From positions 1 to 37,061 of the forward strand of contig JAUXNX010000002.1 of the NCBI GenBank assembly GCA_030682575.1: 37,061 bases of DNA, given 5' to 3'. Below the pieces are notes generated by a model. That model was not told the origin of the DNA and did not search any database. It worked only from the letters and a program-made list of their open reading frames with translations. Of the stretch, positions 1 through 37,061 are shown piece by piece (within the stretch, counting starts at the first letter, position 1; every line of letters begins with the position of its first letter). The position numbers and the translations under genes are program-made. This DNA is from Gammaproteobacteria bacterium. Its GTDB lineage: Bacteria > Pseudomonadota > Gammaproteobacteria > Pseudomonadales > Pseudohongiellaceae.

Positions 1-1
1 G

Positions 2-1504
2 GCAACTACTGGCGCCAACATCGCTGGCGTGAACAGCGGTGAGGTCACTACGGCTGAAACTCTCACGCTGACCGGCGGCATCACCATGACCCGCAATCAG
101 CACCAGGGCTTCAGCGCTATCACAGCGGCAGGCGGTGCAGATTTCATCACGCTGACCACAGCCGGTACGATCACGGCGGCAGCGAGCATCGAGACCTATA
201 ACATCGTGGGCGCCTCCAACATCACGGTAGCGGCGGCAACCAATGTCAATGGCGAGGATGACACGAATCAGACCGTGACGGTCGGTGGTCTGACGGTCAC
301 CGGTAACTATGCCCTGGGCACTGGCACGGACGTGATTGCGGCAACCAACGGAGCCAACATCGCTGGGGTGAACGGCGGTGATGCCACCACGGCGGAAACT
401 CTCTCTCTGGCGAATAACGCCACGATAACGATGACGGCCGCGCAGTACCTGGACTTTGCGTCCATCACCGCTGCCGGATCGGAAACCATCATCCTCACTA
501 CTGCGCTGACCGGCGCTGCAGCGCTGGATGCCAACATCGAGACTTTCACGCTCGCTGCGGGTGACAACAGTGTGACCACAGGCGCGAATGGCCAGACCAT
601 CAATGCCAATGCGCTGGCAGATACAAAGGTGCTGACACTGGCAGGCGAGCACAACGTGACTGTGACTTTGGTGGCCGGTGATCTGGATGCTGCCACTGCC
701 ACAGGCAGCATCACGGTGACGGCAACCACAGGCAGCAATGTGATCACAACAGGGTCCGGCAACGACATCATTACCGGTGGTGCAGGCATCGATACTCTCA
801 CTGGTGGCGAGGGCAACGATATATTCATCATTACTGCCACTGGCGATGACGCTGCTGGCGAGACCTACGCTGGTGGTGACGGCACCGACATCCTGCGCAT
901 CACAGGGACCACGCAGGCTGATCTGTATGACGACACGCTGTCCAGCATCGAGATTCTCGATCTCACCACATCGTCTGCATTGCAGACAGTCAGGCTGACC
1001 GCTGCGCAGTTTAACGGGTTCACCACTGTCAATGCGGATGCAGGGGATACTCTCGTTGTGCTGGACATTAACGGAGCCACGCTTGCCGGCACAGATGGTA
1101 TCGATAAGTACAGTTTCGGCAATACGGTTGCTAGTGTCACGATCACCGGATTTACCTCCGGCACCGACAAGATCGATTTCATCCAAGGTGGGTTGTTCAT
1201 CACCTTGACCGAAGTCGAAGGTGCGGTCGCAAGTGTAGGGAGCAGGTTCTACTTCCTGGGTGGCCAAGCCGCTGGTGCAGCCGATGACGCCGCCGCCTCG
1301 GCCACTGCACTTAATGGCGCAGCGGTGTGGGGAATCCCAGCGGGTAACAACACCAGCTACGTGGCCGTTGCAGCTGACGGAAAAACCGCTATCTACCGAT
1401 TGAACGATGTGTTTAACGTAGATGATGAAATCCAGGCAGCAGAGCTAACGCTGCTTGGGACGATCGATTCCATGCTTGTAGCAACGGATTTCGTAACATT
1501 GTGA
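2..1504 (+). CDS. C-terminal part of a large secreted RTX/repeat protein (5' end outside window)
   Basis: The reading frame is open from base 2 with no start codon in view, so this is the 3' end of a longer gene. The visible 500 residues are Ala/Thr/Gly-rich with almost no Cys or Lys. A module beginning GANIAGVN occurs at bases 11 and 350, so the repeat period is 113 residues. Around bases 745-830 there are tandem glycine/aspartate nonapeptides (TGSGNDIITGG, AGIDTLTGG, EGNDIF), the calcium-binding RTX signature. The protein ends in an acidic, then hydrophobic tail (DSMLVATDFVTL), as is usual for type I secretion signals. RTX proteins leave the cell through an ABC/MFP/TolC exporter and fold on Ca2+ outside. 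I infer an adhesin or surface-layer-like protein. No enzymatic domain is visible in this part. A hairpin terminator follows, and a glycosyltransferase gene lies directly downstream. Confidence 0.85.
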   Translation, partial: ATTGANIAGVNSGEVTTAETLTLTGGITMTRNQHQGFSAITAAGGADFITLTTAGTITAAASIETYNIVGASNITVAAATNVNGEDDTNQTVTVGGLTVTGNYALGTGTDVIAATNGANIAGVNGGDATTAETLSLANNATITMTAAQYLDFASITAAGSETIILTTALTGAAALDANIETFTLAAGDNSVTTGANGQTINANALADTKVLTLAGEHNVTVTLVAGDLDAATATGSITVTATTGSNVITTGSGNDIITGGAGIDTLTGGEGNDIFIITATGDDAAGETYAGGDGTDILRITGTTQADLYDDTLSSIEILDLTTSSALQTVRLTAAQFNGFTTVNADAGDTLVVLDINGATLAGTDGIDKYSFGNTVASVTITGFTSGTDKIDFIQGGLFITLTEVEGAVASVGSRFYFLGGQAAGAADDAAASATALNGAAVWGIPAGNNTSYVAVAADGKTAIYRLNDVFNVDDEIQAAELTLLGTIDSMLVATDFVTL

Positions 1505-1515
1505 TCTAACCCCAC

Positions 1516-1535
1516 GCACCGGCTAACCCCGGTGC
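1516..1535 (+). other. Small hairpin after the RTX gene
   Basis: GCACCGG (1516-1522) pairs with CCGGTGC (1529-1535) over a 6-nt loop, 12 bp after the RTX stop codon. There is no T-run. It may add to termination by the stronger hairpin just downstream. Confidence 0.4.
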
Positions 1536-1541
1536 AATATC

Positions 1542-1576
1542 ACAACCCGCCGTTGCTCCACTGAACGGCGGGTTGT
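1542..1576 (+). terminator. Probable terminator of the RTX gene
   Basis: A 13-bp perfect stem (1542-1554 with 1564-1576, core AACCCGCCGTT/AACGGCGGGTT) closes a 9-nt loop. It is followed by TGCATT rather than a clean T-tract, so termination strength is uncertain. It separates the RTX gene from the glycosyltransferase gene, which probably has its own promoter in 1577-1637. Confidence 0.65.
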
Positions 1577-1637
1577 TGCATTAAGGACTTTCAATATCAG
1601 AGATGAGTTTGTTCTGCTTTCAGGTTGCCAATCCACC

Positions 1638-3620
1638 ATGACATCAAATTCCCCACCCCCCATTGCCACCGCCGCCGCCCAACTGCGCGAACTCCACGAG
1701 CAATCCCGCTTCGAGGAAGCCGAGCAACTGGCGCGGGCGTTGATGCAGCAGTATCCCCGTGAACCGTTCTTTCCCAATGCGCTGGGCAACATCCAGAAGC
1801 AGTTGCAGGATATCGACGGCGCTGCCGAGAGTTACGACGCGGCGCTGCAGATCGATCCGGACTTTCAGGCGGCGTGGGTCAACGCAGGGCACATTGCCAT
1901 CGTGCGCTTGCAGTATGCCCGCGCCCTGGAGTGCTTCGAGAAGGCCCGTGAGTTGCAGCCGGATTCGCCCGATGCCTGGTTCGGGCAGGCCAGGGCACAG
2001 CAGTTATGCGGCGACACTGCGGCGGCGGAACGGGACTATCGCAAGGCGCTGGAGTTGAAGCCGGACCTTGAGCTGGCGTGGAACAACCTGGGCTGCCTGT
2101 ATCAGGACACTCTTCAGTTGCAGGAATCGGAAGATTGCCTGCGGCGCGCGCTGGCCCTGAAGCCGGACCATCCAGAGGCATTGCTGAATCTGGCGGTGAC
2201 GCTGGGCAGGCGGGGCAATTACCTGGGGGCGGAGTTGAGCTGCCGGGAGGCGCTGGCGCTGAATCCGGACAATTATTCCAACCACAACAATCTGGGCAAG
2301 ATTCTCGCGGACTGCGGCCGGCTGGAAGAAGCCCTGAGCTGTTATCTCACCGCCATGCAACTGGCGCCGGACAAGCTCAGCGTACACAGCAATATGCTGT
2401 TCACACTGCATTACCTGAGTGACGGCAACCCCGAGGAGTTGTATCAGGAGGCGCGGCATTTCGGCGCCGCCGCTGCACGGCAGGCCGACCATGTGTACGA
2501 CTCCTGGCCGGCCGCCGTCAACGGCCCGCGCCTGCGCGTGGGGTTTGTTTCAGGGGACTTGATCAACCATCCGGTAGGGTATTTTCTGGAGAGTGTGGTG
2601 CGGCACCTTGATCCGGAGCGTATCGAATTGCTGGCGTTCCCTACCCGCAGCCGCACCGATGAACTGACCGAACGCCTGCGGCCATACTTCAGTGCATGGC
2701 ACCCGCTGACAGCACTGGAGGACGCCGAAGCGGCAACCCTCATTCGCGACTGTGGCGTGCACATTCTTGTGGACCTGTCCGGCCATACCGGCCATAACCG
2801 GCTGCCGCTGTTTGCCCGCAAACCAGCGCCGGTGCAGGTGAGCTGGCTGGGTTACTTTGCCAGCACCGGGCTCGACGCCATGGACTATGTGCTGACCGAC
2901 CCCACGGGCGTGCCGCCGGGGAAGCAACGCTACTTCTGTGAGCGCATCGAGTATCTGCCGAAGACGCGTCTGTGTTTCACACCACCGGATGTGGATCTGG
3001 TACCCAACGCTCTGCCCGCATTGAGCAATGGCCGACTGACTTTTGCCTGCTTTCAGAAATTGTCCAAGATCACCGATGCAGTGATCGCCCTGTGGGCGGC
3101 GGTGATGACCGCTCTGCCTCACAGCCGTCTGTTGTTGCAGACTCAGGCGCTGAACGACCGCACCGTGGCCGATGCACTTGGTGCGCGGCTGCAGAAGGCG
3201 GGAATCGCGCGTGACCGGTTTCGCCTGCTGGGTGTGGTGGGCCGCAACACCTATCTGCAGCAATACCACGCCATCGACTTCCTGCTCGACACCTTTCCCT
3301 ACCCCGGTGGCACAACTACCAGTGAAGCGTTATGGATGGGGGTGCCTACGCTGACACTGGCAGGCGACTCGATGCTGGCCCGTCAAGGTGCCAGCCTGCT
3401 GGAGGCGGCGGGGTTGTCGGACTGGATTGCGTGGTCGCCAGAGGCCTATGTGAAGAAGGCGATTGATTTTGGTACCAACCTTCCGGCGTTGGCAGGACTG
3501 CGCAGCAGGTTGCGCAACCAGTTGCTGGAGTCACCGTTGTGCGACGCGCCGCACTTTGCCCGCGATCTTGAAAAGGCCTTCTTCAGGATGTGGGAGCGTC
3601 ATCCGCAGGGGCACCACTGA
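1638..3620 (+). CDS. TPR repeat protein with O-GlcNAc-transferase-like (GT41/SPINDLY) catalytic region
   Basis: 660 residues. The first ~260 residues are about seven tetratricopeptide repeats with typical spacing (for example AWNNLGCLYQDTLQLQESED, and NHNNLGKILADCGRLEEAL). The rest (about 300-655) matches bacterial GT41 enzymes. Visible motifs are RVGFVSGDLINHPVG with the conserved His, DLSGHTGHNRLPLFARKPAP followed by QVSWLGY, FACFQKLSKITDAV, and DTFPYPGGTTTSEALWMGVP, which lines the UDP-sugar site. Family members move a sugar from a nucleotide donor to protein Ser/Thr or Asn, and the TPRs hold the acceptor. The gene sits right behind a Thr/Ser-rich secreted RTX protein, which I infer may be its acceptor. 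The ATG at 1638 has only a weak ribosome site. The 3' end overlaps the convergent ubiK gene by 38 bp. Confidence 0.88.
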   Translation: MTSNSPPPIATAAAQLRELHEQSRFEEAEQLARALMQQYPREPFFPNALGNIQKQLQDIDGAAESYDAALQIDPDFQAAWVNAGHIAIVRLQYARALECFEKARELQPDSPDAWFGQARAQQLCGDTAAAERDYRKALELKPDLELAWNNLGCLYQDTLQLQESEDCLRRALALKPDHPEALLNLAVTLGRRGNYLGAELSCREALALNPDNYSNHNNLGKILADCGRLEEALSCYLTAMQLAPDKLSVHSNMLFTLHYLSDGNPEELYQEARHFGAAAARQADHVYDSWPAAVNGPRLRVGFVSGDLINHPVGYFLESVVRHLDPERIELLAFPTRSRTDELTERLRPYFSAWHPLTALEDAEAATLIRDCGVHILVDLSGHTGHNRLPLFARKPAPVQVSWLGYFASTGLDAMDYVLTDPTGVPPGKQRYFCERIEYLPKTRLCFTPPDVDLVPNALPALSNGRLTFACFQKLSKITDAVIALWAAVMTALPHSRLLLQTQALNDRTVADALGARLQKAGIARDRFRLLGVVGRNTYLQQYHAIDFLLDTFPYPGGTTTSEALWMGVPTLTLAGDSMLARQGASLLEAAGLSDWIAWSPEAYVKKAIDFGTNLPALAGLRSRLRNQLLESPLCDAPHFARDLEKAFFRMWERHPQGHH

Positions 3621-3855
3621 CCAGGGCCTCCAGTCTTGTCATTTCAGCTTCCAGCAGGCGAATTCTCTCTTCTGCCCGGGCCAGTGCTGCGGACTGTGCC
3701 TCGAACTCCTCCCGCGTCAGCAGGTCCAGCCGCGCGAAACCCTTCTGCATCACTGCAGAGACGGTTTTCTTCACGTCTTCACCCACGGCGCCCGCCTGAG
3801 GGATCAGTTTGGCAATCTGCTGGCTGAGTTCTTCAAAAAACTGTTTGTCTATCAT
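3583..3855 (-). CDS. ubiK: Ubiquinone biosynthesis accessory factor UbiK (YqiC/BMFP family)
   Basis: 90 residues from the ATG at 3855. The start is MIDKQFFEELSQQI, the usual family N-terminus. The open frame continues upstream to 4230, but those residues look like translated intergenic DNA (Cys- and Arg-rich, no similarity I recognise). The product is an amphipathic N-terminal helix followed by a coiled coil (ALARAEERIRLLEAEMTRLE). UbiK partners UbiJ in the soluble complex that carries ubiquinone precursors through the late aerobic steps, and it also binds lipids. Its 3' end overlaps the GT41 gene tail to tail. A position near glnK-amtB is also seen in Pseudomonas. Confidence 0.88.
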   Translation of the reverse strand: MIDKQFFEELSQQIAKLIPQAGAVGEDVKKTVSAVMQKGFARLDLLTREEFEAQSAALARAEERIRLLEAEMTRLEALVSGAPADDAPTS

Positions 3856-4013
3856 GAGGGTCAGATCCGCTGGTAAGGAGGACGCGCGATGCAATGGTGC
3901 GCCGCCGGATTGTAGCGCAGCGCCCATGCTTCCGGAAACGTTGTCCCTGCCCGCAAGCGGTGCACAACCGGATGTCGATTCGCTCTCATTGGGTGCTGCA
4001 CGAAGAATCGAAA

Positions 4014-4030
4014 CGAACCAAAACGGTGCG
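4014..4030 (+). promoter_or_regulatory. NtrC-like binding site upstream of the porin gene
   Basis: CGAACC-N5-GGTGCG matches the NtrC consensus TGCACC-N5-GGTGCA at 9 of 12 arm positions. It lies about 118 bp upstream of the -24 element at 4148, a normal distance for an enhancer-binding protein. Confidence 0.5.
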
Positions 4031-4147
4031 CGATATGAATTTACATGGCTCCGGTGTGAGGGAATCCCGCATCGCCATTCATTTCGTGCACGGCCACCCT
4101 CTTGAAAACAAAGGGCTGCAAGGCATTTTCCGGAATTGTTACAAAAT

Positions 4148-4163
4148 GGGCACGCATCGTGCT
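4148..4163 (+). promoter_or_regulatory. Sigma-54 (-24/-12) promoter for the porin gene
   Basis: GGGCACGCATCGTGCT fits TGGCACG-N4-TTGCW, with the invariant GG (4149-4150) and GC (4161-4162) exactly 12 bp apart. It lies about 110 bp before the porin start. It has the same form as the glnK promoter at 5209, including G in place of the first T of the -12 box. Confidence 0.7.
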
Positions 4164-4275
4164 TATTACCTTGGCGAGCATTACAGAACGTGTCCACGAG
4201 AACTGCAACACACGTTTTTATGGTGCACATGCACAGAATTGAAACTTTACTAAAACGTCAAGGAGTTACTTGAAC

Positions 4276-4959
4276 ATGAAAAAATTTACCAAAGCATTGT
4301 TGGCCACTGGATTGATGACGGCAGCTTTTGCTGCACAGGCGCAAGAGAGCTCATTCAGCGGCAACGTTGCTCTGACTACCGACTACATCTACCGCGGCAT
4401 CTCCCAGACCAGCGGTGGTCCGGCGATTCAGGGCGGCTTTGACTGGGCGGGCGACTCAGGTTTCTACCTGGGCACCTGGGCATCCAGCATCACTTTCGAC
4501 GACAGCATCGAGATCGACTACTACGGCGGTTTCACTGGCAGTCTGACTGACGAAGTGGATTACGACATCGGTTTCCTGTACTACGATTACCCCGGCATGA
4601 GCAGCGATGACTTCCTGGAATTCTACGGCGTACTCAGCTATGGCGGGCTGTCTGGCTCGATCAACTACTCCGATGACTTCTATGCAGGTTCCGGTAAAGC
4701 CTGGTTCTACACACTGGATTACGGCTTTGATCTGGGCAATGACTTCGGTCTGAACCTGCACTACGGTTTCCAGGACTTCGATCAGAACGTGTTTGGTACC
4801 GAGGACAGCTACTCCGAGTACAACATCTCCCTGTCCAAGTCTTATGGCGGCCTTGATTTCAGCCTGATGTACACAGACACAGACCTCAGCAAGACCAATT
4901 GCGGTGGCTCTTCAGATTGCTCCAGCACAATCGTGTTCACGATTGGCAAGTCTCTGTAA
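4276..4959 (+). CDS. TorF-family putative outer-membrane porin
   Basis: 227 residues from the ATG at 4276. An in-frame TTG at 4270 would add two residues, but it lies only 4 nt after the AGGAG at 4261-4265, whereas the ATG lies 10 nt after it. The ATG also gives a clean signal peptide, MKKFTKALLATG through AFAAQA, cut before QE. The mature protein is Gly/Tyr/Asp-rich with alternating beta strands (GNVALTTDYIYRGISQT and FYLGTWASSI) and ends in KSL. This is the small porin family often annotated as gcw_chp or TorF. Placement before glnK-amtB and its own sigma-54 promoter suggest that it admits a nitrogen source under N limitation. The substrate is unknown. Confidence 0.85.
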   Translation: MKKFTKALLATGLMTAAFAAQAQESSFSGNVALTTDYIYRGISQTSGGPAIQGGFDWAGDSGFYLGTWASSITFDDSIEIDYYGGFTGSLTDEVDYDIGFLYYDYPGMSSDDFLEFYGVLSYGGLSGSINYSDDFYAGSGKAWFYTLDYGFDLGNDFGLNLHYGFQDFDQNVFGTEDSYSEYNISLSKSYGGLDFSLMYTDTDLSKTNCGGSSDCSSTIVFTIGKSL

Positions 4960-5000
4960 GCCATTGCTGCTCGCGTAAGCGGGCAATACAGCAAGCAAAC

Positions 5001-5042
5001 AAAAGGCCCGTCAGTGGGAACACTGGCGGGCCTTTTGCTTTT
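5001..5042 (+). terminator. Rho-independent terminator of the porin gene
   Basis: A 16-bp stem (5001-5016 with 5021-5036, one G-T pair) closes a GGAA tetraloop. It starts with AAAAGG and ends in CCTTTTGCTTTT. It lies 42 bp after the porin stop codon and separates the porin transcript from glnK. Confidence 0.9.
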
Positions 5043-5086
5043 GTCGGCAAGGCTTTTTCTTTCACTCCGACAGCGGGTGTTCGATC

Positions 5087-5102
5087 TTGGTGCGCTCACC
5101 AA
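5087..5102. promoter_or_regulatory. Inverted repeat in the glnK upstream region
   Basis: TTGGTG-CGCT-CACCAA is a perfect 6-bp dyad just upstream of the NtrC-like site. The half-sites are in the opposite arrangement to an NtrC box, so the binding protein is unknown. Confidence 0.35.
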
Positions 5103-5107
5103 GGGAA

Positions 5108-5124
5108 TGCGCCAATCAGGTGCA
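5108..5124 (+). promoter_or_regulatory. NtrC binding site upstream of glnK
   Basis: TGCGCC-N5-GGTGCA differs from the NtrC consensus TGCACC-N5-GGTGCA at one arm position. It lies about 100 bp upstream of the sigma-54 -24 box at 5209, as expected for NtrC activation. Confidence 0.75.
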
Positions 5125-5208
5125 AATATTCAGCATGAGAAAGTCTGTGTTCGCGGTGAATGCCATGGAAGTCATGTATCTCAATGTTTTCAATCATTTT
5201 TTTGTTTG

Positions 5209-5224
5209 TGGCACGCCCCGTGCA
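5209..5224 (+). promoter_or_regulatory. Sigma-54 (-24/-12) promoter of glnK-amtB
   Basis: TGGCACGCCCCGTGCA matches TGGCACG-N4-TTGCW at all positions but one, with GG and GC 12 bp apart. Transcription would begin near 5236, giving a leader of about 55 nt before the glnK ATG at 5292. Confidence 0.85.
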
Positions 5225-5276
5225 TTAAGCAGATTCAGGTGTATCTGCACTGAATCGGCGGAGCAGATATTAATAG

Positions 5277-5630
<354 letters not shown>

Positions 5631-5691
5631 GACAACTGATCCGCGTGATCACAACTAAACGACTACTCAATTTAATCAGGCGTTAAAAACT

Positions 5692-5704
5692 CGAACCTGG
5701 TTCG
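5692..5704 (+). promoter_or_regulatory. Small hairpin touching the amtB ribosome-binding site
   Basis: CGAAC (5692-5696) pairs with GTTCG (5700-5704) and abuts the GGAGG at 5704-5708 that serves the amtB GTG start. It might tune translation, but the stem is only 5 bp. Confidence 0.25.
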
Positions 5705-5716
5705 GAGGTAAGTAAG

Positions 5717-6979
5717 GTGGAAGAACAAATTTATCAACTGCAGTACGCAATCGACACATTCTACTTTCTGGTATGTGGCGCCCTTGTAATGTGGATGGCG
5801 GCAGGCTTCAGCATGCTCGAAGCTGGTCTGGTTCGCGCCAAGAACACCACGGAGATTCTGACCAAGAATGTCGCGCTGTTTGCGATCTCCTGCATCATGT
5901 ATCTGATCTGTGGTTACGCAATCATGTACGGCGGCACGATCTTCCTCTCAGGAATTGAGGGTGGAGATTCTCTTGTGGCAGACGCACTCGCGTCAAAAGC
6001 AGAAGAAGGCTTTGATGGCGGCTCGGTCTACTCCACTGCCTCGGACTTCTTCTTCCAGGTGGTGTTTGTTGCCACGGCGATGTCGATTGTCTCTGGTGCG
6101 GTTGCAGAGCGCATGAAACTGTGGGCATTCCTGTTGTTTGCTGTCGTGATGACCGGCTTCATCTATCCAATGGAAGGTTCATGGACATGGGGCGGCAATG
6201 CAGTATTCGGTCTGTATACCCTTGGTGACCTGGGCTTCTCCGACTTCGCAGGCTCAGGCATCGTTCACATGGCTGGTGCCGCTGCAGCTCTGGCGGGCGT
6301 GATTCTGCTGGGCGCCCGTAAAGGCAAATATGCTTCTGATGGCAGCATCAAGGCGATCCCCGGTGCCAACCTTCCGATGGCGACACTTGGCACCTTCATT
6401 CTGTGGATGGGCTGGTTCGGTTTCAACGGCGGTTCCGTTCTGAAGCTGGCTGATGTCAGCAGCGCCAATGCAGTTGCGATGGTGTTCCTGAACACCAACG
6501 CTGCGGCTGCCGGTGGTCTGATTGCAGCACTGCTGCTTGCTCACGCACTGTTCGGCAAGGCCGATCTGACCATGGCACTGAACGGCGCACTGGCCGGTCT
6601 GGTAGCCATCACGGCTGAACCTTCAACACCGACTGCTCTGCAGGCGACAATCTTCGGTGGAATGGGTGGCGTGCTGGTGGTGTTCAGCATCATCTTCCTG
6701 GACAAGATCAAGATCGACGATCCAGTCGGTGCGATCTCCGTACACGGTAGCTGTGGTCTGCTCGGCCTGTTGCTGGTTCCGATCACGAATGGCGATGTGT
6801 CGTTCACGGGCCAGATCCTGGGTGCGCTGACAATCTTCATCTGGGTATTCGTGACCAGCTTCATCGTCTGGATGATCATCAAGGCGGTTATCGGCATCAG
6901 AGTATCTGAAGAAGAAGAGGCTCAAGGTGTGGATCAGTCCGAGTGTGGTCTGGAAGCGTACCCTGAGTTCACCAAGTAA
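5717..6979 (+). CDS. amtB: Ammonium transporter AmtB
   Basis: 420 residues of mostly membrane helices. The start is GTG at 5717, with GGAGG (5704-5708) 8 nt upstream. Family motifs are FSMLEAGLVRAKNTTEILTK in helix 1, FSDFAGSGIVHMAGAAAAL with the first pore histidine, and GAISVHGSCGLLG with the second. The product conducts ammonium/ammonia across the inner membrane as a trimer and is closed by GlnK. It begins directly with the first membrane helix and has no extra cleavable signal peptide of the E. coli kind. It ends in an acidic cytosolic tail and is followed by a strong terminator. Confidence 0.96.
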   Translation: MEEQIYQLQYAIDTFYFLVCGALVMWMAAGFSMLEAGLVRAKNTTEILTKNVALFAISCIMYLICGYAIMYGGTIFLSGIEGGDSLVADALASKAEEGFDGGSVYSTASDFFFQVVFVATAMSIVSGAVAERMKLWAFLLFAVVMTGFIYPMEGSWTWGGNAVFGLYTLGDLGFSDFAGSGIVHMAGAAAALAGVILLGARKGKYASDGSIKAIPGANLPMATLGTFILWMGWFGFNGGSVLKLADVSSANAVAMVFLNTNAAAAGGLIAALLLAHALFGKADLTMALNGALAGLVAITAEPSTPTALQATIFGGMGGVLVVFSIIFLDKIKIDDPVGAISVHGSCGLLGLLLVPITNGDVSFTGQILGALTIFIWVFVTSFIVWMIIKAVIGIRVSEEEEAQGVDQSECGLEAYPEFTK

Positions 6980-7036
6980 CATCTCTGCTTGAAGGAAGGA
7001 ATTGTAAAATCTCTCACTAGCGTCAATTCTTAACGT

Positions 7037-7062
7037 AAGCGCCCTTCGGGGCGCTTTTTTTT
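7037..7062 (+). terminator. Rho-independent terminator of glnK-amtB
   Basis: AAGCGCCC (7037-7044), a TTCG tetraloop and GGGCGCTT (7049-7056) are followed by an unbroken run of eight T (7055-7062). It separates amtB from the convergent rsmE. Confidence 0.95.
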
Positions 7063-7094
7063 GCCTGCGAAAATGGCTCCTGTATACGGTTTGG

Positions 7095-7823
7095 TTAGCG
7101 GTAGTCGCCCCAGAGATGCTGGGCGAGAGAAATGGCAATCACCGGAGCAGTCTCCGTGCGCAGTACGCGCGGCCCGAGCTTTACCGACTGGAAGTCCTTC
7201 TGATTTGCAGCACCGACTTCTTCATCGGATAACCCACCTTCCGGCCCAACCAGTAACGTCACAGATGTCGGCGCAGCAGTGGATGGAAAACCAGCCGAGC
7301 CACGATGATCAAGCACAAAACTCACGCCGCTGCGACTTTGCGACAGCCACTCGTGCAATGTCACCGGTGACTCAATCATCGGCACACGACAGCGTCCGGA
7401 CTGCTCGCACGCGCTGATGGCGATGCGTGTCCAATGTGTCAGGCGATTGTCGACACGATCGCTCTTGAGTTTGACTTCACACCGTTCGGTGAGCAGTGGA
7501 ATGATGCTGCTGACGCCTGCCTCTGTCGCTTTCTGCACGGCGAAATCAAAGCGCTCTCCACGCGAAATGCCAAGGCCGAGATGAATCGGCAACACAGGAT
7601 CGGCACTGCTGTCGACAATGCTGCGCAAGTGCACGGACACTCCGCGCTTCTCCACAGCGACCACCTCGGCCAGATGTTCGCCATCGTTGCCATTGAAGAG
7701 CGCAAGCGCATCGCCCACACGCAACCGCAACACCTTGCCGACATAGTGCGCTGCCTCATCGGCGAGCTGCACCGTGGTACCGGTGGTGAGTGATTGGGTG
7801 GTGTGGATGCGCGAGACCCGCAT
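7095..7823 (-). CDS. rsmE: 16S rRNA (uracil-1498-N3)-methyltransferase RsmE
   Basis: 242 residues, normal length. An N-terminal PUA-like domain (DEAAHYVGKVLRLRVGDAL) is followed by a SPOUT methyltransferase domain whose knot carries LLVGPEGGLSDEEV and LGPRVLRTETA, the SAM-binding loops. It methylates U1498 in the decoding region of 16S rRNA. The ATG lies one base after the metF stop codon (TGACATG), so it is the last gene of the SAM-cycle operon and probably translationally coupled. Confidence 0.95.
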   Translation of the reverse strand: MRVSRIHTTQSLTTGTTVQLADEAAHYVGKVLRLRVGDALALFNGNDGEHLAEVVAVEKRGVSVHLRSIVDSSADPVLPIHLGLGISRGERFDFAVQKATEAGVSSIIPLLTERCEVKLKSDRVDNRLTHWTRIAISACEQSGRCRVPMIESPVTLHEWLSQSRSGVSFVLDHRGSAGFPSTAAPTSVTLLVGPEGGLSDEEVGAANQKDFQSVKLGPRVLRTETAPVIAISLAQHLWGDYR

Positions 7824-7824
7824 G

Positions 7825-8700
7825 TCAGCGATCGCTCAGACCGAGGTTGTTCCAGATAGTGCCAACTGGCCCGACCTGATTCATGGTGTAGAAGTGCAGG
7901 CCGGGCGCGCCACCTTCGAGCAACACCTCGCACAGGCTGGAGACAACATCTTCGCCAAAGGACTTGATGCTCTCGACATCGTCGCCGAACGCTTCCAGCC
8001 GCTGCCTGATCCAGCGTGGAATCTCGGCACCGCAGTTGTCGCTGAAACGGGCCAGGTTGGCGTAGTTGGTGATGGGCATGATGCCGGGAACAATCGGCAC
8101 ATCAATACCGATTTCCGCGCAGTTGTCCACGTAGTAGAAATAGGCGTCCGGGTTGTAGAAGTACTGAGTGATCGCGCTGTTGGCACCAGCGTCAATCTTC
8201 TGTTTGAAGAAGTGCAGATCGGAGGCATAGCTGACCGATTTGGGATGAATCTCCGGGTAGCACGCCACCTCGATGTGGAAGTGATCACCGGTCCTTCTGC
8301 GAATCAACTCTATGAGCTCGTTCGCGTAATAGAAAGTGCTGGTTGTGCCGGTGCCGGAAGGAACATCCCCGCGCAGTGCCACCAGTCGGGTAATACCCAG
8401 ATCCTTGTAGAACTGCAGCAGCGCAACAATTTCCTCTTCACTGGAACCGCCAAAGGAAAGATGAGGCGCAACATTGGAACCAGCGTTGTGGATATTCACG
8501 ACCGCCTGCCTGGTGCCATCGCGTGTCGAACCGCCCGCGCCATAGGTGACGGAAAAGAAATCCGGCTTCAGCAGGGCGAGCTGGCGATGCACCTCTTTGA
8601 GTTTCTCCTCACCGACTTCCGTCTTCGGAGGAAAGAACTCGAAGCTGAAGCGGGCAGGGGTCTGAACTTCGACTTCGGCGGTTTGTTGGAGCGTTGTCAT
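7825..8700 (-). CDS. metF: Methylenetetrahydrofolate reductase MetF
   Basis: 291 residues. It starts with a short leader, then FSFEFFPPKTEVGEEKL, the family N-terminus. TRLVALRGDVPSGTG and the FAD-site region GANSAITQYFYNPDAYF follow. The enzyme is a TIM-barrel flavoprotein that reduces 5,10-methylene-THF to 5-methyl-THF, the methyl donor for methionine synthase. It follows ahcY across a 96-bp gap containing a REP doublet. AAAGAG lies 9 nt before the ATG. Confidence 0.96.
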   Translation of the reverse strand: MTTLQQTAEVEVQTPARFSFEFFPPKTEVGEEKLKEVHRQLALLKPDFFSVTYGAGGSTRDGTRQAVVNIHNAGSNVAPHLSFGGSSEEEIVALLQFYKDLGITRLVALRGDVPSGTGTTSTFYYANELIELIRRRTGDHFHIEVACYPEIHPKSVSYASDLHFFKQKIDAGANSAITQYFYNPDAYFYYVDNCAEIGIDVPIVPGIMPITNYANLARFSDNCGAEIPRWIRQRLEAFGDDVESIKSFGEDVVSSLCEVLLEGGAPGLHFYTMNQVGPVGTIWNNLGLSDR

Positions 8701-8738
8701 TTGTATCTACTCTTTAGAAGATTGTGCATGCTCGGGGA

Positions 8739-8787
8739 ATCGCGAGCAGGGCTTGCACCCACAGTGGGGGGCGAGCCTGTCCGCGAT
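8739..8787. repeat. REP doublet (REPIN/BIME-like) between ahcY and metF
   Basis: ATCGCGAGCAGGGCTTGC followed by ACCCACAG (8739-8764) faces an inverted second copy, TGGGGGGCGAGCCTGTCCGCGAT written as two parts TGGGGGGCGAGC and CTGTCCGCGAT (8765-8787). The core GCGAGCAGG..CTTGC with a C-rich tail is the layout of Pseudomonas REP sequences, which spread with RAYT transposases. None is in the window. The same core appears again near 12990. On RNA it forms a long hairpin inside the operon that could lower metF/rsmE expression relative to ahcY. Confidence 0.75.
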
Positions 8788-8796
8788 GTCTTTCCC

Positions 8797-10176
<1,380 letters not shown>

Positions 10177-10223
10177 TCTTGAATCCTGTTTCTGTAAATG
10201 AATGTATTGATCAGTGCAGGAGA

Positions 10224-11381
10224 TCAGAGTCCGGCGGCAGAACGCAACGCCTCAGCCTTGTCCGTCTTCTCCCAGGTGAAATTCTCTTCCTCGCGGCCAA
10301 AGTGTCCGTATGCAGCCGTAGGCAGATAGATCGGACGCAACAGGTCCAGCATCTTGATCAAGCCTTTCGGACGCAGCTCGAAGAATTCGCGCACCAGCTC
10401 CACAATGCGCTCTTCGGAAATCTTGCCGGTGCCGAAGGTTTCGATGCTGATCGACGTTGGCTCCGCTACACCGATGGCGTAGGAGAGTTGCAGTTCGCAA
10501 CGATCGGCGATGCCGGCGGCGACGATGTTCTTGGCAACATAACGTGCCACGTAGGCTGCAGAGCGATCCACCTTCGATGGGTCCTTGCCGGAGAACGCGC
10601 CGCCACCGTGACGTGCCATGCCGCCGTAAGTGTCGACGATGATCTTTCTGCCGGTCAGGCCGCAGTCACCATATGGACCGCCGATTACAAAACGACCGGT
10701 CGGGTTGATGAAGTACTTGGTGTTCTTGTCCAGCCACTCGGCAGGCAGAACGTGCTTGATGATCTCTTCCATCACCGCTTCCTGCAGCGCCTTCTGACTG
10801 ATGTCGGGGCTGTGCTGGGTAGAGAGCACGACAGCATCAACAGACACTGGCTTGTGGTCCTGGTAGCGGAAAGTGATCTGGCTCTTTGCATCCGGACGCA
10901 ACCAGGGCAGCGTGCCGTTCTTGCGAACTTCTGCCTGACGCTTCACCAGACGATGCGAATAAGTGATTGGAGCAGGCATCAGCACGTCGGTTTCGTTGGA
11001 GGCATAACCGAACATCAGGCCTTGGTCGCCGGCACCCTGTTCGTGATCTTCGCTGTCATCCACGCCCATGGAGATGTCAGGAGACTGTTTGCCAATGGCG
11101 TTGAGTACGGCGCAGGACTGGCCGTCGAAGCCCTTGTCGGAATGATCGTATCCGATGTCACACACCACCTTGCGGGTCAGCTCTTCGATATCGACGTAGG
11201 CTTCCGTTGTGACTTCGCCCGCGACCACGACCATGCCGGTCTTGATCAGCGTCTCACACGCCACACGTGCCTTGGGGTCCTGTGCAAGAATCGCATCCAG
11301 AACGGCATCGGAAATCTGGTCTGCCATCTTGTCGGGATGACCTTCAGAGACGGATTCGGAGGTGAAAAGTGATGTTGCCAT
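10224..11381 (-). CDS. metK: S-adenosylmethionine synthetase
   Basis: 385 residues, standard length. Motifs: [20 protein letters not shown] at the N-terminus, [12 protein letters not shown] (ATP-binding loop), and [19 protein letters not shown] (P-loop-like phosphate-binding segment). It makes SAM from methionine and ATP. AAAGGA lies 7 nt before the ATG. The gene is 30 bp downstream of the SahR-like regulator gene and very probably shares its promoter. Confidence 0.98.
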
Positions 11382-11411
11382 AGGGTTTTCCTTTCTCGGA
11401 TCGTTGGTTGA

Positions 11412-12419
11412 TTATGGTTGTTGAAATACGGGTTTGTGAAAAACGCACATCTGGATCTGGAAGCCATTACGCAGTCCCAGATAGACACTCTGTTCGGGGC
11501 GCAGGCCAGCCTGCGTTGCCCAGTCATGCAATTCGTCCGGATCGAAACCGAGCCACAGATCGCCACAGGATTCACGCACCCAGTCCTGATCGTGACGGCA
11601 CAGGTCCACGATCAACAGCAGGCCACCTTCATTGAGCAGGTTGGTCGCGTGCTGAAATGCTTCCTGCGGTGACGGCAGATGGTGCAGCACCATGTCGTAC
11701 AGAATCACATCGCAGCGAGTGTTCAGTGCCAGCGCGGTATGAGTGTCGCCGTGGATGAAGCTGACGTTGTCCAGCTTGCCGGCCGCGATGGTGGTCTTGG
11801 CGAGATTGAGCATCTCCAGCGCATTGTCCAGGGCAATCACGTTGCTGAACTGCTGTGCGAGCTTTGCCAACAACTCACCTTCGCCCGGGCCTACTTCCAT
11901 GACCTTGAGGTCGGCACTGAGTTCCAGCTCGTGCAGCAGGTCGAGCACACTGCTCATGTACTGACTGTGTTCGGCCACCAGCCCCTGCTTCTCGCGGAAC
12001 TTGTCAGAGTGCCTGCTGAAGAATTGCAGCGATTGCTCGGAACGTTCCTGCTGCACGAGATTGAGCCTTTCGCGAAGTTCTTCCCGCAGAGGTACCCGGT
12101 CGATGGTCTCGAAGGCGCTCTTCTTGAAGCTGTGCAGTGGATCATCGCTGACCAGCAGCGGGCGGCGATAGAAGATGCTGTTGCCTTCGCGTCGGGTAGT
12201 AGCCAGCCCGGCGGTGGCCAGAATCTTGAGGTGATGACTGAGGGCCGATTGCCGAATATCCAGAATGCGGCAGATCTCCAGCACGCCGAAGGAGCTGGTA
12301 CGCAGCAGGCGCAGAATCTCCAGACGCAGGCTGTCCGCCAGTGCCTTGCACACCAGCGTGAGCGCGTCCGCATCATCCAGCGCGGTGCTGTCGTCCTTTC
12401 TGAGAGCCGTGATGGTCAA
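11412..12419 (-). CDS. sahR: ArsR-family regulator fused to a SAM-dependent methyltransferase fold (SahR-like)
   Basis: 335 residues. Residues ~18-95 are an ArsR winged helix (ALADSLRLEILRLLRTSSF, then RQSALSHHLKILATAGLATT). Residues ~160-330 are a class I methyltransferase fold with motif I VMEVGPGEGELLAKL and YDMVLHHLPSPQEAF. This architecture next to metK-ahcY-metF is that of SahR, described in other Proteobacteria as an SAH-responsive repressor of the methionine/SAM cycle. That family knowledge is recalled, not tested here. The start is TTG at 12419, with AGGA 6 nt upstream, and no ATG fits the conserved N-terminus. A perfect inverted repeat at 12485-12512 lies in its promoter region. It might instead be an enzyme-regulator hybrid of unknown ligand. 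Confidence 0.8.
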   Translation of the reverse strand: MTITALRKDDSTALDDADALTLVCKALADSLRLEILRLLRTSSFGVLEICRILDIRQSALSHHLKILATAGLATTRREGNSIFYRRPLLVSDDPLHSFKKSAFETIDRVPLREELRERLNLVQQERSEQSLQFFSRHSDKFREKQGLVAEHSQYMSSVLDLLHELELSADLKVMEVGPGEGELLAKLAQQFSNVIALDNALEMLNLAKTTIAAGKLDNVSFIHGDTHTALALNTRCDVILYDMVLHHLPSPQEAFQHATNLLNEGGLLLIVDLCRHDQDWVRESCGDLWLGFDPDELHDWATQAGLRPEQSVYLGLRNGFQIQMCVFHKPVFQQP

Positions 12420-12484
12420 GGCTGATCCTGTTGTTTACAGTCAAGTTTGTGTTCGAATGGGCCGGGACTATAACAGGGATGACA

Positions 12485-12512
12485 ATCTATATCAAAATTA
12501 ATTGATATAGAT
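12485..12512. promoter_or_regulatory. Probable SahR operator
   Basis: ATCTATATCAA-N6-TTGATATAGAT is a perfect 11-bp inverted repeat 66-93 bp upstream of the TTG start of the ArsR-type regulator. AT-rich dyads with an ATCAA/TTGAT core are typical of ArsR-family sites. It would control the whole regulator-metK-ahcY-metF-rsmE operon. No second copy was noticed in the window. Confidence 0.7.
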
Positions 12513-12516
12513 GAGG

Positions 12517-12536
12517 GGGATCCTTTTGGAGATCCC
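12517..12536. other. GATCC hairpin between the SahR operator and element A
   Basis: GGGATC (12518-12523) and GATCCC (12531-12536) form a short stem over a 7-nt loop, immediately before the 135-bp palindrome. Its role is unknown. Confidence 0.3.
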
Positions 12537-12671
12537 GGGAGTACGGCCTGTGCCCACCTGCGACGGTCCTGCGCCGCTCCGCGGTGCCCTCCCTCCGCAA
12601 AAAGCCTGGGATCTTTTTGCTGCGCTCGGCGCTGGCCCTGATTGTCGCTGGCGGGCACAGGCCATACTCCC
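12537..12671 (-). repeat. 135-bp palindromic element, copy A
   Basis: Read on the minus strand, the arms GGGAGTATGGCCTGTGCCC and GGGCACAGGCCGTACTCCC pair over 19 bp with one G-T. Inside are a second stem (GCGAC/GTCGC), a third (GCGCC/GGCGC) and a central hairpin GCAAAAAG-N8-CTTTTTGC at 12597-12620. The conserved 64-nt core spans 12571-12634. A purine-rich stretch (GGAGGGAGGGCACC) follows the central hairpin. Copy B has the same length and the same stems at the same positions. The open frames across it are by-products of the repeat. I do not recognise it as a named element. Confidence 0.75.
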
Positions 12672-12833
12672 TTGCGCTCTGCGAATGCAACACACCTGTC
12701 TAAAACCAAACATGGGGTGAGTGAATTCACGTTGCCTGTCAATTTCGAAGTGGGGGCGCAGATGTCTCTCCCCCGAGCGAATCGGGCGTTTCGACAGAAT
12801 CTACGAATCCAGTCGTCTGAAGTTCAACAAGGT

Positions 12834-12968
12834 GGCGGGAGGCAGGGCCCGGTTCAGCGGCATGAAAGACCAGCGCCGAACGCAACAAAAAGACCCTGGG
12901 CTTTTTGTGGAGAGAGGGCACCGCGGAGCGGCGCGGGTCAGCCGCAGAACCGGGCCCTGCCTCCCGCC
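12834..12968 (+). repeat. 135-bp palindromic element, copy B
   Basis: Same length as copy A and in inverted orientation to it. The outer arms 12834-12855 and 12947-12968 pair perfectly over 22 bp but differ from copy A at most positions. The core 12871-12934 is about 89% identical to the core of A (7 differences in 64 nt by my count), and the central hairpin ACAAAAAG-N8-CTTTTTGT is at 12885-12908. The 9-bp word AGAATCTAC occurs on both sides of the element (12796-12804 and 12975-12983), which might be a target duplication or chance. Confidence 0.75.
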
Positions 12969-12987
12969 GCCGTTAGAATCTACAAGA

Positions 12988-13021
12988 ATTCGCGAGCAGG
13001 CTCGCCCTTGCAGGGTGGGGG
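12988..13021 (+). repeat. Solo REP sequence
   Basis: ATTCGCGAGCAGGCTCGC followed by a C-rich then G-rich tail up to 13021. GCGAGC-AG-GCTCGC is the REP head palindrome. The head matches the ahcY-metF REP doublet. It lies 19 bp from the end of palindromic element B, within the tkt upstream region. Confidence 0.65.
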
Positions 13022-13127
13022 CATAGCTACGGCAAAATAAAAGAAAGCCCGGGTAGCATATTCACCAGAGGTGCGGGAAAATGGCCGCCTTGCAAATCAG
13101 CCAGCCAGAAACAGGAGCCAGACCCGT

Positions 13128-15134
13128 ATGCCCAGCCGTGTTCCCTCGCGCAGAGACTGTGCCAACGCCATCCGCGCCCTCAGCATGGACGCTGTCCAGA
13201 AAGCCAACTCCGGACACCCCGGTGCGCCCATGGGCATGGCAGACATCGCCGAAGTGCTCTGGAATGACTTCCTGCAACACAGCCCGGTCAATCCAGGCTG
13301 GGTCAACCGCGACCGCTTCGTCATGTCCAATGGTCACGGTTCCATGCTGGTGTATTCGCTGCTGCATCTGAGCGGTTACGATGTCCCGATGGACGAGATT
13401 CGCAACTTCCGCCAACTGCATTCCAAGACTCCTGGCCATCCCGAGTACGGCTATACCCCCGGCGTGGAAACCACCACCGGACCGCTCGGTCAGGGTCTCG
13501 CCAATGGCGTCGGCATGGCCATCGCCGAGAAGACTTTGGCGGCACAGTTCAATCGCCCCGGTCATGAAGTCGTGAGTCACTACACCTATGTTTTCGCCGG
13601 TGACGGTTGTCTGATGGAGGGTGTCTCCCACGAAGTCTGCTCACTGGCAGGCACATTGGGTCTGGGCAAACTGATCGTGTTCTATGACGACAATGGCATC
13701 TCCATCGACGGCGATGTGGAAGGCTGGTTCACGGATGACACGACAAAGCGTTTTGAATCGTATGGCTGGCAGGTACTGTCCGTAGACGGTCACAACCCGG
13801 ATGAAATCGCCGCAGCCATCAAGTCAGCACAGGCCGATACCGCGCGGCCCACCATCATCAAGTGCAAGACCGTGATCGGTTTCGGTTCGCCAGGCAAGCA
13901 GGGCACTCACCATGTGCACGGCTCGCCGCTGGGTGATGCAGAGATTGCAGCCACTCGTGCAGCACTGGGCTGGGAGCACGCTCCATTCGAAGTGCCCGAA
14001 GACATCATGCGCGCATGGGATGCACGCGAGAGAGGGTTTGCCGCAGAGTCCGCGTGGAAAGAAACCCTGGTGCGTTACGAAGAGGCATATCCCGAGCTGG
14101 CCATGGAGCTTGTGCGGCGCCTCAAGGGCCAGTTGCCCGGCCACTTCGCCAGCAAGGCCGACGAATACATCCGCGTCTGTCAGGAGAAGGGCGAGAACAT
14201 CGCCAGCCGCAAGGCTTCGCAGAATTGTCTCGCTGCCTTTGGTCAACACTTGCCGGAAATGATCGGCGGTTCTGCTGACCTGGCCGGTTCCAATTTGACC
14301 ACATGGTCTGGCAGCAGAGTGATTACCGACACGGCCGATGGCAACTACATCAACTACGGCGTGCGTGAGTTCGGCATGTCCGCGATCATGAACGGCATCG
14401 CGTTGCACGGCGGGTTCATTCCATTCGGTGGCACCTTCCTGATCTTCATGGAATACGCGCGCAATGCCGTGCGCATGTCTGCGCTGATGAAGCAGCACTG
14501 TATCTTTGTCTACACCCACGATTCCATTGGTCAGGGCGAAGATGGTCCGACGCACCAGCCAATCGAGCAGGTATCGAATCTGCGCGTGACACCAAACATG
14601 TCCGTATGGCGTCCGTGTGATGCCGTTGAGTCTGCTGTGTCATGGAAGGCTGCGATCGAGCGCACTGGCGGGCCAACCTCACTGGTGTTCTCGCGTCAGA
14701 ATCTCAATCACCAGCAGCGCACTCCTGAACAAGTGAATGCGATTGCACGTGGCGCCTATGTGCTGAAGGATTGTGCTGGCGTTCCCGAAGTCATCATCAT
14801 CGCCACGGGTTCCGAGGTGGCGATCTGTGCCGATGCAGTGACACAACTGCAGGAATCCGGTGTGCGTGCGCGTCTGGTGTCGATGCCTTCGACTGATGTA
14901 TTCGAAGCACAGGATGAGGCTTACCGCGAGAAAGTGTTGCCACGCACTGTGCGAGCACGTCTTGCGGTGGAAGCGGCTGCGGCTGACTACTGGTACAAGT
15001 ATGTCGGCCTGGATGGCAAGGTGATTGGCATGACCACGTTTGGTGAGTCGGCACCCGGCCCCGTGCTGATGAAGGAATTCGGTTTTACCGTTGATAACGT
15101 AGTGAGCACTGCCACTGCCTTGTGCAGGAAGTAG
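13128..15134 (+). CDS. tkt: Transketolase
   Basis: 668 residues from the ATG at 13128, with AGGAG 10 nt upstream. The frame is open further upstream to 13071, but [20 protein letters not shown] gives the usual family N-terminus. Motifs: [20 protein letters not shown], thiamine-diphosphate motif [13 protein letters not shown] through [26 protein letters not shown]-type segment (here [20 protein letters not shown]), and the C-terminal domain with ATGSEV. It moves two-carbon units in the pentose phosphate pathway, using thiamine diphosphate. It is the first gene of tkt-epd-pgk-fba, with a 25-bp gap to epd. Confidence 0.97.
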
Positions 15135-15159
15135 TCGTCGTTCATTGCCCGGATAATTT

Positions 15160-16188
15160 ATGTCCTACCGCATTGCAATAAATGGTTACGGACGCATTGG
15201 TCGCTGCGTGTTGCGGGCGTTGTATGAGTCAGGAAATTATCCGGATCTGCAAATTGTCGCTCTCAATGATCTGACGGACACCAACTCACTCGTCTACCTG
15301 ACGAAGTACGACAGTACACACGGCCGGTTTCCTGGAACGGTTGGCAGCCGTGACGGTGTGCTGTGCATCAATGACGATGAGATCGCGGTTTTCTCGGAAG
15401 CGCAGATCGATAAATTGCCGTGGCAGGATCTCGGCATTGATCTGGTGATGGAGTGTACCGGAGCATTCTCGGACAGAGCCATGGCAGCCCAGCACCTGCA
15501 CAGCGGCGCACAGCGCGTGCTGTTCTCGAATCCGGCACAGAGCGATGTGGACGCCACTGTCATTTACGGCGTCAATCACGAGTCGTTGCGCGCGACAGAC
15601 AGAATCATTTCGAATGCGTCCTGCACAACGAATTGCGTGGTGCCGGTCATCAAGTGTCTCGATGACAAATTCGGTATCGAGAATGGCGTGATCACCACGA
15701 TTCATTCAGCGATGAACGATCAGCCGGTGATTGATGCTTATCATCACTTCGATCTGCGCAAGACCCGCAGTGCAGTGCAGTCAATCATTCCGGTCAATAC
15801 CGAAATCGACAAGGGCATCGGGCGCATCCTGCCACATCTGGACGGACGCTTTGCGGCGCAGGCGATGCGAGTGCCTACGATCAATGTCTCCGCGATTGAT
15901 CTGACGGTCACTCTGCGTATGGATGTGAGCGTCGAGACTGTCAATGGAGCAATACGTCAAGGTGCACGTGATTCGTTGCCACTGGTGCTGGATTGCACAG
16001 ACGAGCCTCTGGCATCCTGCGATTTCAATCACGATGCCAGATCGGCTATCGTCGATCTCAGCCAGACACGAGTCAGTGGCACGCGCCTGGTGAAGGTGCT
16101 GGCGTGGTTCGACAACGAATGGGCGTTTGCAAACCGCATGCTCGACGTGGCAGAAACAATAAGAAAGCTCGAATTGACCAAGCACTGA
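15160..16188 (+). CDS. epd: Erythrose-4-phosphate dehydrogenase
   Basis: 342 residues of the GAPDH superfamily. Rossmann motif INGYGRIGR is at the N-terminus, catalytic Cys155 lies in [15 protein letters not shown] and its partner His182 in [17 protein letters not shown]. The [13 protein letters not shown] segment and [10 protein letters not shown] followed by TVTLRM fit Epd better than glycolytic GapA, as does the tkt-epd-pgk order. Epd oxidises erythrose-4-phosphate to 4-phosphoerythronate with NAD+, feeding pyridoxal-phosphate synthesis. Weak activity on glyceraldehyde-3-phosphate is possible. It could be annotated simply as type I GAPDH. Confidence 0.88.
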
Positions 16189-16207
16189 AAAGAGGCCAGG
16201 TGGAACC

Positions 16208-17383
16208 ATGACAATATTGAGAATGCAGGATCTGGATTTGCAGGGTAAGCGGGTTCTGATTCGTGAAGACCTCAACGTTCCCATCAAGAATGGCGTGATC
16301 GCCAACGACACACGTATCGCCGCTGCGGTGCCAACCATCAAACTGGCATTGGCAGCGGGCGCGCACGTCATCGTGATGTCACACCTGGGGCGGCCGGAAG
16401 AAGGCAAGCCCATCGATGAACAGCCTGCCTCGTCACTTGCGCCCGTTGCGGAACGGCTCGGCAAGCTGCTTGGTACCAAGGTGGTTTTGTCACAGAACTA
16501 TTTCCACAATCCTGCCGAGGCGGTTCCCGCAGCGGGTGAGGTAGTGCTGCTGGAAAATATCCGCATCAATGCCGGTGAAGAAGCGAACGACGATGCGCTG
16601 GCGAAGAAGTACGCCGCGCTCTGCGATGTGTTTGTCATGGATGCCTTCGGCACGGCGCATCGCGCTCAGGCCAGCACGCACGGTGTTGCGAAGTTCGCGC
16701 CCGTGGCCTGCGCCGGCCCGTTGCTCGCCAGTGAATTGGATGCATTGGAGCTGGCGCTGAAGAAACCCGAAAGACCTATGCTCGCCATCGTTGGTGGTGC
16801 AAAGGTTTCCAGCAAATTGAAAGTGCTGGAGAGTCTGGCGACCATCGTGGATCAGTTGATCGTTGGCGGTGGCATCGCCAACACCTTCCTGCTCGCTGCT
16901 GGCTACAGTGTGGGCAAGTCGCTGGTCGAGCGTGATCTGGTCGATACCGCGAAGGCATTGATGAAGACCACCAGCATCCCGTTGCCAATTGATGTCGTGG
17001 TGGCGAAAACTTTCTCTGCCGATGCCGAGGCCACCATCAAGCTGGTCAGTGACATCGCTGACGATGACATGATCCTCGACATCGGTCCGCAGACTGCGCA
17101 GGAGTTTGCCAACATCATCGCGCAGATGCAGACCATCATCTGGAATGGCCCGGTGGGCGTATTCGAGTTCGAGAAATTTTCGAAAGGCACGCAGGCTGTA
17201 GCCAAAGCGGTTGCAGCCAACAAGGGATTCTCGATTGCCGGTGGCGGTGAAACCATCGAAGCCATCGACAAGTTTGCAGTGACCGGAGATATTTCCTATA
17301 TCTCCACCGGTGGCGGTGCGTTCCTGGAGTTCGTGCAGGGCGAGACGTTGCCAGCCGTACAGATACTGGACACCGAACAATGA
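16208..17383 (+). CDS. pgk: Phosphoglycerate kinase
   Basis: 391 residues, standard bacterial length. Motifs: [18 protein letters not shown] at the N-terminus, [32 protein letters not shown], and the nucleotide-site [17 protein letters not shown] and [10 protein letters not shown] near the C-terminus. It transfers phosphate between 1,3-bisphosphoglycerate and ADP. It lies 19 bp after epd and 37 bp before fba, so it is one transcription unit with both. Confidence 0.98.
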
Positions 17384-17420
17384 ACATCAATCAATTACCG
17401 AATGGAATGCGAGGTTACAT

Positions 17421-18470
17421 ATGGCACTAATCAGTTTACGGCAGCTGCTCGATCACGCAGCTGAGCACAGCTACGGCGTACCGGCATTCAACGTCAACAA
17501 CCTGGAGCAGGTGCGCGCGATCATGGAGGCCGCGAGCGAAGTCAACAGCCCGGTGATCCTGCAGGCATCGGCAGGCGCACGCAAATACGCGGGTTCCAAT
17601 TTTCTCAAGCATCTGATTCAGGCGGCCATAGAAGAATTTCCACATGTGCCGATCGTGATGCATCAGGATCACGGTGTGTCTCCGGCGGTGTGTCAGCGTT
17701 CAATCCAGTTGGGTTTCTCCTCTGTGATGATGGATGGCTCGCTCGGTGAAGACGGCAAGACACCAATGGATTTCGACTACAACGTGGGTGTCACGAAACT
17801 GACTGTGCAGATGGCCCATGCGTGCGGCGTTTCAGTGGAAGGCGAGATCGGCTGTCTCGGCTCCCTGGAGACTGGCATGGCAGGTGAAGAGGATGGCATC
17901 GGTGCAGAAGGTATTCTTTCGATGCATCAGATGCTGACCGATCCCGAAGAAGCTGCCGTATTCGTGGAAGCTACCGGTGTGGATGCCCTGGCGATTGCGG
18001 TGGGAACGAGTCACGGTGCCTACAAGTTCAGCCGTCCGCCCACAGGCGATATTCTGGCCATCGAACGCATCAAGGAAATTCACCGCCGCATTCCGAATAC
18101 ACATCTGGTGATGCACGGCTCTTCTTCTGTTCCTCAGGAATGGCTCGCGGTCATCAACAAGTACGGCGGCGAGATTCCAGAGACCTACGGCGTGCCGGTG
18201 GAAGAAATTCAGGAAGGCATCCGCCATGGTGTGCGCAAGGTGAACATTGATACGGATCTGCGTCTGGCTTCTACCGGCGCGGTACGCAAGTTCCTTGCAG
18301 AAAATCCGTCGGAGTTTGATCCGCGCAAGTTTCTCGCGCCCACTATCAAGGCAATGAAATCAGTCGTCGTGCAGCGCCTGCAAGCCTTCGGCGCGGCGGG
18401 ACAGATTGCCAATATTGGCAAGGTGTATACCCTGGAAGAAATGGCAGAGCGTTACGCTCGCCGTTCATGA
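17421..18470 (+). CDS. fba: Class II fructose-1,6-bisphosphate aldolase
   Basis: 349 residues from the ATG at 17421, with GAGG 6 nt upstream. The frame runs upstream into pgk, but [20 protein letters not shown] is the conserved start. Zinc-ligand region: [35 protein letters not shown] and [10 protein letters not shown] carry later metal/substrate residues. This is the longer Calvin-type class II subgroup (also named cbbA or fda), found in many Proteobacteria. It splits fructose-1,6-bisphosphate into two triose phosphates. It is the last gene of the cluster. Confidence 0.96.
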
Positions 18471-18483
18471 TGGTGATATCTGT

Positions 18484-18507
18484 CTGCTCCTTGCGCATGA
18501 GGAGCAG
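18484..18507 (+). terminator. Hairpin after fba (weak terminator candidate)
   Basis: CTGCTCCT (18484-18491) pairs perfectly with AGGAGCAG (18500-18507) over an 8-nt loop, 14 bp after the fba stop. No T-run follows, so it may protect mRNA ends rather than terminate. Confidence 0.45.
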
Positions 18508-18566
18508 GCACCCCTGATTGTCAGCGCAGTGTCCTCAGAGCAGGTCGCTTACTGCAGGCTAGTACC

Positions 18567-19535
18567 ATGTTCAGAGTTGCCGACATTGATGTTTTGCGAA
18601 ACAGTCTTCAGGAAATCGATTTTCGTTCGGAGAAATTCGTTTCGTTTGAAATCAGCCGTTATCTGAATCACTACGGACTCAACGCCGACAGCCTTTTCTT
18701 GCGACAGAGCAGCCGCAACATTCACCAGTTCGGTTACTTCCCCTGCGCAGGTTTCCGCATCGCCTGCCACTATTTTTCACCACCTCCCGAAGAAGTCAGC
18801 GGTACTGCCTTCATTGTTCATGGTTACTATGATCACGCCGGTCTTTACGGGCATCTCATCGAGTACTGTTTGAGCAAGAATCTTGCCGTGGTGATTTTCG
18901 ATCTGCCCGGGCACGGATTATCGACCGGTGAAGTCGCCAGAATCGATTCCTTTGGTCAGTATCGCGAAGTGTTCAGCGCCTGTCTCAGGCTTGCGAAAAC
19001 TGCAGGACTCAAGACACCTTGGCGAGTTCTGGGGCAAAGCACCGGTGCGGCCATTGTCATGGATACATGTCTTGCCACATGCGAAGAGAGTCTGGATCGA
19101 TTTGAAAGCATCACGTTGCTGGCGCCTCTGGTGAGGCCGCAGGGGTGGCTGCGCGGAAGTCTGGTGCACAGTTTGCTGGAGCCGTTTGTGGAGACGGTGG
19201 CAAGAAAATTTGTCGACAACAGCAATGACGAGGAGTTTCTGCGTTTTCAGCGCGAAAGCGATCCATTGCAGAGTAAAGTGCTCTCGGCTCGCTGGGTAGG
19301 AGCGTTGAAGCAGTGGCTGGTTGAATTCGAAAAATACTCACCCTGCCCTGTGCGGATTTCTGTGGTGCAGGGGGCGGAAGATACGACAGTGGACTGGCGC
19401 TACAATCTGAAAGCGATCGAGAGAAAATTTCCCAACGTCACCACTTACATGATTGCTGAAGCGCGCCATCACTTGGCCAATGAAAGCGCGGACATTCGCG
19501 AACGTCTCTATTCCATACTTGACGACGTTTTCTAG
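18567..19535 (+). CDS. Alpha/beta hydrolase, monoacylglycerol-lipase-like
   Basis: 322 residues. After a ~75-residue leader the hydrolase fold shows TAFIVHGYYDHAGLY (oxyanion HG motif), FDLPGHGLSTGE, nucleophile elbow GQSTG with Ser158, an acid in VQGAEDTTVDW and the catalytic His in EARHHLANES. This pattern fits the serine lipase/lysophospholipase group (Hydrolase_4). The substrate is probably a lipid ester but cannot be set from sequence. There is no signal peptide, so the protein is cytosolic or membrane-associated. It ends one base from the stop of convergent serA. It is not obviously linked to its neighbours. Confidence 0.8.
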   Translation: MFRVADIDVLRNSLQEIDFRSEKFVSFEISRYLNHYGLNADSLFLRQSSRNIHQFGYFPCAGFRIACHYFSPPPEEVSGTAFIVHGYYDHAGLYGHLIEYCLSKNLAVVIFDLPGHGLSTGEVARIDSFGQYREVFSACLRLAKTAGLKTPWRVLGQSTGAAIVMDTCLATCEESLDRFESITLLAPLVRPQGWLRGSLVHSLLEPFVETVARKFVDNSNDEEFLRFQRESDPLQSKVLSARWVGALKQWLVEFEKYSPCPVRISVVQGAEDTTVDWRYNLKAIERKFPNVTTYMIAEARHHLANESADIRERLYSILDDVF

Positions 19536-19536
19536 A

Positions 19537-20766
19537 TCAGAACAGCACTCGACAACGAATCGTGCCCTTCACCTTGTTCAACTTCTCCAGCGCGACCTTG
19601 CTGTATTCGACATCAATGTCGGTGACTACGTAACCGATTTCGTCATTGGTCTGCAGGTACTGCGAACGAATGTTGATTCCGGTTGCCGAGAAGATGCTGT
19701 TGATTTCAGAAAGCACGCCGGGGATGTTCTTGTGGATGTGCAGCAGTCTGTGCTTGCCGGGGTGAGCGGGCAGCGCCACTTCCGGGAAGTTCACTGACGT
19801 GAACGAAGAGCCATTGTCGCTGTACTTGATGAGTTTCTCGCTCACTTCCAGGCCGATGTTTTCCTGTGCTTCCATCGTGCTGCCGCCCACGTGCGGGGTC
19901 AGGATGCAGTTGTCGAACTCACGCAGTGGCGAGATGAACTCGTCGTCATTCGAGCGTGGCTCCACCGGAAAAACGTCGATTGCAGCTCCAGCGATCTGAC
20001 CATTCTTCAGCGCAGCAGCGAGAGCGTCGATATCCACCACGGAACCGCGTGATGCGTTGATGAGAATACTGCCCTTCTTCATCCAGGAAATCTGTTCAGC
20101 GCCAATCATGTTCTCGGTTTGCGGAGTTTCAGGCACATGCAGGCTGATGACATCACAGGTCTGCATCAACTCCTTGAGCGACGCAACTTGTACAGCATTG
20201 CCCAATGGCAGTTTGGTCACGATGTCGAACAGGTAGACCTTCATGCCCATGGATTCGGCCAGCACGCTCAACTGCGAGCCGATATTGCCGTAACCGACCA
20301 GACCAAGTTTCTTGCCGCGCGCCTCGAAGGAGCCGGTCGCCACTTTTTGCCAGACACCACGATGCGCCTGAGCATTCTTTTCGGGAATGCCGCGCAGCAG
20401 CAGGATTGCTTGCCCGATTACCAGCTCCGCAACGCTGCGGGTGTTGGAAAACGGCGCATTGAATACTGGAACACCACGGATCAATGCGGCGCTGAGGTCA
20501 ACCTGATTGGTGCCAATGCAGAAACAACCGACTGCCTGCAGCTTCTCTGCAGCCGCGAATACTTGAGCTGTCATCTGTGTGCGCGAGCGGATGCCGATGA
20601 AATGAACGTCCCGAATCTTCTCAATCAACTGCTCTTCGGAAAGGGACGTTTTCAGATATTCGATATTGGTATACCCCGCATCGTTGAGTGTTTTCACGGC
20701 GCTTTGGTGCAGCCCTTCGAGCAGCAGAAATTTGATCTTGCTCTTTTGCAGTGATGTCAGATTCAT
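19537..20766 (-). CDS. serA: D-3-phosphoglycerate dehydrogenase
   Basis: 409 residues, like E. coli SerA (about 410). NAD-binding GLVGYGNIGSQLSVLAESMG, substrate/catalytic segment LINASRGSVVDID and LTPHVGGSTMEAQENIG with the catalytic His. The C-terminal ~75 residues are an ACT domain (LLHIHKNIPGVLSEINSIFS) that senses serine. It oxidises 3-phosphoglycerate at the start of serine synthesis. E. coli-type SerA can also reduce 2-oxoglutarate to D-2-hydroxyglutarate, which fits the divergent neighbour at 20931. Confidence 0.96.
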   Translation of the reverse strand: MNLTSLQKSKIKFLLLEGLHQSAVKTLNDAGYTNIEYLKTSLSEEQLIEKIRDVHFIGIRSRTQMTAQVFAAAEKLQAVGCFCIGTNQVDLSAALIRGVPVFNAPFSNTRSVAELVIGQAILLLRGIPEKNAQAHRGVWQKVATGSFEARGKKLGLVGYGNIGSQLSVLAESMGMKVYLFDIVTKLPLGNAVQVASLKELMQTCDVISLHVPETPQTENMIGAEQISWMKKGSILINASRGSVVDIDALAAALKNGQIAGAAIDVFPVEPRSNDDEFISPLREFDNCILTPHVGGSTMEAQENIGLEVSEKLIKYSDNGSSFTSVNFPEVALPAHPGKHRLLHIHKNIPGVLSEINSIFSATGINIRSQYLQTNDEIGYVVTDIDVEYSKVALEKLNKVKGTIRCRVLF

Positions 20767-20930
20767 GGTTCAGTGATTTCTCTTTTATGAGGCTATCCTG
20801 ATGTTCAGCAGGTTTTTGTCAGGATCGGCTCGGGTTTTCAAGTACAGGAGAACAGGCGCGCATGTTACCATAAGCCCCGCTGCCAGGCTGATGAAAACTC
20901 TTACCGACAACCTCCAGGTCACGAAATCTG

Positions 20931-22328
20931 ATGAATCAATCCCATGCTGAACTCATTGCCGCTCTCGGCGCCATTGTCGGAGAAGACAAGGTCAAAACCG
21001 ATGCGGAGTCTCTATCACTCTATGGGAAGGACTGGACCAAGGTCTACGACCCGCGCCCATCCGTCATCGTGTTTCCTTCCACAATCGAACAGGTGCAGGC
21101 GCTGGTCAGGCACGCCAATGAGCACGGTGTTGCATTGGTTCCATCCGGCGGACGTACGGGCTTGAGCGGGGGCGCAGTAGCGACCAGCGGCGAGGTGGTG
21201 GTTGCATTCGATCGCATGAACCGGATTCTGGATTTCGATGCGACCGACCGGCAGGTCGTCTGCCAGCCAGGGGTAGTGACCGAACAACTGCAGAATTTCG
21301 CGGAAGAGAAAGGGTTGTTCTATCCGGTGGACTTCGCATCCTCTGGTTCCAGTCAGCTTGGAGGCAACGTCGCTACCAATGCCGGTGGCATCAAGGTCAT
21401 CAAGTATGGCCTGACCCGCGACTGGGTGGCAGGCATGAAGGTCGTGACCGGCTCAGGTGAGCTATTGGATCTGAACAAGGGTCTTGTCAAGAACGCCACG
21501 GGATATGACCTGCGCCATCTGTTCATAGGGTCGGAAGGGACGCTGGGTTTTGTGGTGGAATTGACCATGAGGCTGGCCACTCTGCCCAAGGATCCAACGG
21601 TGCTGGTGCTGGCCGTGGATGCCATGGAATCGGCCATGCATGTGCTGCAGATTTTCCAGACCCGATTGCCCTTGATGGCGTTCGAGTTCTTCTCAGAAAA
21701 GGCGCTTGCCCATGTGGTTGAAGAAAAAGGGTTGCAGCGACCCTGTGAAACCAGGGGAGAATTTTACGCTTTGATCGAATTCGAAAATTCGAATGATCAG
21801 ATTGTGGAAGAGGCGATGGCTGCATTCGAACACTGTGTTGAACAGGGCTGGGCTCTGGACGGGACACTCAGCCAGAACAGCAGCCAGGCGCGTGATCTGT
21901 GGCGATTACGCGAAGATATATCGGAAACCATTTCCAGGTTTACTCCCTACAAGAATGACATTTCGGTCAAGGTCTCACAGGTGCCGGCATTCCTGCGGGA
22001 AGTGGATGAGATCGTCAGTCGCCAGCATCCGGATTTCGAGATCATCTGGTTTGGTCACATCGGTGACGGCAATGTGCATCTCAACATCCTGAAACCTGAC
22101 GCCTTGGATAAAGCCACATTCTTTGAACAGTGCTTCAAGGTCAGCCATGACATCTTCGATAGTGTGCAGCGTTATGGTGGCAGCATTTCTGCAGAACATG
22201 GTGTCGGGTTGCTCAAGAAACCTTATCTTTCCTACAGTCGCAGCGCCGCAGAAATCGATTACATGAAAGCATTGAAGAAGGTGTTTGATCCGAATGGAAT
22301 CATGAATCCAGGAAAAATATTTGACTGA
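20931..22328 (+). CDS. FAD-linked D-2-hydroxyglutarate dehydrogenase (GlcD/D2HGDH family)
   Basis: 465 residues. Residues ~35-215 are a PCMH-type FAD domain (ALVPSGGRTGLSGGAV, and GSSQLGGNVATNAGGIKVIK). The C-terminal FAD-oxidase domain carries the metal-site motif WFGHIGDGNVHLN and SAEHGVGLLKKPYL. The family includes GlcD and D-lactate dehydrogenases. Divergent pairing with serA, 164 bp apart, is the arrangement known from Pseudomonas, where the enzyme oxidises D-2-hydroxyglutarate formed by SerA. I therefore prefer D-2-hydroxyglutarate dehydrogenase to GlcD, and no glcE or glcF follows. Confidence 0.85.
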   Translation: MNQSHAELIAALGAIVGEDKVKTDAESLSLYGKDWTKVYDPRPSVIVFPSTIEQVQALVRHANEHGVALVPSGGRTGLSGGAVATSGEVVVAFDRMNRILDFDATDRQVVCQPGVVTEQLQNFAEEKGLFYPVDFASSGSSQLGGNVATNAGGIKVIKYGLTRDWVAGMKVVTGSGELLDLNKGLVKNATGYDLRHLFIGSEGTLGFVVELTMRLATLPKDPTVLVLAVDAMESAMHVLQIFQTRLPLMAFEFFSEKALAHVVEEKGLQRPCETRGEFYALIEFENSNDQIVEEAMAAFEHCVEQGWALDGTLSQNSSQARDLWRLREDISETISRFTPYKNDISVKVSQVPAFLREVDEIVSRQHPDFEIIWFGHIGDGNVHLNILKPDALDKATFFEQCFKVSHDIFDSVQRYGGSISAEHGVGLLKKPYLSYSRSAAEIDYMKALKKVFDPNGIMNPGKIFD

Positions 22329-22512
22329 TGGTCGTTTTTGGCAATGGTTTTGCGACGAAATCGCGATTATTTGTCAGTTTTCCTTTGATTTAGTGTAAAA
22401 CCCGTATTCCATCCGCCCAGATATAGCGGTACACTTCGGAAGAATCCTAATGGATTCAAGGGTTGGCAGTGATGTTGGCCATGTAATTAATTTTTAAGAA
22501 CAAGAGAGAAAT

Positions 22513-22722
22513 ATGTCAGAGCAAGTAGAAGGTACTGTTAAGTGGTTCAATGACGAGAAGGGCTTTGGTTTCATTGAGCAGGAAGGTGGAAAGGATGTAT
22601 TCGTTCACTTCAGCGCAATTAACGGTTCCGGAAGAAAAACTCTTCACGAAGGCCAGAAAGTTACGATGGATGTGACCCAAGGTCAAAAAGGCCCGCAAGC
22701 AGAGAACGTGACTCCTCTGTAA
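22513..22722 (+). CDS. Cold-shock-domain protein (CspA family)
   Basis: 69 residues. RNA-binding motifs KGFGFIEQ (RNP1) and VFVHFSAI (RNP2) lie in a single cold-shock domain, and [13 protein letters not shown] is at the N-terminus. It binds single-stranded RNA/DNA and melts mRNA structure. Whether it is cold-induced or constitutive cannot be told. The 184-bp upstream gap leaves room for the long leader typical of this family. AGAGAG precedes the ATG. It is monocistronic, with a strong terminator 2 bp after the stop. Confidence 0.95.
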
Positions 22723-22724
22723 CG

Positions 22725-22758
22725 AAAAAGCAGAGCGCTGAAACGCTCTGCTTTTTTT
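22725..22758. terminator. Terminator of the csp gene, probably bidirectional
   Basis: AAAAAGCAGAGCG (22725-22737), a 6-nt loop and CGCTCTGCTTTTT (22744-22756) are followed by two more T. The run of A on the left arm makes it work for convergent rpiA, which ends 75 bp away. Confidence 0.93.
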
Positions 22759-22833
22759 ATTGCAGACAAGGTTTGAATGATCTGTTCAAGCCGTGGGATT
22801 ATTTTTTCGAATAGCTTAGCTAGAGCGTAGTTA

Positions 22834-23505
22834 TCAGGCTTTGACAGTTCTGATGCCATCTCTTGTTCCCAGGATCAGCAGATCCGCAGGGCGTATCGCA
22901 AACAGTCCGTTGGTGACTACCCCTGTGATTTGATTGAGCTGCTGCTCCAGTTCTCTGGGATCCACGATACTCATATTGTGGATATCGATGATCTGGTTGC
23001 CGTTATCGGTGATGAACCCCTCACGGTAAACCGGATCACCTCCCAGCCTCACAATCGCTCTTCCAACATGGCTTCTCGCCATTGGTATGACTTCCACAGG
23101 CAGTGGGAATTTGCCAAGCACGGGAACCAGCTTGCTTTCATCCGCGATACACACAAATTCCCTGGCTACGGCTGCAATGATCTTTTCTCTGGTAAGTGCT
23201 CCGCCGCCGCCCTTGATCAGGTGCAGTTGAGCGTTCGATTCGTCGGCTCCATCCACATAGATGGATACCTCATCCACACTGTTCAGATCCATCACAGGAA
23301 TGCCGAGTTTGAGCAGGCGTGACTTTGTCTCTTCCGAGCTGGCCACGGTGCTGTTGATGCGATCCCTGAAAGGCGCCAGACATTCGATGAAGTAGTTTGC
23401 GGTAGACCCGGTACCCACGCCGATCACGGTTCCTGGCTCCAGTCTTTCTTCCACATACTTTGCAGCAGCGGTGGCAACCGCCTTTTTCATTTCATTCTGA
23501 TCCAT
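22834..23505 (-). CDS. rpiA: Ribose-5-phosphate isomerase A
   Basis: 223 residues. [15 protein letters not shown] (phosphate-binding loop), [20 protein letters not shown] with the catalytic acids, and [14 protein letters not shown] are diagnostic. It interconverts ribose-5-phosphate and ribulose-5-phosphate. It is divergent from ilvA, as in Pseudomonas, with a shared 96-bp promoter gap. Confidence 0.97.
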
Positions 23506-23601
23506 GCTAATTTCCCGGCTTCAAGTGCTCTTGTGAACTTCGGTGGATTATACGGAGTTGATCTGTGCCCTGCCCGCAATTTTCTGAGATAAAGGCCAAC
23601 G

Positions 23602-25119
23602 ATGGAAAAGTACGTAAAGGACATTCTCTCCGCCAAAGTATACGACGTGGCTATCGAGACCCCCATACAAAAGGCGGCGATCCTGTCACAGCGTTTCAAC
23701 AATGAAGTGCTGCTGAAGCGAGAGGATCTGCAACCGGTACACAGTTTCAAGTTGCGCGGCGCCTACAACAAGATGGTTGGTCTATCTGACGAAGCTGCAA
23801 AAAAGGGAGTGATTGCGGCGTCTGCAGGTAATCACGCGCAGGGCGTGGCGATGGCGGGCACGCGGCTTGGCATCAAGACCATCATCGTGATGCCGGTGAC
23901 TACGCCGAAGATCAAGATCGATGCCGTGAAATCACTTGGTGGCAAAGTCATTCTGCATGGAGACACCTACAACGAGGCCGCTACCCACGCTCAGGAACTG
24001 GTGAAGGAAAAGGGCTACACCTTTGTACACGCCTTTGATGATGCTGCGGTCATTGCCGGACAGGGAACTGTAGGGCTGGAGATTGTGCGACAGCACAGTG
24101 GCAGACTGGATGCCATTTTTGTTCCGGTTGGCGGCGGCGGTCTCATGGCTGGCATTGCGGCTTACATCAAATTCATTCGTCCGGAAATCAAACTGATTGC
24201 GGTGGAAGCGGAAGACTCCGCCTGTTTGCAGGCGGCATTGAAGGCGCAGCGGCGCGTGGTGTTATCCCAGGTGGGATTATTCGCTGACGGTGTTGCTGTT
24301 GCCCAGATTGGCAAGGAGACGTTCCGAATCCTGCGCAAGCTGGTAGATGACGTGGTGACTGTGACCACCGATGAAATCTGCGCTGCTGTCAAAGACGTTT
24401 TCGACGATACGCGAGCGGTAACTGAACCTGCTGGCGCGCTTGCGATTGCAGGTATGAAAAAATATGTAAGGGAGTACGCACTCACCGGCAAGACATTGCT
24501 GGCTGTTGTCACCGGCGCCAACGTCAACTTTGATCGTCTGCGGCATATCTCCGAGCGCACCGAGTTGGGCGAACATCGCGAGGCAGTGCTGGCTGTCACG
24601 ATTGACGAGCGACCCGGCAGCTTCAGGCATTTCTCAAGTGCACTGGGCAAACGCAATATTACCGAGTTCAATTATCGCTATGGAGACCCCGTCAGCGCCA
24701 AGATATTTGTCGGAATCGAAATCAATGATACGGAGAATGGACGCCGTGAATTGCTGACAGATCTGAAGAGCAAGCACTTCAAAGTTGTCGATATGTCAGA
24801 CAATGAAGCTGCCAAATTGCACATCCGTCATATGGTAGGTGGGCGCAATCAAGAAATAGACAATGAGCGGGTATACCGCTTCGAATTCCCCGAAAGACCC
24901 GGTGCGCTGATGAAGTTTCTGGATCTGCTGGGAGGGCGTTGGAACATCTCCATGTTCCACTATCGCAATCACGGAGCTGCCTATGGGCGAGTACTTGTCG
25001 GGGTACAGATCCCCTCGAAGGACAAGAAGCAATTCGCGGGATTCTTGAAAGAGATAGGCTACCGCCATTGGGATGAAACAGACAATATCGCCTATCAAAC
25101 TTTCCTGGCTGCTGAGTGA
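23602..25119 (+). CDS. ilvA: Threonine ammonia-lyase, biosynthetic
   Basis: 505 residues. The PLP lysine is in VHSFKLRGAYNKM, the phosphate loop is PVGGGGLMAGIAAYIK and SAGNHAQGVAMA binds substrate. The last ~170 residues hold two ACT-like regulatory modules (AVTIDERPGSFRHFSSALG and YRFEFPERPGALMKFLDLLG), as in the isoleucine-inhibited biosynthetic enzyme. It turns threonine into 2-oxobutanoate and ammonia, the first step towards isoleucine. AAAGG is 6-7 nt before the ATG. Confidence 0.96.
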   Translation: MEKYVKDILSAKVYDVAIETPIQKAAILSQRFNNEVLLKREDLQPVHSFKLRGAYNKMVGLSDEAAKKGVIAASAGNHAQGVAMAGTRLGIKTIIVMPVTTPKIKIDAVKSLGGKVILHGDTYNEAATHAQELVKEKGYTFVHAFDDAAVIAGQGTVGLEIVRQHSGRLDAIFVPVGGGGLMAGIAAYIKFIRPEIKLIAVEAEDSACLQAALKAQRRVVLSQVGLFADGVAVAQIGKETFRILRKLVDDVVTVTTDEICAAVKDVFDDTRAVTEPAGALAIAGMKKYVREYALTGKTLLAVVTGANVNFDRLRHISERTELGEHREAVLAVTIDERPGSFRHFSSALGKRNITEFNYRYGDPVSAKIFVGIEINDTENGRRELLTDLKSKHFKVVDMSDNEAAKLHIRHMVGGRNQEIDNERVYRFEFPERPGALMKFLDLLGGRWNISMFHYRNHGAAYGRVLVGVQIPSKDKKQFAGFLKEIGYRHWDETDNIAYQTFLAAE

Positions 25120-25228
25120 TCAGCGCACAGAAAACGATTTACGAGCCGTTCGGAGCCCGTGCTAGAATCGGCGCCCGTTTTACAAGTCCTCAACCCTTTC
25201 CAAACAGAATCATCTACAGAGAATCAGC

Positions 25229-25543
25229 ATGAGCAAATTTGAGAACGTCACCGTTGTGAAGGCAGCAAATGTTTACTTCGACGGTAAAGTGACCAGCCGT
25301 ACCGTGGAATTCGCCAGTGGCGAGAAGAAGACCCTGGGCATCATGTTGCCAGGTGAGTACAAGTTCTCCACTGCCAAGAAAGAGATCATGGAGATTCTGT
25401 CCGGTACTGTCGAGATTCTGTTGCCCGGCTCACAGACCTGGCAAACCATCCGTGGCGGCGAGAGTTTTGAAGTTGACGCCAATGCCGCTTTCGGCATCAA
25501 GGTGCTGACTGTCACAGATTACTGCTGCTCGTATCTGGATTGA
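25229..25543 (+). CDS. ppnP: Pyrimidine/purine nucleoside phosphorylase PpnP (cupin fold)
   Basis: 104 residues, about ten longer than E. coli PpnP (YaiE) at the N-terminus. [36 protein letters not shown] followed by [11 protein letters not shown], and [17 protein letters not shown] follow the family pattern of a small single-domain cupin. It splits several nucleosides with phosphate to give ribose-1-phosphate and base. The last 32 bp overlap the convergent psd gene. Confidence 0.92.
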
Positions 25544-26399
25544 TTGCCAGCAGGGTGCCAAGTCGCTGTCCCATCCTGACCGGATCGCCTGCGCACAAAC
25601 TGTCTTCCAGCGCAGCGATTCCGGGTCCGAACACGACAATCACCGTCGATCCCAGTTTGAAGCGACCCATCTCTTCACCCTTCAATATCTGAATGGGTGG
25701 GGAGTGGTCGTGATAACTCACCTCCGCACAGGCCGTTCTTCCGGGACAGACCTGCCCTGCCCAGACCGTTTCCACGCCAGCCACAATCATCGCACCTACC
25801 AGCACCAACGCCATCGGACCGAAATCGGTATCGAACAGGCACACCACGCGCTCATTGCGGGCAAACAGATCCGGCACGTTCTCACTGGTCAGTTGATTCA
25901 CGGAGAACAGCTTGCCGGGGACATGGATCATTTTGGTCAGCGTGCCAGTGACGGGCATATGCACGCGGTGGTAGTCCCGTGGCGACAGATAGACCGTGGC
26001 GAAACATCCTTCCTGAAAGGGTTCTGCCCGCTCGATATCTCCACCCAGCAGATTGACCAGACTGAAGTGACGGCCTTTGGCTTGCAGCAGAGCGCCTTGC
26101 GTGATCGCCCCTGACTGGCTGATGGCACCATCGGCCGGACTCACGATTGCTTCCGGTGAATCGTCCACGACCCGCGCTCCCGCTTTCAGTTCGCGGGTAA
26201 AGAACTCGTTGAAGTTTTTGAACTGCAGCGGGTCGCTGCAGCAGGCCTCCAGCATGTCCACGCGATAGCGCTTCACGAACCAGCCGATGAAGGTATTTTT
26301 GACAATCGCCCAGCGGCAATTGGCCAACCAGCCGATAACTCTGGAGAGCGCGTGCTGTGGGACGATGTGCTGGAAAACAAGGAAGACTCTGCCTTTCAT
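25512..26399 (-). CDS. psd: Phosphatidylserine decarboxylase proenzyme
   Basis: 295 residues from the ATG at 26399. A TTG at 26417 would add six residues. Neither start has a clear ribosome site, and [14 protein letters not shown] resembles usual family starts. The self-cleavage motif LGST is present ([16 protein letters not shown]), where the serine becomes the pyruvoyl group. [10 protein letters not shown] and [11 protein letters not shown] are family motifs, and [15 protein letters not shown] carries the catalytic His. It makes phosphatidylethanolamine at the inner membrane. Confidence 0.95.
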
Positions 26400-26720
26400 A
26401 AAAATGTTCTGATGCAACCGCGTTGATGCTGCTTGAGTGGATGGGCGAGGCGTTGATGTCGCTGCTGTAAAGGGGTCACAGCTTAATCAAGGGGGCGTGG
26501 TGACACAAGTTTCATCAGGAATTCGCTACATTCAGATGACTGTTCGCGGGACAGAACCGGGCTAAAAGTGCTGGTTGTGCTAATGCTTTCCAGTGATTGA
26601 CCGATTTATAGGGGACAGAGCGCGAACAGAAATAGGGGGATTGTCGCCCGCGTTTCTGCACCCACCGATTTCCGGGGGCCATCTGCACAACGAAGAATCA
26701 GTCCAGAGGTAAGGTAAAAC
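26400..26720. other. 321-bp divergent intergenic region psd / motA
   Basis: No gene seen. It must hold the psd promoter and the motA promoter. A possible flagellar-type sigma-28 sequence is listed at 26581-26607. The other short direct and inverted repeats here are weak. Confidence 0.6.
26581..26607 (+). promoter_or_regulatory. Possible sigma-28 (FliA) promoter for motAB
   Basis: TAAT-N15-ACCGATTT resembles TAAA-N15-GCCGATAA with the right spacing but five mismatches in twelve positions. It would start transcription about 105 bp before motA. This is suggestive only. Confidence 0.3.
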
Positions 26721-27572
26721 ATGCTGTTTATTGTCGGAGTCCTTGTTGTCCTCGTGAGTGTTGGTGGGGGCTACATGATGCACGGCGGCGTCATGGGCGT
26801 CCTGTGGCAGCCATCGGAGGTGATCATCATCCTCGGGGCGGCCTTTGGTGCATTTCTGATTGCCAACAGTATGCATCTGGTGATGGAAACCGGTAAGCAG
26901 TTACCACGCGCCATCTTCGGCTCCAACAAGAATTCCGCTCTTTATCTGGATCTGCTTGGCCTGTTGTTCGACATATTCAACAAGGCGCGCCGCGAAGGCA
27001 TGATGGCGGTGGAAGCGGACATCGAATCCCCTACTGACAGCGGCATCTTCACCCGCTACCCCAAGCTGCTCAAAGACACGCGCATGATCGAATTCATCGC
27101 CGACAACCTGCGTATTCTCACGACCAGTAACCTGGCACCTCATGAAATCGAAGCGATGATGGAGTCCGAGATCGAGACCCAGTTGCATGAGCTTTCGGAA
27201 CCTTCCCATGCCATCCACCGGATCGCCGATGGCCTCCCCGGGTTCGGCATCGTGGCCGCAGTGCTTGGTATCGTGATCACGATGCAGAAGCTCGGTGGTC
27301 CGCCGGAAGCGCTTGGACAGAGCGTGGCAGCGGCACTCGTAGGTACCTTCCTGGGTATCTTTGTTGCTTACGGTTTCGTTGGCCCCATGAGCACACGGCT
27401 TCAGTCTGTGGCGGAAGAAGACATCAAGATGTTCCAGTGCGTGAAGGCGGCAATCGTCGCGACCTCCAACGGTCTGCCACCGCAGATGGCGGTGGAGTTT
27501 GCCCGCAAGACCCTGTTCTCTGCAGACCGTCCGAGTTTCTCCGAGTTGGAGAACCATGTCCGCAGCCGCTGA
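26721..27572 (+). CDS. motA: Flagellar motor stator protein MotA
   Basis: 283 residues, typical length. Four membrane segments lie at about residues 1-20, 30-50, 170-190 and 200-220. The last pair contains GLPGFGIVAAVLGIVITM and AALVGTFLGIFVAYGFVGP, with the conserved prolines. The large cytoplasmic loop carries charged residues that contact FliG. With MotB it forms the proton-driven stator. motB follows 57 bp downstream. Confidence 0.95.
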   Translation: MLFIVGVLVVLVSVGGGYMMHGGVMGVLWQPSEVIIILGAAFGAFLIANSMHLVMETGKQLPRAIFGSNKNSALYLDLLGLLFDIFNKARREGMMAVEADIESPTDSGIFTRYPKLLKDTRMIEFIADNLRILTTSNLAPHEIEAMMESEIETQLHELSEPSHAIHRIADGLPGFGIVAAVLGIVITMQKLGGPPEALGQSVAAALVGTFLGIFVAYGFVGPMSTRLQSVAEEDIKMFQCVKAAIVATSNGLPPQMAVEFARKTLFSADRPSFSELENHVRSR

Positions 27573-27629
27573 TTCGCAGCATCAATACCCGTAGATTGAC
27601 CAACCAACGAATCGACTAAGAGCCAGATC

Positions 27630-28571
27630 TTGGAAAAAGCTGAACAAACCATTGTTGTCAAACGCGTCAAGAAGGTTGCCGGGGGTGCGCACGGTGGCTC
27701 GTGGAAGATCGCGTTCGCCGACTTCGCACTCGCGCTGATGTCCTTCTTTCTGGTGCTGTGGCTCATCGAGTCCACCACCAATCTGGAGAAGATGGCGATT
27801 GCCGGCTATTTCTCTGACCCGACCAACCTCGGAGCTATCGGTGATGGCGGTACGCCTTACGTGCTGGACCTGCAAGGCCGCCCGCTCAACGTCACCAACC
27901 AGGGAATGAACCTCTCATTGGTACGGCAGGACGAAAGTACGCTGATAGATTCTCCCCCCGAGTTGGAGAATCCCGAGTTCGTGGAACTGGCCAGACTACG
28001 ACAGATCGAGGTCTTCGAAAGGATGCGCGGTGAACTGGAGAGCGAGATCAATCTGAACCAGCAGTTCGAATGGTTTCAGGACAGCGTGTCCTTCACGGTG
28101 ACGGAAGAGGGGCTGATGGTGCAGATCATCGACCGCGACAATCGTCCCCTGTTTGACAGAGGTCAGTCGCGATTACGGCCCTACGCGATGGAGATTCTCT
28201 GGACCATGGGCAGAATCTTTGGCACCGTGCCGAACAAGGTCAGCATCTTCGGGCATACGGACGGCATTCCATTCGGAGCCTCTGAGACTTACAGCAATTG
28301 GGAATTATCCAGTGATCGCGCCAACTCCGCCCGCAGAGCTCTTGCCGATGGTGGTGTCAGACCGGAGCAGTTTGCACAGATCATAGGTATGGCCGATTCG
28401 GTACCGCTGGATGCAGAGAATCCCCAGAACCCGGCCAACCGCCGGATCGTGATCATGATTCTGAACGAGATTGCCGAGGCCAGGCTTAATGATCAGTCGG
28501 AGAATGGCCGACAGGCTGGCACTCTCAATCAGGGATTGCTGCCAGAGGTGCCGCCGATAGAGATATTCTGA
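27630..28571 (+). CDS. motB: Flagellar motor stator protein MotB
   Basis: 313 residues from a TTG start. No ATG fits, since the conserved N-terminus VVKRVKKVAGGAHGGSWKIA begins at once. The proton-carrying Asp31 lies at the mouth of the single membrane helix (AFADFALALMSFFLVLWLIE). The C-terminal half is an OmpA-like peptidoglycan-binding domain with SIFGHTDGIPF and WELSSDRANSARRAL. It anchors the stator to the cell wall. It is co-transcribed with motA. Confidence 0.95.
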   Translation: MEKAEQTIVVKRVKKVAGGAHGGSWKIAFADFALALMSFFLVLWLIESTTNLEKMAIAGYFSDPTNLGAIGDGGTPYVLDLQGRPLNVTNQGMNLSLVRQDESTLIDSPPELENPEFVELARLRQIEVFERMRGELESEINLNQQFEWFQDSVSFTVTEEGLMVQIIDRDNRPLFDRGQSRLRPYAMEILWTMGRIFGTVPNKVSIFGHTDGIPFGASETYSNWELSSDRANSARRALADGGVRPEQFAQIIGMADSVPLDAENPQNPANRRIVIMILNEIAEARLNDQSENGRQAGTLNQGLLPEVPPIEIF

Positions 28572-28635
28572 TCCGGCCCGGGGGTGAGTGCAGTGGCCTG
28601 GACCAGGATTCAATCTCCTGTGCTGGAACTCAGGA

Positions 28636-29676
28636 TCAGGAATCGGGGTTCAGGGTGTTCAGCAACGAGAAATAGCTGGCAAGCCGCTCACGTGTGATGT
28701 GACCGTCCTCGACCGCCTGCAGCAACGCGCAACCAGGCTCCTGTTGATGGCTGCAGTCACGGAAGCGACACGCTCCCCGATAGGGATCAAACTCCGCAAA
28801 GCCATCGAAAATCATCTGCGAGTCCATGTGCCACAGGCCAAACTCACGAATGCCGGGTGAGTCGATCAGATCACCGCTACCGGGCAGATGGTAAAGCCGC
28901 GCCGCAGTCGTGGTGTGTGTGCCCTTGTCCTGACCTACGGACATGTCCCCTACCAGCGCATCGGTGTATTCCTCGGCGTCGCCACGCAGCGCATTCACGA
29001 GTGAGGACTTGCCAACTCCGGACTGCCCGACAAACACTACCGTCTGATCGGCCAGAAACGCCTTCAACTCATCAATCCCCATATCCTTCTTGCACGACAC
29101 GCGCAGTACCGGATAACCAATCCGCGTATAGATCGTGAGCATGGCTTCGATTTCCGTATCCCGTCCCACCATGAAGGCATCGACCTTGTTCAAGACGATG
29201 AGCGGACGCAGGCCCAGGTGCTCGGCCATCACGAGGTAACGGTCGATGAGGTTCGCGAAAGGTTGCGGTAGAGGTGCTATGACGATGGCCACGACGCTGA
29301 CGTTGGCGGCAATTGGTCGCAGTGTTGCCTGTTGATTGGGACGTGACATCAGGGAGGTGCGTTCCTGCAATGCCACTACCACGCCGCTGCAGTCGCTGTC
29401 TGCCTGCCAGATGACTCTGTCGCCAGTTGCAAGAGGTGGCAAATTGGTACGCTGAAAACAGCGGAAGATTCGACCGGCACTCTCTGCAGCCAGACTTTCG
29501 ATTTCCAACTGTTGACCATAATGACACATCACCAGCCCTGGAATTTCCGGCCCCAGCTCCTCGCCACTGATCTGCTCCACCGCACGGCTGTTGCTGCGCT
29601 CAAGGCGCGCCTGGCGCTGCTCCTGATTGCGGTTGATACGGCCGCGCTGCTGCTGACTGAGACGACGTTTGGTCAT
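28636..29676 (-). CDS. rsgA: Ribosome small-subunit-dependent GTPase RsgA (YjeQ)
   Basis: 346 residues. The GTPase is circularly permuted. The OB fold comes first, then G4 (VLNKVD), G1 (FVGQSGVGKSSLVNAL), and G3 (DSPGIREF). The C-terminal zinc finger is CRFRDCSHQQEPGC. The basic N-terminus MTKRRLSQQQRGRINRNQ is typical. It checks late 30S subunit assembly. The gene is divergent from orn, as in Pseudomonas and E. coli. Confidence 0.96.
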   Translation of the reverse strand: MTKRRLSQQQRGRINRNQEQRQARLERSNSRAVEQISGEELGPEIPGLVMCHYGQQLEIESLAAESAGRIFRCFQRTNLPPLATGDRVIWQADSDCSGVVVALQERTSLMSRPNQQATLRPIAANVSVVAIVIAPLPQPFANLIDRYLVMAEHLGLRPLIVLNKVDAFMVGRDTEIEAMLTIYTRIGYPVLRVSCKKDMGIDELKAFLADQTVVFVGQSGVGKSSLVNALRGDAEEYTDALVGDMSVGQDKGTHTTTAARLYHLPGSGDLIDSPGIREFGLWHMDSQMIFDGFAEFDPYRGACRFRDCSHQQEPGCALLQAVEDGHITRERLASYFSLLNTLNPDS

Positions 29677-29860
29677 GTAGGTGTGAAGACTGCCTGCTGG
29701 TGTTGATGAAGGTTGATGATAGCTGCAAGTGTGAGGCGGGCAGTTTACAGTAATTCCCTGCTACAATTCTCTGCCCCGTTCTCTGCCATGAGCGCGTCGG
29801 CCATTTTGGCCCCAAATTCGCTCCGATTTTCATACCATTCGTACCGACAGGACTCTCCGC

Positions 29861-30409
29861 ATGACTGCCATCGACAAGAAACAAACCCTCATCTGGATCG
29901 ACCTGGAAATGACTGGACTGGTGCCGGAGACAGATCGCATCATCGAGATCGCCACGCTGGTGACCGATGCCGACCTGAACGTGATTGCCGAAGGTCCGGT
30001 GCTGGCCGTGAAGCAGTCGGATGCCGCACTGGCGGGCATGGATGACTGGAATCAGAAGACCCATGGCGCTTCGGGCCTGATCGATCGCGTGCGTGCCAGT
30101 CTGCATGGCGATGCGGAAGCCGAAGCACTGACGCTGGAATTCCTGCAGAAATATTCCGAGAAACGCAGCTCACCGATGTGCGGCAACAGCATCTGTCAGG
30201 ATCGTCGCTTTCTGGCGCGCTACATGCCAACACTGGAAGACTTTTTCCACTACCGCAATCTCGATGTCAGCACGGTGAAGGAACTGGCGCGGCGCTGGCG
30301 TCCGGAAGTGCTGGCCTCGCTTACCAAGCAGGCCAAGCATCAGGCGATGGATGACATCAAGGATTCAATCGCGGAGCTGCAACATTACCGCGAGCATTTC
30401 ATCCGCTGA
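29861..30409 (+). CDS. orn: Oligoribonuclease
   Basis: 182 residues. DEDDh exonuclease signature: [10 protein letters not shown] (D, E), [11 protein letters not shown] (D) and [11 protein letters not shown] (H, D). It degrades 2- to 5-nt RNAs, including pGpG from c-di-GMP breakdown, to mononucleotides. The 3' end overlaps convergent queG by 25 bp. Confidence 0.97.
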
Positions 30410-31458
30410 GCCAGCGCCCACGCCACATGCTCACGCACCAGTGCCGATGGATGTTCGCGTCGTGACTCCAGCGCCGCGACAATCTCAGGCGTTGTTGGCG
30501 CATTGCCCAGCGCCACCGCGAGATTGCGCAACCAGCACTCGTAGCCGATGCGGCGAATCGCCGAACCCTCGGTAAAGCGCAGAAATTCTTCCTCCGTCCA
30601 CGCGAACAGCTTCGTCAATTCCACATCATCCAATCCGTGGCGTGGGGAAAAATCCGGCTCGCTGCTCATACGTGTGAATTTGTTCCACGGGCAGATGATC
30701 TGACAATCGTCGCAGCCGAACACGCGGTTGCCCATCAGCGGGCGCAGCTCCACAGGAATCGCCGTGCGCAGTTCAATGGTGAGGTAGGAGATGCAGCGCG
30801 TGGCATCCAGCACGTTCGGCGCGACGAAGGCTTGCGTAGGGCAGATGTCGAGGCATGCCGTGCAGGAGCCACAGTGTGCAGTTGTCGGTTCGTCCACTGG
30901 CAGAGGCATATCCGTGAACAACTCCGCAAGGAAAAACCACGAGCCAGCCTGACGATTGATCAGCATGGTATTCTTGCCAATCCAGCCCATGCCGGCTTTC
31001 TCCGCGAGTGCACGCTCCAGCACAGGCGCGCTGTCCACAAATGCTCGATAACCGAAGGGGCCAGCTGCCTCACTTATCTGATCGGCCAGCTTCTGCAGAC
31101 GCTTGCGAATCAGCTTGTGGTAGTCACGGCCGCGCGCGTAGCGGGAAATGTAGGCCTTATCAGGCGTCTTCAATTCCGCGAGAGAGTTGGTGGTGGTGAG
31201 CGCATAGTCCATGCGCACACAGATGGCGCGTAATGTTCCCGGCACCAATTCAACTGGTTTCAACCGCAACGCGCTGTGGCGTTCCATGTAGTCCATCTCG
31301 CCGTGGTAGTGATGCGCGAGCCAGGATTCCAGATGGGGGCGGTACTGCTCCAGATCCACATCTGCAATCGCCACATCCTGAAAGCCAAGTTCGCGGCCCC
31401 AAAGTTTGATGTTGGTGGCAAGTTGGTGGAGATCAGGGTTCTGATTCACAGCTTGCAC
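30385..31458 (-). CDS. queG: Epoxyqueuosine reductase
   Basis: 357 residues. Two ferredoxin-like [4Fe-4S] motifs are visible ([16 protein letters not shown] and [11 protein letters not shown]), with the cobalamin-binding N-terminal domain before them ([18 protein letters not shown]). It carries out the last step of queuosine synthesis in tRNA, using B12. The start is GTG at 31458, with GGAG 5 nt upstream. It begins inside the end of the upstream aminotransferase gene (13-bp overlap), suggesting coupled translation. A second GTG at 31449 is possible. Confidence 0.95.
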
Positions 31459-32585
31459 AGAATCTCCGCCGCCGCTTCCAGCGTCGAATCATCCTTGCAG
31501 AAGCAGAACCTCAGGAGTGTGTTTTGCGGCGCCTTTTCGTAGAACGGAGAAAGTGGAATGGCTGCCACACCCTTCACCTGTGTCAGATAATTTGCAAACT
31601 CGGCATCGCGCTGTGTACTGATGGCGCCGTAGTCCACCAACTGAAAATAAGTGCCGCGCGATGGTGTGAATGTGAAGCGCGAATTGCTGATCAGGCGGCA
31701 GAACGTGTCGCGCTTCTCTTCATAGAATGCTGGCAATTCCTTCGCATGCTCGGGGCATTCCTTCATGAAATCCGCAATCGCGTATTGAATGAAACTCGGT
31801 GACGTGAACGTGACGAACTGATGCACCTTGCGAAATTCTGTGGTCAGTGCAGGAGGAGCCACGCAATAGGCAAGCTTCCAGCCAGTGGCGTGATAGGTCT
31901 TGCCGAAGGAGAACACGGCGAAGCTGCGCTGGCGCAACTCTTCATGGCGCAACACACTCTCGTGAGTGCCACCGTCGTAGACCATGTGCTCGTACACTTC
32001 GTCGGAGATCACATAGATCTCGCGGCCGCGAATCAGTTCTGCCAGCGTGTGCATGTCCTGTGCACTGAACACGGCGCCACTGGGATTATGTGGTGTGTTG
32101 ATGATGATGAGGCGCGTGCGCTCCGTGATGTTGTCCTTCACCAGATTCCAATCCACGTGAAAGTCCGGCAGTGCCAATGGGATATGCACTGCAATCCCTC
32201 CTGCCAAGGTGATCGCGGGTACATAGGAATCATAGGCAGGGTCGAACACAATCACCTCGTCGCCGCTGCACACCGTCGCCTGCACCGCATCGAAGATCGC
32301 CTCGGTGGCGCCAGACGTCACTGTCACCTCCTGATCCATATCCGCATGGCAACCGTACAAGTCCAACACCTTCGCGGCAATCTGCTCGCGCAGCGCGGGG
32401 ATGCCGGTCATGGGTGGGTATTGGTTCTTGTGATCATTCAGATAATGGGCAACCAGCTCCCGCAGGCGCAGCGGGCAATCGAAGTCTGGAAAGCCCTGGG
32501 AAAGGTTGATGGCACCATGCTCCTGTGCCATTCTCGACATCACTGTGAATATGGTGGTACCGACATCGGGGAGTTTGCTGCGCAA
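31446..32585 (-). CDS. PLP-dependent aminotransferase, methionine-aminotransferase-like (YbdL type)
   Basis: 379 residues, fold type I class I/II. INLSQGFPDFDCPLRLRELV, NTPHNPSGAVFS, and the PLP lysine in FSFGKTYHATGWKLAY are seen. The sequence pattern and length match the YbdL/kynurenine-aminotransferase subgroup, which uses methionine and other amino acids with 2-oxo acids. It may salvage methionine from 4-methylthio-2-oxobutanoate. The exact substrate is inferred. It overlaps the start of queG. Confidence 0.85.
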   Translation of the reverse strand: MRSKLPDVGTTIFTVMSRMAQEHGAINLSQGFPDFDCPLRLRELVAHYLNDHKNQYPPMTGIPALREQIAAKVLDLYGCHADMDQEVTVTSGATEAIFDAVQATVCSGDEVIVFDPAYDSYVPAITLAGGIAVHIPLALPDFHVDWNLVKDNITERTRLIIINTPHNPSGAVFSAQDMHTLAELIRGREIYVISDEVYEHMVYDGGTHESVLRHEELRQRSFAVFSFGKTYHATGWKLAYCVAPPALTTEFRKVHQFVTFTSPSFIQYAIADFMKECPEHAKELPAFYEEKRDTFCRLISNSRFTFTPSRGTYFQLVDYGAISTQRDAEFANYLTQVKGVAAIPLSPFYEKAPQNTLLRFCFCKDDSTLEAAAEILCKL

Positions 32586-32776
32586 AATGGTCTCTCGCCT
32601 TGCTGAGCTTTAAGTAAGTTGGCGGCCAGTTTACCCGAACCCGCCTTCAACTCAACCGCAGGCAAAAGTACGCTCGCCGCATATGCCAATGTAACGAATC
32701 AGGTCGGAGATCGTCCTATATGGATGATTTCATCCCCTGAGAAGATCACACAGAACCTGACAAAGAATTGGAATCC

Positions 32777-35146
32777 ATGAAAAAAACAGCCGCAGACTCT
32801 GGAACACAGTCATCGCCTTTAGCAGAACCCAAGTTCATCTCAGAGGAGGGCCTGACCTCCAAACCCATATCCTCCCTGAAGCTGCTCAACCTCAATGCCG
32901 GTCGCGCCGCCATCCTGCACTATTTCGAGAACACCTGGGCCCTCACGGAAACCCTGTTCTCGGCACTGACCAGCGACGAAGCCTACTATCTGCGGCCTTA
33001 CCACAAGACCCGCCACCCGCTGATCTTCTATTACACCCATCCTGTCACCTTCTATATCAACAAGCTGATTGTGGCCGGGCTGATTACCGAGCCGGTCAAC
33101 AAACACTTTGAATTCCTGTTCGAGACCGGCGTGGACGAGATGAGCTGGGACGACCTGCACGAGGGAGACCAGAGCATCTGGCCAGCGCTGCAGGAAGTCG
33201 TCGACTACCGCCAGCAGGTCTTCCAGATCGTGCGCAACCTGATTCAGACGCACCCGATCTTCGACAAACCCATCACCATGGACAGCCCCGGCTGGGCACT
33301 GGTCATGTGTTTCGAGCATGAGCGCATCCACCTGGAAACCTCCAGCGTGCTCATGCGCGAGCTTCCCGCACACTACGTGAAGACCCCGGTGCACTGGCCG
33401 CAGGTCATGCTCCGGGATGACGTCCAGCCCAATACAAAACCCGTCGCTGGCGTGCACTTCCCAGCGGAGAACCCGCTGATCGGCGTGGCGCAGAGCAGTG
33501 TGCGACTCGGCAAACCGCGCGCCTGGCCCAGCTTCGGCTGGGACAACGAATATGGTGAAGACAAACGTCAGACGGCAGCTTTCAAGGCCAGCCAGCGCCT
33601 CATCAGCAATGGCGAGTTCTACGAGTTCGTCGCCAGCGGTGCCTATCTCGACGAACAATACTGGAGCAAGGATGGCTGGGGTTGGAGACGCTTCCGCAAC
33701 ACCCGTTGGCCCAGCTTCTGGGTGCAGGATGGCCCGGTCGGTTCCCATCAATTCAAGCTGCGCACCACGTTCAGCGTCGAAGACATGCAGTGGGACTGGC
33801 CCGCCGTTGTCAACTTCTATGAAGCCAAGGCCTATTGCGCCTGGCGCAGTACACGCGATGGCGTGAAGACCCCTTATCGTCTGCTGCAAGAGAGCGAGCA
33901 TCTGGCCATCCGCGAACCAGCGTTGCAGAACGCCTTCGATTGGCAGCCCGGAAAAGAGCCATTGCTGGATCTCGACCGCGTCATGGCCGATGAAGCCGAG
34001 CTTGCTGCGGGCTACGAGGTGAACAACAACCTGCACTTTGGCAGCGAAAGCCCCGTGGATCGCTTTGCCCCCAACAGCCTCGGCTTCAACGACGTGTTCG
34101 GCAACCTGTGGCAATGGTGCGAAGACACTTTCCATCCGCTGCCCGGCTTCCGCATTCATCCGTACTACGTGGACTTCAGCACTCCCTGCTTCGACGACCA
34201 GCACCAGATGATCCTCGGCGGCTCCTTCATCAGCACCGGCGATGAAGCCAGCATGTGGTCGCGCTTCCATTTCCGCCCGCACTTCTTCCAGCATGCCGGT
34301 TTTCGCATTGTGCAGAGCGAAGAGACCACTGCGCAGAAGAAGGATCGCTACGAATCTGATGCATTGCTTAACCAATACATGCTCTTCCACTGGGGCAGCG
34401 AAGCAGAGCAGCGCGACGAAGAGATCACATCGCGTGTTGGCCATCCACAAGTACAGCAGTTCGTGCCTGCCACTGTAGCGTTGGTGAATCACTTCGCGGC
34501 TGCGCGCAGCCGCGTGCTTGATCTGGGTTGTGCTGTGGGCCGTGCGAGCTTCGAACTGGCGCGCACGTTCAATGAAGTGATCGGCCTCGACTACAGTCAG
34601 GCCTTTATCGATGCGGCGAACACATTGAAAGCCGAAGGCAGACTTGAATATGTGCGTCACGACAGCGGCCGTTTCAGTTCTGCGCTGTGTGCGTTAGTCA
34701 ACACCGCCATTGATCGGGAACGTGTAGAGTTCGTCAATGGTGACGCCTCGGATCTGCGCGCGTCTGAATGGCAGAAACAGTCGCAGGATCGGTTACAGGG
34801 TCGCATGCAGGCCGTCATGCAGGGCTTCGATGCCGCGCTGCTGAGCAACCTGCTCTGTCGTCTGCCAGATCCTGCGGCGTGTCTGCGTCAGTTCGTGCAC
34901 GATGACAAGTTGCTCAATAAAAATGGCGTACTGGTTCTGTGTTCGCCCAACAGTTGGATGGAGCAATACACGCCGTCGGAGAATTTCATCGATGGCGACA
35001 GCAACGCAACTGCACTGGCCAAGCTTGGTGCAATACTCGAAGGGTTCGAATTGATCCACGAAGAAGATTTGCCATTCATGATTCGCGAACACCGTCGTAA
35101 GTATGAATACATCGTCAGTCAGGTGTCGGTGTGGAGGAAGAGATAA
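32777..35146 (+). CDS. ovoA: Ovothiol synthase OvoA (5-histidylcysteine sulfoxide synthase with methyltransferase domain)
   Basis: 789 residues from the ATG at 32777. An in-frame TTG at 32768 would add three residues. The N-terminal DinB-like helical domain carries the iron-binding HERIHLET motif (H-x3-H-x-E). The middle FGE-sulfatase/formylglycine-like domain includes NSLGFNDVFGNLWQWCEDTF and GGSFISTGDEASMWSRFHFR. The C-terminal ~220 residues are a SAM-dependent methyltransferase (RVLDLGCAVGRASFEL, GLDYSQAF). OvoA joins histidine C5 to cysteine with O2 and then methylates the thiohistidine. The separate lyase OvoB is not in the window. Ovothiol is an antioxidant thiol. The gene stands alone or is followed by the MgtC-like gene. 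Confidence 0.95.
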   Translation: MKKTAADSGTQSSPLAEPKFISEEGLTSKPISSLKLLNLNAGRAAILHYFENTWALTETLFSALTSDEAYYLRPYHKTRHPLIFYYTHPVTFYINKLIVAGLITEPVNKHFEFLFETGVDEMSWDDLHEGDQSIWPALQEVVDYRQQVFQIVRNLIQTHPIFDKPITMDSPGWALVMCFEHERIHLETSSVLMRELPAHYVKTPVHWPQVMLRDDVQPNTKPVAGVHFPAENPLIGVAQSSVRLGKPRAWPSFGWDNEYGEDKRQTAAFKASQRLISNGEFYEFVASGAYLDEQYWSKDGWGWRRFRNTRWPSFWVQDGPVGSHQFKLRTTFSVEDMQWDWPAVVNFYEAKAYCAWRSTRDGVKTPYRLLQESEHLAIREPALQNAFDWQPGKEPLLDLDRVMADEAELAAGYEVNNNLHFGSESPVDRFAPNSLGFNDVFGNLWQWCEDTFHPLPGFRIHPYYVDFSTPCFDDQHQMILGGSFISTGDEASMWSRFHFRPHFFQHAGFRIVQSEETTAQKKDRYESDALLNQYMLFHWGSEAEQRDEEITSRVGHPQVQQFVPATVALVNHFAAARSRVLDLGCAVGRASFELARTFNEVIGLDYSQAFIDAANTLKAEGRLEYVRHDSGRFSSALCALVNTAIDRERVEFVNGDASDLRASEWQKQSQDRLQGRMQAVMQGFDAALLSNLLCRLPDPAACLRQFVHDDKLLNKNGVLVLCSPNSWMEQYTPSENFIDGDSNATALAKLGAILEGFELIHEEDLPFMIREHRRKYEYIVSQVSVWRKR

Positions 35147-35150
35147 GCGA

Positions 35151-35636
35151 ATGCCCATCTGGGACACGATACTGAACACCATCGGCGCCGAATTTTCGGA
35201 CCTTTCCGATATCGAGATGGGTACACGCATAACGCTGCGCCTCTTGCTTGCTGCGCTACTGGGAGGAATGCTCGGCTATGAACGAGCATCGCAGGGAAAA
35301 GCCGCTGGCGTGCGCACGCATATGCTGGTGGCTCTCGGTGCAGCGTTGTTCGTCGTAGTGCCAGAGCAGGCCGGTGTAGCAGAGGACGCGATGAGCCGTG
35401 TGACACAGGGTGTGATTGCTGGGGTTGGATTTCTCTGTGCCGGCACAATTTTGAAGAGTGAGCGGGACACTGATGTAAGAGGACTAACCACAGCAGCAGG
35501 CATATGGTTGACCGCCGCCATCGGCGTGGCGGTGGGCGTTGGTTACGAGATCACTGCAATCATCAGTGCGCTGATGGTGTTGTTTGTTCTGAATGTCATA
35601 CCGAGCTCCAGTGACAAGAAATCTACGCAAGAGTAG
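35151..35636 (+). CDS. MgtC/SapB-family membrane protein
   Basis: 161 residues from the ATG at 35151, four bases after the ovoA stop. The frame is open upstream to 35103 but overlaps ovoA, and MPIWDTILNTIG is a normal start. Family motifs: LRLLLAALLGGMLGYERASQ followed by GKAAGVRTHMLVALGAALF, and GVIAGVGFLCAGTILK then VRGLTTAAGIWLTAAIGVAV. There are four to five membrane helices. It lacks the C-terminal ACT-like domain of full MgtC. The family is linked to Mg2+ limitation and ATP-synthase regulation in pathogens. The role here is unknown. Co-transcription with ovoA is likely from the spacing. Confidence 0.88.
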   Translation: MPIWDTILNTIGAEFSDLSDIEMGTRITLRLLLAALLGGMLGYERASQGKAAGVRTHMLVALGAALFVVVPEQAGVAEDAMSRVTQGVIAGVGFLCAGTILKSERDTDVRGLTTAAGIWLTAAIGVAVGVGYEITAIISALMVLFVLNVIPSSSDKKSTQE

Positions 35637-35643
35637 CGCTTCA

Positions 35644-36609
35644 TTAAAGTAATCCCAATCGATCCAATGGGCTTGCCGTTCCGGCATAGTGCTTCCCGAG
35701 CACATGAGTGTAGATTTGCGTCGTGCTGACGTCGTTGTGTCCCAGCAGCTCCTGCACGGTGCGGATATCAGTGCCGTTGGCCAGCAAGTGTGTAGCGAAG
35801 GAATGGCGAAACGTGTGAGTGCCGATCTTCTTCTGAGTCACCCCAGCATTCTTGACGGCAACAGCCAGAAATTTTCTCACCACCGAGTCATCAAGATGGT
35901 GGCGGCACAAGGTACCGTCGTAGGGATCGGCGCAAAGTCCTGATGATGGAAAAAGGAATGCCCACGCAGGAGATTTGAATGCGCTCGGATATTTCTTTGC
36001 CAACGCGGTAGGCAGCGAGCATCCAACACCTTGTTTGTTGTCCTTGGTTTGAATGGCAATGGCAGTTTCAATGCGCTGCTGCAATGGTGCAACCAATCCC
36101 GAAGCCAGCAATGTCTGCCGATCCTTTCGTCCTTTGCCATCCCGCACAGTGAGTGAGAGGCGGTCGACATCAATATCCTGCACGCGAAGCCGAAGACATT
36201 CAGAAACGCGCAAACCGCTGCCGTACAGCAGGCTGATGATCAATCGATTTCGCCCCTCCAGCTGATCAAGAATCAGCCCGACTTCTCTGACTGAAAGGAC
36301 ACACGGCAAGTGTCTCTGCTTGGAAGCCAGCGTAAAGCCCAGATCGCCCAACTCCACTTTGAAGTACTTGTGATAGAGATAAACCACTGCGTTCAACGCG
36401 ACCTTCTGCGTATTGACTGCCACCTTGCGCTGCACAGCAAGGTGCGTGAGGAATTCCTTCACTTCCCTGGCACCAGCCTCGGAGGGGTGACGTCTGTTGA
36501 TGAAGTAAATGTACTGCTTGATCCACTCCAGGTAGGTGTGTTCGGTTCTGATGCTGTAGCCGCGTAGGCGCATATCGGCGCGAATTGATTCCAGAAAGGG
36601 ACTTGTCAT
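35644..36609 (-). CDS. intI: Integron integrase IntI
   Basis: 321 residues from the ATG at 36609, with GAGG 5 nt upstream. The frame runs upstream to 36711, but MTSPFLESIRADMRLRGYS is the family start. It is a tyrosine recombinase with Arg134 (GSGLRVSE), Lys159/162 region, His265 and Arg268 (THTFRHSF), His291 and Tyr300. The H/R/H/Y spacing equals that of IntI1. The insert at ~200-245 (LAKKYPSAFKSPAWAFLFP and RHHLDDSVVRKFL) is the extra domain that marks IntI from phage integrases and XerCD. All catalytic residues are present and there is no frameshift, so the enzyme is probably active. It recombines attC with attI to capture gene cassettes. It points away from a probable array that starts to its right. 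Confidence 0.95.
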   Translation of the reverse strand: MTSPFLESIRADMRLRGYSIRTEHTYLEWIKQYIYFINRRHPSEAGAREVKEFLTHLAVQRKVAVNTQKVALNAVVYLYHKYFKVELGDLGFTLASKQRHLPCVLSVREVGLILDQLEGRNRLIISLLYGSGLRVSECLRLRVQDIDVDRLSLTVRDGKGRKDRQTLLASGLVAPLQQRIETAIAIQTKDNKQGVGCSLPTALAKKYPSAFKSPAWAFLFPSSGLCADPYDGTLCRHHLDDSVVRKFLAVAVKNAGVTQKKIGTHTFRHSFATHLLANGTDIRTVQELLGHNDVSTTQIYTHVLGKHYAGTASPLDRLGLL

Positions 36610-36849
36610 GGCAACCTCGTTATTGAGATGGACTACTTCATAGATAGGCTGAAGAAGGCGATCGGTCAAACCGGTTGCACGATTTGGGGCGGTGGAAGGG
36701 CCTGATTGCAAGGCGATAGCGCCATAAAGCCTTTTGGAATCAGGGCGTTATAGACGGCGCACGGTGGATAGTGTGCGCACGCTGATGATAATAGGGCGTG
36801 CACGCACGGGATTTCAGAGGAGGCGATGCGATCTTGTGTTTAACCGACT

Positions 36850-36930
36850 GTCTTTTGGGGGGATTCCGATTTAGACTCCCGTCAAACCAAAGACAAGGTG
36901 TGCGGGCACACTATACAAATGTTATAAGGC
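36850..36930 (+). other. attI: Candidate attI recombination site
   Basis: GTTATAAG at 36921 begins like the integron core site GTTRRRY but has T at the fifth base, so the match is imperfect. It lies on the cassette side of intI and 22 bp before the first cassette ORF, as expected for the junction between attI and the first cassette. The left limit of attI is a guess. Confidence 0.4.
36890..36918 (+). promoter_or_regulatory. Candidate cassette promoter (Pc) at the attI end
   Basis: AAGACA (36890-36895), a 17-bp spacer and TATACA (36913-36918) fit sigma-70 -35/-10 elements. A 14-bp inverted repeat, GTGTGC-GG-GCACAC, sits in the spacer and could be an operator. Transcription would start near 36925 and read the first cassette. 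Confidence 0.4.
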
Positions 36931-36942
36931 AAGGGCAGCATA

Positions 36943-37061
36943 GTGCTTAGAATCACTTTTCTTCTTTTTTTGGTACTGTCTATCTCCGGCTGTGAATATA
37001 CCTTTACCGAGGAGGCAGAAATTGAAGATCAGCTACTCTCCGTTACACCGCTTGGAACAAG
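36943..37061 (+). CDS. Lipoprotein of the first integron cassette (3' end outside window)
   Basis: The frame is open from the GTG at 36943 to the end of the window (39 complete codons seen). It begins MLRITFLLFLVLSISGC (GTG read as Met), a signal peptide with a short positive start, a hydrophobic run and the lipobox SISGC with the lipidated cysteine at residue 17. The next residues, EYTFTEEAEIED, are acidic. AAGGGCAG lies just before the start. A short ORF beginning about 20 bp after an attI-like core is what an integron cassette looks like. I do not recognise the family, and the function is unknown. Confidence 0.65.
   Translation, partial: MLRITFLLFLVLSISGCEYTFTEEAEIEDQLLSVTPLGT

Follow-up and report, generated by a model that had tools for sequence, protein, structure and literature searches.

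Bacterial MITEs and long palindromic repeats such as ERIC are short, non-coding, multi-copy intergenic sequences that are able to fold, and integron attC sites have variable folding arms of which one strand is used. Among the dispersed hairpin repeats, REPs are described in the available text of PMC8266576 as 20-50 nt sequences behind a conserved tetranucleotide, mostly GTAG, and REPINs in that of PMC3116915 as invariant 16-mers at both ends of a less conserved spacer. The hairpin family reported here is of an already known kind, that of dispersed, folding, non-coding repeats; new are its constant tip, its covarying arms, its unlike facing halves and its strand bias. Nothing was recognised as this family in the open-licence literature, as judged from titles and abstract openings.

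The window, i.e. the whole stretch of DNA analysed, comprises 37,061 nucleotides from a gammaproteobacterium of the Pseudohongiellaceae. Between two divergent genes it carries two hairpin elements, A and B, with the following layout:

11412-12419, minus strand (12419 down to 11412): gene for an ArsR-type regulator fused to a methyltransferase, adjoining an S-adenosylmethionine synthetase gene
12467-12495, minus strand: promoter-like site ahead of the ArsR/methyltransferase gene, from the site scan; a neighbour, outside the element
12488-12509, no strand: palindrome (TATATCAAAATTAATTGATATA) under the promoter-like site, from direct reading of the sequence
12537-12671, minus strand: element A (A type), a 135-nt hairpin, from its fold, pairs, copy list and orthologous conservation
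12572-12635, minus strand: conserved apical core of A (element positions 37-100), from its identity to B and the family alignments
12672-12833, no strand: 162-base spacer across which the 5' ends of A and B face each other, from sequence comparison
12829-12833, plus strand: AAGGT foot of B, which together with bases 3' of B can add a few pairs to the outer stem, as judged by eye
12834-12968, plus strand: element B (B type), a 135-nt hairpin, from its fold, copy list and pairs
12870-12933, plus strand: conserved apical core of B (element positions 37-100), from the alignment to A
12992-13005, minus strand: REP-like small hairpin (GCGAGCCTGCTCGC) directly outside B, terminator-like in the site scan
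13071-15134, plus strand: transketolase gene, right neighbour of B

The sense strand of A is the minus strand, so that its 3' end points leftward, toward the ArsR/methyltransferase gene, and the 3' end of B points rightward, toward transketolase. By eye, the ends of the spacer resemble those at other loci and its middle does not. AAGGT was the commonest 5-base foot, preceding 12 of 116 copies. The GCGAGCCTGCTCGC hairpin lies, as judged by eye, where sister genomes have an inward-facing REP; it did not match the REP pattern used in our REP scan. The palindrome TATATCAAAATTAATTGATATA presumably resembles an ArsR-type operator and is present in congeneric genomes both with and without the element. 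The transketolase leader (13061-13128) is 61-64/68 identical in five congeners, above the region just before it, and is possibly a regulatory leader; it gave no Rfam match at curated cut-offs.

An earlier note on this DNA, made from the sequence alone, had described A and B as structured copies with a conserved core and compensated arms, and the description proved accurate. Both elements are 135 nt long and align without gaps, with 90 of 135 positions identical, and the 64-nt core given as about 89% identical is their best-matching stretch, element positions 37-100 (57/64). The outer 19 base pairs differ between A and B at 12 positions, and all 19 pair in both copies, with a single G-T at pair 8/128 of A. 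Two inner pairs also change together, as the note had stated: pair 27/109 has A-T in A where B has G-C, and pair 52/75 has G-C in A where B has A-T. The stem continues to pair 22, with a second G-T in A (20/116), and is followed by an A.A mismatch and five more pairs. When both strands of A and B were compared with 200 dinucleotide shuffles, z ranged from -8.0 to -9.0 and 0/200 shuffles folded as well.

A BLAST search with A hit 26 places in its own genome. A covariance model (R1) built from 23 own-genome copies, the type of search which the earlier note had proposed, recovered 25 sense copies there, 24 of them full-length and one ending at a contig end, besides two weak partial copies and 14 weak antisense echoes; the possibility that no further copies exist, named in that note as evidence against a structured element, is thereby ruled out. 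Full-length hits were mostly 124-162 nt long. The own-genome copies fall into two main arm types, A-like and B-like, and A and B are the two arm types making one divergent unit. Not all pairs contain one of each, since three own-genome pairs were B-like on both sides by best BLAST score. Two copies of this assembly lie at contig ends (G000 C8 and C27), one of them sharing arm sequence with two others; the arm combinations at these ends may be assembly chimaeras. Loci were also collected by pattern matching, and some of these 74 loci (e.g. L049, L094), which had no R1 hit, were taken as chance matches.

For the analysis of covariation, 91 copies from 53 loci were aligned (alignment A4; hits at E up to 1e-7, so that weaker relatives are missing). 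Standard pairs occupied 96.1% of the 4153 pair cells in A4, which was fitted to the model and leans toward structure, as covariance-model selection can favour paired copies. Double changes were seen in 40 of 46 pairs; they filled 1094 cells versus 326 in shuffled alignments, counted over related sequences and not as independent events. When partners were slid by 1-3 columns, only 41-50% of the cells were paired. The covariation score was 0.697, against 0.166 (sd 0.006) for shuffled alignments and 0.107-0.149 for slid partners, and the compensation is thus beyond chance. In the 23 BLAST-found own copies alone, 31 of 46 pairs were doubly changed. The outer pairs were the most variable and the apical core the least, with an apical GGA loop atop a covarying stem (by eye). 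Altogether, the family-wide covariation supports the suggestion of the earlier note that selection acts on a fold, or that some process keeps the arms paired; copies matching only in linear sequence, its second case against a structured element, are not what the family consists of.

Neighbouring copies less than 1200 bases apart were predominantly divergent. Out of 43 such pairs, counted without antisense hits, duplicate named-record copies from congeners and short fragments, 39 had their 5' ends facing ('-+'; median spacer 162 bases), three were '--' and one was '++'. At further loci from other genera, 15 of 18 pairs were '-+', two '++' and one '--'. Two sets of 20 regions had been chosen from longer hit lists, several of them for closely spaced hits, which favours the detection of pairs and not their orientation. 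In the spacers of several units of one genome (L333, L335, L338), runs of GGGTTT- or CCCAAA-like repeats were noticed.

Two unlike hairpin types again face apart in Mangrovimicrobium sediminis, the genome of which gave 34 R1 hits at E up to 0.01. Here an additional small hairpin was found at the outer ends of the units: among 17 loci scanned, 11 had both outer hairpins, three had one and three had none. Their loops are constant and their arms of 18-20 pairs vary, yet pair almost perfectly, with 192 Watson-Crick cells versus 6 mismatches in 11 copies of the left hairpin and 233 versus 7 in 12 copies of the right one, at the pairing offset picked to maximise pairing. All 13 exact-pattern matches to the right-hand loop in this genome were located within 270 bases of an R1 hit. 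Outside these hairpins the flanks of different copies are unrelated by eye, and thus the unit has sharp ends in Mangrovimicrobium; several units end shortly past a terminator-like sequence. At locus L084, the left outer hairpin has its constant loop in inverted orientation with respect to the flanking sequence, an arrangement to be expected from recombination between the arms.

The distribution of the family is patchy. In a sample of 57 genomes, the element was present in its own genome, in 9 of 13 congeners, in none of 22 genomes from other genera of the family and in one of 21 others of the order. With a second model (R2), 15 carriers were detected among 390 genomes of the order, in 10 of 143 genera and with the own genome included; two of them belong to another genus of the family. 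A core-only model detected the element in 2 of 369 genomes of the class, again including the own genome. These searches scored no more than 8 (R2) or 11 (core-only) candidates in each genome, and their copy numbers are lower bounds. Such a patchy spread fits a mobile element or an old element that was much lost. A related core was matched in Chitiniphilus (50-55 bits), where, at two loci, a weak partner is oriented the opposite way, as expected (E 0.0005 and 0.006). One record labelled as a Klebsiella pneumoniae MAG (L062) had the same hit positions as G007:C43 of the window's own genus, and its label appears to be wrong.

By blastn, none of 72,556 plasmid and 50,697 phage records matched the window pair, and the Mangrovimicrobium unit had no match in plasmids. 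Exact patterns for the core and for one outer loop were absent from viral contigs, which is weak as evidence of absence. Of a Chitiniphilus query, only spacer pieces of up to 42 bases matched, in seven Sphingomonas plasmids. Carriage by plasmids, phages or viruses was rejected on the lack of matches for the window pair and, in plasmids, for the Mangrovimicrobium unit.

Comparison of orthologous loci showed that most of the compared copies are old. At the window locus both hairpins are present in the own genome and in three congeners (G009, G011, G013), A is kept and most of B lost in two (G008, G010), and no R1 hit was obtained in five (G001, G003, G004, G006, G012); the regions of G002 and G007 were incomplete, and the gene was not matched in G005. 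The other five genomes that keep A are identical to the own genome at 25-27 of 27 positions in the 5' arm of A, at 22-25 of 27 in its 3' arm and at 71-77 of 81 in its core, whereas the spacer of the same genomes is about 69-73% identical as a whole and at 50-56 of 79-80 positions in its middle. Hairpin A is therefore better conserved than the spacer. In G009, G011 and G013, each arm of B has 5 differences over 28 positions. In G009 and G013 the changed bases remain perfectly paired, among them a block of four bases that is altered in both arms, and the 3' arm of G011 carries unpaired changes.

Other loci documented decay and rearrangement. At one (locus X), hairpins were lost through deletions joining arm remnants. 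At another (locus Y), the unit is apparently inverted between two genomes and, in a third, duplicated around a helix-turn-helix gene (both by eye). In L198 (2036-3179), two unit copies, each missing a different half, enclose a gene for a helix-turn-helix regulator. Since A is conserved at the window locus and hairpins were deleted elsewhere, some copies are held and others erode.

We next consider which strand folds. For a double-stranded function, or for arms that correct each other, G-T and A-C imperfections are expected to be equally common. In the outer stems of A4, G-T was seen 106 times and A-C 19 times, and in the inner pairs 55 and 4 times; G-T was in excess at 22 of the 27 outer pair positions and A-C at two. 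Over all pairs, the mismatches G.G, G.A and A.G summed to 123, versus 8 for their complements C.C, T.C and C.T. A separate count over 67 congeneric copies, with short hits and identical sequences omitted, gave 78 G-T and 20 A-C, and the outer stems of the 23 own copies had 21 G-U and 8 A-C as counted from the pair table. Counts that ran past the stem ends showed a weaker bias (74 versus 56 and 70 versus 55) and are superseded by the stem-only counts. Thus a single strand, RNA or single-stranded DNA, is probably what folds, a mutational strand effect being the alternative source of the bias. As both RNA and single-stranded DNA give wobble bias, the bias does not choose between them.

The explanation that we favour, with a probability close to but just short of even, is that of non-autonomous structured mobile units which are recognised as folded single strands and of which some copies are kept by selection. 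A and B would be the unlike halves of one non-autonomous, protein-free mobile unit, composed of two long divergent hairpins around a short spacer and, in some lineages, of a small hairpin at each outer end. Recognition would be of one strand in its folded state, with constraint on the apical core and on the fold and with arms that drift as long as they stay paired. We infer that the unit most likely spread in single-stranded form, with an enzyme acting in trans to cut and join the DNA, and landed between genes. The simplest candidate enzyme would be a HUH-type nuclease, by analogy with IS200/IS605 and REP biology as far as covered by the available text of PMC8266576 and PMC3116915. Old units would decay by deletion between the arms, and some hairpins, including A of the window, would still be kept by purifying selection.

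Mobility of this kind is suggested by the 25 sense copies, the patchy distribution, the divergent pairs, the covariation and the wobble bias. The outer hairpins of Mangrovimicrobium with their sharp ends and loops close to the copies, the five congeners without an R1 hit at the window locus, and the Chitiniphilus cores in divergent pairs at two loci, albeit with a weak partner, point in the same direction. The dispersed mobile element considered in the earlier note, probably non-autonomous, is in this respect supported by copy number, distribution and the Mangrovimicrobium ends.

On the other hand, the loci examined yielded neither a transposase nor a target-site duplication nor an autonomous copy. 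Among 605 predicted proteins from the loci, no transposase cluster was recognised beside the elements (40 largest clusters, first 70 residues). A recurrent neighbouring gene family was rejected, as the clusters appeared to consist of neighbours that are orthologous or of spurious frames drawn across the element. Open reading frames across elements were read as spurious starts from six that were checked against Pfam: four matched nothing, one a zinc ribbon below cut-off and one glyceraldehyde-3-phosphate dehydrogenase, the domain of which starts after the element. An autonomous copy with genes between the halves was likewise rejected; the longest '-+' spacer (875 bases, L198), in which a helix-turn-helix gene is flanked by remnants of a duplicated unit, contains no transposase. 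Target-site duplications were not recognised by eye, and no parent transposon was found.

All 30 Y1-transposase loci of the genus were free of the element, the core, outer-loop and REP patterns were absent from 18 Y1 loci (12 of these 30 and six from more distant genomes), and four congeners with Y1 genes lack the element. The window's genus gave no clean filled and empty pairs that define the unit ends, the predominance of old, orthologous copies means that active movement was not seen, and a selfish relic would not need the conservation that A shows at one locus in six species. The Mangrovimicrobium outer hairpins, moreover, showed no strand bias (6 G-T, 5 A-C). Two other hairpin repeats were noticed in these surveys. 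One (GGGGTCAGAG...CTCTGACCCC) flanks a Y1 transposase gene in Mangrovimicrobium (L252) and stands alone in intergenic regions of congeners at locus X; the other, large one (GGGGCACAGA...ACGGCGTGTC...) adjoins one element copy at about 2990-3140 of L055 and in its orthologues.

A dispersed structured RNA is a possible explanation, although clearly short of probable. Transcription would run from the spacer outward through each hairpin and yield a small RNA or an RNA motif, with selection acting on the RNA fold. This would account for the strong covariation, for the excess of G-T over A-C on the sense strand, for the better conservation of hairpin A relative to the spacer and for the GGA loop on its covarying stem. 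Also in its favour, one orthologous pair reads C-G, U-G and U-A on the sense strand in three sister species; an A-C mismatch, however, stands at a pair near this site in the species with C-G. Hairpins of single-stranded DNA would produce an equal wobble bias. In a consensus scan, no sigma-70-like site was seen in the A-B spacer, and within 12420-13130 the sole one is that between A and the methyltransferase gene, so that A, upstream of this promoter-like site, would be outside that mRNA. The orientation of the elements relative to neighbouring genes is not constant either. No Rfam covariance model matched the window at its gathering threshold, and 12 related loci gave only a tRNA; below threshold, two miRNA families (better E 0.0077) and the MS2 hairpin were hit and taken as chance.

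That the fold is functionless seems unlikely. Palindromes could perfect themselves if template switching during replication copied one arm to the other, and the repeats would then be plain debris. Arms that vary and yet stay almost perfect, including those of the unbiased Mangrovimicrobium outer hairpins, the four-base block that differs in both arms of B in three sister species, and the inverted loop at L084 all agree with such a process. It predicts no strand bias, however, and ratios of 106:19 and 123:8 were observed; it also predicts arms drifting like the spacer, whereas the arms of A are retained at 25-27/27 and 22-25/27 against about 69-73% for the spacer.

It is improbable, too, that the elements are the interiors of REPINs moved by a REP-associated RAYT/TnpA-REP enzyme. 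In loci of four sister genomes (G002, G004, G005, G007), 11 of 21 elements have an inward-facing REP on each side (left side 13 inward and 2 outward, right side 13 inward and none outward), and 11 of 14 chosen copies folded with 85-base flanks had REPs on both sides and can form a giant hairpin. At one site a plain REP pair in one species corresponds to REP plus element in others (by eye), and a Y1 transposase is present in 13 of 14 genomes of the genus. In the own genome, however, a REP was near only 2 of 25 elements and on both sides of none, and Y1 genes also occur in element-free genomes. Only 2 of 116 copies had GTAG or CGTC within the 12 nt that precede the hairpin on its 5' side, the other 114 having neither, and a conserved tip with variable ends is the reverse of a REPIN as described in the available text of PMC3116915.

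A double-stranded cruciform binding site, insulator or bidirectional terminator is highly improbable: the intergenic position of the elements, often between convergent or co-directional genes, and the AT-rich apical stem of the window copies would suit it, but the mismatches are strand-biased, which goes against the cruciform-binding site of the earlier note as far as a symmetric double-stranded cruciform is meant, the site scan found no terminator-like site within A or B, and the window copies lie between divergent genes.

The many paralogues and orthologues with compensatory changes constitute a natural experiment in which selection on a folded strand is seen apart from sequence, and strand-biased mismatches offer a way to separate single-strand function from palindrome self-repair. 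If the units are mobile, they would represent a multi-hairpin kind of non-autonomous element beside REPINs; if they act as RNA, a dispersed RNA family absent from Rfam 15. Mangrovimicrobium sediminis is a culturable carrier of the family. As a broader and still doubtful generalisation, there may be a class of protein-free chromosomal elements defined by a folded single strand, with two unlike long hairpins facing apart and two optional outer ones, in which only the tips and the pairing are strictly inherited and the arms drift. It would recur in lineages scattered over the Gammaproteobacteria and have a related core in Chitiniphilus; individual copies would have been taken into service and held by selection.

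Compared with known systems, the elements resemble MITEs and ERIC in being short, non-coding, multi-copy, intergenic and able to fold. They differ in that no terminal inverted repeat of a known insertion sequence was recognised and the arms differ between copies; a conserved core with variable arms is the reverse of a MITE, as the earlier note had held. In attC sites the constant parts are boxes near the base, in contrast to the apical core here. The ends of IS200/IS605 carry subterminal hairpins read on one strand, and such recognition would explain the strand bias, but no linked transposase gene (tnpA) was found and the halves of the element face opposite ways. REPINs and BIMEs, for which single-strand recognition by a RAYT or TnpA-REP enzyme belongs to the known system, share with the elements the intergenic, dispersed and non-autonomous nature, the hairpin-capable inverted pairs (divergent in 39 of 43 and 15 of 18 cases) and the compensatory changes. 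A RAYT gene flanked by the same repeat was not found at any of the 30 Y1 loci. Membership in REPs or REPINs was rejected on size (mostly 124-162 nt versus 20-50 nt for REPs in the available text of PMC8266576), the missing foot and the conserved tip: here the tips are constant and the ends vary, whereas the ends of REPINs are invariant in that of PMC3116915. Furthermore, each half of an element pair is a complete long hairpin that folds alone. The elements thus share space with REPs but are not REPs.
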